Source of the DNA: Owenia fusiformis
Taxonomy: Eukaryota; Annelida; Polychaeta; Sabellida; Oweniidae
Length of the DNA: 64,000 nt
Reading direction: 5' to 3'
Assembly: GCA_903813345.2 (NCBI GenBank)
Contig: CAIIXF020000004.1
Coordinates: 20,682,477 to 20,746,476, forward strand
Below are positions 1 to 64,000 of the stretch, one piece after another (positions within the stretch are counted from its first letter, which is position 1; the number at the start of each line of letters is the position of its first letter). A program made the translations under genes and the position numbers. The notes under the pieces were generated by a model, which was given only the letters and a program-made list of their open reading frames with translations, was not told the DNA's origin and made no database searches.

Positions 1-809
1 CGATTTAATCGATCTGAAAGCATAAACCTGACATCCTAATGTCTGCAAACTTTTTATAACACTAAGTCTCAAGGGGGGTCATACGTAATATCAGTATTAA
101 ATTGAGGCTTCGAGTTTCATCCTGACAACTTTATATTTTTGATTAGATCCCTAGCGTCCATCAACCTTTCATTTTTATAAACCTCTGAAGATTTATCTAT
201 CCAATTTAATGAACAATTGCAAATCTACCCCAGTCCATATAATCCCATTATTTCAACATTGTTTTAACTCATTTTTGCAGGTTTTGAGATAAGTATACTA
301 TCTTCTTCAATTTTCACGAGGAATTCATTTCTGAGGTCCATTTCAATACATCTCATCTCCTTTTGAAGATATCCAGTGCCATATTGTTAAAAGTACAAAA
401 TAAGGAAAAGGTTGTGAGGCCCAACTTGTCATGTCCATTTGAGTAGGCAGCAGAGCCAATAAGGTTACATAATTTTGATTGCGTGACTAAAAGTCACATG
501 ATCATAACTAATAGTTATAACAATGTATTTGTACATGTATTGCAAACAAAAGAAAGTAGATTTAACATTATTTGTGACAAATATAAAAGCTCATTCAGTG
601 AACTTAATCAATTACTGACCTGTTATACCTTTACCAGTCAAAATAGAACATAAGTTATATTCTTTATGATTAGATGCGTAGAATAATGGTATAAAGACAA
701 AAACAAAATGGAAGTGAATAAAAATTCAGTTTCCGGGGTTATATGTCAAAAACATAAATGTGTTTTTCGTATTGTTTATCTGTGATTTTTGCCCTACAAT
801 GCCTACCTA
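1..809. other. non-coding, no gene seen
   Basis: AT-rich sequence without a convincing open reading frame, splice-site pair or repeat that I can assign. It ends at the TA that flanks the mariner-like element. Confidence 0.5.
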
Positions 810-1360
810 TATAGGGTGTCTCAAAAAATGTACCCAAAAGTATATCAGAAGCATAGACAAACCAATCAATATTTTCAGACATTTTTTGCATGGTCTTGTA
901 GATAAAAGATGAAACTTTTTTCCCCTATACACAGCTTTAATTCAGTTTTGCCTTTTTGATACTTTAACCCGTTACCTTTTACACCACATATTCAATGTAA
1001 CCTCATATTTCGATGACAGTCTGCATCCTTACTACTACATAGTTCATTACATTTGATATTTCTGGTGGAATGTTTTGATTTCTGTTCTAGGTCTCTCAGC
1101 TTGGGTTTAGCATAAAAATGGTCCTTCAAATAGCCTCAGAGAAAAAAGTATGGGCCGTCAAATATGGTGAATAGGGAGGCCCTCACAATGTCTTATAGCC
1201 CCTTTATACAGAGAGGTAAGAGGTTCAGGAAACTGCATTGGTTGGGATTCTAGTGTAGCCCTTGTCGTGTGTATCAATTTGAGACCACTGTGTTTTCATT
1301 TGGATATCATTTGGTCTCCAGGCTAGCCTGCCTAACTCTGGAAGGTTACTTCTGAACCAT

Positions 1361-1585
1361 TTGCCGATAATTGACATTTTATCTGTGTTTGTTCTGCCAA
1401 CGTCATCCTCAAACATCTTTCTCTGTGGCTATTTGAAGGAGTGTTTAAATGCTCATTCCAAGCAAAAAGACTTGGAACAACATAAGGGCAACATCCAAAG
1501 AGAAATCCAAAACATTCCACCGGAATTATTATCAAATGTGATGAACAATGTAGCAGTAAGGATACAGGCTGCCATCGAAATATGA
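1361..1585 (+). pseudogene. decayed mariner-like transposase, C-terminal piece
   Basis: The frame reads FLCGYLKECLNAHSK then NIQREIQNIPPELLSNVMNN and RIQAAIE. This is the usual C-terminus of insect- and mollusc-type mariner/DDE_3 transposases, which carry a FFLWGYLK motif followed by an I-R-EI-NIPPE helix. Upstream sequence in all frames is full of stops, so the catalytic D,D residues are not recoverable. It sits between the inverted ends of the element at 812-2530, which fits a remnant of that element's own transposase. Confidence 0.7.
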
Positions 1586-1598
1586 GATTACATCGATA

Positions 1599-2338
1599 GT
1601 TTAGTAGTTTAGTTTAGTTTTATTGTTATTTACAGTGGTAGGTTCAATACAATGCAATAAAATACAACACAAAAGAAAAGTAATAAAAAGCAACCCAGCC
1701 CACTTGGGCTTATCAACCACTAGTGTTAAAAATTACAATTAGATTCATAACAAACAATTTTAAAAATACTAGCATGAATTTCTTAGACACATACATGCAG
1801 TTTAATTCAATTTACATTATAAATGGCATTTCTTCTTTTAAAATAACAAAGTTTAACAACATGAGCAGCTTGCCTAGGCATTTTTTCAAATAAATACTGA
1901 AACTTTTGATCCGTAGTTGATTCTGTTTCTTCAAAAATTTGGTGATTTTGTAAATATGTTTTCCTTATTTCCTTATAAAATGTACAATTAAAAATAAAAT
2001 GTTCCTCATCCTCAATGTTGCCAGATTTACATAAAGTACATTTTCTATTTTCCAATTTTTCATTTCTAAATCTGCCTGTTTCAATTTCCAGTGGTAAAAT
2101 TCCCATACGTAATTGTGCAATTAAAGATCGTTCCAACTTAGATAAATTTAGCAATAAATATGACTCAGTTTTGTATGAGGTTTTGAATTTGACATATGTT
2201 CTTAATTTTGGTTTCTTGTGTACTAAATCATTCCAAGTTGTTTCATATGTAAGCAGTAGTTTCTTTTTGACTTTTTCTATATAACAATACTCTAAATTCT
2301 CAAAATTATCTTGACAATCACATCTATTTAAAATTTTA
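1599..2338 (-). mobile_element. 5'-truncated LINE (non-LTR retrotransposon)
   Basis: The fragment is flanked by the 7-bp direct repeat ATCGATA (1592-1598 and 2339-2345), a target-site duplication. Its 3' end on the minus strand carries AATAAA followed by short TTTAG-type repeats near 1600-1625. It codes for the C-terminal end of a reverse-transcriptase polyprotein and is truncated upstream. It lies within the mariner-like element and is therefore younger. Confidence 0.75.
1807..2154 (-). pseudogene. LINE ORF2 C-terminus (zinc-knuckle tail)
   Basis: A 115-residue frame reads SLIAQLRMGILPLEIETGRFRN, then CTLCKSGNIEDEEHFIFNC. The C-x2-C...H-x4-C pattern with EDEEHFIFNC is the C-terminal domain found after the reverse transcriptase in many animal LINEs, where it contacts nucleic acid. 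The RT and endonuclease domains are missing because the copy is 5'-truncated. Confidence 0.75.
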
Positions 2339-2532
2339 ATCGATAATGTGGTGTAAAGGGTAAAGGGACCTGGGTTAAAGCATAAAAAGGCAAGACTGAA
2401 ATAAAAATGGTGTATTGGGGAGGAAACATTCGTGTTTTGGCTACATGTCCACGCAAAGAATGTCTGAAGATATTGATTGGTTTATCTGTGCTCTTGATAT
2501 ACTTTTGGATACATCTTTTGAGACACCCTGTA

Positions 2533-3300
2533 CACACGATTACCCATACGAAAAACAAGTTTTTAAGAATTATTACTCAATTGTTATGAACACCCAAATC
2601 TTAAACCTTTGATTTCTCAATATCAGATAAAATGCAATTGTAACAATGTGGAAAAAACGGACGATATGTGCATACAAGGATAAATATCACGCAACAATAT
2701 GCCAGTATATATTATATTTAGAAGGCATCCGTCCACATAAAGTCGGTTAATTGATGCACTCATTACCGTTTGGGCAACTCGGCATGTGATACAGGTTTAG
2801 AGCAAGATACAAAAGGTGATGGTTAATGGACTTTCAGTTGTTATTCTCATAGTCAATGTAACAATGGTATTTCAACAATAAATAAAAACTCAAATAGGCA
2901 ACAGTGTGTATTTATCTCGTATTTAATCAACTGATTATGAAGAACAATATTATCATTTTTTCTCATATGACTAACCAAGATACAGCCATCTTTACCCCAT
3001 GCAAGATATTGCCATCTTTCATCTTAAAAAGTCACACGTGTAAGATGAGATTTACTTGTGACATCACCGGTCTATAAACATCAACAACATAGCAACAAAT
3101 ACACCGTTGCTACTAGTATCCATGCTCATTCTACAAAACTAAGCTGTGACGTCATAACGATGGAGCTTTGTTGCCTCGTGTATCCATGTATTTTCTACAA
3201 TATTGTTATGACGTCATAACAATTGAAAGATGAAGTTCCATTAATCTGAAGCTATTTTGCACCCAGTTTTGTCATGAAGACGTGAAAATAAAGCATAATA
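2533..3300. other. non-coding, with two CRE-like palindromes
   Basis: No gene seen. The stretch contains TGACGTCA palindromes near 3148 and TGACGTCA near 3209, the core of CREB/ATF sites, each in a short context GTGACGTCATAAC or TATGACGTCATAAC. Two copies this close could be regulatory or simply part of a repeat; similar TGACGTCA cores recur near 3742 and 3780. Confidence 0.35.
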
Positions 3301-3327
3301 CAGAGTCATATGAGAAAAACTTTCTTG

Positions 3328-3452
3328 TACTCGTACCTGTGCAATATCGTCCATTCTTGACTCGCTTTGATAATGTTTCTTTATCTCGTCTGCGACTCGA
3401 TAAAGAAGAATTATCAAAGCTCATCAAGAATGGACGATCTTGCACAAGTACT
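3328..3452. repeat. imperfect hairpin repeat, copy 1
   Basis: The sequence GTGCAATATCGTCCATTCTTGA on the left is answered by TCAAGAATGGACGATCTTGCAC on the right, with TTTATC/GATAAA near the centre. A diverged copy lies at about 8490-8635, so this is a dispersed MITE-like hairpin family. Confidence 0.6.
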
Positions 3453-3474
3453 CATATAAGAACCTCTATTTCTT

Positions 3475-3573
3475 AAATATGCAATAGCATTCTTTTGTTT
3501 AATTGCATATGTCGCTTTAGAATATACTAGTATAGAATAACTAAAACTTCCGTGTGATTTTAGTTATACGAAC
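3475..3573. repeat. long direct repeat, left copy
   Basis: About 95 bp, starting AAATATGCAATAGCATT and ending TTTAGTTATACGAAC, is repeated at 4476-4568 with few differences. The two copies flank about 900 bp that contain TGACGTCA palindromes and a short tandem array. This could be a small element with direct ends or a segmental duplication. Confidence 0.7.
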
Positions 3574-4257
3574 ATGTTAAAGTTATGTTTCACAAGACAA
3601 AATCGTATGAAATAACTTATGATGAACATTAAACATTATTATATACCCAATATGTAACACTAATCCTGATTGGTCAATACCTAGTCACGTGTTCCGAAAT
3701 AGATTTACTATTTCCCTCGGAAAGTTATATTCCCTCAAATGTGACGTCAGCGGGAATATACATTTGAACTATTGCCCGCTGACGTCACAATTGCAAGTTC
3801 TATTACCCTTGGAAACGTCTGCGCATCATCACTGCGCAGTAGAAAAACAGAAAAATGGAGGGTGAGCACAAACACAAATCAACTCCGTTCACCATGACAG
3901 ACGTGCGTGAACGATACAATATAAGCAATGTGTATAAAGTTCCCTAAGCTCAATACGTCTGTGTAATTTCAAGTGTTATGATAATCTATTCCGCGTGTTA
4001 AACGCGATTGAATTTGTCAAGTGAGAGTCTCAGAGGCAAACATTTCTGTTGAGCATCTGATGACGTCACAGCTTATAATGCTAACAATGGACCCGGGGAG
4101 GGGGCCTTTTTGGCCTTCGCAGAGGAAACGGGACAAGAGTCAGTATAGGGTATATAATAAAACAAATAGTGACTGCCTAATTTCGAGCAATAGTGTAAAT
4201 GATTTCCCCTCGGGAATATCCTCTGCGGCTTCGGGAATAGTACATTGTAGCTGGGAA

Positions 4258-4386
4258 TACTAAACCTAAGACCCTGTTATAAAACTAAGACCCCATGTAA
4301 TAAAACTAAGACCCTGTTATAAAACTAAGACCCCCCACGTTATAAAACTAAGACCCTGTTATAAAACTAAGACCCCCCACGTTATA
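4258..4386 (+). repeat. short tandem array TAAAACTAAGACCC
   Basis: The unit TAAAACTAAGACCCTGTTA alternates with a TAAAACTAAGACCCCCCACGTTA variant, six copies in about 130 bp. Confidence 0.8.
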
Positions 4387-4475
4387 AGATTGTAGAGGAT
4401 ATTCCCTCGGAGAAATAATTTACACTATTGCCCTCAATGGCAGTCACTATTTGTATAATATTATCATTTTATCTG

Positions 4476-4568
4476 AAATATGCAATAGCATTATTTTGTT
4501 TAATTGCATATGGCGCTTTAGAATATATAGAATAACTAAAACTTCCATGTGATTTTAGTTATACGAAC
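4476..4568. repeat. long direct repeat, right copy
   Basis: Right-hand partner of the repeat at 3475-3573. It abuts the left end of fold-back element A, so that element inserted at, or carried with, this boundary. Confidence 0.7.
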
Positions 4569-5964
4569 CAACAGCGAATGCCACGCTTTAAATCGGCGAG
4601 CAAAGCGCCGTCAATTTTGTTTACTTTTCAAAAAATATCATGATCTCCTAAATAATGTTACGTTCTGATAAAGGTTATCGACTTGTTACGGTTCCTCACG
4701 CTTTGATCCCGCTTCGACCAGGCTTTGTTACGCTTGAAATCACGTTTTGATAAGCTTTGATAAGCATTATTACGCTTTGATGCGATTGTGACGCTTTAAA
4801 TCAGGCTCTGATACGATTGCCAAGCTCTGTTGTGCATTGTTACGCTCTGTTAAGCTCTGTCACGCATTGGAAAATGTCGAGATAGCCGATTTCATGCAGC
4901 ATTTGATCCAATGACTATAAAGATGCAGTGGATCTATAAAACCATTGCATCTTTGACTCGAGAACACGATGGCAGAACAACAAGATCCAGAAATTCCAGA
5001 TGGACCAGAGCATGGCCTATCTGAAGAAGACATGATGTTTGTCGCACGGCGTGAAAGAGCGTGAGAGAGCGTGAGGAAGCTTGTCAAGCGTAACAAAGCC
5101 TAACAAAGCGTTTCAATCCTTGATTAAAGCGTCTCAATTCGTTGGAAAGCTTAAGAGTCCTTCATGAAAGCGTAACAAAGAGTGTCAGATATTGATGAAA
5201 GCGTCTGACCTCGTGTCAGATCTTCATGCCAGATCGTAGCAAAGCTTGAGACATCTTAACGAAGCGTGTCAAGTGGTAACAGACCGTGAAGAGACTGGGG
5301 TCCCTGCTTTGAACCAAGCTATGTTAAGCTTTCCTACGGGTTGGGTCAAGCTTTGCTGAGCTTTGTTTCGGTTTGTTAAGCTTTGATACTCTCTCGGCGC
5401 TTTAATCAATTCGAAACAGAGCGCCCAAAACAGTTTAAAATTTTTGGCGCTCTTGCCGAATATCCCGCTTTACTCCGAGCTTTTCTACGACCTATTACGA
5501 CCCGACGCTTTGATCAAGCTTTGTTACGCTTTGGTGCCGCTTTACAGGATAACTTAGCTAAAGCTACGTTCACACCAACTGCGCTTTGATGGCGCTTTAA
5601 AGCGGCTTGCAAAGCGGTACCAAAGCGTAACAAAGCTGATTAAAGCGTCAGGATCGTGATAGATCATGGAAAACCTCAGAGTACAGCGGGACATTCGGCA
5701 GGAGCGCCAAAATATTTTAAACACGCTTCGTTAAGATGTCTCAAGATTTCGACATTTTCCAATGCGTAACAGAGCTGCGTAATAATGCACAACAGAGCTT
5801 GATAATCGTATAAGAGCATGGTTTAAAGTCGGGAAATCAGAGCGTATCAGAGCTTATCAGAGCATAACATTACTTAGGAGATCGTGATATTTTTGGAAAA
5901 GTACACAAAAATGACGGTGCTTTAGTCGCCGATTTAAAGCGTGACATTCGCCGTTGGTGTGAAC
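4568..5964. mobile_element. fold-back element A with AAAGCG motif arrays
   Basis: The left end (CAGCGAATGCCACGCTTTAA, then ATCGGCGAGCAAAGCGCCGTC) is answered at 5925-5964 by its inverse (GGTGCTTTAGTCGCCGATTT through ATTCGCCGTTGGTGTGAAC). Much of the interior is a run of degenerate 10-12 bp units such as ACGCTTTG, AAGCTCTG and AAGCGTAAC, in opposite polarity in the two arms. It carries a short ORF at 4969-5064. No transposase is present, so it is non-autonomous. It is the sister of element B at 6009-7422. Confidence 0.75.
4969..5064 (+). CDS. 31-aa passenger ORF in fold-back element A
   Basis: The ORF starts MAEQQDPEIPDGPEHGLSEE and ends DMMFVARRERA. It is acidic, with no recognised family. 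Upstream lies CCAATGACTATAAAGATG, a CCAAT plus TATAAA arrangement, about 55-65 bp before the ATG, so promoter and first coding piece may have been captured together. A second copy occurs inverted in element B (6682-6795) and differs by five replacements with no silent changes. Whether it is expressed is unknown; it may be the first exon of a longer captured gene. Confidence 0.4.
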   Translation: MAEQQDPEIPDGPEHGLSEEDMMFVARRERA

Positions 5965-6008
5965 TAGGTGTAAAATACTCAAACGCGTGCGGTAAAGCCC
6001 CTGCTAAT

Positions 6009-7422
6009 GGTACGTTCACACCAACGGCGCTTTGATGGCGCTTTAAAGCGGCTTGTAAAGCGGCACCAAAGCGTAACAAAGCTTAATTAAAGCGCCGGGG
6101 TCGTAATAGGTCGTAGAAAAGCTCGGGAGTAAAGCGGGATATTCGGCAAGAGCGCTAAAAAATTTAAACTGTTTAAGCGTTCGCACCAACGGCGCTTTGA
6201 TGGCGCTTTAAAGCGGATTGTAAAGCGGCACCAAAGCGTAACAAAGCTTGATTAAAGCGTCGGGATCGTAATAGGTCGTAGAAAAGTTCGGAGTAAAGCG
6301 GGATATTCGGCAAGAGCGCCAAAAAATGTTAAACTGTTTAACAATTTTGGGCGCTCTGTTACGAATTGATTGAAGCGCCGAGAGCGTATCAAAGCTTAAC
6401 AAACCGTAACAAAGCTCAACAAAGCTTGACTCAAAGCGTAGGAAAGCTTAACACAGCTTGGTTCAAAGCGGGGACCCCAGTCTATTCACGGTCTGTTACC
6501 ACTTGACACGCTTCGTTAAGATGTCTCAAGATTTGCTACGATCTGGCATGAAGATCTGACACGAGGTCAGACGCTTTCATCAATATCTGACACTCTTTGT
6601 TACACTTTCCTGAGGGACTCTCAAGCTTTCCACCGAATTGAGACGCTTTAATCAAGGATTGAAACGCTTTGCTAGGCTTTGTTACGCTTGAAAGTTTTCA
6701 CACGCTATATCACGCCGTGCGACAAACGTCATGTCTTCTTCAGATAGGTCATGCTCTGGTCCATCTGGAATTTCTGGATCTCGTTGTTCTGCCATCGTGT
6801 TCTCGAGTCAAAGATGCAATGGTTTTATGGATCTACTGCATCTTTATATAGTCATTGGATCAAAAGTGGCATGGAATCGGCGATCTCGACATTTTCCAAT
6901 GCGTGACAGAGCTTAACAGAGCGTAACAATGCACAACAGAGTTTTGCAATCGTATCAGAGCCTGATTTAAAGCGTCATAATCGCATCAAAGCGTAATAAT
7001 GCTTATCAAAGCTTTTCAAAGCGTGATTTCAAGCGTAACAAAGCCTGATCAAAGCGTGAGGAACCTTTTAGAGCTATGTTAAGCTTTCCTACGCTTTGGA
7101 TCAAGTTTTTCTGAGCTTTGTTACGGTTTGTTAAGCTTTGATACGCTCTCGGCGCTTAATCGATTCGTAACAGAGCGCCCAAAACTTTTTAAGAGTTTAA
7201 AAATTTTTGGCGCTCTTGCCGAATATCCCGTTTTACTCTGAGCTTTTCTACGACCTATTACGACCCCGACGCTTTAATCAAACTTTGTTACGCTTTGGTG
7301 CCGCTTTACAAGCCGCTTTAAAGCGCCATCAAAGCGCCGTTGGTATGAAGAAAAATGACAAAAATGACGGCGCTTTGCTCGCCGATTTAAAGCGTGGCAT
7401 TCGCCGTTGGTGTGAACGTACC
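6009..7422. mobile_element. fold-back element B, sister of A
   Basis: The ends are GGTACGTTCACACCAACGGC (6009) and its reverse complement (ending 7422). The length and interior match element A: arms built of AAGCGTAAC/GTTACGCTT motifs, the same internal fragment with a small ORF, and internal repeats of the TTCACACCAACGGCGCTTTG end (also near 5567 and 6180). Element A and B are adjacent, separated by about 45 bp. Confidence 0.75.
6682..6795 (-). CDS. 37-aa passenger ORF in fold-back element B
   Basis: Minus-strand ORF starting MAEQRDPEIPDGPEHDLSEE and ending RRDIACENFQA. It corresponds to the ORF of element A, with Q-to-R, G-to-D, M-to-T, E-to-D and R-to-I changes and an extended C-terminus. 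The TATATAAAG upstream is kept on the minus strand, as is the CCAAT. All differences within the shared codons change the amino acid, which argues against constraint on the peptide. Confidence 0.35.
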   Translation of the reverse strand: MAEQRDPEIPDGPEHDLSEEDMTFVARRDIACENFQA

Positions 7423-8480
7423 TTAAACAATCCCCTGTTTCCAGAAACCATGGCCAGATGTTCAAATGCAAACTGTATATGACGGTTTGGCAACCGTCTT
7501 TAAACCTCAGTATTTTGTTCCACGAATATAATTGGTCGGCATTCTGTGACTTTGATGAATTTTCTTGAACTTGGAAAACATCAACAGACTGATTAATTAA
7601 AACACATTCATTGGAGACAAGGGATATCCCGGTTGCTAAATGTTAAGAAGGGGTGTACCTCGTGACAGGTACCTGTAGGTAGTATTAACACTAAACACTG
7701 ATTGTGAATAAAACGCGAACATTTTTGGAGCACGATTTTTAATCTAAGGTTGACATGTGCACAATATTGGTTCGGATGTACATACCAACATAAAATGCTA
7801 TTAAAACGCCTTGACAACAAGCATTGCTTTATTCAATGGCATTACATTAGAAATGATGTGCCATAAAAAATTAAATGAGAGTAACAATGTGATAAAGTCG
7901 ATGAATGGACCATATATACATGAAAAGATTCAGTTAAAAATAGTAGCTTTATTATTTAGTTTATTGTCATACATTAATTAAATGTACGTAGGTGGAACAA
8001 ATGCACGTAGTAAGGGTTCAATCCTTCCTGATTGCAAAATAGCAACACAGGTTTGATGAAACATAATTTTTTGTTATACCTTTCCTTAACCACATAGGAT
8101 CTACGGCAACCGTACGGCGGCCGTAAGTTCCCAAAATCGAGAGACTGAGCCTTAGAGCCATCAAAATATTGTAACACACAGTTCTTGTTTTCGTTTAAGA
8201 TTTTAGAAGAGAAAACAAGTTACATGATAAGGTGTTTTAAAAGGAAATCAAATTTTTCTGAAAAATGTTTTTAAATATTTCATAGTTAAAATTAAGCAAC
8301 TGGCTATTAATTTGAAATGTAGTCCGATTATAATTAATTCATTGTATATAATTGTTTCCCGGGAACAGAGGAACAATTCTTATTTAGTCAAATGATATTC
8401 TCAATGGAGATGTGGCGTTTTTTAAGATTGTTGAAGGTAGGAAACTTACTATCACATTTAAACATGAAGTCATGTAATAA
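7423..8480. other. non-coding, no gene seen
   Basis: AT-rich sequence with only short random frames. GGGTTCAATCC near 8013 resembles a pol III B box, but no tRNA fold surrounds it. Confidence 0.45.
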
Positions 8481-8489
8481 AAATATACT

Positions 8490-8635
8490 TGAAGTCGTAC
8501 CTGTGAATATCGTTCATTATTGATTCCCGATCTTTGACAATGTTTCTCGTATTCGACTCGATAAATAGGGATAATAATCAAAAAGCATCAAGAATGAACG
8601 ATCCCACACATTCACTCGTGCAAGAACCTCAATAT
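8490..8635. repeat. imperfect hairpin repeat, copy 2
   Basis: Diverged copy of the hairpin at 3328-3452: CGTACCTGTGAATATCGTTC opposite GAATGAACGATCCCACACA, again followed by TCGTGCAAGAACCTC. The family is the same but the stem is more decayed. Confidence 0.55.
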
Positions 8636-8860
8636 CCCGAGATCTTCCATGTTGTTGTATGTAGGAATTCATTTTCAGTAGATCATGTACATGACAAAAA
8701 ACATGAGATAAAATATATATTATTCTGTGTGAATTTACATGCGTGCTGCATATCTTGTTGAAAATTGGATCTAATCGAATTGAATTAACCAATTGGAATT
8801 CATCTTTAAGCTTGAAAATGAAGTGGTCGTTTACATTATAAAACATCCTGGTCTGTTGGT

Positions 8861-8898
8861 TATATAAGCATGATTTCCATGCTATTTGCCAATCATTC
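8861..8898 (+). promoter_or_regulatory. TATA box and initiator of the lipid-transfer gene
   Basis: TATATAAG at 8861-8868 is followed by TCATTC at 8893-8898, an initiator-like sequence whose A is about 34 bp from the TATA start. The first ATG follows at 8913, giving a 5' UTR of roughly 18 nt. Confidence 0.6.
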
Positions 8899-8912
8899 GG
8901 GACATCTCCGAG

Positions 8913-11900
8913 ATGGTCATGATACAGATGATACTGGTGCATCTTGCAACGGCTCTTCTTCTATATGGCGTCACAGCCGATCAGGTATAACATATTTTTA
9001 ACATGTTTTGGAAAGCTGTTAATTTACCTTCCTTGGTTTAATAATATACGTGAAAAGCTTTACATCTTCTCTACATTTCTAGACGACGTTACAATATACC
9101 TATACGAGTTACGTCTATCTTTGGGGTGAAACGAAGCAAACATTCCGTGTTTCTGCAATTGTAGAGGTGGACGAAATAGGACGTAAGTTGAAGAAATGTA
9201 TACCTTATTTCCAATGATCGAATCTTATTATCTAAGCTTAAATAACTTATATTTTATCGGTTGCTTCTTATTTAGTTTTAAATTCTTTTCAGCTGCCAAG
9301 GGCCCGTACGAAGGAACCGAGGCTGTTCTTTATTTAGTCCATTTGCATCATATTAAGATCGACCCTATAAAGTAAGCTTTCGAACGTGATTTGGGCATTT
9401 GTTATGATCAAACATGGACAGCTCAATTTTTAAGTTCCGTTTTGTAGTTGATTTTAGTTAAGTACATTTTAGTCCATGGTATGAAATTCCTAGGACGCCT
9501 AATTAAGGAGCTGGAACACAATATAGTGCAGCGATATTTGACCTAATATTTACATACAGGTACCTTCATGTACACATGTCCAGTATTGTGTTTTATTATA
9601 GACGTTCAATTTTCTTCGGATTCTGCACTTAGTTTTTAAATAAATTGTAAGGGTCGCCCGTGATATTAGGTCTCTGCTACAAATACCATGACCACATTAA
9701 CGTGGTCACCTTTTGTATTAAATCCTATGTTATATTGTGCCATATACTACTTCAAAATTATAAAAAGTATTTATAATATACTCAAGAGATGGCAAAGTGA
9801 TCAAAGATAAATCTGACGTAAATAAGACAGCAGGCGAACGGGTGAAGAAACGGCCACTTGATGAAGTGTACAAGAAACCATTCCGCTTCATCCAGAGGAA
9901 GGATGGTAGCATTGCTGAGGTACAATTTCAGAAGTCAGACCTAGGTTAGTGACTTTCTTTCAATGTTAATAGTGGTTCGAAAGTTTGACATCAATTTGCA
10001 TGTAAGCATGCAGAAATGAATCGTCTTATATTCAAAACTATATAGTTTTCTTGTATTTTTTGATGCATCCTTGTACATTAGTCATCCTGATATTTTTCTG
10101 GTATAACAAGTACAACGGAATGTATGTCAGAATATGGTGATCATATAATATTATGATAATAAACACATTACAGTAGGTATATAATCGGAATTTTGGACAA
10201 TTTAGCATATCGCAACCTCACAAGGACTTTGACTTTGCTGTCTATACAATATGACACACTTTGCCTTTGTAGCAGTAAAAGAAAGTATACAATAACACTA
10301 AAACTATTTATTTTTAAATATTTAGAAAACACGGAAGTTGTCAATTTCAAAAAGGGTGTGCTAAGTGCCTTCCAAACACACAATGATGATCGAGATGAAG
10401 AAGATGTGGACGAGACAGACGTACTTGGTGAACATACTACTCACTATAGGTATGTTCCGTGTATATAATATAGGAGGTAAATTGCATGTCTAAAACAAAG
10501 CAAATTTTAAAATTAGATTCAGATGATTTTAAATTTTTTGTCACAATAAAATAATATTTGAAAAAGACAAACGCAACCAGAGTGACAAACATGGACTTGT
10601 AATACATGTAGACGAATAATTATCATTATTCGATTTCCAGGGTTACACATTTTAACCACACTAAGAAGATCAAGAAGTCATACAAGACTAATGATGTCAA
10701 GAGGTTCGGCAACAATGACATCAACAAAGACGGCGTTGACGTCGATGTCGAGGAAGAATTGACAGTTGACGATACAAATAGAATAACCGAGTCAAAGGGA
10801 GTCATGAAGATAAGAATCAAGAGAAATCCAGAGAAGGTATTTTTAATATTCAAACATGTTTAAGCAATACATTCTAAGAATTGACCACGGTATCATGCCA
10901 TTTCATTTTTGTTTGCACATTCATTATTATTATATTTTCCAAGGAAAAAAGAAACGCCGAGGAAAATAGTCCTCATACTATATATGTAAGGGCGAAAGAT
11001 GTGGACCTAGCCGATAACTTTGACTCCGACAACACTTTTGATATGAAGTTAAATCAGGAAACAAGACGCTCATTAAATCGAAAAAGGCGTGTGGTCGAAC
11101 TTGACACTAAACAAGGACAAGACTCATTCGTTACAACTTCGCTACTTGGGGATTTCAGCCAAGGTTATCATCCCACGAAATATAATCTTCATATATCTTA
11201 AATAATGTCTAAGTAACAATTTACAAGTAAATATATTTAAGATAGATAATATGTCTGACATCTCTCACAAACTATGAGCATAATTCATTTTAAGCTCTAT
11301 ATACCATGTGTATTTCAATAAGAATATTATTCATTTGTAAGTTCAATATACAATGATTATCTCATTCTGTTTTATTTTAGAAAACGCCAAGAGACACAGA
11401 TTCAAAAAACTTTTGGAAATTATAGAGGAACAAGGACTGTTGAAAATCCTAAAACGATTTTATCAAACACCGACAGATACTGAAATATGTGAGTAGTTGA
11501 CCGAGATATCACCTGGGGCATGGGGGTGTTTATGTGAGTAGTTTAACAATATATCACCCGAAGCTTGGGAGGTGTTTATGTGACTAGTTGGCAAAGACAT
11601 CACCTGAAGCTTGGGAGGTATTTATCTGAGTAGTTGAATGAGATATCACCTGAAACTTGGGAGGTGTTTATGTAAGTAGTTGAACGAGATATTACATGTA
11701 GCTTGGGAGGTGTTTATATGAGTAGTTGAACGATACATCACCTGAAGCTTGGGGGGTATTTATGTGAGTAGTTGAACAAGATATCACCCGAAGCTTGGGA
11801 GGTGTTTATGTGACTAGTTGGCAAAGAAATCACCTGAAGCTTGGGAGGTATTTATTTGAGTAGTTGAATGAGATATCACCTGAAACTTGGGAGGTGTTTA

Positions 11901-14900
11901 TGTAAGTAGTTGAACGAGATATTACATGTAGCTTGGGAGGTGTTTATATGAGTAGTTGAACGAGATATCACCCGAAGCTTGGGAGGTGTTTGTGTGAGTA
12001 GTTGAATGAGATTGTCACCTGAAGCTTGGGGGATGTTTATGTGAGTAGTTGAACAAGGTATCACCTCAACCTTGGGAGGTGTTTATGTAAGTAGTTGGAC
12101 GAGATATCACCTGAAGCTTGGGAGGTGTTTATGTAAGTAGTTGAACGAGATATTACCTGAAGCCTGGGAGGTGTTTATGTGAGAATTTGACCGAGATATC
12201 ACCTAAAGCTTTGGAGGTGATTATGCTGAATAAATTGGGTGTTAGGCTAAATAAACTCTTACTTTAGTTTGTTTATGTTTATGTTTGTTTATGGAGGTGT
12301 TTCATTTGTAACTAGATGGAATGTCATTTGTAGCAAGCCCTGCCGCTTGTGTGGACAGAAATTGGTTCATTTGTAGCTGGTTGGATTTTGCAACATCACT
12401 TACTTCAAGCTGATCAAGCTTCATTTATAGCTTTTGTGTTAGTTTTAAGTAGCTTCGCATAGCTATAATGAAACGTTAAATGTGGGTAATGTTCATGTTT
12501 ACATATTGACGTTCACATTAATTAGATTTTATATCTAATGCCTCGTGTAAACCTTTACAGTACGTCATCTGAGAGAGGCTTTACATCTCGAGAACATGCT
12601 TAGTGCAAGACCTACGTCCTCCAAAGAGCATCACAACATTAACCCGAAGAATGAAGAAAGTGTACCACGTGTCAGCTTGATCAATAGTGTCGTAAAGGAG
12701 ACGAAGTCGGTGAGTTCTCAATTTCGGTATCATCACATTTGTAAACATGACAACGTCTTTTACATGACATTGCATACTGGGGAAGTCGTAAGAATGAGAT
12801 ATAACAAACATGAGCCCAATTTAGACATGTATATTTAAGTTAAACGTGTTTTACGTCTTTCCAGTTATCATGAGGATATGACATCTATTTTAAAAATAAA
12901 ATAATATGATTTAATATAATTTTTAATTTAATAACCTGTATTTAAACAGAGTTATACAAATCATATAGTCCCTGATCTGGACCCTCTGTAAACAAGTGTT
13001 GTTATCCGGTACTGTCCCATGTAAAATGATTGTACCGTTTGAAAGACTTCCCTCATAAAGAAAACACATCTTATATTAATAGAAACTGGGATGGAAATCA
13101 GAGCAGGGACTAATATCATATACAGTTATATTGGATCAAAACATATTTACAGTTTAGTGACACCTTGTTAATTATAAGAGATCAGATGCATCTATAATGC
13201 TTCATATTCATTTCAGAAATTGACCGACTGCATCAATCACTGGGAGCTGTGTAAGGGTATCGTCAATCTGTACATTGTGGGTGGTCAAGCTGCAGGGGAA
13301 AAGGTAGATCATTGGTCAATCTGATATTATATTCAAATTTAATTTTTGTACCATATGCATCGTGAAACAATTTTCGTATACTACATGTATTACTGATAAA
13401 TGAATACGTCAAGTTTAATGCATCATTAAAATCTGACAACATGAATTATATACAGCTAGACTAACAACAATGCAAAGCGGTAGTTGTTGTATCATATCAA
13501 AGAGTAATGTTCTGGTAAATAGCATTACTACCTTATATCTTGATAAGAAAGGTATAGAACACACCAATATTCATATTACCTTATAACTCAAATGATTTAC
13601 CTTACCTTGTATATTGTTCATGAAAAGTTGTTCCCACATTATTCAAGTGGATGATTTGATTTTGGGAACATTGATTTTGGAAACATTTTGTCAAAATCAG
13701 TTCAATAACTTGAAACTCAGTTTAATATTTGTAGATGATCAAAGCAATGTTGACGATGAACCTTTCTGATAAAAACTTCAATGAATTCCTGTCAATGTTA
13801 ACCTCAATGAGGAATCCAAGCGACTCATTAGTGAACGCTGTCAGGAAGAAGTATCAAGAGGAACGTTCAGAGGAAGTGAAAGTCACCTTAATGTTTACAA
13901 TGACTGCATTAGGCGGTGAAAGATCTGTCAGTAAAGAACTGCGAGCAGCGATAACTAAATCAATGCTAGAGAAAATAGCGAATATCAACAAGGACAACTG
14001 TCAAGCTGATGATAGCGTATTTGATGTTCTAGAAGCCACTGGAAACCTCGCAGATCCGGCGATTATAGATCGTATGATAAAAATAGGAAAAGATTGCATG
14101 AATAAACCCGCTTTGGTAATGGGAACAGTCCACGCCTTGGCAGAAATTTGTTCAGATCAACGTGTCGTTGACTACTACACGTTCTTGATTGAAAATGCAG
14201 TGTGTGACGTAAAACTGACAGTTATTGGGAGCATGAGGGATAAAATAAGTAGCGATATTGTCGAAGGACGGCATGGGTCATGGCCAAGAGAAACATACAA
14301 CAGTCTTGACTTGAGACTGAAGGAAATATATAACGACAACAGCGGAGATTTCCATTGTATACATGATGACATTTTCAAATATTTTAGTGACAAACCCGGA
14401 AAAGATGCCAAAGCATTTTTGGCTACTAACAGCAAATCGAAACGAGGTATTCTCAACCATTATTCATGCTCAGCATGGGGACCGTATGGCTCTCGATATA
14501 CGAGTATACAACCTGAATCTTCCTTTTCAACAGATAATTCGAGGTACCCTGATAACAGACACTGTTTAGCTCATTTTAGACTCGGAATCAGCAGTGCTAA
14601 TGCAAATCTTTACGCAGGGGCTTTCGCTGGCATCAACAGGAAGTATTGTAACTGGAAGATATTTGCCCGAGTCTACGCAAATGCATATGTCCTCGGGAAA
14701 AGCTTCTCGATCGTGTCAGCCCACTTTTACCAGTACAAATATGGAACATCGTTTAGGTTACGAGCTTACTTAAAGATCGGAAGTAAGACTCATGTTGATT
14801 ATACGTACACATATAACGTGCCATCCTACTCACAAACGTGGTCGAAATATTGGCAGTGGGATATAGACATATGGGGTATCAATATGTACGTTGCTTCTTT

Positions 14901-15099
14901 AACTTTGAGGGTTACCATAAAACCGGGTGTACACTTCACAGTGAAAATCAGCCCCTGCTATACGGGATGTGCAGTTTGTGCAACAGTCACCCCCAAGGTT
15001 ACTCTGCAAATATCTGGTGGTGCATCTGCATCTTTAGCGGTAAGTTGTGCAGAAAAGATAAATAGACTAGAAAACGGCAACTCCACGAATAAACATTAG
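8913..15099 (+). CDS. secreted large lipid-transfer protein (vitellogenin-N/MTP family)
   Basis: Eleven exons: 8913-8984, 9083-9182, 9293-9371, 9787-9944, 10326-10449, 10641-10836, 10944-11163, 11381-11488, 12561-12709, 13217-13303, 13735-15099. All junctions are GT-AG and keep phase, giving about 885 aa, close to MTP large subunit (about 890). Residues 1-22 are a signal peptide (MVMIQMILVHLATALLLYGV). Residues 25-330 resemble the vitellogenin N beta-barrel (YTYTSYVYLWGE; KPFRFIQRKDGSIAEVQFQK; GVLSAFQ). From about 400 to 665 follows the helical domain. The C-terminal part (about 666-885) is aromatic- and cysteine-containing, beta-rich sequence ending VTLQISGGASASLA. A furin-type RKRR lies near residue 290. 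The family carries lipid or assembles lipoproteins in the secretory route. Paralogue identity (MTP, apolipophorin, or a lineage-specific form) is not settled. A GTAAGT at 15040 could splice onward; AATAAA at 15088-15093 supports ending here. Confidence 0.8.
11487..12222 (+). repeat. 46-bp minisatellite, 16 units, starting at a 5' splice site
   Basis: Sixteen units of 45-47 bp, consensus ATGTGAGTAGTTGAACGAGA followed by TATCACCTGAAGCTTGGGAG and GTGTTT. The first unit starts with the last two bases of exon 8 plus its donor GTGAGT. About nine units keep GTGAGT or GTAAGT. Units 2-6 and 7-11 match each other unit by unit, so a five-unit block of about 230 bp was duplicated. Confidence 0.95.
15088..15093 (+). 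terminator. AATAAA polyadenylation signal overlapping the CDS end
   Basis: AATAAA falls in the codons just before the TAG stop of the lipid-transfer ORF. If used, cleavage would follow the stop within about 10-30 nt, giving a very short 3' UTR. Confidence 0.35.
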
Positions 15100-15480
15100 T
15101 TACCCAATGATCAATATACTTAAAATCTAAGCTATTTCTGAAACAATTATCCCTCCATAATTTTGGCAACTGGATGTTCCCTTTTGTTAAAGTCTGTTTA
15201 TGTTTGGCGATTTAAAAACATTAAAATTGTCGTAGGATTATGAACTAATGTGATTAGGGAAAAAATTAAGATTTAATGTATTGACAGAATTTAATGTGAT
15301 ATAAAACCGCAGCTGGCTGTCAAACCTATGAAGGGGATTGAATGTTAAGTTGACATGTTTTCGAACTCTCATCCGTGTATTTTCCTCCTTTTTCATATTT
15401 GAGCATTAAAATGGCCATTATAAGTGCTTGAAATGTTTGAAATTAATCATAAACAATTCGGGATACTTGATTAAAGAATT

Positions 15481-16219
15481 AGTATCGATATGGCGAACTG
15501 AATTGAATTGTTTATTTTAAACCAGTCATCAAAAAATTCTGAAAATTCTACACATCGTCAATTTAATGATCATCTTTTGAATGGTACCAATTTAATTTGA
15601 AAAAAAAATCATATTTACTTTTCTCTATATTGTTTTAAAAAACATATCAGACACTTCTTTTGTCCTCGACAAGACAAGACACTTCTTTTGTTCGGAATGA
15701 AATAAAACATTTATCCGAACCTGATTGGAACAAAATGACATATACACAACGTGTTTAGGTCTCTCAATATTGTAATTGTACAAAGGAAAGTCTGGTTCAT
15801 TTATTTACAAATATCTTGTTATTGAAATAAAAGATATACCTTAATTTTTATCTATTTTTTTTGTTTTTTGAATACTTGTTGTAAATGAACCAAACTTTTC
15901 TTTGTATTACTATAATATTGAGAGGTCTAAGAAAATGTAGAATATGCTATTTTGTTCCAACAAAGTTCGAAAATATATTTTATTTCATTCTCAAGAATTG
16001 GTAGAAAGGAACAAAAAACAAATGCACTAAAATCAAAATTATTTCACAAAAACAATTTAATTATTAAAATATATATCGATAATTTTCGCATTAAATTGTT
16101 GTCAGTCAGCGATCATAACATATATAAAGGACAGTGTTTTTACAGAATGTTTTCAATAAAAGAAAATAATTGGTTTGAGAGAAAAACAATCTTGAATTCA
16201 GTTCGCCATATCGATACCA
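15481..16219. repeat. 740-bp fold-back element
   Basis: AGTATCGATATGGCGAACTG at the left is answered by CAGTTCGCCATATCGATACC at the right. Further matched arms occur inward: GGTCTCTCAATATTGTAATT (15759) with TAATATTGAGAGGTC (15913), and TGGTTCATTTATTTACAA with TTGTAAATGAACCA. No coding capacity; a MITE-like hairpin. Confidence 0.75.
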
Positions 16220-16769
16220 ATCCTTTCTTGAAATGGCGAACCGAAAGCTATTAACCAAACCACTGCAGTACTTAAAAATTTATGAACAAAATGCTTGAAA
16301 CGAAATCTAATACCTCGATGAGATATATTACCAGTGTCTATAAAAAACACTTTTATACTCACTTTAGAAAAATAGAATAGTGTTCTTCTATAAAATGCCA
16401 GGGCTTGAATGAATGTGATAATGAAGATAATGCAGATTATGCTTTAATGTCAGACACTTCAAGTATTATAAGAATGAAAAGGGGAGATTTCAAATTTGAC
16501 TTTGCGCATGCACGGCTCTGAGAAAAACATATGCTCGGGGGGGGGGGTGGGGAGATTTCCCAAAGATGAAATTCGGTATTGGCACGTTCGATAATCAATT
16601 CTATAAACAGGCCTCATTTGCCATTGAAACTGATGTCAGAATTTTGCTGTTGTTTTATGAATATTCTCTACAAGTTTGGATCGAGTAACATAAATGGTTT
16701 TACCGTAGTTTTGAAATGATGATGTTAAACTGAAATATTCACAATTTCCATGATTTAATTAAATTTTAC

Positions 16770-17085
16770 TTTGCCCATGCGCGGCTCTGAGAGAGCACGT
16801 GCTCGTGATTATTCACGTGATCAAATCCTGCAATTTGATTGGACATCATATACTGATGGGCGTAATTTAAATAAATTATGTTCAAGAATACGAAACAATT
16901 ATGGAAGCCACATACTCACTTCTTCTGACATGCGATTATTATTGTCCATGTGATCATACATTTATCCTAGAATTTGACTGTACATCATATACTAATGCGC
17001 TTGATTTTAATACATCATGTTCGCCAATACCAACCCAATACCAAAGAGTTATGGGGCTACTCACTTCTGGTCAAAGGGCTTCAGT
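16770..17085 (+). repeat. diverged tandem duplication of about 150 bp
   Basis: GTGATCAAATCCTGCAATTT through CACATACTCACTTCTT is repeated in diverged form as GTGATCATACATTTATCCTA through GGGCTACTCACTTCTG, both with ACATCATATACTRATG inside. The leading GCGCGGCTCTGAGAGAGCAC has a relative near 16510. No gene seen. Confidence 0.5.
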
Positions 17086-17104
17086 ACATGTATATCCTAA
17101 TTAA

Positions 17105-19385
17105 ATTCGGTCGTTCAGAAAATAATATGATTTCAAAATGGGATGGATAGATATCGCTGTAAATTACTATTATGTCAATAAAAAAATGATAACGTTGCAG
17201 TAGGATATCAATAGATGTCAGTTACTAGTATGAATAAAACAATTTGGACTTAACGACATTGGACTGCTAGGGCTTGCATGACAATAATTTATAGCTCTAG
17301 TTATTCATTTTCTTATTAAGTGATATAGGATTTGTCTCGAAGCTAAGATAATTTCAAGCTTTAGGTCATATCATACATGTTTTTTATTCATTTAAAATTA
17401 TCCAAATTTATCCCAGGCAAAAATAAACACGACCTATTTAAGAGTTGGTTGTGTTAGGTCAAACGAACTCACATCCTTTATTTGAATGCCTTTAAGATGA
17501 CATTCCGCCCAATCGGACACGTTTTTAAATGATGACCAGGTCTATACCATGCAAAACCAAACATTTTGAAAATACTTAATTATAAGATGTTTTCAATATC
17601 ATATCGCGGTGCACAGCAGTCCACGACTAGCGTTTTGATCCAAATAATAATGATCCAAAGATTTTTCAAATTCACAGCTATTTTTAGCCATTGAATTTCT
17701 AATCTATATATGCATGCAATTTACAAAATAGTGAATTTATATGCTTCGAAATACTTAAGGAATAAATGTGAAGTATCCAATAAACGATTGACTTAGAGTA
17801 AATTGCAATACAATTGCTACTTTTTTGGAAAAAATGTTCTGTGACAAAGTTGCAATTGGGCTTATTTAATAATTAACTTTGATCATATCTATTGGTATTC
17901 AGCTTTGAAAAAGTAAGCTTACATTCATTGGATTGATTTATTGTTGTTGATTCTGGCACCATTTTGGTTTGTTATTATATCAGTTGTGTTTCAATCAACA
18001 TCTTCGCAATTAACATAGTGATTTGTAAGCATTAAAACATTTTTAAAATCAACATGGCACAAAACACTGAATACAAGAGCTGATGGTGCTTCTGGATACT
18101 TCTTTAATGTAACCAATAGTAATGAGAATAGCTTCGGGGGTTGAGCCTAGCGACATTTGACGTGGGATAAGCTATGACCTAAATGTGAAGAATTGAAATC
18201 TTGGATTAATGAGGTGGTGATCTGTTTTCATACTTCCCGGATGCAACATTACATTTTGAAAGAACAAAATCAACAAAGAAATATGAATTATTGATGGTGT
18301 GTTTCATTGCTTATTAGCCAATTATCAATATTTAGAGCACATATATTCTATACCATTATACATACCTGTATATAATCTTTATATAATTGTGAAAACTATT
18401 CTGTAATTTTTAGCATTTGAATGATTATAAAAAGTGTAATTTCTGGACTTAATTACTTAATAGCTCAAACGAGAGCATTGAATAGTTCACTTGCATGACG
18501 TCATACAGACTCTGGTCCATGTAAACACAAAATTCTTGCAATCACGAATTACCAACAAAAGTGGGATTTATGGGGAACCTTCGACCTTTTTCTAAACAAT
18601 GTGGGCAGAAATCTATAATATTTATATTTATATCTAGAAAATTATTTCACACATATTTTCGGCCAATTTTTATAAATGGTTATTTTTGAGATTTAATTGG
18701 ACAAAACCTCTTATTTTGGCTTTGCCTACCTCAAAATTTGGGAATAAAAGAGGCGATTTTACATTAAATCTTCGGAACCTCGTTGCATGGGCTGGAGTCA
18801 AACAAAAGTTGTATAGGTAGTAGCTTTTTCGGAACTTTGATTTTGACAAATAAATAGAATTTCAGACAAACTTGGTTTCGTGTTTTTGCGATGAGATAGG
18901 GAGACACTTAAAAGTCGCCATAGTTCTGTCATCTCAATATGGCTTTATTTATTTAGAACATTTTTAGTATAGCAAAAAAATAAATAATGTAATATTTTCA
19001 TGATATATCTAATACAGTTATATGACATCAATAATCAGAGGCAAGAGAAATCATGAAACGTGGTCGATGCTGCAACTTCCAGCTTAAATATGCTTATTTT
19101 CGACAAGCGGCCAGTCGCGAGATTGCGTGTGTTTTCCCTGACTGAGAGGTACTAACAATTTTTCTCATCCAATACTCAACCAATGTCCAAAATTCTTAAA
19201 CTGTATATAGCCAAGCGTATTTTCTAGGATGTTTATTTTCCAAAATTATTATGTATTCTGTCCTAGACTGTCCTGGTCCTAGACTGTGCCTCTCTAAGAC
19301 ACTGTCTTGTCTCCCCTACCCTAATTTACCTACTTTTTTAGATTGAAATACACCTCCCTCCATGATTTGAGTGAGATATGGTACC
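17105..19385. other. intergenic, no gene seen
   Basis: Long AT-rich stretch. Neither strand shows a coding region, exon-like segment or strong repeat that I can support. Confidence 0.5.
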
Positions 19386-19530
19386 TTATGGCTTGGTCAC
19401 ATTTGCTCCGATTTTCACAACGGCGCCCGGCGATTGAGTATTTCGTTCAAAATTGAATACAATATTGAACAAAACACTCAATCGGCCGGGCGCCGGCCGA
19501 TGTATCAGAGCAAATGTGACCAAGGCATTA
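19386..19530. mobile_element. 145-bp hairpin MITE (family also at 34668-34931)
   Basis: The inverted ends are TTATGGCTTGGTCACATTTG and its partner ending GTGACCAAGGCATTA. The interior holds a GC-rich CGGCCGGGCGCCGGCCG palindrome and two AATACAATATTGAAC-type arms. Two further copies lie head to tail at 34668-34931. Confidence 0.85.
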
Positions 19531-19761
19531 CTTTTGACGGTACCTCTTCAACCCCCCCCCCCCCTCTGTCCATTGATGGTATGAGTCCAAAAATCATTTC
19601 AATGAGGTGGAATGTCGACTCATTTATGTCAAACAGTGTTCCGTTGTCAAAAAATCGAAAAGCTCCCAAAATGTCAATGCGAATTCGATCATTTTTAAAA
19701 AGTGCAATTTTCAATTGCTTCCTAAACGAATTGGGCGAAACGAAGATAATCTGTACATCAT

Positions 19762-19986
19762 TTATAGGCAGTCGTCAGGGGTGGTATTGACGTTAATGTA
19801 AAGCTGAACTATCTGGTTGAAGGCGTTGGGAGAATAGGTGTATACTCGGGCGTCTGCGTTGGTCTTTACCACGGACACGATCCGATGAATGTCTTCTTTT
19901 CTGCATGGTATCAGATTCGCTATAAAATTAGAGTACGATTCAGCTGGTGGCCGGTACGTAGGCTTTTTTTTGGATTTGGATTGCAA
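19762..19986 (-). CDS. possible exon or short ORF, unrecognised
   Basis: A 74-aa minus-strand frame (SYSNFIANLIPCRKEDIHRI, then VVKTNADARVYTYSPNAFNQ) has a more protein-like composition than its neighbours. I recognise no family and see no firm partner exons. It could be part of a decayed transposon gene or a chance frame. Confidence 0.2.
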   Translation of the reverse strand: MQSKSKKKPTYRPPAESYSNFIANLIPCRKEDIHRIVSVVKTNADARVYTYSPNAFNQIVQLYINVNTTPDDCL

Positions 19987-20246
19987 TAATGATTGTCAGT
20001 AGCACAGTGTTAATATGCCGAATCATTGTTTGTTGAAACAATGGTTTGGAGTTGTGACCGGTTGTATCATTAATGTCCCCTTTCTATCTTTAAATAATAC
20101 TTTCTTTTGTATGGTCATATCAGCTTATTACACTTGTGCTCATAGCAACTTTGTGTTATTGTTTGTTAATATTCGTATTTACCTTATCTCAAAATATAAA
20201 AACACATTAAAATGAATATCAAAAATTTGATTTTTGTTATTTTTAG

Positions 20247-20408
20247 CCATTCTTTAGACTTGAATGGAGATGGGGAGACAGAAAGACATGGAGCCCGAAA
20301 ACAACTTCTTGGAGCATATCGTCGGCGTCTAGGAAAACAATTTACTGGAATTGCCTACCAGGATGGAACAAACCCATCCTATATAGAGCAGACACGATTG
20401 CATATTTT
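20247..20408 (+). CDS. possible single internal exon, unrecognised
   Basis: The acceptor TTATTTTTAG is followed by an open frame (SLDLNGDGETERHGARKQLL, then GAYRRRLGKQFTGIAYQ) ending at a GTAACC donor-like site. The phase does not fit a splice from the GTAAGT at 15040 in the lipid-transfer gene. No partner exon was found; it may be chance. Confidence 0.2.
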
Positions 20409-20897
20409 GGTAACCTTCAATTAAAGCCAATAGCATCGGCTAGATTGGTCACTTCTTCGGGATAAAGTGATAGTGATACTGTAAAATAAGTAATAGAGGA
20501 ACACAATTATTTGTGAAATTTATTTGAACAGATTATTAAAGACGGCCACTGTGTGCTTATAAGATTCCTTTGTATTTTTCTATTTTGTGGTTGATATACA
20601 GGGCGGACAGAGATGCTGCATTCAGTCACACAATGTCATGTCACAACCATATATTGCTATGGTCTTCAATTTATTGTAGCGGTGGTCGGTGGTACTCTGC
20701 CGTTCGCCGGTTGGCTTTTGGCATATATAACAAATGGCAGGTGTTGACATTTTGCGTGTTATTATTATTATATCTTGGTTACCGCCAATACCGCGAGCAA
20801 TACCACATATTCCGTATTTTACGTATTTTACACTCGAAGATAGAGCCAGAGAACCACTCAGTCAAACACCCAGAATTACATAACGCACAAACAAACT

Positions 20898-20977
20898 TGT
20901 CTGAACCGGGAATCGAACCCGGGGCCAAGCGATATTGGCAACCTTGACTCTCTCTGCCACTGAGCCATAGCGGGTGG
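20898..20977 (-). repeat. tRNA-derived SINE head
   Basis: The minus strand reads TGGCTCAGTGGCAGAGAG (A-box-like), then about 35 bases further GGGTTCGATTCCCGG (perfect B box with its stem). The acceptor stem does not pair and no clean anticodon arm is visible, so it is a tRNA-like SINE or tRNA pseudogene, not a working tRNA. Confidence 0.65.
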
Positions 20978-22908
20978 ACATGTGTTAATGTCTTGTTCTT
21001 CAATGTTCCAGTTTCATAATAGTCTTGGGTGTATTTGGGAGTTAATTATTTCGATCAAGTCAAGGCTATAATAACTGTCATTGTTGTGACGGATATAAAG
21101 TATACCTATTGACATTACAATCACAATGAGATAAGATACATTTCTAGCCATCAGTTATATATTATGTTATCATGTCGATGTCCTCGGTCACGTGATGTAT
21201 CATAAATCACACCTTAACATATTGCAAACTTTGCCCGACGTTAAATTGCCGCTCATACGATCTATAACCGGTTCCAACCATCACTTTATTATGTTAACTG
21301 ACACATTAAGGGCCAATTTGACAAATAAATGACACAACGTGATAACCTTGTGCTTCTATGTTGTCAAAGTTGACAGTCACAAATCGTGTACTTGTCATAC
21401 TTAAAAAGGTCGATTTCTTGTAAGTGACTTTTTGATGAGCATTTATCGTTTGTACCTTATTACTTATCTCGATGTGTACCTTAATCAAACTAATATAGAC
21501 TCAAGATATGTAGGTACCGGATGTCAATGATGACGTCATAATTAGTTTGACAGGAGTCAGATAAATAATGGTGCACCATCTAGCTTACTATTATGTAAAG
21601 TTTCTGCGGCGAGCGTAGGAAAACTACGCTCGCCTTGCGGTCTCCATACGGCGTATCCAGTTTTTTACAGGCCGCAGGGTCGCCGTAGAAATTATAACTC
21701 GGAGTTATAATATTTGTTCATTTCTGCGGTGCCCGTACAAATCAACTGGCTCAACGAGATTAAATCATTATTTGTCAATGTTTTACGAACAATTTTCATT
21801 TGATATTACATCCTAGCACTATGAATAACATTTATAAATTGTCCTGATGTAAATAAAATGAAAAAAACTATTATTTATCAACAGAAATTTATAATTCGCC
21901 GTGCGGCTGCCGTGGGAAATGTGACTGCAAAAGTATGAGAGCGCAGAAATTCTACAACGAGGGTAGAAAAGCTACTGACCGCAGAAATGATAGACCGCAC
22001 AGCGGCCGTAGGAAATGTGACTGGGGTGTAAGAATGTGCAGAAAAATATGTTTATCAGATTGTAATACTTTTTTGGCATCTTTTTAGGATCGGTCATTCT
22101 GAATAACAATCGGGGGCTTCCCGTGATGTGTTTTATATTCTGGTGCGATGATATGCTTAAAACATTTTGCATGTCCGTTACCTGACCGTGCATATTAAGA
22201 CTCTTTGGACATTACATTAATGCTCTTTAGCCCAGCCATGTCGGCATTGAAATCAATTAGAATCAATTGATATACGGAAGAAAGTGTTAATAAAAACAAT
22301 TCATTAAGATACGTTTAATTAATTCTGTATAATATCAGAGCTTTGTGTGAAAAAATTAGAACCTAGAAATATGAAAGCACGCGTGACAAACGGTAAAGAC
22401 ATCTTAAAAGATGCAAAGAAACAACAAAACTGAAAACACGACTCAGCCCACAAGATCCTTTAGAACATACCATTATATAAAATGATCATAATTTATAAAG
22501 TTAATTGTAATCGATTATCTGTAGATAAAATATATAAACTGTGCTACGATTTCCAAATATCGCATAAGGTCAGACTGCCGTAATTTGTCGACCGACTAAA
22601 CTTCTTCCAAAGTTGAGGTCAATCTAGTCATGTCGACCAACTGTACTAGTTCATGGCAAATCCAAGGCCAGTTGATGGTAGAAAAACTAGAACAAGAGTA
22701 AACGTAGCAAAATGGAAGCAGCTACATGTATAGCAAAAATGAGAATGAACGTTACATTATCAATGTGCTGCCCCCACAAGATTGAGCAGGGGTACCAAAG
22801 CGCGAGAACCAAGAATATTAATAGCAAGACGGGAAAGTAAATGAACATTTAAAAGTTCATATAAGGAAAAAGATTTAAATTCACTCGAGGTATAAAGAAA
22901 AATATTGA
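20978..22908. other. intergenic, with small palindromes
   Basis: No gene seen. A perfect 11-bp hairpin (GGCGAGCGTAG/CTACGCTCGCC) lies at 21608-21634 and ATTATAACTCGGAGTTATAAT at about 21689. The motif TTTCTGCGG or its complement recurs between 21600 and 22020, which suggests a decayed element. Confidence 0.45.
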
Positions 22909-23675
22909 ACACTCCCCTCCATAAGTTTGGCAACCTTAGCTCCCCCATTGAACTACGTGTTAAAATCTAAATTTGATGAATTTTTGAAAATTGACATTCC
23001 CGTGTTAACCAATGGGAAATGGTAGGTTTGCCGCAAGTCATTTGACAGAATAGCCATCCATCCGAGTCCTTGCAAAAAATAAAAGTAAGTTGGGAAATTG
23101 AATTTGCTAACTTTATTTAACAAAAATACGATACATTTCTTCAGGTTCTACAGAGATATAGGTCTTTAAAGTCAAAATTGTTTTTCAAAAAACCTCTCCC
23201 ATTGAAATAACACAGAGGGCGAAAAATGATTTTCTAAAATGACTTTGAAGCTCTGTAACTTTAGTATTCATCAAGTAAACTAAACACTTACAAAAAAGTT
23301 AGACAATTCAATTTTATATATAGAAATATTTTTTGCTGAATCATTTACTGAATAGATATCCTGATTTCTGAATTAATTTCCTATGGGTTTACATGGGAAT
23401 GACGATTTTCAAAAATTCATCAAATTTATCATCAATTTCGACCTATTGACTAGAGGAAAAAATTGGAAAATTTTGAGGGATTGGGTAAGTATTTATTTAT
23501 TTATTTATTTGGATATTCCCTATTTATAACAGTGGCACACAATAACAGGTGCATCCCATACTAAAACGCTGTATGCTCTAAATAAATTCAAGTAAATAAA
23601 AATTCAAACGTAAAGAGGCTTTAACACGTAGTTCAATGGGGGAGCAAAGGTTGCCAAACTTATGGAGGGGAGTGT
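22909..23675. mobile_element. 767-bp DNA element, family 1 copy 1
   Basis: The inverted ends start ACACTCCCCTCCATAAGTTT followed by GGCAACCTTAGCTCCCCCAT. The interior matches the copy at 33721-34502 nearly throughout, in the same order (for example TTTGCCGCAAGTCAT and AACCTCTCCCATTGAAATAA). No transposase ORF; non-autonomous. Confidence 0.85.
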
Positions 23676-24460
23676 ATATCTTTTCATAAAATGATGAAAT
23701 ATATTAACACAAATTTAAATACATGCTGAAAATGCGTGACATATATTACAATCAGAACTAGGATAACATGGCACTAGCAAGTCGGGCGACGTTAACGTGA
23801 GTCACTTGTTATGTCAATCATCTTTAGGACAATTGCGAATCACGTGATTCTCTCAACCAATAAAAGTTGCTCATAAATCGAACAATTACAGATAACCGAA
23901 ATAAATAATTCAAACAGTCCAGGTTATTATTACTCTTTTTGACTCGGCTTCATTTTTAATTTATACCTAACTTAGCATTAATATACTCAGTCTAGTTTTT
24001 TATGATGTGACGAGGGGTGGTGTCAAACTCAAAAAAATCCTTGGTTTACTTTTTATGGTGACCAAGAAATGTTTCATTCATTCTCATGCTACAGGGTGTT
24101 ATAGATGTATGGATATTGTATCATTCAGTTCAGTAATAAATTCAAGGTACTGTACTTCATGGAATAAATTATCATTGACAGCTTATTTCTTAGCGAACAT
24201 ATAATTGTCATTTTATAAAGTCATACACTGTATAGCATGATTTAAAACTTCATTCCTAGAAAGTATTTGAAACATTATGTTGCATACAGCAAAAATATTA
24301 CACCTTTAAAATATGTAAAATATATGATAAGCAATATTGTTGATAGTGTCCAAAATTGAATCTTTGAAACACACCCTTTAACTTGAATCGTGGTCTGTAT
24401 GGCTATTCAAGGTTTTTAATCATCATAATCACAAGTGGTAGATTGCAAAATGCAAACGTC
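23676..24460. other. intergenic upstream of the CqsA-like gene
   Basis: AT-rich DNA without gene evidence; a short frame at 24007-24204 has no family resemblance. Confidence 0.4.
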
Positions 24461-24462
24461 AA

Positions 24463-24498
24463 TATAAAAGACCCTGGTTAGCATTATTCTCATCAGTC
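24463..24498 (+). promoter_or_regulatory. TATA box and initiator of the CqsA-like gene
   Basis: TATAAAAG at 24463-24470 is followed by TCAGTC at 24493-24498, a consensus initiator with its A 32 bp from the TATA start. The ATG is at 24537, so the 5' UTR is about 42 nt. This is a near-ideal animal core promoter. Confidence 0.75.
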
Positions 24499-24536
24499 AT
24501 CACAAGTCACAAAACGGGAATCATAAAATCAGCGGT

Positions 24537-25817
24537 ATGCTATCAAAATCAAAAATATTGATGCGCTGCATCGGGAAATGCAGTAAAACTGCAAAACGTG
24601 AATATATGTACCCGAGTAACACAAGTGCTGATGTGGAACAAATCTGGGACGCAGATTATATGGACAATATCAATATGTTTGACTCGACTCCTGATCTGGA
24701 AAATGGGCAAGGAAAATCCGCACAAACATTTACATTAGACTTTACATCATCCGATCCTCTTGATGTCGCAAAATCAGTGGCAAATGCCGAAAACCGGTCA
24801 GTCATGACGAGCATTGGAAGTGGTAATACCTCTCTGAAATATCGGTTAAACTATGGCCCCGACTCTGCGAGTAGTTTACAATGTGAGGTAGAGGAGAAAT
24901 CAAGTATATGGCTTCAAAGTGAGTGTACCGTAATGACCCCTGTTGGCAAAGATCCCTTAACCACACTAGTAGATAAGTTTCAACAAGCTAAATCACTTCC
25001 TGTTTACATTGACGCTTTGGCTAGACTGAATAATGACATAGCGGGGCATACACAAAACAATTTGATTAATTTTAATCATAACGAAATCGAGTCGTTATTT
25101 TTAAGAATCAAAGAGCATGGGCCGGGTTTGGTCGTTATCCAATCCGTATATGGTAAAACAGGGACAATAGCGCCGTTGGAAAAAATGTGCCAGCTCACAC
25201 GAGAACTGGACTGCACGCTTATTGTCGATGAGACAAACGCTCTAGCTGTTTATGGAGAAGAGGGCGCTGGAAAAGTGGCTGAGCTAGACTTACACGACTT
25301 CATTCCATACAGAATTGCAAGGTTACCTGCGCTTGGGTCAAATTTGGGACTGATTACATGCTTTAAAAGCAATGTTGACACTCTAAGAGAACCACTAAAT
25401 GTTGGCATTGATGAACTAGATAGGTTGTTATTAGCTATAGAGCATGTTAAAGAAAATGCATGGGCGAGAGATTTGCTCCGATCGAAATCAAAGTACTTAA
25501 AAGACAAAATAATCGACATGGGTTATCCAGGGATCCATTTGCACCATCCTAGTCATATATTTGGCTTATGTATTGGGGACACTTCTCGCGTAAACGAGAT
25601 TTCGAACTTTCTTAAATCTTGTGGAGTTAACACAGAGAAACATACTCATCCTTCAGTGCCAGAATACCGTGATTTATTACAGTGGAAGTTGAATGTAACA
25701 AAAAGTACAACTCAACTCAACAATACTGTAGATATTCTAAGAGAAATGTTGGACAAAAGAGTTGCGCGTCCTTGGAACTGGCCAGACGCCTTTAAAAGAC
25801 CAAGACTGTTCACTTAG
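24537..25817 (+). CDS. CqsA-like alpha-oxoamine-synthase-fold protein, probable pseudoenzyme
   Basis: A 426-aa intronless gene. The order of motifs follows fold-type I PLP enzymes of the alpha-oxoamine synthase group and most resembles CqsA, the bacterial autoinducer synthase: LPVYIDALARLNNDIAG (about 155-171), GPGLVVIQSVYGKTGTIAPL (about 199-218), LIVDETNALAVYGEEGAG (about 229-246), then RLPALGSNLGLITC (about 262-275). In active relatives the second Asp-motif is DE-S-H-S, an AHxSLWEG histidine stacks on PLP, and a lysine in SLAKAFxxxxG binds PLP. Here these positions look like Thr233-Asn234, Arg163 and Pro264. Asp231 is kept. The protein thus probably cannot form the PLP Schiff base and may have a structural or regulatory role. 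The N-terminal 50 residues are extra and basic, possibly targeting sequence. It has its own promoter and polyA signal and long intact frame, so it is not a decayed pseudogene. Family call is firm for the fold, moderate for CqsA. Confidence 0.7.
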   Translation: MLSKSKILMRCIGKCSKTAKREYMYPSNTSADVEQIWDADYMDNINMFDSTPDLENGQGKSAQTFTLDFTSSDPLDVAKSVANAENRSVMTSIGSGNTSLKYRLNYGPDSASSLQCEVEEKSSIWLQSECTVMTPVGKDPLTTLVDKFQQAKSLPVYIDALARLNNDIAGHTQNNLINFNHNEIESLFLRIKEHGPGLVVIQSVYGKTGTIAPLEKMCQLTRELDCTLIVDETNALAVYGEEGAGKVAELDLHDFIPYRIARLPALGSNLGLITCFKSNVDTLREPLNVGIDELDRLLLAIEHVKENAWARDLLRSKSKYLKDKIIDMGYPGIHLHHPSHIFGLCIGDTSRVNEISNFLKSCGVNTEKHTHPSVPEYRDLLQWKLNVTKSTTQLNNTVDILREMLDKRVARPWNWPDAFKRPRLFT

Positions 25818-26146
25818 AATCAAATGCCTTCAATATGCATACCAAGTATGTTAACTTAAAATATACGTCAAACGTTTTCAATGAACTAAGGAGCAAAACT
25901 GTTATTTTGAATGAAAGATTCTGTTCATTATTTCATTCCAATGGCAGGCATATTGGACATGATCTAATAAAAGACACGCACCTCTTTAAACTGAGATTTG
26001 GTAAGACGTTTAGTCAGAGGGACGTCAAATACCTAATAGTCAGTACGCCTGATCCATGGACTTTGCACATATCTACCTATATGATAAGTTTAAACGCAAT
26101 CTCTTCCGGTTAAAGATTCATTACTGATTAATGTAAATCTATTTTT

Positions 26147-26156
26147 AATAAATAAA
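26147..26156 (+). terminator. overlapping AATAAA polyadenylation signals
   Basis: AATAAATAAA lies about 330 bp after the stop of the CqsA-like gene, on its strand, and would define a 3' UTR of about 350 nt. A short frame at 25835-26113 falls within this UTR and looks non-coding. Confidence 0.6.
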
Positions 26157-28593
26157 CGTTTTATCTATTAAGTACAAGTGTTTTATTTTTAGGTGTAACA
26201 ATGTTCAGACTACAGAGTGCATTGGTTACGCTCACAGCTGCTATCAGTAAGCTGAAAAGCAATTTATGTTTGTCATTCTGATTTACCTGTCTCTCTTTAT
26301 TCAACGCTTGCGAAAGTCTTTTTTAGGAATATTTTCTCCAACTCTTCCTCTGGTTATGTTTGTTCTAACTCTAGATCTTCAGTTTTATTGAGATTTGAAT
26401 GTGAGGGTAGGGGTCGGTTGATAATTGTAAACGGGTGGGGGGACGTGGGAACCGAAGAAGTCCTGGCAGGGAGAATGTTGACGGAGATATATAGAACACG
26501 TTAGACTTATAATATAACACCTACGCCATTTTGTTTTTGAAGGGGAGGGACGGGGCATGACAAAGTTCCCTAGCTTAATATCCCATATGGTGCACTTTGT
26601 ATACATGCATAGGCCTTGATCTACATTGTACGCCATGCCCTCGATCTGCATTATCTTGACTCCAAGGTCATGTAGTCAAGTACAAGTGTTACCTCTCCTA
26701 AACGGTGTTAATTAATCAAAGACAACAGAGGTGATTTATGTATCAGATATAGGTATAGTTTATCTGAGGCCAATTACATGTATTTTATCTTTTGAATTTG
26801 AAGTATAGAATTATAAATTATCGACAAGGCTAGATTTATCACGAGCTTCTAACTACCATAGAGATATTTTATCGCGCATAGTATAAGGTTATAGGATATG
26901 GTATTCCAGTCATGGGGTGCGATTGTGGCATAAAGAAGCCAAAAAAATATTTATTTTGAATTTTACAAAAAATGATGCAATTGATTATTTGTTATGGGGG
27001 TTATCGCACCTATCACCCCCCCCCCCCTTGGCTACGCCTATGTATATACAATAGTTCCACTAAACGTATGGCTAAAAAATTGTCGCTAGTGTGATTCCTA
27101 GCATGGGTAGCCATATAGTGTTATCAAATCAGATGATGGGGAAATGCTGCGATTATGCATTTTGTTTCATTAAAGAAATAATTCTTCTGGGCCTATGATA
27201 ACATTGTTTGTCACAAATACAAAAAGGGTTACCCTCAAAAGAATGAATTATTTAATGATCTGCAGGGACTCTCCTCTGTCCTTGTTTGGTATGGTTCTTG
27301 TCCCGTTGATCCATCGCTATTATGCAACTTCACCTTGACTCTTTCAACATTCTATCACGTGATATTTCAAGCCTTTTTAGTTTTTACCAGAAACATTACA
27401 CCTTTTCAAATGCCAGATTAATGAAGAATCCATTTGCAGAGATGGAAGAGTTAATTTTGAGAATTTTCTCTAGATTTTCGCTATTGTCTCATTAATGCAA
27501 ACGTAATTCGACTCACTTTTGAAACCGTTTGCAATTTGGCAACATTTTTTTGCCAATCAAAAACCTGATGGGTTAAAAAAGATTTCTAACTTTACCATTA
27601 GAAAGATGGCAGCAGGGATCCTCTGGATATTCCGATGAATATACATGTACATCTATAAAGCCTATGACTGCCATCTTAATATAAAAAAAGAATGCTATCT
27701 AGCTACAAGCCCTCGTGAGTCCCCCCCCCCAAAAAAAAAATACAGTGTTTTGTTGGTGAAGTATATAAGGGGATAGGATCCACAGTTTTCTTGAAGCAAT
27801 ACTACTTGATTTGTTGCTAAACAAGAGGATGTATGTTTTAGTAAATATTAAATTGCCCCCGTACAGTATATATTTCTAACACTAAAATCGAGTTCTTTTC
27901 TTTTCAGCATAATATTTTAAGGGATAGGCCTTTCGTTAGCACGTTTTTAGAAAAGATTGTTACCGACAACGTTGTTCCACTCTCCTTTAAATTCAGTGTC
28001 GTGGGAGAAACATATTGCATTAGTTAAACAACAAAAACTAGAATGTTCACTGACGTTATCTAACGTCTTAAATTGTGATAGTAGAACACAACTGAATGAT
28101 TCATAGATCCATAAGCCTTTTCTACAACTTTGATAATAGACAGAGCTCATTGGTTGGTATATGATCATGTGATTTTCATTGATGGTTAACTGCATCACCG
28201 CTTAAACGGGAACAGGAAGAAATTTACCGTTATCTAACAATCTCGTCTTCGATATGTTTTTCAACGTGGAAGATGTTCGAGGAAAGAATGACCTTCCTGA
28301 GCATGAAAAGTCTTACATTTTCCCATATCATACGGCCTTTTATCGGTTATTTCTCAATGAACAACAAATTAAAATGTCTTAATTTGATGAATATCAATTA
28401 GTATGATTTGATTTAAAGAGTGAATTATTACGGTTCCATTGTTTGACAAATGTTTTTCTTGTTATGTTCACGTCAATAAATCTAAAAATGAAACAAAATG
28501 ATATCGACATACATTGTAAGAAGGCAATGGAATCGTCATATTGAAAGCAGTGCGTCTCGATATATATAATGCCTGGTAGTTAAATAGAATATA
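26157..28593. other. intergenic, no gene seen
   Basis: No coding region found. It contains a copy of a dispersed repeat (26905-27042) and poly-C tracts near 27010 and 27720. Confidence 0.45.
26905..27042. repeat. dispersed repeat with GCGTAGCCA end and poly-C tract
   Basis: Contains ATGGGGTGCGATTGTGGCAT, GCCAAAAAAATATTTATTTT, and a C-run followed by TTGGCTACGCCTAT. The copy at 38325-38625 has the same blocks in the opposite orientation (ATAGGCGTAGCCAGGGGG; TTTATGCCACAATC). Confidence 0.6.
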
Positions 28594-29007
28594 TTAGGTG
28601 TCCCAAAAAAAGTGAGCCGCTTTTTGACAAGTTTTTTCTCCGCAATAATTGATCGAATTTATTTCGAGAAAAACCCTGACGTTATGTGTAGCAATTGGTA
28701 GAAATCTGAAAGTGGTCGGCTACGTGTAAAATTTGAGGAATGACAATTCAAAAGTGCATGTCAAAAACTCCAATAAGTGCTATGAGACCTTCATAGGGCT
28801 TGTGCCAGATACCATGTGATGGCATCTGTCAATCAGTTTTAATCTAAAAAAGTTTCCTATGTACCAGGTCTATCGATTTGTTCCAATGTACTTTGTATCC
28901 AAAATCCGTTCCCTCTTATTCCTCGGTAAAAAAATATCAAAGAATTCGGCTTAATTATTGCTGAGATAATATTTGTCGAAAAGTGGCCCACTTTTTGAAA
29001 CACCCGA
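28594..29007. mobile_element. mariner-type MITE, 414 bp
   Basis: Ends TTAGGTGTCCCAAAAAAAGT and the inverse of its right end (ACTTTTTGAAACACCCGA) pair over about 24 bp. TA flanks both sides (28592-28593 and 29008-29009). No transposase frame. It sits directly upstream of the potassium-channel gene. Confidence 0.75.
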
Positions 29008-29175
29008 TATATATTTACGTTTGGATAACTACGTCAGGACTGGCAGGCAAGTGGATGCAAGGAATACACGAATAAACCATGTTTACAAGCGCCTACGCAT
29101 TCCAACAACAGATCCAAAACAACCAACACACGAAGTGAATTTGACGGAACGTTTTTCCAAGCACTAGTTACACCA

Positions 29176-31623
29176 ATGTTTTCACTTTCAGTAGTTATAA
29201 CAATCGTTCTTTTCAGACATTATAGACACTACTTTAGAGGAATGTTCAAAGACTTGTCAACCAGCGAAAAACAATGGATCTCTAAGTATCACCTTGAAGC
29301 CAGTCGCGAGGAATGTTTCCAGTCGGGTAAAGACCAATTAGTTTTAATAAACGTTGGGGGACAAGATTTCTCAACATACAAATCTACGTTGAAACGATTC
29401 CCAAACACCAAATTAGCAAACTTAAAAAGAAACGAACAATTTTACAATCATGAAATGAGGAAATACTTTTTCGATCGTGATCCGAGGGTGTTTCAATCAA
29501 TTCTGTGTTACTACCGCACAGGTAAATTGCATCTTCCTCAACACATTTGTGGACCAGCCGTTGAGAAGGAGCTCCAGTTTTGGGGAATCGATGAGTACTC
29601 AATCGAACCCTGTTGTTGGGGTAAATATGCCGGCTATGAAGATGATAAGAGGATCTTGGAGAAGATAGCAACAGTTTTTAACCTCCATGAGGAAATACAT
29701 GTCCCTGTTCCTCCGGAAATATCCAACAGAACAATGTATGGTAAATTTCGAAAGAAAGTCTGGACCTTTTTAGATAATCCATTTTCATCGAAGTCAGCCA
29801 AGGTAGGTCCGCTACTCAATTGATGTTTAAAGTTGGTATTTTTTTAAACAGAATCCTTTTGGAATGTTAACGACACGACATAAAGATGTATTTCTAGAGT
29901 TGCGCAATAACAATTGTATTTACAGGTTTTGGTAATTGCAATTGTCTATTTCAGAGCTGGGCAATGATGATGTCCCTGATGGTCTTAGTCTCAGTAGCAG
30001 TTGCTTGTTTTGACACAGTAGCAGAGTATAGGGTCCCAACAGATAAATCGCCAATAGATATGCCATGGTTCCTGAACACTACAAATTCCAAGATCAACAT
30101 GCTACAGAACACAGAAATGAACCCGATATTACAAATCCTTGATCACACGCTGAACTGTGTGTTCACGCTTGAACTAATCATTCGATTCATCGTATGCCCG
30201 GATAAGGTGGAGTTCTTTAAAAACGTCATGACGATACTAGAGATCATCTGCGTTCTTCCAACATGGCTCGAGCTCTTGATTGTCGCTTCTGGACTAGAAC
30301 GCAATTACGCCATACGTATAACATTCGATCTTCTCCGGTTTATGTTTATATTCAGGGTCTTTAGGATTTATAAACTAGCCAAACATTATATGGGTCTGAA
30401 GATCTTTCTGTTATCGTTGAAGGCATCATGGAAAGAGTTGATGCTGTTGCTTGTGTTTATCGCTCTGGGGATGCTTGTTTTCTCAACACTGATATACCAC
30501 GCCGAAATTTGGCAGGCAGACACATTTGATAATGTCTTTGTAGGCTTTTGGTGGGCAATCGTTACCATGACGACAGTCGGTACGTATCATTGATATATAT
30601 TCAAATATAGATTATATTATCTGTTAAATCATTTCTTGATCTATAACATTATTTATAGTGTTTTTTCATTAGTGCTTTTGATATTATTTGAAATTACTAT
30701 ATTAACCATGCACTGTCACATCGTGGCATTAATGCGCATCTATTTTATTATCAACAACCCCTCTTAACTGTCAATAAATGATTAAAGTTCATTTCAATGT
30801 TTTATTTCCGTCAATAAAACCGAAAAATAAGCAATCAAGAAACTTCAGCGCAATATTATATGCAAATTATATTCATATTGTACACGAAATGTCGAAGTAC
30901 TTTGATTGCATTTGGATTGGCTAATTGATGTTTCTGCCATTTTATCTTCGAAAAAAATTAACGTGCTGAAACTCCTTAAATTACAAGAGGCCATAGGTTT
31001 ATCACATATAAATCAAATAATTATCTGACATATACAAATGTCATTCGTGTACAATATATATGAATATATTCTTTATAATATCTCACTGATGAGGTCTTTT
31101 GATTCCTTAATTATTTTTTAAGTTCTATTGACGAAAATAATATACATGTTTAAAACGGATGTAAAGGCCTGGTTTTCACATCTTCTTTTTAAAATTGTTC
31201 TGAGGTATGGCCATGTCACTTCTTTCAGGGTACGGTGACAAACATCCAACTTCATGGCCAGGATATATAATAGGAGCCTTTTGCGCCCTCTCGGGAATTC
31301 TCGCTACAAGTCTCGCAATACCGATAATTGCCAATAATTTTAATACGTATTATTCGTATGCCCAGATGAAACGAAAGTTAGTAGACCGCAAACCTGAAAA
31401 AGATGGCAGTTGTGAAAGATCCGTTGATCATGAAAATATGTGCGCGCAATCAACATCCGGTTTGGCATCTGCGTCTGACAATAGATCCCGAATTGAAACG
31501 GTGTCTCAGGATACGCCATTTTGTGGATTTTATTTAGATGAAGGTGATAATAGATCTTCAGGCTTTAGCTCATGGTCGGACCCTAGTTTATCAAACCATG
31601 TTAGGGAAACTGCTATTGTCTAG
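29176..31623 (+). CDS. Shaw/Kv3-type voltage-gated potassium channel subunit
   Basis: Three exons, 29176-29802, 29955-30579 and 31229-31623, join in phase to about 548 aa. Residues about 53-165 are the T1 tetramerisation domain with LINVGGQDF, YFFDRDPRVF and YYRTGKLHLP; the zinc site H-x5-C-x20-CC is intact, as in non-Shaker Kv channels, and EPCCW is Shaw-like. Then come S1 (MMMSLMVLVSVAVACF), S2 (FTLELIIRFIVCPDKVEFFK), S3, S4 (RFMFIFRVFRIYKLAKH), S5, the pore (WWAIVTMTTVG, then YGDKHP) and S6 (LAIPIIANNF). Intron 2 splits the first glycine codon of GYG. Oddities: the second S4 arginine position is Phe, and the S6 PVP hinge is AIP. The first ATG lies just before a good acceptor (AG at 29215), so an upstream first exon is possible; Met at 29242 is another start. 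Plasma-membrane channel for repolarisation by family; the changes may make it a modulatory subunit. Confidence 0.9.
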
Positions 31624-31898
31624 CGTCCATCGTTCATATGTAATACAAATAACCAATGCTTCAAAGAGTTCAAGATTGACGTTCGATATGATATTATTAA
31701 TAGTATAAACATTATCAACAAACCCTGCCATATTGGTCGGTAGTAATGGTAACAAACACAATTCAAAAAGGGTTTCAAATTTTATTCCATATTTGCCAGG
31801 GAACATAGCAATTTAGATCTATTAGATTATTTGTAAAGCCAATAGTGATTTCGGGTTTTATTGGAAAGTCATATTAGCTCGGTTATATTGTACTCTGA

Positions 31899-32091
31899 CA
31901 ATCTGGCATGCCATCTTTTCTGACTTTTCGTCTATAAATATGATGCGAATATACAAATAGAATTTGGTTCTCTCGTACCCTTTTGTGTTTTAAGTTTCCC
32001 CATTTGTGCGATTCGGGTTTTCTTCGTCTTTTGTACTTTTTTTTATTCATATTAAGTGTTTTACAATTTCTCTTAGGAAATCTTTAATAAT
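31899..32091 (+). repeat. left arm of 193-bp inverted repeat
   Basis: This arm (CAATCTGGCATGCCATCTTT ... TCTTTAATAAT) is repeated inverted at 32411-32602 with only a few differences. It is channel-gene 3' flanking DNA, now also present inside the transposon-like element at 32171-32716. Confidence 0.9.
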
Positions 32092-32170
32092 CGTAACATG
32101 GGAGGTCCTTATGAGTACTGTATATTTAAAAGTTTAGCCAACTATTTCCTTATATAATAGCGTTCAATCT

Positions 32171-32716
32171 ACACTCCCCTCCATAAGTTTGGCAACCTTA
32201 GCTCCCCAATTGAACAACGTGTTAAAGCCTCTTTACGTTTGAATTTTTATTTACTTAGCCTGCGATGAAATAACTTATACTATTGATGGAAACGTAACTT
32301 GACTTTATTTCAAATACCTCTGAATTTTTCCAATTTTTACCTCATTTACAATAGGTAAAGAGGCTTTAACACGTTGTTCAATTGGGGAGCTAAGGTTACC
32401 AAACTTATGGATTATTAAAGATTTCCTAAGATAAATTGTAAAACACTTAATATGAATAAAAAAAGTACAAAAGACGAAGAAAACCCGAATCGCACAAATG
32501 GGGACACTTAAAACACAAAAGGGTACGAGAGAACCAAATTCTATTTGTATATTCGCATCATATTTATAGACGAAAATTCAGAAAAGATGGCATGCCAGAT
32601 TGTTATTTCAAGTTATTTCATCGCAGGCTAAGTAAATAAAAATATCAAACGTAAAGAGGCTTTAACACGTTGTTCAATGGGGGAGCTAAGGTTGCCAAAC
32701 TTATGGAGGGGAGTGT
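32171..32716. mobile_element. family 1 element, rearranged copy 2
   Basis: Both outer ends match family 1 (ACACTCCCCTCCATAAGTTT and its inverse), here with arms of about 105 bp reaching CCTGCGATGAAATAAC. The usual interior is missing. Instead there is a truncated inverted end (32354-32410) joined to an inverted copy of the left flank (32411-32602). Confidence 0.85.
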
Positions 32717-32861
32717 ATATCTAGTTAGCATAACTTTATAAAACATTGCAGTCATTTGAGAATTCAAGTGAATTTGGATGTTTGAGTAGTCTAAGTTGCT
32801 AAAATGAAAGAAATAACCTTGCCTGTTTTGCTTTGCTTTGCCAGGAGAGTGACTCGGTGTC

Positions 32862-33127
32862 CATGGGCCTATTTACGACAATTGACATATTCAAATTATG
32901 TTATTCTACTAAAGCCTGCGACATGTGTGTTAATGTCAACGACATTGACAAAAACGTCCCCATTATGCTATTTTAAGAAGCAATATATTCAATATAGTCA
33001 TGGTAACCAGCTGTATTGTCAACAACATATCACACATTCAATGTCGTTGACATTAACACACATGTCGCAGGCTTTAGTGAAATAACAGATTTTGAATATA
33101 CAAATTATCATAAATAGGTCCATATAT
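32862..33127. repeat. 266-bp palindrome with a perfect 38-bp core arm
   Basis: AAAGCCTGCGACATGTGTGT through GACATTGA at 32911-32948 is the exact reverse complement of 33038-33075. Weaker pairing extends outward (TATTTACGACAATT with AATTATCATAAATA). No gene. Confidence 0.9.
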
Positions 33128-33720
33128 CAAATTGTTTAATCGTTTATTTTCCATAGCGAAGAAATAAGAAGAAATAAGGCTGGCTAAATTCAAAAATTAA
33201 GAAGACATGCTTGTATATCACTCCAAGGAATCTATGTAAAATATAGAAATCATAAAGTTAACGTTGTGTTTACTTTGTATGGTGCTCATTGCAACTTTAA
33301 GATGCACAACCCTACTAAATTGCTCTCTTAATCTATTGTAATCCTAATGTTACTTAACCTGAAATAAAAAAGTTATATTAAAAAGAAAATTCTTCAAAGC
33401 TAAAAGATGTCTGAACAGGGTAATTCTGATGGCTAAGTTAAAGGATGAATGGACAGGCATCGCTTCATTTACGTTGTCATTCCTCGACTGAACTCTGTGC
33501 TTTGTTAGTAGCAAGTGACAGTAGTTCATCGTGACATTAGTTGTCACATATAGAGAACAATAGCCTTTTGTATCTGACTGATATGCTGGAAACACAATGA
33601 ATTTACACATCGGTATTGTAACAAAATGAATAAGTATTAGTGATAAGTCCTGAGGTATTGTTGCAAATTTTCATAGCAGATACGAATTCAATTTACAGGC
33701 TGAAGCTATCATGGCTACTT

Positions 33721-34502
33721 ACACTCCCCTCCATAAGTTTGGCAATCTTAGCTCCCCCATTGAACTACGTGTTAAAGCCTCTTTACCTTTGAATTTTTAT
33801 TTACTTAACCTGCGATGAAAATACTTATATTATTGATGGAAACGTAATTTGACTTTATTTCAAATACCTCCACATTTTCTCTTTTTTTCCTCAATTACAA
33901 TAAGTCGAACATTGATGATAAATTTGATGAATTTTTGAAAATCGACATTCCCATGTTAACCAATGGAAAATGGTAGGTTTGCCGCAAGTCATATGACAGA
34001 ATATCCATCCATCCGAGTCCTTGCTAGAAATATGAATTAGGCAGGCATTTGAATTTGCTAACTTCAATTAACAAAAAATTGATATGTTTCTTCAGGTTCA
34101 ACAAAGTTATAGGGCTTTAAAGTCAAAATTGTTTTTCAAAAAACCTCTCCCATTGAAATAACACAGGAGGCGAAAAAGTATTTTCAAAAATGACTTTGAA
34201 GCGCTGTAACTTTAGTATTCATCAAATAAACTAAACACTTAGTGTACAAAAAAGTTAGACAATTCAATTTTCTATACAAAAATAATTTTTGCTGAATCTT
34301 TTACTGAAAAGATATCCTGATTTCTGATTTGCCCCGAACCCTACATTTCCCATTGGATTACATGGGAATGACGATTTTGAAAAATTCATCATCAATATTG
34401 TAAGTTATTTCATCACCGGTTAAGTAAATAAGAATTCAAACGTAAAGAGGCTTTAACATGTAGTTCAATGGGGGAGCTAAGGTTGCTTATGGAGGGGAGT
34501 GT
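33721..34502. mobile_element. family 1 element, copy 3
   Basis: Full-length copy of 782 bp with the same ends and interior as 22909-23675. The right end has lost CCAAAC from its GGTTGCCAAACTTATGG motif. Confidence 0.85.
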
Positions 34503-34667
34503 ATGTTCGTATGTGTATGTTATTTACTATTTATGTTTGGAGGATAATGTATCGTAACATTGAATATATCATTCATTTCATATAATGTGACCATGAATAA
34601 GCCAATGAGCATCTAGAATTCAGATTGTTTAGCTGTTTCAAATATCCCATGTTATTTTTCAAAAATA

Positions 34668-34931
34668 TTATGCCTGGGTCACATTTGCAATTCAGTATTT
34701 TGTTCAAGACTTAATACAATATTGAACAGAATACTCAATCGGCCGGGCGCCGGCCGATGAATCGGAGCAGATGTGATCCAGGCATTATGCCTTGGTCACA
34801 TTTGCTCCGATATTCACTACGGCGCCCGGACGATTGAGTATTTCGTTCAGAAATGTATTAAATTTTGAACAAAATACTCAATCGGCCGGGGGCCGGCCAA
34901 TGAATCGGAGCAAGATGTGATCCAGGCATTA
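34668..34931. mobile_element. two head-to-tail hairpin MITEs
   Basis: Copies at about 34668-34787 and 34785-34931 share the TTA at their junction and belong to the 19386-19530 family. The first has lost the GC-rich left arm block; the second keeps GGCGCCCGGACGATTGAG. Confidence 0.85.
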
Positions 34932-34995
34932 GCATCACCATGAGAATCATTGGAAAGTAATTATATCATTTGTGCATTTACAATAAGTTCATTAT

Positions 34996-35647
34996 TAAGG
35001 TCTCGGGGTAGTTATCAGAAATTTACATCAAACAGGAGATGAAAAAAACATGTGGATTTTAAATTTTAAGTTCTGCTTTGATCTTCAGTCTGTTGTACTC
35101 CACCCATATATCATTTATATGGCTAAGATCACAATGACCCTTACATATACTATGCTGAAATAACTTTTTCAGCCCTCTGAAAATGACACTGAAAAAAGTT
35201 AAAAGTTAGCATTTCGGAAAGGTGCACTGAATAGAATAATATGTTAAATATTTCAGAGAATGTGCGAAACATATTGCTTTAAATGATAGAAGCTTTGAAA
35301 AGTTGAATTTATTTCTAGAAATAGAGAAAAATTGATAAAAATATGATTGTTTTTCCCTTACTATCATTTAAAGCAATACATTGGGCACATTTTCTGAAAA
35401 CTTCAAAATATTCTGTTCGTTGACCTTTCGGAAATGTTAACTTTTACCTTTTTTCAGTCACAATTTCAGAGGGCTCGTTTTGACTATGACCATTGTGATC
35501 CTGGTCATGTAGATAATACATTAGAGTAGTAAAACTGATTGAGGGTTAAAGCAGAACTCTGTTATCTTAGTTTAAAAATTCTTAAATCCGCATGTTTTTT
35601 TCATTTCCTGTTTGATGTAAATTTCTGATAACTACCCCGAGACCTTA
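34996..35647. repeat. 652-bp fold-back element
   Basis: TAAGGTCTCGGGGTAGTTAT at the left is matched by ATAACTACCCCGAGACCTTA at the right, and pairing continues with gaps almost to the centre (near 35330). An inner block pairs CTTTTTTCAGT with ACTGAAAAAAG. No coding capacity. Confidence 0.9.
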
Positions 35648-36906
35648 TTCTTGTCATAAATGACATAAAAATGTGCTTGCTTTCAGCGAAATTGAGACCG
35701 AGAAATAACCAAATCTTATGAGTAAATGAGCAATGATGAATTCCAAAAGAAAACATAATATTAAATTATTGTTAAAACGAGAAAAAATTATAGTGAGAAC
35801 ATAAAGACACACATATAATACTCGTGTGTTTTCCCAAAAATAGGCACATTTTTGATTGTCCATGCCGGTGAATAATGAGCGTATTATAACACATGTTGTG
35901 TACGATGAAAGAAATACCATTTTTGGTGGTTCTGCTTTTGGACGTCCTTTTATCGTTTGATTTGTAAAATGAAGCCCTCTGATTGGTCAGTTCTTGAGCT
36001 GTACCAATCTGTATTGCTACTGAGATTGTCCCATTGTTCATCTCCACAGTAATACAGAAGTAAGTAAAATGTACTGACGTAAGATCACACGATAAAAATG
36101 TTATTGAATGATTTGAAGTGCAATACAGGATATATTCTGTCTCGATATTCTGTATTGGCACTCGACTTTGTCTCGTTCAAATACAGAATTTCTCGATATT
36201 CTGTATTGGCACTCGACTTCGTCTCGTTCCAATATAGAATTTCTCGAGTAAAATATATCCTGTATTGCACTTCAAATAATTCCAGATTCAATAACTTATA
36301 GTATTGTAACTCCATTGTGTGACGACACAATATAAAACAACATAGAACTTCTGACAAATCAGTGTCCATTATGGTATGAGTACCGTAATCCAACACCAAA
36401 TTCGAAAATTCAGAACAATACCCGGCACAAATGGCGTTCGTGATCAACTATGAAACGCTTACCCCCCATAGTGTTATATATCAAAATGTACCCGTTCATA
36501 TAGGGATTCGATTGATCTACATCAAATTATAGGGAGTCAGGTTACTTTTTGAGATATCAGCGTCCATTTATTGTAACTCGCGTTTGCTAACATCGCCTCA
36601 ATTCTGAGACGACGGGCCAAACGCGTAGTAAACATGATCACGTCGGAACTATTTTGACCTACATCGCTATTTTCGTAATTCAAATGAAAGTTGAACTCCT
36701 CCTCTTTATTTTGATACCAAATAGTGGCATACTAGGTACCCTAGAAGCCAGCTATGGTGTTATTTAGAACAAAACCACAAGTTTTTAAATGGACTATATA
36801 GGGGTCATACCTTTTGGCGGATGGATATGGAACCTCATACCTTATCCCGTGGGAAGAAATATATCTATTATAATATCATATAATAAACCAATATCAACAA
36901 ATATGT
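35648..36906. other. intergenic, with one hairpin
   Basis: No gene seen. It includes the hairpin at 36112-36282 and lies before the duplicated 3' flank of the vWA/ITIH gene. Confidence 0.45.
36112..36282. repeat. hairpin with internal 52-bp tandem duplication
   Basis: TTGAAGTGCAATACAGGATA pairs with TATCCTGTATTGCACTTCAA. Inside, TCTCGATATTCTGTATTGGC with ACTCGACTTYGTCTCGTTC occurs twice in tandem. Confidence 0.85.
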
Positions 36907-37765
36907 TCAGTCTTTTATAGAGGAATTGTATACCAGACGCAGGGAGACAGATGGTATGGGGCAGGCGCTACGCTGTGTCTGGTACACAAACGCCACATTT
37001 ATTCCTGTTCGTTTCAAGCAACGCTACACCAACACCAGTTTAATAATAATATATATCGTATGCATTGATTGTCCATGAATTAAAAGTTCGAGAATGGTAT
37101 CTGTATCATTTTGTACTATCGCCGTGATGCTAATTGCTATAGCAACCCGATTTGGGTTTTGTCGTCATAATAGCGCTTACTAGCTATACAGGGTGTTCCA
37201 AAAGTAACAGGACTGGTCCTAGTACCAATACAGTGTTTTAAACACACGTAATCAGACCAAGTTGGTCGTCGTCATAGTTACGAGTTAAGTATTTCTCTGT
37301 TCAGCCCAAATTGGGCGTCGTCAAATACAATAATGATATATATTTGAGTACTATAACAAAAGCTTTTCTCTCAATATTATTTTGATAAACATCTAGTCGT
37401 TTCTAGTTTATCCCGAGAAATCTCGGTACACGGTAGAATATCAAGTATATCCTTATTGTTATTGGATTCCAACCAGCCTAAATATCCTGCACAAATTTCT
37501 ATGACTCGACTATTGTGCGTATATAATTTTATATCGTGCGCCATTACAGTGACGATAATTGCAATAGCAACCCGGATAGGGGCTTGTCGCTATTACTATG
37601 GATACTTCTTTTAGCAATACGAGGCCGCTCAAAATGAGTCTTGAGTTTCACTGAGTATGCAGTTTATATCAAATAAATACTTATTAAAAATTCTAGTATA
37701 TCCTGACTGTGAGACGAGATTTCTCGGAGTGCTAATCACTGGCAGAGTCTTGTTTTGTCTTGCGT
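36907..37765 (-). repeat. duplicated 3' flank / probable 3' UTR, copy 1
   Basis: This block is shared with 53168-54083 (for example CCAGACGCAGGGAGACAGAT and ATTCCTGTTCGTTTCAAG). In the minus-strand gene sense it begins just after the stop codon. AATAAA on the minus strand (36998-37003), conserved in copy 2, is the likely polyA signal, making this a 3' UTR of about 770 nt. It holds a set of palindromes with a GTCGTC tail at 37145, 37256, 37305 and 37569. Confidence 0.75.
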
Positions 37766-40700
37766 TTAAATGGCTTGGAACATTATTTCCAGATCATCGT
37801 CGTCTGTTAAGTAATCTTCGAGGATTCTATTTATGCCTTCTTTAGATGTATCAGACACTGGTTTGTAGCATCCTAAACAAAAAATACCCATCATAAAATA
37901 CATGTAGATAAGACAGTTGCTTGTGATATCATAATGAGGATAAAATATGTCAGACGATGCGTTGTGATATCCTTAAGAGTACGCCTGACAATATCATATC
38001 ATGAGGAATAGGCATATCGAACAACCGTGTAATATTTATAATTAAATGTAACAAATATATCAACGTAAGTTTCAAATTCAAGTGGCTGATAATGCCTTCA
38101 GCAAAGCCACTACAAGTGTATAATGACTGTTTATGTACTTTATAATGTTTTTGAAAAATAAATTCTATGAATAAAAAAAATAAGTCTAACAATGTATTCA
38201 ATACTAAATATAAAAATAGTTAAGTATAAAAACGTTAAAAACATCAGTATACACGTCTGATATAGATATTCATAAGATATTTATTACACTTACATAATCA
38301 AAATGAGTTGTCAAACAACATTTATAGGCGTAGCCAGGGGGCGCGATGGGTGCGATGGCACCCCAACCCCCCCCCCCCCAAAAAAAAAAGAAAAAAATAT
38401 ATATATATAACCATGAGATAGAGGAAGAAAAGAGCTTTAAAATGCATTTTATTAGAAGCTTCTAGCCTTATTTCCGAAGGAAGTTGCATCAATTTTTGTA
38501 AAATTTAAGATAAATCTTAATTTTTGGCTTGTTTATGCCACAATCACACCCCCTTGACTGAAATCCGACATTTTTGGGCGATCGCACCCCCTCTGACCGA
38601 AAGCTGGTTTCGCCCCTGGTATTTATACTAACGCACACACTACTTCATAAAAACTGATTGAATTTATTAAACAATATAGTTTATGAATAAAATATGACCA
38701 ATAGTGCTTACCATAAGGTTAGTTTGGCAATAAGTGACATGTAGCACGCAAAACAAAGCAATGAGATTAATATATTCGACCTTACTCTCATCAATACTAA
38801 GATTGACAAATATCTTTACACACCTTTCCTCATGGTGAGATCAACGCTGACACCATTTGCAGTAAGGACTCCATTTTTAATTTCATGATTTCCCGTAAAG
38901 AAGTGTTTGCTGTTAAACTTCAATGGCTTGTTGGTTGGCATGCTGGCCTTGGTAAAAGCGGAGGAACAGATATCTCCTGAAAGAGAACAGCATAGCATAA
39001 GTGATAAACAGCGAAATCTTAAGCGTGTTATTAGAATTCATGACTTGAAATGGAAATTTGTATTTACCTACAAAACCACCTGCGACGACGGACTTATCAT
39101 AGGCAAGGTCAAAATCAAGATGGTTGTTGTACTTCATAACGGCGACTCTGCCAAATTCAGGGCTCTCAATCCACAAATACCTGAAAAAATCAATCAAGTA
39201 TGAAAAATGAAAACAAATGGTGATGTGTTTCTGGCATATGCTTGGCTCCTTTTGGTTTTTATCCTCATGGCACTCATGCTTGCATATTTCCTTCTCACCT
39301 GTTTTCGATTTCTGCCTTTACATTCCCGAAAGTATGTTTAGACGTATGCGACTTCAACCATGAAAGCTTTGTTTCTCGACCAGTCTCGTGATCCAGAATG
39401 GAGGTGCCAGAGATGGTCGCAATGATGTTGATGCTTTGGCTTTGAATATACACCGTATCTACGAACAGCAAGTCTTTACTGGATGTAGACGCCTCAACAG
39501 ATACAAATGTTGCCAACACCTTCGTACCTTAAAGAGAGACAATGTGAACAGCGAATTATTTCCTTTCCCGAAAATGCACCTTCTTATTGTGGACGAAGTT
39601 CACTAGATTTGAGAAGCAATGTATTATTTATTATTTTTCGATGTTATGGTGAATATTTTTTAGATTCGAGAAGAGTTCAGTGTAATTATTGTACATTACG
39701 TGAACATCTTACCTAAAAATTCCTCTTGAATTTCACTTGAGCTTCTTCATGAGGAAACATCGAATATACTTGTCTATCTCTATTGAGTGATCGTAAACCT
39801 GGAGTCAACTTTTATCTTTTTTTAGAAATGATTTCATAAATTCCTACTTACGACTAAGTTTATCATCAAAGAACAGATATGTTTTCCCAGGGTCGCCATA
39901 TGCGTCAAAGCAGATACGGTCACCGGAAGGTAGCACGCAAGAAACATGAGGGTCGCCACGCACAGTAGTTGTTTGGAACGGATTAATAGTAGTCGCAGGA
40001 GGGTTAGTAATAAAAGGTGCTTGTGTAGTTATAATCACAGGAGGGTTGGTAATAATAGGTGCTTGTGTAGTGGTAACACCAGCCGGGTTAACTGTATTGC
40101 CAGCACCTACATTCACCAGACATAATGAGTTTAAAATATCCTTAGTAGTTATTAGAATATGTAAAAATTTATCCGATGGATACTAAATATATATGGGGAC
40201 AACAGCACAAGATTATTTTGCTATGCGCCACTAAAATCATATCCGATCCATATATAGAGATTATCCTATATGAGGTTCAGGATATTATCCCGAGGTCAAT
40301 ATAATATATCTGCCCGAGGGCCGTAGGTCAGACATACATGGACTCACAGAGTGTATGGGCAAGCATATCTGCTCCAAGAATCTATAGGTAGTATTGTAAA
40401 TTATTCAAGGAAGGCAGGGTCACTGTTGAAGATCATCTACAATCTGGTTTTATGAAGAGCTTGCAGACAGAGAAAAACACTAAAATTAAGGTGATTTGAG
40501 ATGATGCAATTTATGAAGAGAGAACTATCACATTGCGGAAATTAGCAAACAGGGGCGACACGGGATATGGAACGTACAGTTCAAAGAAAAGTTGACAATG
40601 ACCTGAAGATGTGTTTGATCTGCTTGAAATAGGTACCGAGGAAAGATTGAAATACCCAGCTTATCTGTTTTAATTTTCATACGTAACAATTTAACCGACC

Positions 40701-43700
40701 TACCTGCCCTAAATACGCGTTACCATGGCAACCTTATTTTAAAATTATTTTAAGATATAGCTAAAGTATTTTAGCATTGTATGTGTAATTGACCTTCTAT
40801 ATTCTGAAAAGATGAGAAAGATATATATGAAAATATCACAAAATGAGAACATTTTATTAGAATATATGGATCGTCCCTTGTATATCAAAACTTCAAATTC
40901 ATGCATTGGAAACTCACAATTTTCTGCCATGCATATGTGAAAACAATAAAACCATATATTCATCCAATTGAAGCAGTCTTCTTTCACGTTAATTATGCTA
41001 GTATAATAGAAACTATACTACTATTTTAAAACCTCAAATTCAGCTCACCATCTTCCCTCGCGCATATTGCATTAATAAGGCTTGGCAACGGACCTTGGGG
41101 ACCCAGTAAACTACCGAAGCTAAAAAACATTAGAGCATTCTAAAATTTAAAAAACGGAAAGAGAAGTCGATCGGGGAATTATTTTGTCTACTAAAATATT
41201 AAATGTCTAACAATTTCTTAATTGGTTTGCTCATAGTTTTACAATCAAACTAATACATGCACATGGAACCCTTGCGAAATTTTTATAAGTGTCCAGCAGA
41301 ACTATATATTTTGTTTCCTAACTTGAGAAAGCAAACCCCTTGACTAGTCTAAACTTATATTTGATTGTTATAAGATCATATTTACTTATTTGTATCGATG
41401 ATGTTAAAACCTCGACCACCCGTGATCTGATTAAACTCGATTTCCTTTTCAATATCAGACTCAGGTTTATAGGAGTTAACCAATGACATCACCACGATCC
41501 TTACACCCATTTTCCGTAATTCATCGGCCTGCCTCAGCGTTTCACTCTTTTTGTCAAAAGGGCGTGTCGTTCCATCAGAAATAAGAACAAGCCGCTTTGC
41601 AACACCTATAATAATATAAATCAAACATAGTAACCGGGACAATACAAGTCCAAAGTCTATATATTTACTCTAATTGTTTCACTTTTTAGAGTTAAGTCAC
41701 TACATTTTGCATACATATTTCTTGGAGAAATCCTAACATAAAATTTATTTTGTTCTTAACTTAAAGATATTAATTTAAGAGTAAAAAAGGCTCCAAAACT
41801 TAATAAAATATGGAGTTTGGATGTTCATTTAAGTCTAGGGATGATATTTTATACCACGAACACTTACAGATACCTGAAATGTGCAACAAAAGTGGCCAAA
41901 AATTGTTGTTTCTAAATTCCCCATTTTTCCTGTATCGCGCTAGTCACGTGACCATTACGCGTAGCAGGCAATACAGATATTACAGTACATATTTCAACAT
42001 GTTCAGTATATGGCAAACATAAGCGATTCTGATTCCCGGGTTCTGGGAAATGGCTATTATAAATCGGCGAGAGGGTGTAATTTGACTGGGGACAAAACAG
42101 TGGAAAATGTGTCCAAGTATACCAGTAAGAGAGCAGATATGGGGACTTTAGACAAGTACTATGACGGAGAATCAACTAAAAATCTGAGTTTTGGAATGAA
42201 GACCCGAGGAAACTGAGGATCCTAGCGATCCTATTACTCAGTTTGAAGTTTTTGACGCGGAAAACAGGTTATGAAAACAGGTTTTCTGCAAAAGTTATCA
42301 ACTTTAGAAAATATGGATCTTGTTTTTGAGTAAGGCTTAACAAGCATTTAGATACAAGACTTGGCTATCTCTTGTCAAATACACGCAGACTTGCGGTAAA
42401 TTGGCCATTGCAAATTGCAAAATCAGATCGTCAAATTAATCGCTTCGTTTTTAAACGTATGCTTCTTATCTTCATCCAAAACTTTAGTATTCATTAGAGA
42501 TAAGCTATAACTTGTACAGGAAGAAATGGCAGATCCTACCTTAATTTAGAATCGCTGATTTCTCTGGACAAATTCCGAGAAGAAATTGTTCGACATCGCG
42601 ATCAGCTCAGACTACATGTCGTATGCATGTCACTCTGAACTCTCGTGATAAAATACGGCATCTTGATTGGTTACTACTCGTGTTGTCATGACGCGAAAAG
42701 CAGTAGTAAACACTGAATATGTTAATGAACTGCCATGTATGGAACAATTGTCTTTCTGATTGGTTAACTTTACACGCATCCTAAATGAATATAGTAGTCG
42801 TAGTAAATGATTCATTGATAACTATGAAAGTGGGCGTGACCAGCTTTATTTTGACACCAAATTCATTCATTATACATACATTTGTTTTATACTACATTGA
42901 TTCATTTTTGCTAAACCTTTGCTATTAGATCTTTAAGGAAAACATTTGATTCTGATTGGTCTATAATCAAAATTTGCCATTCATTGCGACAAATGCAACA
43001 TTTGACGGAATTAATAAAAATCCACAAGTCATAAAACATATACAATATGTTGTCTCTAATCAACCTAGTATCTATCATCATAGTTATTTTTGTTTGGTAT
43101 CAGATCGGCATGCATTGGAAATGTACGTCCACGAACAATGCATTCATTGTCTGTGGTAAGTAGTGAATTGACAAAACAAAGGTGGAGCAAAACCATCATT
43201 TTGCCACATTTTGGTGCTTATTTTTCCATGTCTAGTAGTTTCCGTCTAGATTTATGTAATATACTTTTTGTATACAAGATACAAAAATTCATGGCTTTAG
43301 TTTTATCCTCGTTTTCTTCATCTAATTTTCCTATAATAATATCTTTATTTGTTAAATCAACATTGAAGAAAATTCGTCCCAAATCTAGACTGATTAAAAC
43401 TAAAATCACCTTTATCCAAAAAAAGGAAATCATAAAATATAAAATCAAAGATGAACAAAACATTGCAAATTTAAATGATATGCAAGAAACCTTCTTAAAG
43501 ACTTGGAGATGGGTTATTGAACTATTAAGCCAATAACTCTGTATTATATTTAAGGTATGGAGTAGATATTATACAACTGTGGTAACCTATATGTTATTAA
43601 AAACTATTGTGCAATTGTGATGTAAACATTTGTAAATTATATTGTTTGGAAATCCTCTGTACATGAAGATGAGCTGTTGAAACTATTTGTAAAATGTAAA

Positions 43701-46700
43701 ATAATTATGTTATTATATATACAAGGTATGGAGTATATATCATAAAACTGTGGTAACCTATATTTTATTGAACAAGACTATTGGGCTATTGCGATGTAAA
43801 CATTTGTAAATTATATTGTTTGGAAATCCTCTGTACATGAAGATGAGCTGTTGAAACTATTTGTAAAATGTAAAATAATTATGTTATTATATATACAAGG
43901 TATGGAGTATATATCATAAAACTGTGGTAACCTATATTTTATTGAACAAGACTATTGGGCTATTGCGATGTAAACATTTGTAAATTATATTGTTTGGAAA
44001 TCCTCTGTACATGGAGATGAGCTGTTGAAAATAGTATCTATTTGTAAAATGTAAAATAATTATATGAGCATGTGTGTATATCATGTATGATGCATGTGTT
44101 AGATCCAATAAAAAATAAAACAAAATGTCTAGTAGTTTGGTACCACTTTGACGTCACAGTATAGCATCCGACGTCAAATATTGGTACCAAATTGAAGCAT
44201 ACATTACAAGCTTTAAGATGATATCATATATGTCATCATTCATTTTGATTAAAATGGTATATGGAATAAGCTCAAAAAGTATGCCACTCCCCTACCCTAT
44301 CCATGTTCAAGCCATTGAAACACACAAAAATCTCAAATAATGCGTGCATCTTCAGGGGTCTTTTTTGACCCCATTTTATTGAAAATATATTATTTCTGCA
44401 TACTATTTTTCTCCGAAATGTCTCAATTACATAAAAACAGTTACACTTGTGCTGGATAAGATAGCATGTGATTATGATGAAATTGTTATACTAAAAGTAT
44501 TGATTTAATTAATTACGTCAATATGTTGCATTTGTCGCACAGAATGGCAAATTTTGGTTATAGACCAATCAGAATCAAATGTTTCCCTATTTTTAACAAA
44601 TACATTATAATTAAAACCAAATAAATTCTATGATAGGATTTCTCCAAGGAATATGGTGACTCAACTCTTGAACAAAGAAGAGTAAATATACAGATTTGGG
44701 ACTTCTTTCCCGGCTACAATGTGATTACCAAGATTAAACAGATAAATATTATAATTTCGATGCTGTAATAATAATCAATCTGGTACCATGTGACTAAAAA
44801 TAAACAGATTTATCATTTCCATGCCGTTCTATCATTGGTCAATTTGATACCATGTGACTAAAAAATATATAGAGGTATCCCATGTCTCCCTGCTTAGAAC
44901 ACGTGTGAGGTGTGTATTTACCGGCAGTGATTAAGATTTTACAATTATTCAAAATGTCAACTAATCAAAGAACGAAGACTATGGACTTTATGGACGAAGA
45001 TTATGGACTATGGACGAAGAATTTTGCCTTTCGGTATAATGCGCGGACCCTATAATCACCTTCCGGGGCATCGTTGAATACACTCGCAGAAGTACGTACA
45101 GATATATCCAACTCCACATCATTCAATATTTGTATAATATTCCCTTTTGGTATTTAATTTATTGCTTAAGATTGTTCACCTACGGAGAAACTTTTTAAAA
45201 TGGCTGATAAACAAAGTAAAATGTTGTGGAAGAAAATGGTCCTCGTCAAAATAGACGCACTAAGTAATTTATACTTAGTGTGGATTGCATTGTATCGAAA
45301 TGTTTCCTTATTATCAACAGGTAGTCCACGATATTGACAAGACGTTTAGTTCCAACATTCTTTCACACGTTTGTAAATACTGTTGAAATATAAAACTTAC
45401 CTGGCCTGGCGCCTTCGTTCGGGGTAAAATAAATCTCCCTAGCAACCTGAAGCGCCGTATCTGTGCGAGTTCGACACCCTGTTTGCTTTAGTCCCATTTG
45501 TGATATTCGTTGAAGCGTTACATCCAAACTGGTTGCCTCATAAAGAAACATGGTGTGCCTGAAAGGTAAAGAATTTATTAATTGTTGCACAATAATCAAC
45601 AAAACATATAAAAGGCAGCTACTTGGTAATATTAGTACATTTGAAATGTTGCCGATATTCACAGTCAGTATGCAGTTATGATTTGGGTCAAGCCCAAATC
45701 ATGATTAATACCATCGTCTATACACAGATCATGATTTCGGCTTGGCCCAAATCATAACTGCATACTGACTGTGCCGATATTTGCAAGCGAGTTTCAAAAC
45801 CAGTTGTAGTTGATATGACGCGTGTTTTTAAGCATTTACACTGGTGATCCACTCGATTACGCTGGTTACCAAAACGGTTCGTTTTGGTAACAAAATGTCG
45901 GAACATCCGGAAGGTACGATTTTTCCCGTACCTTATTTTACACGTTGTAGGCAGAATTCCCACGACATTTTTTAACAGAAACGTATATCAGTATCATATG
46001 TTTAAGAAATTGCACATATTTGCGAACAAATAGTTCAGAAAGACAACAGAATCGTCGATTTACTTCCTCACTTAAGTTACATAAACGATTTGGGTTAAAA
46101 GTGCAGATCTTAACTGTTTTTCGAAAAACCGTTTATGTAACTTAAGTGAGGAAGTAAATCGACCATTCTGTTGTCCTCTGAACTATTTGTTCGCAAACAT
46201 GTACATTTTCTTTAACATATGATACTGATACGCGTTTGTGTTAAAATCGTCGTGGGGATTCTGCCTACAACGCGTGAAATAAGGAAAAAAAGAAAAAATC
46301 GTGCCTTCGACGTTCCGTCATTTTGTTACCAAAACGGTTCGTTTTGGTAACCAGCGTAATCGAGTGGATCACCAGTGATTTACCTGTAGCCTTTGTCATA
46401 TGCAATTACTGCCACACGTGTTTGCATTGGTCCTTGCCCTATGTTAAAGCCACTGACCAGATACAGTATCCACTCTCTTATCTAAAATCAAAGGTGCAAA
46501 TGTATCATGTTTAATGCTACTACCTCCCAAACCCTCCTATCACACTAAACTAGTTCTCAACCGTTCTTTCCAGTCCTACAAAAATGTTGTAAAACGGGCT
46601 AAATAATCTGGCTCTGGTCAGTTTCGTGTTTAGAACGGGAGATTTTCAATTTGACGTTGGTGTCAACGGGAATCATTATACTCATGATTATTGAAAACTA

Positions 46701-49700
46701 TGCTGGCAATTTTGATATCGATGGACAGAATAATGCTTTCTGAAGAAAATGATGTATTAGGCATACATGCTTTAGCTCTAAATATCTACTATCAATGATG
46801 GTCTCAGTAACGGACTGAGTAAACACTGTAACTGAACGATTATTTATGTGAGAAAACTAAATGTATTAGTAAGGCGATTTTATATGCCAGCTTTAATGTC
46901 TCATATGTCGGTGTGCACATGTAAGTTGTAAGATTTTAGGCTTGCATTGGTCTTCACAACGCAATGGAAATTACATGGATCAATAAAGTAATGTATGTAA
47001 CGCGCATTCAAAACAAGCGCTAATTAGTCTCCTTCGGATAATCGTTCAGCTTCAGAGTTTCGTGTGAAGAACGTGAAATTTGCAATTACACGTTAATGTC
47101 AACGCGAATCATTATACTCATGTCTATTGAATGATATACTGGGAATTTTGATGCCGATGCTTTCCGAAGAAAGCGATGTATGTCATACATGTACCCGATG
47201 GGTGAGAAAGCTACATGCAATGTATATGGGCGATTTATACGTATAGGTTTTCGTTTCCATTTTATACGCCATGCTAAAACTCTCCGATATCCGATTGCAC
47301 AACGTCGTTAAAGTGTACCTAGTAGGGTCGAAGTAAGGCAATAACGTTCATTCTCTAATTGGTCATCTCGTACGTATTTTAAGTTTTAAAATAGTAGAAT
47401 AGTTTCTATTGTACTTGCGTAACTAACGTGAAAGAAGACTGCTTTAAGTACGTGTTCATACGATCTAATCACAAAACGGTATGGTCTCTATCAAATTTTG
47501 AAATGATTCAAAATTCAAAATCACCTTCCCGTCCGAGCACGTCCATGAAGATCGTAGATCCAGTCGTAAATATACCGTAGAAAGTTACAACTACGTTCGT
47601 TCCGTTTGTACGCAGTTAAAAGTTCAGTTCGGCAACGTTTTGAAGAACGCAGTGGCAAATAATTTAGTGTGATAGGTATATTTTTGGTAGGTCTTTCATG
47701 AGCAGTCTTTAATATGTCCTTAATCAGTTTAAACCCGTTTGCAATTAGTTCTATCTCATTCTCATTACGTCTTATTAAGTTCTGGTGGACCTTCCCATTC
47801 GATTACCCAGTCCCAGTGGAAGACGTTTTACAAGGCAAGTGTAGATATCAAAAACAAGTTTATCTAACTGCTTAAGATTCATCATATGATATGGTAATGG
47901 TATGGTATGGTAGAATATGATATGGTATGGTATCTTGTGATATGGTATGATAACAACGTATTTTTCATGAGGAGTTAAATACTAAATGAAGGCAGAATCT
48001 GATCTATAGGGGATGACAAAATTACAAGCAACATGTATACTTGACCTACCAATCTATTCCTAACCCTACTATCACACCAAACTAGTTCTCACTACGTTCT
48101 CGAAAACGGGCTCAAACTGTGCACGAACAGATTTGACGTACTAAGAACGATCGATTCAAAATTCGATGGCGACCATACCGTTCTGTAATCAGGTCATGAT
48201 GACCTTCTAGACTAAGGGACGGTTTATACTACGTTACACACCGACGTGGTGCGACCTGAACGAACTGCGAATGAGATGGACATATTGAAGACTGTTTATG
48301 AACGAAGTGGCTAATTATTTTAAACATATATCCCGACCGCAGCCAGATTGAGCCCGTTTTACGACATTTTCGTAGGACTGGCAAGAACGGGTAAGAACTA
48401 GTTTGGTGTGATAGGGGGGTTGCAATATCACGGTGTATAACCCAAACGCTCCTACATGCACGACGGAGCGTTTCATTTACGCGGAAACGCTCCGAAGCGA
48501 AATAAAATGGCGGCTAATGAAGATTCCACTATGACCGTAAGTATTGTTTTTCTCGTTTCTCTTACATATCATATGTTATGGTGAAATATTATGTACCATT
48601 CGATGAACAATGCCGTGAGCAAAGATCTTATTTATTCAACTTCTGGTGGTAAACTGTTATTTGCTTGATCAAAGCTCCGTAGTGTAGCTCGAACGAATCT
48701 GAAGATGACGATTTGACCACAAATTACGAATTAAACTAGTATTTCTATGAAAACGTTAATCTTTCTGTTAAAGTAGTAGATCACAAACTCGTATATTTTC
48801 ATTTCCTAAAATCCCAGTCCGAATCAATTACTTGTTCTCGAGAAATCGCTTGTTTTCCTCGAAACGCTCCGTCGATTTAGAACACAACTTTAGAAACGCT
48901 CTTACCATTTTGTTTTGATATCATTTTCAGATTATTAGAGAAGAGTTCCGAATCGAATCTATCTCTCAAAAACGTGTTGTACTTGTTAGGCAAATTGAAA
49001 CATCTGAACCTGGTGGTGCTAAACGTGCAACTAGCTGATTTAAGCCTACATTAGATGATTACATGCCTACATATGTGCTACATCAAAACTAAAGAAAAAA
49101 AACGAAAATTTACACGTGAATTAATCTTTCTTTTTTTGATGCCAAGGGGTATAATAGATCTTTTTTTCTCTTCCTGAAAAGGAAAGGCAAGCTATATATT
49201 TCCTAAACTGATCTAGACTACCGGAGCGTTTCCAGTTCACTGTGTTAACCAGATCGGAGCGTTTCTTGAATATGAGAATGTCATCATTTTTAAGACTGGA
49301 TTTTCGGTCATCAAATCACTATTACGATAATGTATGGTGCGTTGAAGCATTGGAATTTGACTAAAATATACGTTGGTGCTCTAATCTTGGCTCAACTAAT
49401 CACATGTATCGACAAAAGAGGTTTTTACCGGTAGAATGACAAATACGTTTTTGAATTTTGATAACTATACTGCTTAGTACAGCTCTTCCTAATTGCTTCA
49501 AACGTCAACAGCCAGCCAAGTACAACATGAATATTACACCCGTCGAATGGTATACTCGAAATATGTAACTCATACCTCTTATTCCCATTATTGGGGAAAT
49601 CGTCAGACGGCTCATCATTCCCGCCAGCCAGTTTTCCTACTCCGGAGCGTTTCTTTGTTTAATTTCAGTAATTAAACGCTCCGCCGTGCATGTAGGAGCG

Positions 49701-51183
49701 TTTGGGTTATACACCGTGAATATCAAATACAATATCTCCAAAAAGATTCACAAAATGTTACAACTTGGTGAAGTTATTAATGATTCAAAGTGCAAAAATG
49801 AGTGAAAAATGTTTAAATTCTCCGATATAATAAGAATGGTAACCATTCTTATAGAAAAATAATACTTAATTGTAAAAATCTTTAGTTTTCCTGGAATAAA
49901 GTATGCACTTTTGTGATTTTAGAACAAGACATGACAAGGAATGACATGAGCCAAAAATATTCTAAAATTGAAACAATTTTTTGTTTAGCCTGCTCGCTAT
50001 ATCTGATTCTCTCTTTATGTACAAATCAAAATCATTATGCAATAACGGAGTACGTTGGTTATCGCAAACAATTTCAAACGATTCTAACTTGAATTGTGAA
50101 TATTTTCTGATCATGAACATGGGAGGGACAATGGACCACTCAGCATACTTTTTCAAAAACATTGACCTAATTTCCACCAAAAATGCAACCTTTTATTATA
50201 TTGTTAAATATATAATTAGAATGTGCTTTGAGACATGTTTGATTTCCTAAAAGGAAAAGTTGATTGCGCCGGGGACTTTAAAGATACTGAATTTGATGAC
50301 CAAAATGAACTGAAACCAATGGATAACATGAGATTTTAAAATGGAGAAATAACATGGGGAACACTTATCTTAAAGCAATTAAGTTTTTCTTTCAAGAAAT
50401 ATTTGATACATTAGAATATAGAATAGTAATGCATTAAACATCGTAAAAATGATTGCATTTTTGGTGAAAATGAGGTCAATATCTTTGAAAAGTGTGTTGA
50501 TGGGTTGATTGTTAGTTAAATATCTCCGAGTCTGTTTGACTTTATTATTACTGTATACAATTTTCTTTGAGATAATGAATGGATCAAAAAGATATACCTG
50601 TCTTCATTGTCAGAAAATAGTCATAATCCAAGATATAACCGTCTGAAATTGTTTGCGATAACCAACATGTACGTGTTCCTTTAATATGATTTGCCAATAA
50701 AATACAATGGACTATGAAAATATCATAACTATATGTACTTACTGTTATTTTGTCTTGAGGAGCAATTGAACAACTAGTGTCCAATACGATCATTAAGTCA
50801 ATGGGTTCACAGCCAGATGGGGCTGGGACCACAATCGGGTTGACCGCTTGACCCATGCTGCCCTTCAAGAGAATACCGCCTGAAATAAATGGAATATAGC
50901 TTTAATATATAGTCAAGATTTAAAGCATCATAAGCGCCCTAAAATAAAATACACTCTAAAAATACAGCCTAAAAGAAATTGCATTCTTGATTAAATTCAT
51001 TGGATGTGAATAAGATCTAAAACTAAAATACAGCCATCCATAAGATTTTAGCTTTAAATAATGAAATAAAATAGTATAAAATCAGATATTCCTTATACAA
51101 TGTATAACCTGTATGACAAATAAAAGTATTTACTTACAAATTACTGCTAATGCACCAATTTGCCCCACGACGTGGGCTTTCAT
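37766..51183 (-). CDS. secreted vWA + ITIH C-terminal-like protein (gene copy 1)
   Basis: Eleven minus-strand exons in order: 51183-51138, 50879-50743, 46481-46384, 45558-45401, 41605-41386, 41119-41049, 40106-39852, 39527-39299, 39180-39068, 38976-38824, 37872-37766. All are GT-AG and in phase; 528 aa. Signal peptide about 1-25 (MKAHVVGQIGALAVICGILL). vWA domain about 40-243 with intact MIDAS: D49-T-S51-C-S53, Thr124/Thr126 in TRTDTAL, and D157 in LISDG. A Thr/Pro linker (about 252-291) contains two TTQAP...TNPP units. The C-terminal module starts VRGDPHVSCVLPSGDRICFD (RGD at 293-295) and ends LEDYLTDDDDLEIMFQAI. GDPH...ICF followed by a 200-residue beta-rich tail fits the ITIH heavy-chain C-terminal domain, distantly like vWD. 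The VIT domain of true ITIH is absent. Such secreted proteins act in extracellular matrix or plasma-like fluids; a shell- or mucus-matrix role is possible but not shown. Confidence 0.88.
38325..38625. repeat. dispersed repeat with GCGTAGCCA end, opposite orientation
   Basis: Same family as 26905-27042. It lies in the last intron of vWA/ITIH copy 1 and contains a poly-C/poly-A tract near 38365. Confidence 0.6.
43242..44124 (+). mobile_element. 5'-truncated LINE with 14-bp target-site duplication
   Basis: ATGTCTAGTAGTTT occurs at 43228-43241 and 44125-44138 and brackets the insert. The 3' end carries CCAATAAAAAATAAAACAAA, a polyA signal plus A-rich tail. The 5' part is an open frame to 43536 ending LNDMQETFLKTWRWVIELLS, which looks like the tail of a retrotransposon polyprotein but is not firmly recognised. 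Confidence 0.8.
43552..44066 (+). repeat. three tandem copies of about 165-180 bp in the LINE 3' UTR
   Basis: Units start AAGGTATGGAGTA at 43552, 43733 and 43897 and each contains GTAAATTATATTGTTTGGAA and GAAGATGAGCTGTTGAAA. Units 2 and 3 are almost identical. Confidence 0.9.
45661..45772. repeat. 112-bp near-perfect palindrome
   Basis: CAGTCAGTATGCAGTTATGA pairs with TCATAACTGCATACTGACTG, and both arms hold an inner GGGTCAAGCCCAAATCATGA-type block. It lies in the intron between exons 3 and 4 of vWA/ITIH copy 1. Confidence 0.9.
45839..46377. mobile_element. 539-bp hairpin MITE inserted at a splice donor
   Basis: Ends CACTGGTGATCCACTCGATT and its exact inverse pair almost over the full length. 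The 5-bp duplication ATTTA flanks it (45834-45838 and 46378-46382). On the gene strand the right-hand duplication is part of GTAAAT, the donor of exon 3. A related, broken copy lies at about 55395-56240. Confidence 0.9.
46533..48418. mobile_element. nested TIR element cluster (CCTATCACAC ends)
   Basis: Outer ends CCTCCTATCACACTAAACTA and its inverse at 48352-48418 match over about 65 bp (CCAGTCCTACAAAAATGT). Similar ends occur inside, at about 47666-47682 and 48068-48085, so at least two related elements are combined. The ACGGGAGATTT...TTTGACGTTG block near 46640 recurs near 47070 and inverted near 61030; a further relative of the 47450-47690 part lies at 52955-53115. Confidence 0.7.
47884..47953 (+). 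repeat. ATGGT/ATGAT microsatellite
   Basis: About 70 bp of TATGGTATGGTA-type pentamer repeats with interruptions. Confidence 0.9.
48429..49718. mobile_element. 1.29-kb Transib-like element carrying a mini-gene
   Basis: The inverted ends are CACGGTGTATAACCCAAACG and its exact inverse, extending through CTCCTACATGCACG(A/G)CGGAGCG. A 5-bp duplication AATAT flanks it (48424-48428, 49719-49723). CAC-n-GTG-type termini and 5-bp duplications are typical of the Transib superfamily, related to RAG recombination signals. The motif AAACGCTCC or its inverse occurs about ten times inside. There is no transposase; a small spliced gene lies at 48507-49038. Confidence 0.75.
48507..49038 (+). CDS. two-exon 45-aa passenger gene inside the Transib-like element
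   Basis: Exon 1 (48507-48536) reads MAANEDSTMT and ends at a GTAAGT donor. After a polypyrimidine CATTTTCAG, exon 2 (48931-49038) reads IIREEFRIESISQKRVVLVR and continues QIETSEPGGAKRATS to a TGA. The junction is phase 0. The ATG context AAAATGG is good. I recognise no family. The size is small and only splice signals and frame support it; a chance ORF is possible. Confidence 0.45.
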
Positions 51184-51323
51184 CTTTGTGTTAAACATGT
51201 ACGGACTTGCTAGTTTATCTAGTTATGTCCGTTTAACACAAGTGATGCCAATGGTCTCTCGTCTGGCCTCTCGTTCTAGAACGCCCCCCGGTGAGTCTCC
51301 ACGTTCCAATGTGTCACTTGGTA

Positions 51324-51330
51324 TTATATA
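51324..51330 (-). promoter_or_regulatory. TATA-like box upstream of vWA/ITIH copy 1
   Basis: TATATAA on the minus strand lies about 140 bp before the ATG at 51183, which would give a 5' UTR near 110 nt. Between them is an imperfect palindrome (GTGTTAAACATGTACGGAC with GTCCGTTTAACAC). Confidence 0.4.
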
Positions 51331-51399
51331 CACATTGCAGTGCTCTCTGCATGCCAGTTACCACATATTGTTGATCACAACATTCGAGATTTAGAAGAT

Positions 51400-53167
51400 A
51401 TCGCGTGAATTGATTGACAGCAGTTGTCACTATGTTTAAGGTGACACTTGCCATCGATCAATGCAAGTTATGATGAGTTTCAATCTTCGAATAATGCACG
51501 ACTTCACCAGACACATTGCAGTGTTTTCCATTTTATTGTACACACTGAAATGAGGTTCAACAATTGTCTCTCTTATGATCTGATCAGTAATCTGCATTAA
51601 TGAGTTTTGCATACTTACTTTTTATTACATGATTGTTGCTATCGGGGTGCTGCTTTCCCCTATGACTGCTTGTGCTCATGTGCTATTTGTTTTCATTTCT
51701 CTAAATTGAGTCGTACTGTATATATCAAGCCTCTGACCAACTAGCCCAAACTATATTGCATTATTAAAACTTTGCCGGGCCAGTTCTAGGGGTTTTGGTG
51801 CTAGTTTAGAAGGCGTTCATTTTACTATATCGACCTGGGCAATATGTGACTTCATAGTGGTGGTCAAGAATCCATTTAACGACCGGTCGAGAATGTATTT
51901 AACGACCGGCAAGTGTTTTTGTTGAAATGCGACGGAGGGGAGGAGACGGAGGGGGGGTAATATGTCCATAAGGTGGAATAAATTTACACAAATTCTTATA
52001 TTTAAAAATGAACTCAGTAACTCGATATGAAACTGGCATGTTACCTCTCCGAAATGTGAAAAACTGAGGAAATTTGGAGTTAGAGAACATAAAGTCAAGT
52101 AACATCTCTAATCATGGGTTATAGACATATTACCCCCCCCCCCCTCGTTCCCCCCGCATCCGTCCCATTTTAATGATTTTCGATTATTTTGTATTTAAAG
52201 ACTTAACGTTTTTTCCATACCGTGCACCTATCCATTGGACAATTCATTATAGTAAACTTTCCCTTGAAAAATAAAATTTTAAATATTTGTTGAATATTCT
52301 TGCACCTGCCCCCCCCCCACCCAACTTTTCCTATCACCGGGCGTGATACTGTACAAGCTGTTGCTAATATTTGAGTATTCAAAATGGATTGGGTTATATT
52401 TTACTATATATATTCAATTTGTATAGTTCGCGCATACATGAAATGTCTTCCTACACATTATTGAATTGTTTATCAAATGTAACGACAATGTTGTTTAATA
52501 TAAAAAGATCATCAACAAGATCATATTTCCGAATATTGAATAATAAGTTAACCAACGTTTCAGAATTGGATTGAACCTTTCTCTATATGAAATTCCTACG
52601 TACAGTAGTCAAACAGCCGGTACAACGAAACAATACATTGATATAAAAGCTAATTTAACAGTTCGGATACTTTCAACATTGTCAAATATACAGTTAATTG
52701 AGCATTGATATAATCAACGCAACACGTACGAGTGCCATATTTTCATGTAAAATTTCTTTGTAACATTAATCAATGATTTTTTTCAATTTTTTTTAAATAG
52801 CTTATTAGATTAATGTTTATAAGTAAAGGGTCAATGGCCCTAAATTAGAATGAGAGAATCTCATTGAATGAAAGTCTTTAACGCGTCCATAAGAGGATTG
52901 AAGTACTGCAATTATGTTCGAACTCGTAGTCTAGTGCTAGTAAGTCATCTTGTTTGAAGTACTTTGCCATACGATCTGATAACAGAAAGGTGTGGTCACC
53001 ATCGAATTTTGAAATGGAACTACAGTGTACGTCATTTCCGTTCGCACATAGTTTAAAACCATTTCGGCAGCATTTTGAAGAACGTAGTGACAACTACTTT
53101 GGTGTTATAGCTGTTTTTCCTAACTTGTTTATAAGCATTGATAAACAAATGTCAACAAGTAATATCA
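51400..53167. other. between the two vWA/ITIH copies, no gene seen
   Basis: Contains poly-C tracts near 52134 and 52310 and a relative of the 47.5-kb repeat at 52955-53115 (TTTTGAAGAACGYAGTG). No exon evidence. Confidence 0.45.
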
Positions 53168-54083
53168 GGCTTTTATAGAGAGGTTTGTATACCAGACGCA
53201 GGGAGACAGATGGTATGGGGCAGGCGCTACGCTGTGTCTGGTGCACAAACGCTACATTTATTCCTGTTCGTTTCAAGTAACGCTACACCAACACCAGTTT
53301 AATTATACATTGATTGTCCATGCATTAAATGTTCGAGAATACTATATTTGTATCATTATGCACTATCGCAGTGAGGCTAATTGATAAAGCAACCCAATTT
53401 GGGTTTTGTCGTCACAATAATAGCGATTACAAGCTAGTGATGTTTAATCAGCCAAATGGGCTTTGTCATGGATGTAATACCTTCATTTTAGTGTTTTAAA
53501 CACACGTAATCAGACCAAGTTGGTCGTCGTCATAGTTATGAGTTAAATACTTCTCTGTTCATCCCAAATTGGGCGTCGTCAAATACAATGATGGTATATT
53601 TTTGAGTTTTTGTCTCGGTATAATTTAGATTAACACATAGTCGAGAAATCTTGGCACACAATAGAATATCAAGTATATCGTTGTTATCATTAACCAACTG
53701 GTATGTATGTGTCAATGTATTGTTGAATTTAAGGTCAGAAGTTTGAGTTGTCGGCTTACATTACAAACCTAATGGGGTATGATATACCGTACGTATGCTC
53801 TAAACAACACTTTCCGTGGATTTATAGACCGAGAAGAGTATTTGTACGTGTATATGTGCGCCATTAAGTGATGTTAGTTGACAGTAGCAACCCGAATAGG
53901 GTTTTGTCGTCAAAATAGCGATATATATGGATACCTCCTCTAGCAATACGAGGCCCCTCAAAATGAGTTTCATTTGGAATGTGGTTAATTTCAAGTTTAT
54001 TATACTATATTTAGTATATCCTGACTGTGAGACGAGATTTTTCGGAGTGCTAATCACTGGCAGAGTCTTGTTTTGTCTTGCGT
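53168..54083 (-). repeat. duplicated 3' flank / probable 3' UTR, copy 2
   Basis: Counterpart of 36907-37765, with the same AATAAA (minus, 53257-53262) and five palindrome-plus-GTCGTC motifs at 53391, 53451, 53513, 53563 and 53889. Confidence 0.75.
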
Positions 54084-57000
54084 TTAAATGGCTTGAAACA
54101 TTATTTCCAGATCATCGTCGTTTGTTAAGTAATCTTCGAGGATTCTGTTTATGCCTTCTTTAGATGCAATGGATACTGGTTTGTAGCATCCTAAACAGAA
54201 GATAGCCATCTTAAGATGCATGTACGTAGTGATATCATAAGGAGAACCAAATATGTCAGTCGATTTGATGTGATATCCTAAAGGGGATAAAATCGTACCT
54301 AAAATACAGCAGTGTGGGCTTGTTGACCCAGAAAGCAAGATGGCTGCCGAAAAATTAATCGGCTCTAGAGCCTTTTAACATAAGATGTGTAAAAATTTGA
54401 AGTAGTTCGGTTGAGTGGTTTTCCTTGAATACCGATGACAAGAAAAGTGAGACGCCGACCACCAGTTCACCTCTCTGAAAACTTCAAAAATGGCCGCTAA
54501 AAAAGATGCTCGAGAAATTCTTATCATTTAAAACGTGTAAAACTGTGAAGCTAATTCCTTAAGTGGTTTTCAGGGATCCCGATGATAAGATTAATCTATA
54601 AACGATCATCAGAAAGCAAGATGGCAGCCGAAACGTTAATCCGCTTTAGAATTTCTTACCGTGTATCATATGTGAAAATTTGAAATAATTCTGTTCAGTT
54701 ATTTTCCTTGAATGGCGTTGACAAGATTAATCTAAAAACTTCCAAAATGTCCACAAGAAAGCAAGATGGCCGTTGAAATGTTAAGCAGATCTAAAAGTTC
54801 TTTACCATGTAACATGTGCAAGAATGTGAAGCAATTACAGTTAACGGGTTTCTTTCAATCGCGATGACAAGAAACTTCAGACGCCGTCGCCTACCTGCTC
54901 GCCAAGTTGACGACAAGATGTGTATTAAGTAATTCCGTTTGGTGGGTTTCCTGGGATCCAAGTGGCAAGATTTATCCAAGAACTTCCAAAATGCACACCA
55001 GTAAGCAAAATGGCCACCGAAAACAATATATGGTGTAAAGTTTCTTACCATGTAAGATGTGTACAATTTTTAAGAAATTCAATGAAGTGATTTTCCTTGA
55101 ATCGGTAAATTTTTCAAAATGGCCGCCAGAAAGCAATATAATGGCCGAGAGGTTAAGCAGTTTAGAAGTTCTTTACCATGTACCATGTGTAAAAGTTTGG
55201 AGATTGTCTTCCTAGAATCGCAATGACAAAAAAAGTGAGACGCCAGTGCCTACTGCTGCAACCCACCACCGCCTGCCCGCTCGCCAAACTGACGACAATA
55301 TCATACCTTTTTAGGTACGATAAAAACCGCAAAACATCAATACAGACGTTTGATATGATATGACAGACAAAAGGTAAAAATTTCCAAAGAAACGATAAAA
55401 CTACTGGCGGTCCACTCGAAAATGTCGGAACCTCGAAGGTACGGTTTTTCTTTTTTCCGTATTTCTGTTTACAATCCTAACTTAATTGGTTTGCATGGTA
55501 GTCCATGGTATTAAATCTCTCGGACGTTTAGTAAAGTAGCTGGTAGCACACTATAGTGCAGCGATATTTGACCTCACATTAATATACCTACATAATATGT
55601 TCCCAAATAATTCGTATTATAACCGTGTAATATACTTCCGGATTTTTGGCTGAATTATGCCTATCATAAGCAGAGGTAAAAAATTACCAAAAACTAAAAT
55701 CCAAATTTTTCACAATTTGGGGTACACAATGTAACAGAAAATAATACAAAATGATTTTAAAAATATGATTTAAAAATTATAGTAAATGTTTACATTATTA
55801 TAATCTTTGTTGTCTGTATACATAGAATAACGGTCTGTGTCTTATAAAATGTATAAAAGTTTGAATCAAAATATTTACGATTTTCGACCCCTTGTGGTGA
55901 AAGATATTTTTCGACCCAAAAGTCGGATTTTTTTAGCAAATGACATTTTAAAAGAATCAAAACACAAGCACCTCCTTTAATTTGCTTCAAATATTGCTGC
56001 GCTAAAGTGTGCTACGGATTTTTCATATTCGGAAGTCATTTCATGGACTATGTCATCATTTCGCGAACATGTACATTTTCTTAGACATATGATACTGACA
56101 CACGATTGTGATAAAAAAAAGTCGTGGGAACTGTGCCTACAATGCTTGGAAAAAGAAAAATCTTACCATCGAGGTTCCGACATTTTGGTACCGAAATGAA
56201 ATGTTTCTGTAACCAGCGTAATCGAGTGGATCACAAGTGAACACGGAGCAATCAGATCATAAATATTGTCAACCCCTACTCCCATCAATACTAAGATTGT
56301 CAAATGTCTTTACACACCTTTCCTCATGGTAAGATCGACGCTGACATCATTCGCAGTAAGGACTCCATTTTTAATTTCATGATTTCCCGTAAAGAAGTGT
56401 TTGCTGTTAAACTTCAATGGCTTGTTGGTTGGCATGCTGGCCTTGGTAAAAGCGGAGGAACAGATATCTCCTGAAAGAGAACAGCATATGTTAGCACAAG
56501 GGCCAAACAGAGAAAACCTAAGAGTTAGTGTTTACACTAGTTTTAAACATAGCAGAAACCTAACAGATATGAGCACAACTAGTCTAATGGCATACATTGA
56601 AACAATCTTGAATGTAGTATCAGGCTCAGCAAGCAAAAACAAAAGCGCTGTCAATTTTTGTCTCATATCCTTCCGTGTCATGTCTATTCTCTAAAAATAC
56701 CTTAGGTGCATACCTTATTTGAGAAAAACGAAAGATTCTTATATCATTCATTTTTCTATGAATGTTGTTACCATAATCATAATTTTGTTAAGCTTTGATT
56801 CTTCAGCAATTAATGACACATCGTGGATCTTATGGTAGATAAATGGCACATTTGATATATACAGTAGTAAGGGATATATTGGTAAGTCAATTTTACATGT
56901 TACTTAAGAGGGCAAACCAAAGTGGGATGCATTTGGGTATAGGAAAACGGCCAAATATACGCTCTTTTCAATGGATTCGGCTGAAGTAAACAATTTGGGC

Positions 57001-58518
57001 AACATTAATTACTATTTTAAGTCACTTAAAGCAAACTATGTAGTGGTTAGGTCTACGACTAGCCCTTGAAAAGACAGAGGAACAATGTTTAATATATGTT
57101 TTTATCCAGTCATGATTAAAGGAAGAAGATGATTATTTTGATGATATATTTTGTAATAAAATCCAATATCCTCTAAAATGTCCTTTCGCCCATCTTGTTG
57201 AATCAGAATCCTGAGTTACCAAGTCAATAATCAACGATACAGAAATCCTAGTGTGATATGGTTAATTGAGGATGCTTAAGAAGATTCAGGTTTTACAATG
57301 ATATATACACTTTTCATCTATAACAATTACAAATGTATATTTGTAAGGATTCAGAAATGATATCTTAAAAATCTTTAGCTTATGTTAAGTTATTCCATGA
57401 AAAGTTTGAAATTCACAAAAATATGTTCTCTAGCCATTGAAATGGAAAATTATATGTACCCACAAATCCACCTGCAACGACGGACTTATCATAGGCAAGG
57501 TCAAAATCAAGATGGTTGTTGTACTTCATAACGGCGACTCTGCCAAATTCAGGGCTCTCAATCCATAAATACCTGAAAAAATCAATCAAGTACGAAAAGT
57601 GAAAACAAATGGTGAAGTGTGTTTGGCATATGCTTGGTCTTTATCTTCATGGCAATCATGCTTGCATATTTCCTTCTCACCTGTTTTCGATTTCTGCCTT
57701 TACATTCCCGAAAGTATGTTGAGACTTATGCGACCTCAACCAGGAAAGCTTTGTTTCTCGACCAGTCTCGTGATCCAAAATGGAGGTACCGGAAATTGTT
57801 GCAATAATGTTGACGCTCTGGCTTTGAATATACACCGTATCTACGAACAGCAAGTCTTTACTGGATGTAGACGCCTCAACAGATACAAATGTTGCCAACA
57901 CCTTCGTTCCTTAAAGAGAGATAAAGTTAACAGCGAATTATTTACTTTTTCGATAAACGCATCTTCTTATGGTGGACGCAGGTATTCCGATTTGAGAAGC
58001 AATGTATTAATTACTTTCTCGAAAAAAATGCCTCTTATGGTGGACGCCGGTGTTTAAATCTTAGAAGAGTTCAACTGATAATACCAATTTCTGGCACAAT
58101 GTGATAAATACATAATAAGTTATAATGTTACCTGAAACAAGTTCAACTCCTGAATTTCACCCTCGAGATACTTCATAATAAATATCTAATGTACTTGTCA
58201 CTTGGGTGATTGTGAACGTGAAGTTAACTTATCTTTTAGATTAGAATGTTCCAATACATTCCTACTTACGACTACGTTTATCATCAAAGAACAGATATGT
58301 TTTCCCAGGGTCTCCATATGCGTCAAAGCAGATACGGTCACCGGATGGTAGCATGCAAGAAACATGAGGGTCGCCACGCACAGTTGTTGTGGTTCGATCA
58401 GTAGTAGTCCTACGAGGGTTTGTAGGCGCTTGTGTAGGTACATATGTAGATGCTTGTGTAGGCGCTTGTGTAGTAACACCAGCTGGGTTAACTGTATTGC
58501 CTGTATCTCCTCCAGTCC
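54084..58518 (-). CDS. vWA/ITIH-type paralogue, last five exons (gene copy 2, partial)
   Basis: Minus-strand exons 58518-58270, 57909-57681, 57572-57460, 56470-56318 and 54190-54084 correspond to exons 7-11 of copy 1. Four of the five have identical lengths (229, 113, 153, 107 nt) and all phases agree. The protein keeps TTVRGDPHVSCMLPSGDRIC and the tail ILEDYLTNDDDLEIMFQAI. Substitutions in exon 8 are largely silent, so the copy is probably functional. The Thr/Pro linker differs (TQAPTQASTYVPTQAPTNPR). Upstream vWA exons are not found before 64000; in copy 1 they reach 11 kb further upstream, so they probably lie beyond the window. Introns 7-9 are similar in size, but intron 9 is 989 nt against 91 nt in copy 1, and the last intron holds two mobile elements. 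Confidence 0.85.
54291..55321. mobile_element. 1-kb element: short TIRs around a diverged tandem array
   Basis: Ends ATCGTACCTAAAA (54292) and TTTTAGGTACGAT (ending 55321) are exact inverses. Between them lie about six diverged copies of a unit of roughly 170 bp with AGAAAGCAAGATGGCNGCCG, then TTACCATGTAACATGTG, then GATGACAAGA. It lies in the last intron of vWA/ITIH copy 2. Confidence 0.75.
55498..56052. repeat. fold-back insertion within a broken MITE
   Basis: TAGTCCATGGTATTAAATCT near 55498 is matched by TTCATGGACTATGTC at 56039; CACACTATAGTGCAGCGATA is matched by TATTGCTGCGCTAAAGTGTG. A partial relative is at 9465-9560 in intron 3 of the lipid-transfer gene. The outer sequences (55395-55460 and 56055-56240) belong to the 45839-46377 MITE family, so this element inserted into such a copy. 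Confidence 0.65.
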
Positions 58519-59770
58519 CTAGACATAATGGGTTACACATGTTACAAATTGTAGCAATCTAAACATACAACAATTTATCATATGATATGAGGTTTCGGAT
58601 ACATAACAGAGGGATATAGTATTAATATATTTAGGAAGCGGAACATGCAGTGTGGGCCAAAAAACAATACCAAAGTTTAAAGATGAATATCATATGATAT
58701 ACGATGTTAAATGTATGTTAAACGTATGTTAAATGCACAGCACAGCATGTAGACATATTCAGTTTAAAAATAAATCATTTACTAACAATGTGACACCATC
58801 TGATTGAAAAACCGTTGTTTTCTTTTGGAATTGGAGGTTAGAATTGACATCAAGTTTATATATTTTTGAACATATTTTCTATCCGTCCCTCCCATTAAAT
58901 AATAGAGACCTTAAGATATACGGACGACCTGTACGTGTACTTGTAATTACACGTACACGTACAGGTTTTTTAAATGTTCCTTTTGTGCGCCTAAAATAAG
59001 TCCTTAGTCACTCGTCGAAGTGTACGTCTACGAAACAAGGAATTAGTGGGTATCTGGTGATGAAAGTATGATATTTTTTTAAAATTTTTTTTAAAAACCA
59101 TTGGATTGTCCGTTTATCCCAGGGAAATCATTACCCATTAATGTCCATGAGTGGATATATGATATCTTCACAAGTGAGCGCAGTGAATGAGAAAAGATAT
59201 TGATATCCATGAGTGGATATAAATTATATTTTTTCAAAACCATAGGATTGTCCGTACATACATATATATCCCCCGCTGTATATCTCTCGCTCCAATATTC
59301 CGGGGAAAACGTTTTTGTCCAGTGTAGAAACAGTCAATTTTTTATATGTTATATCTTGCAAAAGCAAAACTGTTAAAATGGATGCAGCAGACGGTAGCAT
59401 TTCTTTTGACCAAAATGTTGATGGTTTTTTCGAAAATAATGAGAATGAGAACACTTTAAAAAACAAATCTGCGCTATTGGTGTCCTAAAAACCGCACTCG
59501 TGAAATCTTACTTGTCATGAGATAAATCAGTTATGCGATGCTCGGATTTTAATATGGGGTATATCCCTCGGGAAATATGATATCTTACCTCGGAGTCTCG
59601 GACCATCCGGGCCCTCGGTAAGATATCTATATTCCCCTTAGCAAGATAGGATATATCCCAAATACAGAACCTCCCATAACCCTCATTTATCCCATGGTTG
59701 CAAGGATATAGATCGAATATCACCTGAAGATATATTTGATATGTGGATCAAGATATCATATTTTAGCAAA

Positions 59771-59915
59771 AAACAACCATCGAATATCACTTTTGAAACC
59801 ATCGAATCTCACTTTTTCATATTAGAAATCTTGAAACCATCGAGTATCACTTTTTATATTAAAGAAAGTGATATTCCATGGTTTCAAAAGTGATATTTGA
59901 TGGTTTCGATTTTTA
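59771..59915. repeat. hairpin of ACCATCGAATATCAC units
   Basis: GAAACCATCGAATMTCACTT occurs three times and then inverted twice (AAAGTGATATTYSATGGTTTC), giving a foldable array. Confidence 0.8.
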
Positions 59916-60279
59916 AAATTTTCGTATACTTTACATCAAACAACTGATAACAGAACAAAACAGTCTGGCATGTAAAGGAGAAAGCGAAATAGTCTAGTCT
60001 GCCGGAACAGTATGGCTTTCACATATGTGATACAATAATGGCAATACGAATTGCCATTATTTCATACTTGAAATTATCTGCAACTTTACCCATAGGATTC
60101 GTTATTTATTGAACCATAGCACATACACAGCTATTCGACAGATACGTTACTTTTAAATTAATAACATAAATAAACAGCACATTGCTTTTTTAGTCATTTA
60201 TCAATGGTTCAAAACTCACGTTCCAACTAACCTGTAAAGTGCCAAATTCACGTCTTGCCGCTCGTGTAAAATGAATGGA

Positions 60280-60697
60280 GAGGTTAAGGTACAGCTGGAA
60301 AGTAACATTTTGGTAAAAAATTGCTATACCTGCACATTTTATTTTCTGGTACAAAATAAAGTATGAAGCCATGTGTCAATTCCCTTGCTTTTTTCAGGAA
60401 AGTATCATTACATTGTCTTCTTTTAAAATATCTGGTAGGCGTTCAATGGGAACTCCAGGAAATTCTGATATTTCACCATTTCTATTTTTCCAAATTTTCT
60501 TTCAAAGTTTCCAGACAACACAGGAGCTACCATTGACCTGTTTCCAGATATTCTAAAAGAAGACAGTGTAGTGATACTTTCCTGAAAAAAGCAAGGAAAT
60601 ACACATATGCATTCATACTTAATTTTGTACCAGAAGATAACATGTGCAGGTATAGCAATTTTTTACCAAAATGTTACTTTCCAGCTGAACCTTAAGC
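60280..60697. repeat. 420-bp fold-back
   Basis: CAGCTGGAAAGTAACATTTT pairs with AAAATGTTACTTTCCAGCTG; CTTGCTTTTTTCAGGAAAGT pairs with ACTTTCCTGAAAAAAGCAAG. The centre is near 60490. Confidence 0.9.
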
Positions 60698-61438
60698 TTT
60701 GCATATATAATCGAAACTGAACCTGTACGTATCACTCAACCATATACAAATTCATGTAGCCTTCTCATATAAATAGCCGTTCAAATCCAGTGTTTGTTGA
60801 GACTACACCATAGCGTGTAATGATTCTATAGAACGTCATTGATGTGGTTTTATAGCTGGTTTTCTAATACATATTTCAAACGAGCTCGTTTCGTAAGATT
60901 TTTGGCGCTAAATCATGCATGACATACATCATCGTGTTCAGCAAGAATTCAACTGTGCATCGAAATCAAAATTGACAGCATAGTGTTCAATAGACACGAG
61001 TAAAATGGTTCCCGTTGACCCAACGTCAAATTTCAAATCTCCCGTTCTAAACCCGAAACTCTGAAGCTGAAAGAGTATCTGAAGTAGACTAAGCGCGCAT
61101 AAAACTATGAGCGCTCGATACATTCCTTTGTTAATTTTTGTACTTTGCGTTCACGGTTACGTTGTGAAAAACATCGTTAGCTTAACCTCTCCACTGAGAC
61201 CGTGAAATAAATAGTACATAGTTATGTAATACTGATCTCACACACAATCTTTCGCGTACAGGTTCACAACAAGACGACAAAAACGCCCGGCGCTATTGAA
61301 TTTACACGTCAACGGGATTATAAAACAAGTCAGACGTGTCGAATGGAGCATAAAGTTACATGATTTGTTGCGCGCGCATCATGTTTCACGTACAGGTACA
61401 GGTTACTATTTGGTGCAATCTTAAGGTCTCTAATATAA

Positions 61439-62655
61439 ACACTTCGACGTCTGCATCCACGCATATCTGAGAACAACAAGACAGTGCACAACACTTATAC
61501 AATGCGTCCCAAAAACACAACAAGCAAAACGACAAAACCAGTGATGGTTACATCAATTTCATTTAGTTTACCATGAAACCACGTGTCTCCTCTTTCCAAT
61601 GGTATGTCATTTTGTTCATATCTGATCATGGATCACTAAATAATCATTCTTCTTCCGCCCATGGGTGAAAAGGTCTGATATATCCTCAATCAGCTGATCC
61701 GTATTGTGCTATCAGGTAATCAGTCAAGTCGAGTAACTAAGTCAACATTCGAAAATAAAAATCTCAAAAATCGTACATCTTTGATTTCCATTTGTGAGGT
61801 GGTTATTAAGATGATAATACACATTTTAATGTATTAATTTTGAGTACATCTCGAATCCATTCTCAGCAAAGCGTTCGCGAAATAAGTATTCGAAATGTTT
61901 GAGTTCGGGATCATAAAAGTACGTTAAGATATACCGCTCCTTAACAAATTCCTTTGGGAACAAGATATAGAATTAAAAGCATATTCTTCTTATTTACTCC
62001 CTTACACATGCCAACGAATATTACATAAGTAAATATCTCCGTTTTAAATAATTTTGTAAACGTTGTTCTCTACAGGTGCCAATTTTATAATTGAAAAACA
62101 AAATTGAACATTTTGCATTTCTAAATTAATAAATTTCTTGGAATACAACATAACTGTTTACGATTTAAGTCATTCATAATATTCCCCTCAGTGATCCCAG
62201 GCTAAATAGACAGTAACTGGGTCAATATTTTATGTTCGACCTTGTTTTCATGACTTTTAAACATGAGTCGACACTTATGTAGGAAATTTCAATTGAAAAT
62301 GTCAGCGTGTGAACTGGTGTTTTTCACAATTCAAACTACCCGCTATTATTTTTATTGCACTAGACGAAATTCCACTCCCGGGAGCTCTTTGATAACACTT
62401 TGAAGGAGGATTCTTGAAAAATTGTTTGAATTTTCACAAAAGATTTCAGGCGATTTCATTGCTCTGTTTAAGCCTCAACTAAAATCATACTCGTACTCAA
62501 ATCCGATACCATAATTATGTATTAAAATGAAACATTAAACTCAACAGGTTATATGATAAACCGTTTCGAGCATTGATGATTTGAGTTAAACTGTAGATAT
62601 ATATCAATGTAAGTCGGCATGTATTCGACAGTTAATGTACACATATGATGTATGC
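61439..62655. other. non-coding, no gene seen
   Basis: No vWA exon or other coding evidence on either strand. Confidence 0.45.
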
Positions 62656-64000
62656 ATCCAGGCCCGTAAGACACTTTTCTCCAAGGGGGGTGCGGTTTTT
62701 AGCTTACTAAAGAGAATATAAAATTGTCAATTTTTTTGCCGCGTAAATCAAATCGCGTAAGTCAGATGGGGGTGGGGGCTCAGTTACTCTCTATATTGGT
62801 TTGGAATTAACAAATGTAACTTCCAAACGTTCCAATTGTTTTGTGGGGATCGTGAGGAGTGGTCCACTCCCCCTAGAAAATTTTACACTTTTGAGATGCT
62901 ATTTGGTGCTTTCTGGGAACTTTCAAAGTGTAAGTTTCCAAGTTGTACGCCACCACCACGGGAATAAGAGTTGAGTGCATAAAAACCGAGCATTCAGGGG
63001 AGTCTGGGGTCCTTCCCCAGGAAAATTTTGAAATTTGGTTGTTTTTGGAGCGAATTTGCAACCATCTGGTACGCCTCTGCGTTATGAGTCAATAAGAAAA
63101 ATGTATAAATATATATTTTTTTCAAATTCTTTTGGGGGTGTCAAAGAGGATGAGAGGGTGAAGTGGGGTGAGGTGCCAGTAGGGGAGCAAGGGGTTGTCC
63201 CCCAGAAACATTGACCATATCAAGGTGCTATTTGATGATGTCTGGGCACTTAAGAAATGTCTGAGACAATACATGAAATTCTTTTGTTTTTTGGGGGATG
63301 TGAGGGGTGGCTAACTCTCCTAGAAAATTTTACAATTTAAAGATGATATTTCGTGCTTCTGGGCACTTTTAAAGTGTATTAGTCAATAAAAACATTGAAA
63401 AACAATCACAATTTTTTTCAAATTTTGGGGGTGTCAAGGGGGGGGGTGCCAGAGGGGGAGGTGGGGCTGGGGTGCCAGAGGGGGAGCAAGTGTTTGTCCA
63501 CCATATCAAAATTTACAATATCAAGGTGCTATTCGATGAAGTTTGGGCACTTTAAAAGTGTCTGTGCGTAAAAGTGCCTATTTCCAAAGAAAATTTTACA
63601 ATTTTAAGGTGCTATTTGGTGCTTTCTGGGCACTTTCAAAGGGGGTGTTAACTGTTAGGGGGGGGGGGGGTCTGCCAGAGGGGGAGGTGGAGTGGGGATG
63701 CCAGAGGGCGAGTAAGTGTAAGTCTTCCAGAATCATTAACTTTATCAAGGAGCTATTTGATGATGTCTGGGCAATTTAAAAGTGTCAACACATAAAACAA
63801 ATTCAGAACTTTTCCATTGTTTTGTTTGGGGTGTGAGGGGTGGCCCACTCCCCCTAGAAAATTTTACAATTTTACGACGCTGTTTGGTGCTTTCTGGGCA
63901 CTTTCAAAGTGTATGAGTCAATTAAACAATTTGAGAAAATCACAATTTTTTTTTGGGGGGGGGGGTCAAGGGGGGACGCCAGAGGGGGGGGGGGGCGCCA
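62656..64000 (+). repeat. G-rich tandem array running off the window
   Basis: A unit of roughly 450-540 bp recurs from about 62830, 63275 and 63810: CCCCCTAGAAAATTTTACA, then TGGTGCTTTCTGGGCACTTT, then GTGTCAAGGGG with GGTGCCAGAGGGGGAG. Half-units (near 63570) also occur. Poly-G runs are frequent. It continues past 64000. Confidence 0.75.

Follow-up and report, generated by a model that had tools for sequence, protein, structure and literature searches.

The closest described relatives of the protein reported here are CqsA, LqsA and JqsA, the bacterial synthases of alpha-hydroxyketone autoinducers (NCBIfam NF005526; PDB 2wk8 and 3hqt). Animal ALAS and GCAT (KBL), both mitochondrial, belong to the same superfamily of alpha-oxoamine synthases, as does SPT.

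A lysine-less member of this superfamily is already known from the SPT branch. According to a review of SPT (PMC6148460), SPT1 lacks the PLP lysine and the equivalents of His159, His234, Asp231 and Arg390, is an ER membrane protein and forms a heterodimer with a catalytically live SPT2, which is unstable without it. The same review (PMC6148460) calls the SPT1/LCB1 heterodimer unique among alpha-oxoamine synthases and assigns Arg378 of SPT to the carboxylate of the substrate.

The window, which is the whole stretch of 64,000 nucleotides of Owenia fusiformis DNA that was analysed, contains a gene whose product is alike to CqsA, LqsA and JqsA over about 350 residues, these being its best database match. 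Its C-terminal W-P tail is also found in many bacterial CqsA rows. It differs from bacterial CqsA in the absence of the PLP lysine, in a basic N-terminus, in changes at 19 of 47 near-invariant columns and, together with its animal paralogues, in a two-residue insertion that occurs in none of 48 bacterial rows. SPTLC1/LCB1 and the window protein belong to one superfamily, both lack the lysine, both histidines and an arginine, going by the review (PMC6148460) for SPT1, and each has a lysine-bearing paralogue in the same cell, of which there are five in the case of the window protein. They differ in that SPT1 lies on the SPT branch and the window protein probably on the CqsA branch, that the aspartate absent from SPT1 in that same source (PMC6148460) is kept in the window protein, and that the F-S loop, deleted from the window protein, is present (GYCFSASLPP) in the SPTLC1-like gene of Owenia. 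What we class as new is such a lysine-less relative of the alpha-oxoamine synthases on the CqsA branch, in an animal with lysine-bearing members too; the design itself is known from SPT1. The reading favoured here, at a probability of roughly one half, is that of a derived paralogue of an animal CqsA-like family in which PLP chemistry has been lost while the protein has been retained.

A CqsA-like gene and its paralogues

The gene forms an intron-free frame of 426 uninterrupted codons at 24537-25817 on the forward strand. A sequence-only reading had described it as intact and intronless, which the single-exon frame from ATG to TAG confirms, and the motifs cited in that reading (including LIVDE...GEEGAG and LITC) are found in the translation. 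The gene and its flanks contain the following features:

24463..24470, + strand: TATAAAAG, a TATA-like box upstream of the coding sequence, read from the sequence
24493..24498, + strand: TCAGTC, Inr-like, about 32 nt downstream of where the TATA box begins, read from the sequence
24537..25817, + strand: single-exon coding sequence, ATG to TAG, for the 426-aa CqsA-like protein that lacks the lysine
24537..24599, + strand: basic N-terminus, residues 1-21, MLSKSKILMRCIGKCSKTAKR, with zero acidic residues and resembling a mitochondrial presequence
26147..26156, + strand: AATAAATAAA, resembling a polyadenylation signal, read from the sequence

The three flanking strings, which we assume to be TATA, Inr and polyadenylation motifs from their likeness to the consensus, would bracket an ordinary animal transcription unit. 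The gene had also been credited with a full core promoter; TATA- and Inr-like strings do occur upstream, although similar ones can also turn up by chance in such A+T-rich DNA. TATA-like strings are also not peculiar to the window gene, as TATAAAAC is found upstream of the paralogue L005 and ATATAAAGG upstream of the paralogue L004 (160 bases each).

Among NCBIfam models, NF005526 (alpha-hydroxyketone autoinducer synthase) is the top match of the window protein (E 8e-36, 123 bits), followed by ALAS (E 4.5e-20, 72 bits) and then by BioF and SPT. CqsA also leads among PDB chains (2wk8, E 2e-22), with ALAS next at 5e-12, and Pfam gives a weak match to Aminotran_1_2 only (E 0.00019). Together with a best other match in the same genome at E 1.4e-50, these scores lie far outside what chance would give and bear out the earlier assignment as CqsA-like. 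Judged from such matches and from the trees described below, and with AU tests that are indecisive when outgroups are included, the gene is by descent a CqsA-type alpha-oxoamine synthase, closer to this type than to ALAS, KBL, BioF or SPT. The equivalog cut-off of NF005526, set at 428 bits, is reached neither by the window protein (123 bits) nor by its five paralogues (275-290 bits).

A protein search of the genome returned six long matches and one short one, corresponding to the window gene and five others. The five paralogues lie on four other contigs, namely C8 (L002), C1 (L003), C3 (L004 and L005) and C12 (L006). They are 28-30% identical to the window protein, and the matches start at query residues 66-117 and end at residues 395-422. 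When the genome was searched with NF005526, 11 matches were obtained, in which the five paralogues scored 275-290 bits and the window gene 123. NF005526 was likewise the best family for the three of the five that were scanned singly (277-290 bits), and a profile of four paralogues compared with solved structures found CqsA as its best match (E 2.8e-63). A WPD tail is present in four paralogues, and in L006 it is present only in another frame. All six CqsA-like genes have a single-exon coding frame, each long match lying in one frame, so that intronlessness is uninformative about the window gene in particular.

The five paralogues resemble the window protein in their intronless frames, in letters specific to the animal proteins and in the insertion, but differ from it in a kept active site: twelve checked active-site letters, including the PLP lysine, are kept in all five. 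The idea that a whole family had been turned into an animal pseudoenzyme is thereby contradicted, as only the window gene has lost these letters. The lysine-bearing paralogues are arguably more interesting than the dead copy, as they may be active aminoketone synthases.

One paralogue, L006, changes frame at about 2525-2610 (C12 near 7,556,040), near its C-terminus, with the usual tail in the other frame. This would be either an assembly error or a damaged copy, and hence either the family loses members or the assembly contains errors.

Bacterial contamination was considered and rejected, all six CqsA-like genes lying inside contigs of 31.9-62.2 Mb. The window gene sits inside a contig of 31.9 Mb in an assembly of 498.26 Mb, with potassium-channel exons a few kb away.

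Placement among alpha-oxoamine synthases

The main tree comprised 62 rows, for which 80 bacterial loci were thinned by identity to 44 and joined by four plasmid loci; SPTLC1 was left out and the SPTLC2-like row carried X for missing exons. In this tree and in the column comparisons, L006 was cut at locus base 2500, and some columns scored as at least four of five paralogues lack L006. The window protein groups with the five paralogues (100/97), and the six animal proteins are sister to 48 bacterial CqsA rows (97/89), with ALAS, KBL/GCAT, BioF, SPT and a Legionella homologue on the other side of the tree. A 51-row tree without outgroups, from which L032, L075 and L086 were also left out, groups the six at 100/100 and places the window protein in a two-row set (98/87), in which the partner, judged by path length, is L002.

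These supports need care because the branch of the window protein is very long (4.45 in the 62-row tree and 6.75 in the 51-row tree) and a warning about the meeting of long branches was issued by the program. In AU tests, the window protein could be placed either outside the group of CqsA-like proteins (p 0.483) or with the bacteria (p 0.489) without rejection, and a clade of the five paralogues without the window protein was not rejected either (p 0.218).

Shared letters supply a second line of comparison. The window protein and its paralogues have 21 letters in common that are each found in at least four of the five paralogues and in at most two of the 48 bacterial rows, and they share a two-residue insertion where all 48 bacterial rows have a gap. 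In two columns the window protein carries a letter that no paralogue has but that 80% or more of the bacterial rows share, a criterion that is not symmetrical with the one used for the 21 letters. A profile of the animal family gives the window protein 213 bits and one of bacterial CqsA 148 bits. Given these comparisons, we take the window protein to be a derived, fast-evolving paralogue of an animal CqsA-like family.

The altered active site

Near-invariant columns were defined as those in which at least 95% of 53 lysine-bearing relatives (five animal and 48 bacterial) have one letter. There are 47 such columns, and the window protein keeps 28 of them and has lost 19. The positions of the classical PLP site and its surroundings are:

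25023..25025, + strand: codon of Arg163, aligned with His in 53 of 53 relatives
25227..25232, + strand: codons of Asp231-Glu232, one kept part of the classical PLP site by alignment
25236..25238, + strand: codon of Asn234, aligned with His in 53 of 53 relatives
25323..25328, + strand: Leu263-Pro264, site of the lost PLP lysine, in place of which some alignments have Pro264 and others a gap
25389..25409, + strand: residues 285-291 (EPLNVGI), about where the F-S loop is deleted; a seven-column gap, the loop being present in 53 of 53 relatives
25680..25682, + strand: codon of Gln382, aligned with Arg in 53 of 53 relatives

In the alpha-oxoamine synthase fold, the histidine at the position of Arg163 stacks on PLP and the position of Asp231 pairs with the PLP ring nitrogen. 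By our own reading, the position of Gln382 would be the equivalent of the substrate-carboxylate arginine of SPT, Arg378. The sequence-only reading had aligned the stacking histidine with Arg163 and the second histidine with Asn234, and both replacements stand, as does the numbering of Arg163, Asn234 and Pro264. Its alignment of the lysine with Pro264 stands in part. The lysine is indeed absent, as the nearest lysines of the window protein are residues 246 and 277 and none occurs at 247-276, but Pro264 is opposite the lysine column in one alignment and a gap is found there in two others. One of these two, in which the F-S loop is a gap as well, included 34 of the 80 bacterial loci. Since all 53 compared relatives bear the PLP lysine, its loss is most simply placed on the branch of the window protein.

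The lysine is one of many losses. In the numbering of L003, the lost columns include S135, N140, H162 (now Arg163), D202 (Gln), S206 (Gly), H234 (Asn), T260 (Ile), K265 (gap), F293 (gap), S294 (gap) and R390 (Gln382), each of which is kept by all five paralogues; S233 (Thr) is lost as well. Ten columns were classed as belonging to the active site (S135, N140, H162, S206, D231, H234, T260, K265, S294 and R390) by roles that are in part presumed. With this set, which was picked after viewing the alignment, the window protein has lost nine of ten active-site columns against 10 of 37 others (Fisher p 0.0005, for a post hoc set). When only the five positions of the SPT review are counted (K, H, D, H and R), four of five are lost against 15 of 42, which is not significant (p 0.14). 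Taken as a whole, the pattern of replaced and deleted residues makes it very probable that the window protein is catalytically dead as a PLP enzyme.

Maintenance, possible role and origin

No stop or frameshift, as marks of a pseudogene, was found across the 426 codons of the window gene. In a simulation of neutral drift that started from the L003 coding sequence (substitutions only, without indels, 200 runs), the first stop appeared at 95% identity on average and none of the 200 runs was stop-free at 32% identity, where the mean was 16 stops and the minimum 7. As no neutral run stayed stop-free, selection acted on the frame over most of its past; the simulation is compatible with function having been lost recently. 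Despite an overall identity of 28-30% to the paralogues, 28 of the 47 near-invariant columns are kept, and the best-kept stretch, residues 181-240, is identical to L002 at 30 of 60 positions. The open frame and the conserved columns thus make it likely that the gene is kept and functional.

Alternatively, the gene could be on its way out, as a redundant paralogue with a decayed active site in which a stop or frameshift is yet to come. The very long branch would also fit relaxed constraint, 19 of the 47 near-invariant columns are lost, and the family includes a member, L006, that switches frame near its C-terminus. However, a neutral copy at about 30% identity is expected to hold many stops (0 of 200 runs being stop-free, with substitutions only), near-invariant columns outside the active site are kept in 27 of 37 cases against one of ten inside it (classes drawn post hoc), and the C-terminal W-P tail and all 426 open codons are intact. 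On balance, decay appears unlikely.

If the protein is kept without PLP chemistry, as favoured here, the analogy with SPT1 suggests, tentatively, a partner or regulator of the paralogues. The window protein would fold as its relatives do, enter mitochondria and act through binding, and its likeliest partner would be a lysine-bearing paralogue, which it could stabilise or regulate as a subunit, in the manner of LCB1/SPTLC1 for LCB2/SPTLC2. Seven basic residues and one acidic residue are found among the first 30 of the window protein, and over the same length the N-termini of the six proteins have 4-7 basic residues and 1-2 acidic ones (start codons chosen by the analyst), which fits mitochondrial import, as for ALAS and GCAT. 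In this fold, the F-S loop reaches the PLP phosphate site of the neighbouring subunit. If this role of the loop holds, the window protein, in which the loop is deleted, would have none to offer a partner, and it would act as a scaffold, a regulator or a dominant inhibitor and not as half of an active site. The role of a partner is weakened by the same losses, as the dimer surface may be impaired where the F-S loop and the lysine segment are missing, and in our view the F-S loop is a defining trait of a pseudo-subunit of the SPTLC1/LCB1 type. A second loss of the lysine, on the CqsA branch and in the presence of lysine-bearing sister genes, would allow a direct test of why a PLP-free copy is kept.

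Perhaps the fold was instead kept in a stand-alone binding protein (for acyl-CoA, lipid or another protein) that works independently of the lysine-bearing paralogues. The best-kept residues, 181-240, precede the lost lysine and F-S loop, though they hold the lost S206 and H234 sites, and the D231-E232 pair is kept. Yet nothing positive speaks for any ligand, and the known lysine-less member of the superfamily, SPT1, is described as a heterodimer partner in the review (PMC6148460), which leaves this an improbable account of the gene. Far less credible is an enzyme that still works by another mechanism or with PLP on another lysine: Asp231 is kept, but no lysine occurs at 247-276, and the losses extend to both histidines, the conserved serine and threonine of the site, the arginine at 382 and the F-S loop.

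Ordinary genes of the superfamily are found elsewhere in the genome as multi-exon genes, with ALAS on C5, two GCAT genes on C6, and SPTLC2-like and SPTLC1-like genes on C8 and C1, respectively, the names being our own reading of matches and motifs. Animal ALAS and GCAT (KBL) thus have the superfamily in common with the window protein but are multi-exon and form a separate clade. That the window gene is one of these ordinary genes, for instance a copy of SPTLC1, is very improbable, as the ALAS, GCAT and SPT loci lie elsewhere and are split into exons, model scores favour CqsA, and a union with the animal SPTLC2-like row was rejected in the tree without SPTLC1 (AU, p 0.011), although all are alpha-oxoamine synthases and SPT1 likewise lacks the lysine (PMC6148460). 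The sequence-only reading had named an ordinary animal ALAS/SPT clade as the placement that would speak against it, and the exon-split genes and the rejected union both point away from that clade. As a separate observation, the SPTLC1-like gene (L101, C1:25334000-25341500, minus strand) reads FIDES where the review (PMC6148460) has the aspartate of SPT1 missing.

The search among eukaryotes was one of the Owenia fusiformis genome (G000) alone. Bacterial genome contigs yielded at least 522 confirmed loci; the best 80 of these, spread over several phyla, show 32-38% identity to L003. Among 245 genomes from a first phylum and 398 from a second, two and two genomes reach E 1e-70 (loci L102-L105), and none of them exceeds the 270 bits scored by G002, the genome that holds L019. 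Plasmids gave 575 records with L003 as query (best 34.7% identity among the matches listed, 40 of 575) and 246 with the window protein (best 26.6% among the matches listed, 15 of 246), and two scans of viral contigs found no relatives. No close bacterial relative or recent donor is thus seen among the best 80 of the 522 loci, the plasmid matches listed or the viral contigs, and in the 62-row tree the animal clade stands beside, not within, the sampled bacterial CqsA rows. A horizontal origin of the animal CqsA-like family, as inferred earlier, is neither shown nor excluded by these comparisons, and the six intronless coding frames fit an old bacterial gene or retrocopying equally well. In the open-licence literature, no report of CqsA or of an autoinducer synthase in animals was found by title or by the start of the abstract, and such a report may be published elsewhere. 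In the main text of a compendium of metazoan HGT (PMC13342648), the words CqsA, autoinducer, aminolevulinate, oxononanoate, pyridoxal and quorum are all absent.

A bolder and doubtful extension would be a CqsA-type pathway of the animal's own, with at most five live synthases (one perhaps damaged) making acyl-aminoketones or hydroxyketones in mitochondria, derived from an old acquisition or from an unsampled ancient lineage, and with a dedicated lysine-less subunit. If true, one enzyme superfamily would have arrived at the SPTLC1 design twice, the second time independently in this subunit. With the paralogues themselves comes the question whether compounds of the class used as signals by Vibrio and Legionella are also made by some animals.

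Several further features were noted beside this subject. On the Agrobacterium plasmid pAtCG920 (L014), hemA (ALAS) lies directly 5' of a gene annotated as an autoinducer-binding-domain protein. The potassium-channel exons near the window gene occupy 29029-31623 (+) of the window and belong to a voltage-gated channel (matches to BTB_2 and Ion_trans), the pore signature of which appears to be split between a frame ending at 30593 and one starting at 31204. A 454-aa frame at 13735-15099 (+) resembles, on visual inspection, a portion of a lipid transfer protein of the vitellogenin-like kind and has no Pfam match at E 0.01. At 1807-2481 (-), a frame ends in a Cys/His cluster, CTLCKSGNIEDEEHFIFNC, which we take to resemble the tail of non-LTR retrotransposon proteins, and at 39844-40182 (-) an exon-like frame contains Thr/Pro repeats followed by GDPHV...CFDAYG, a string similar to that with which a von Willebrand type D domain begins.
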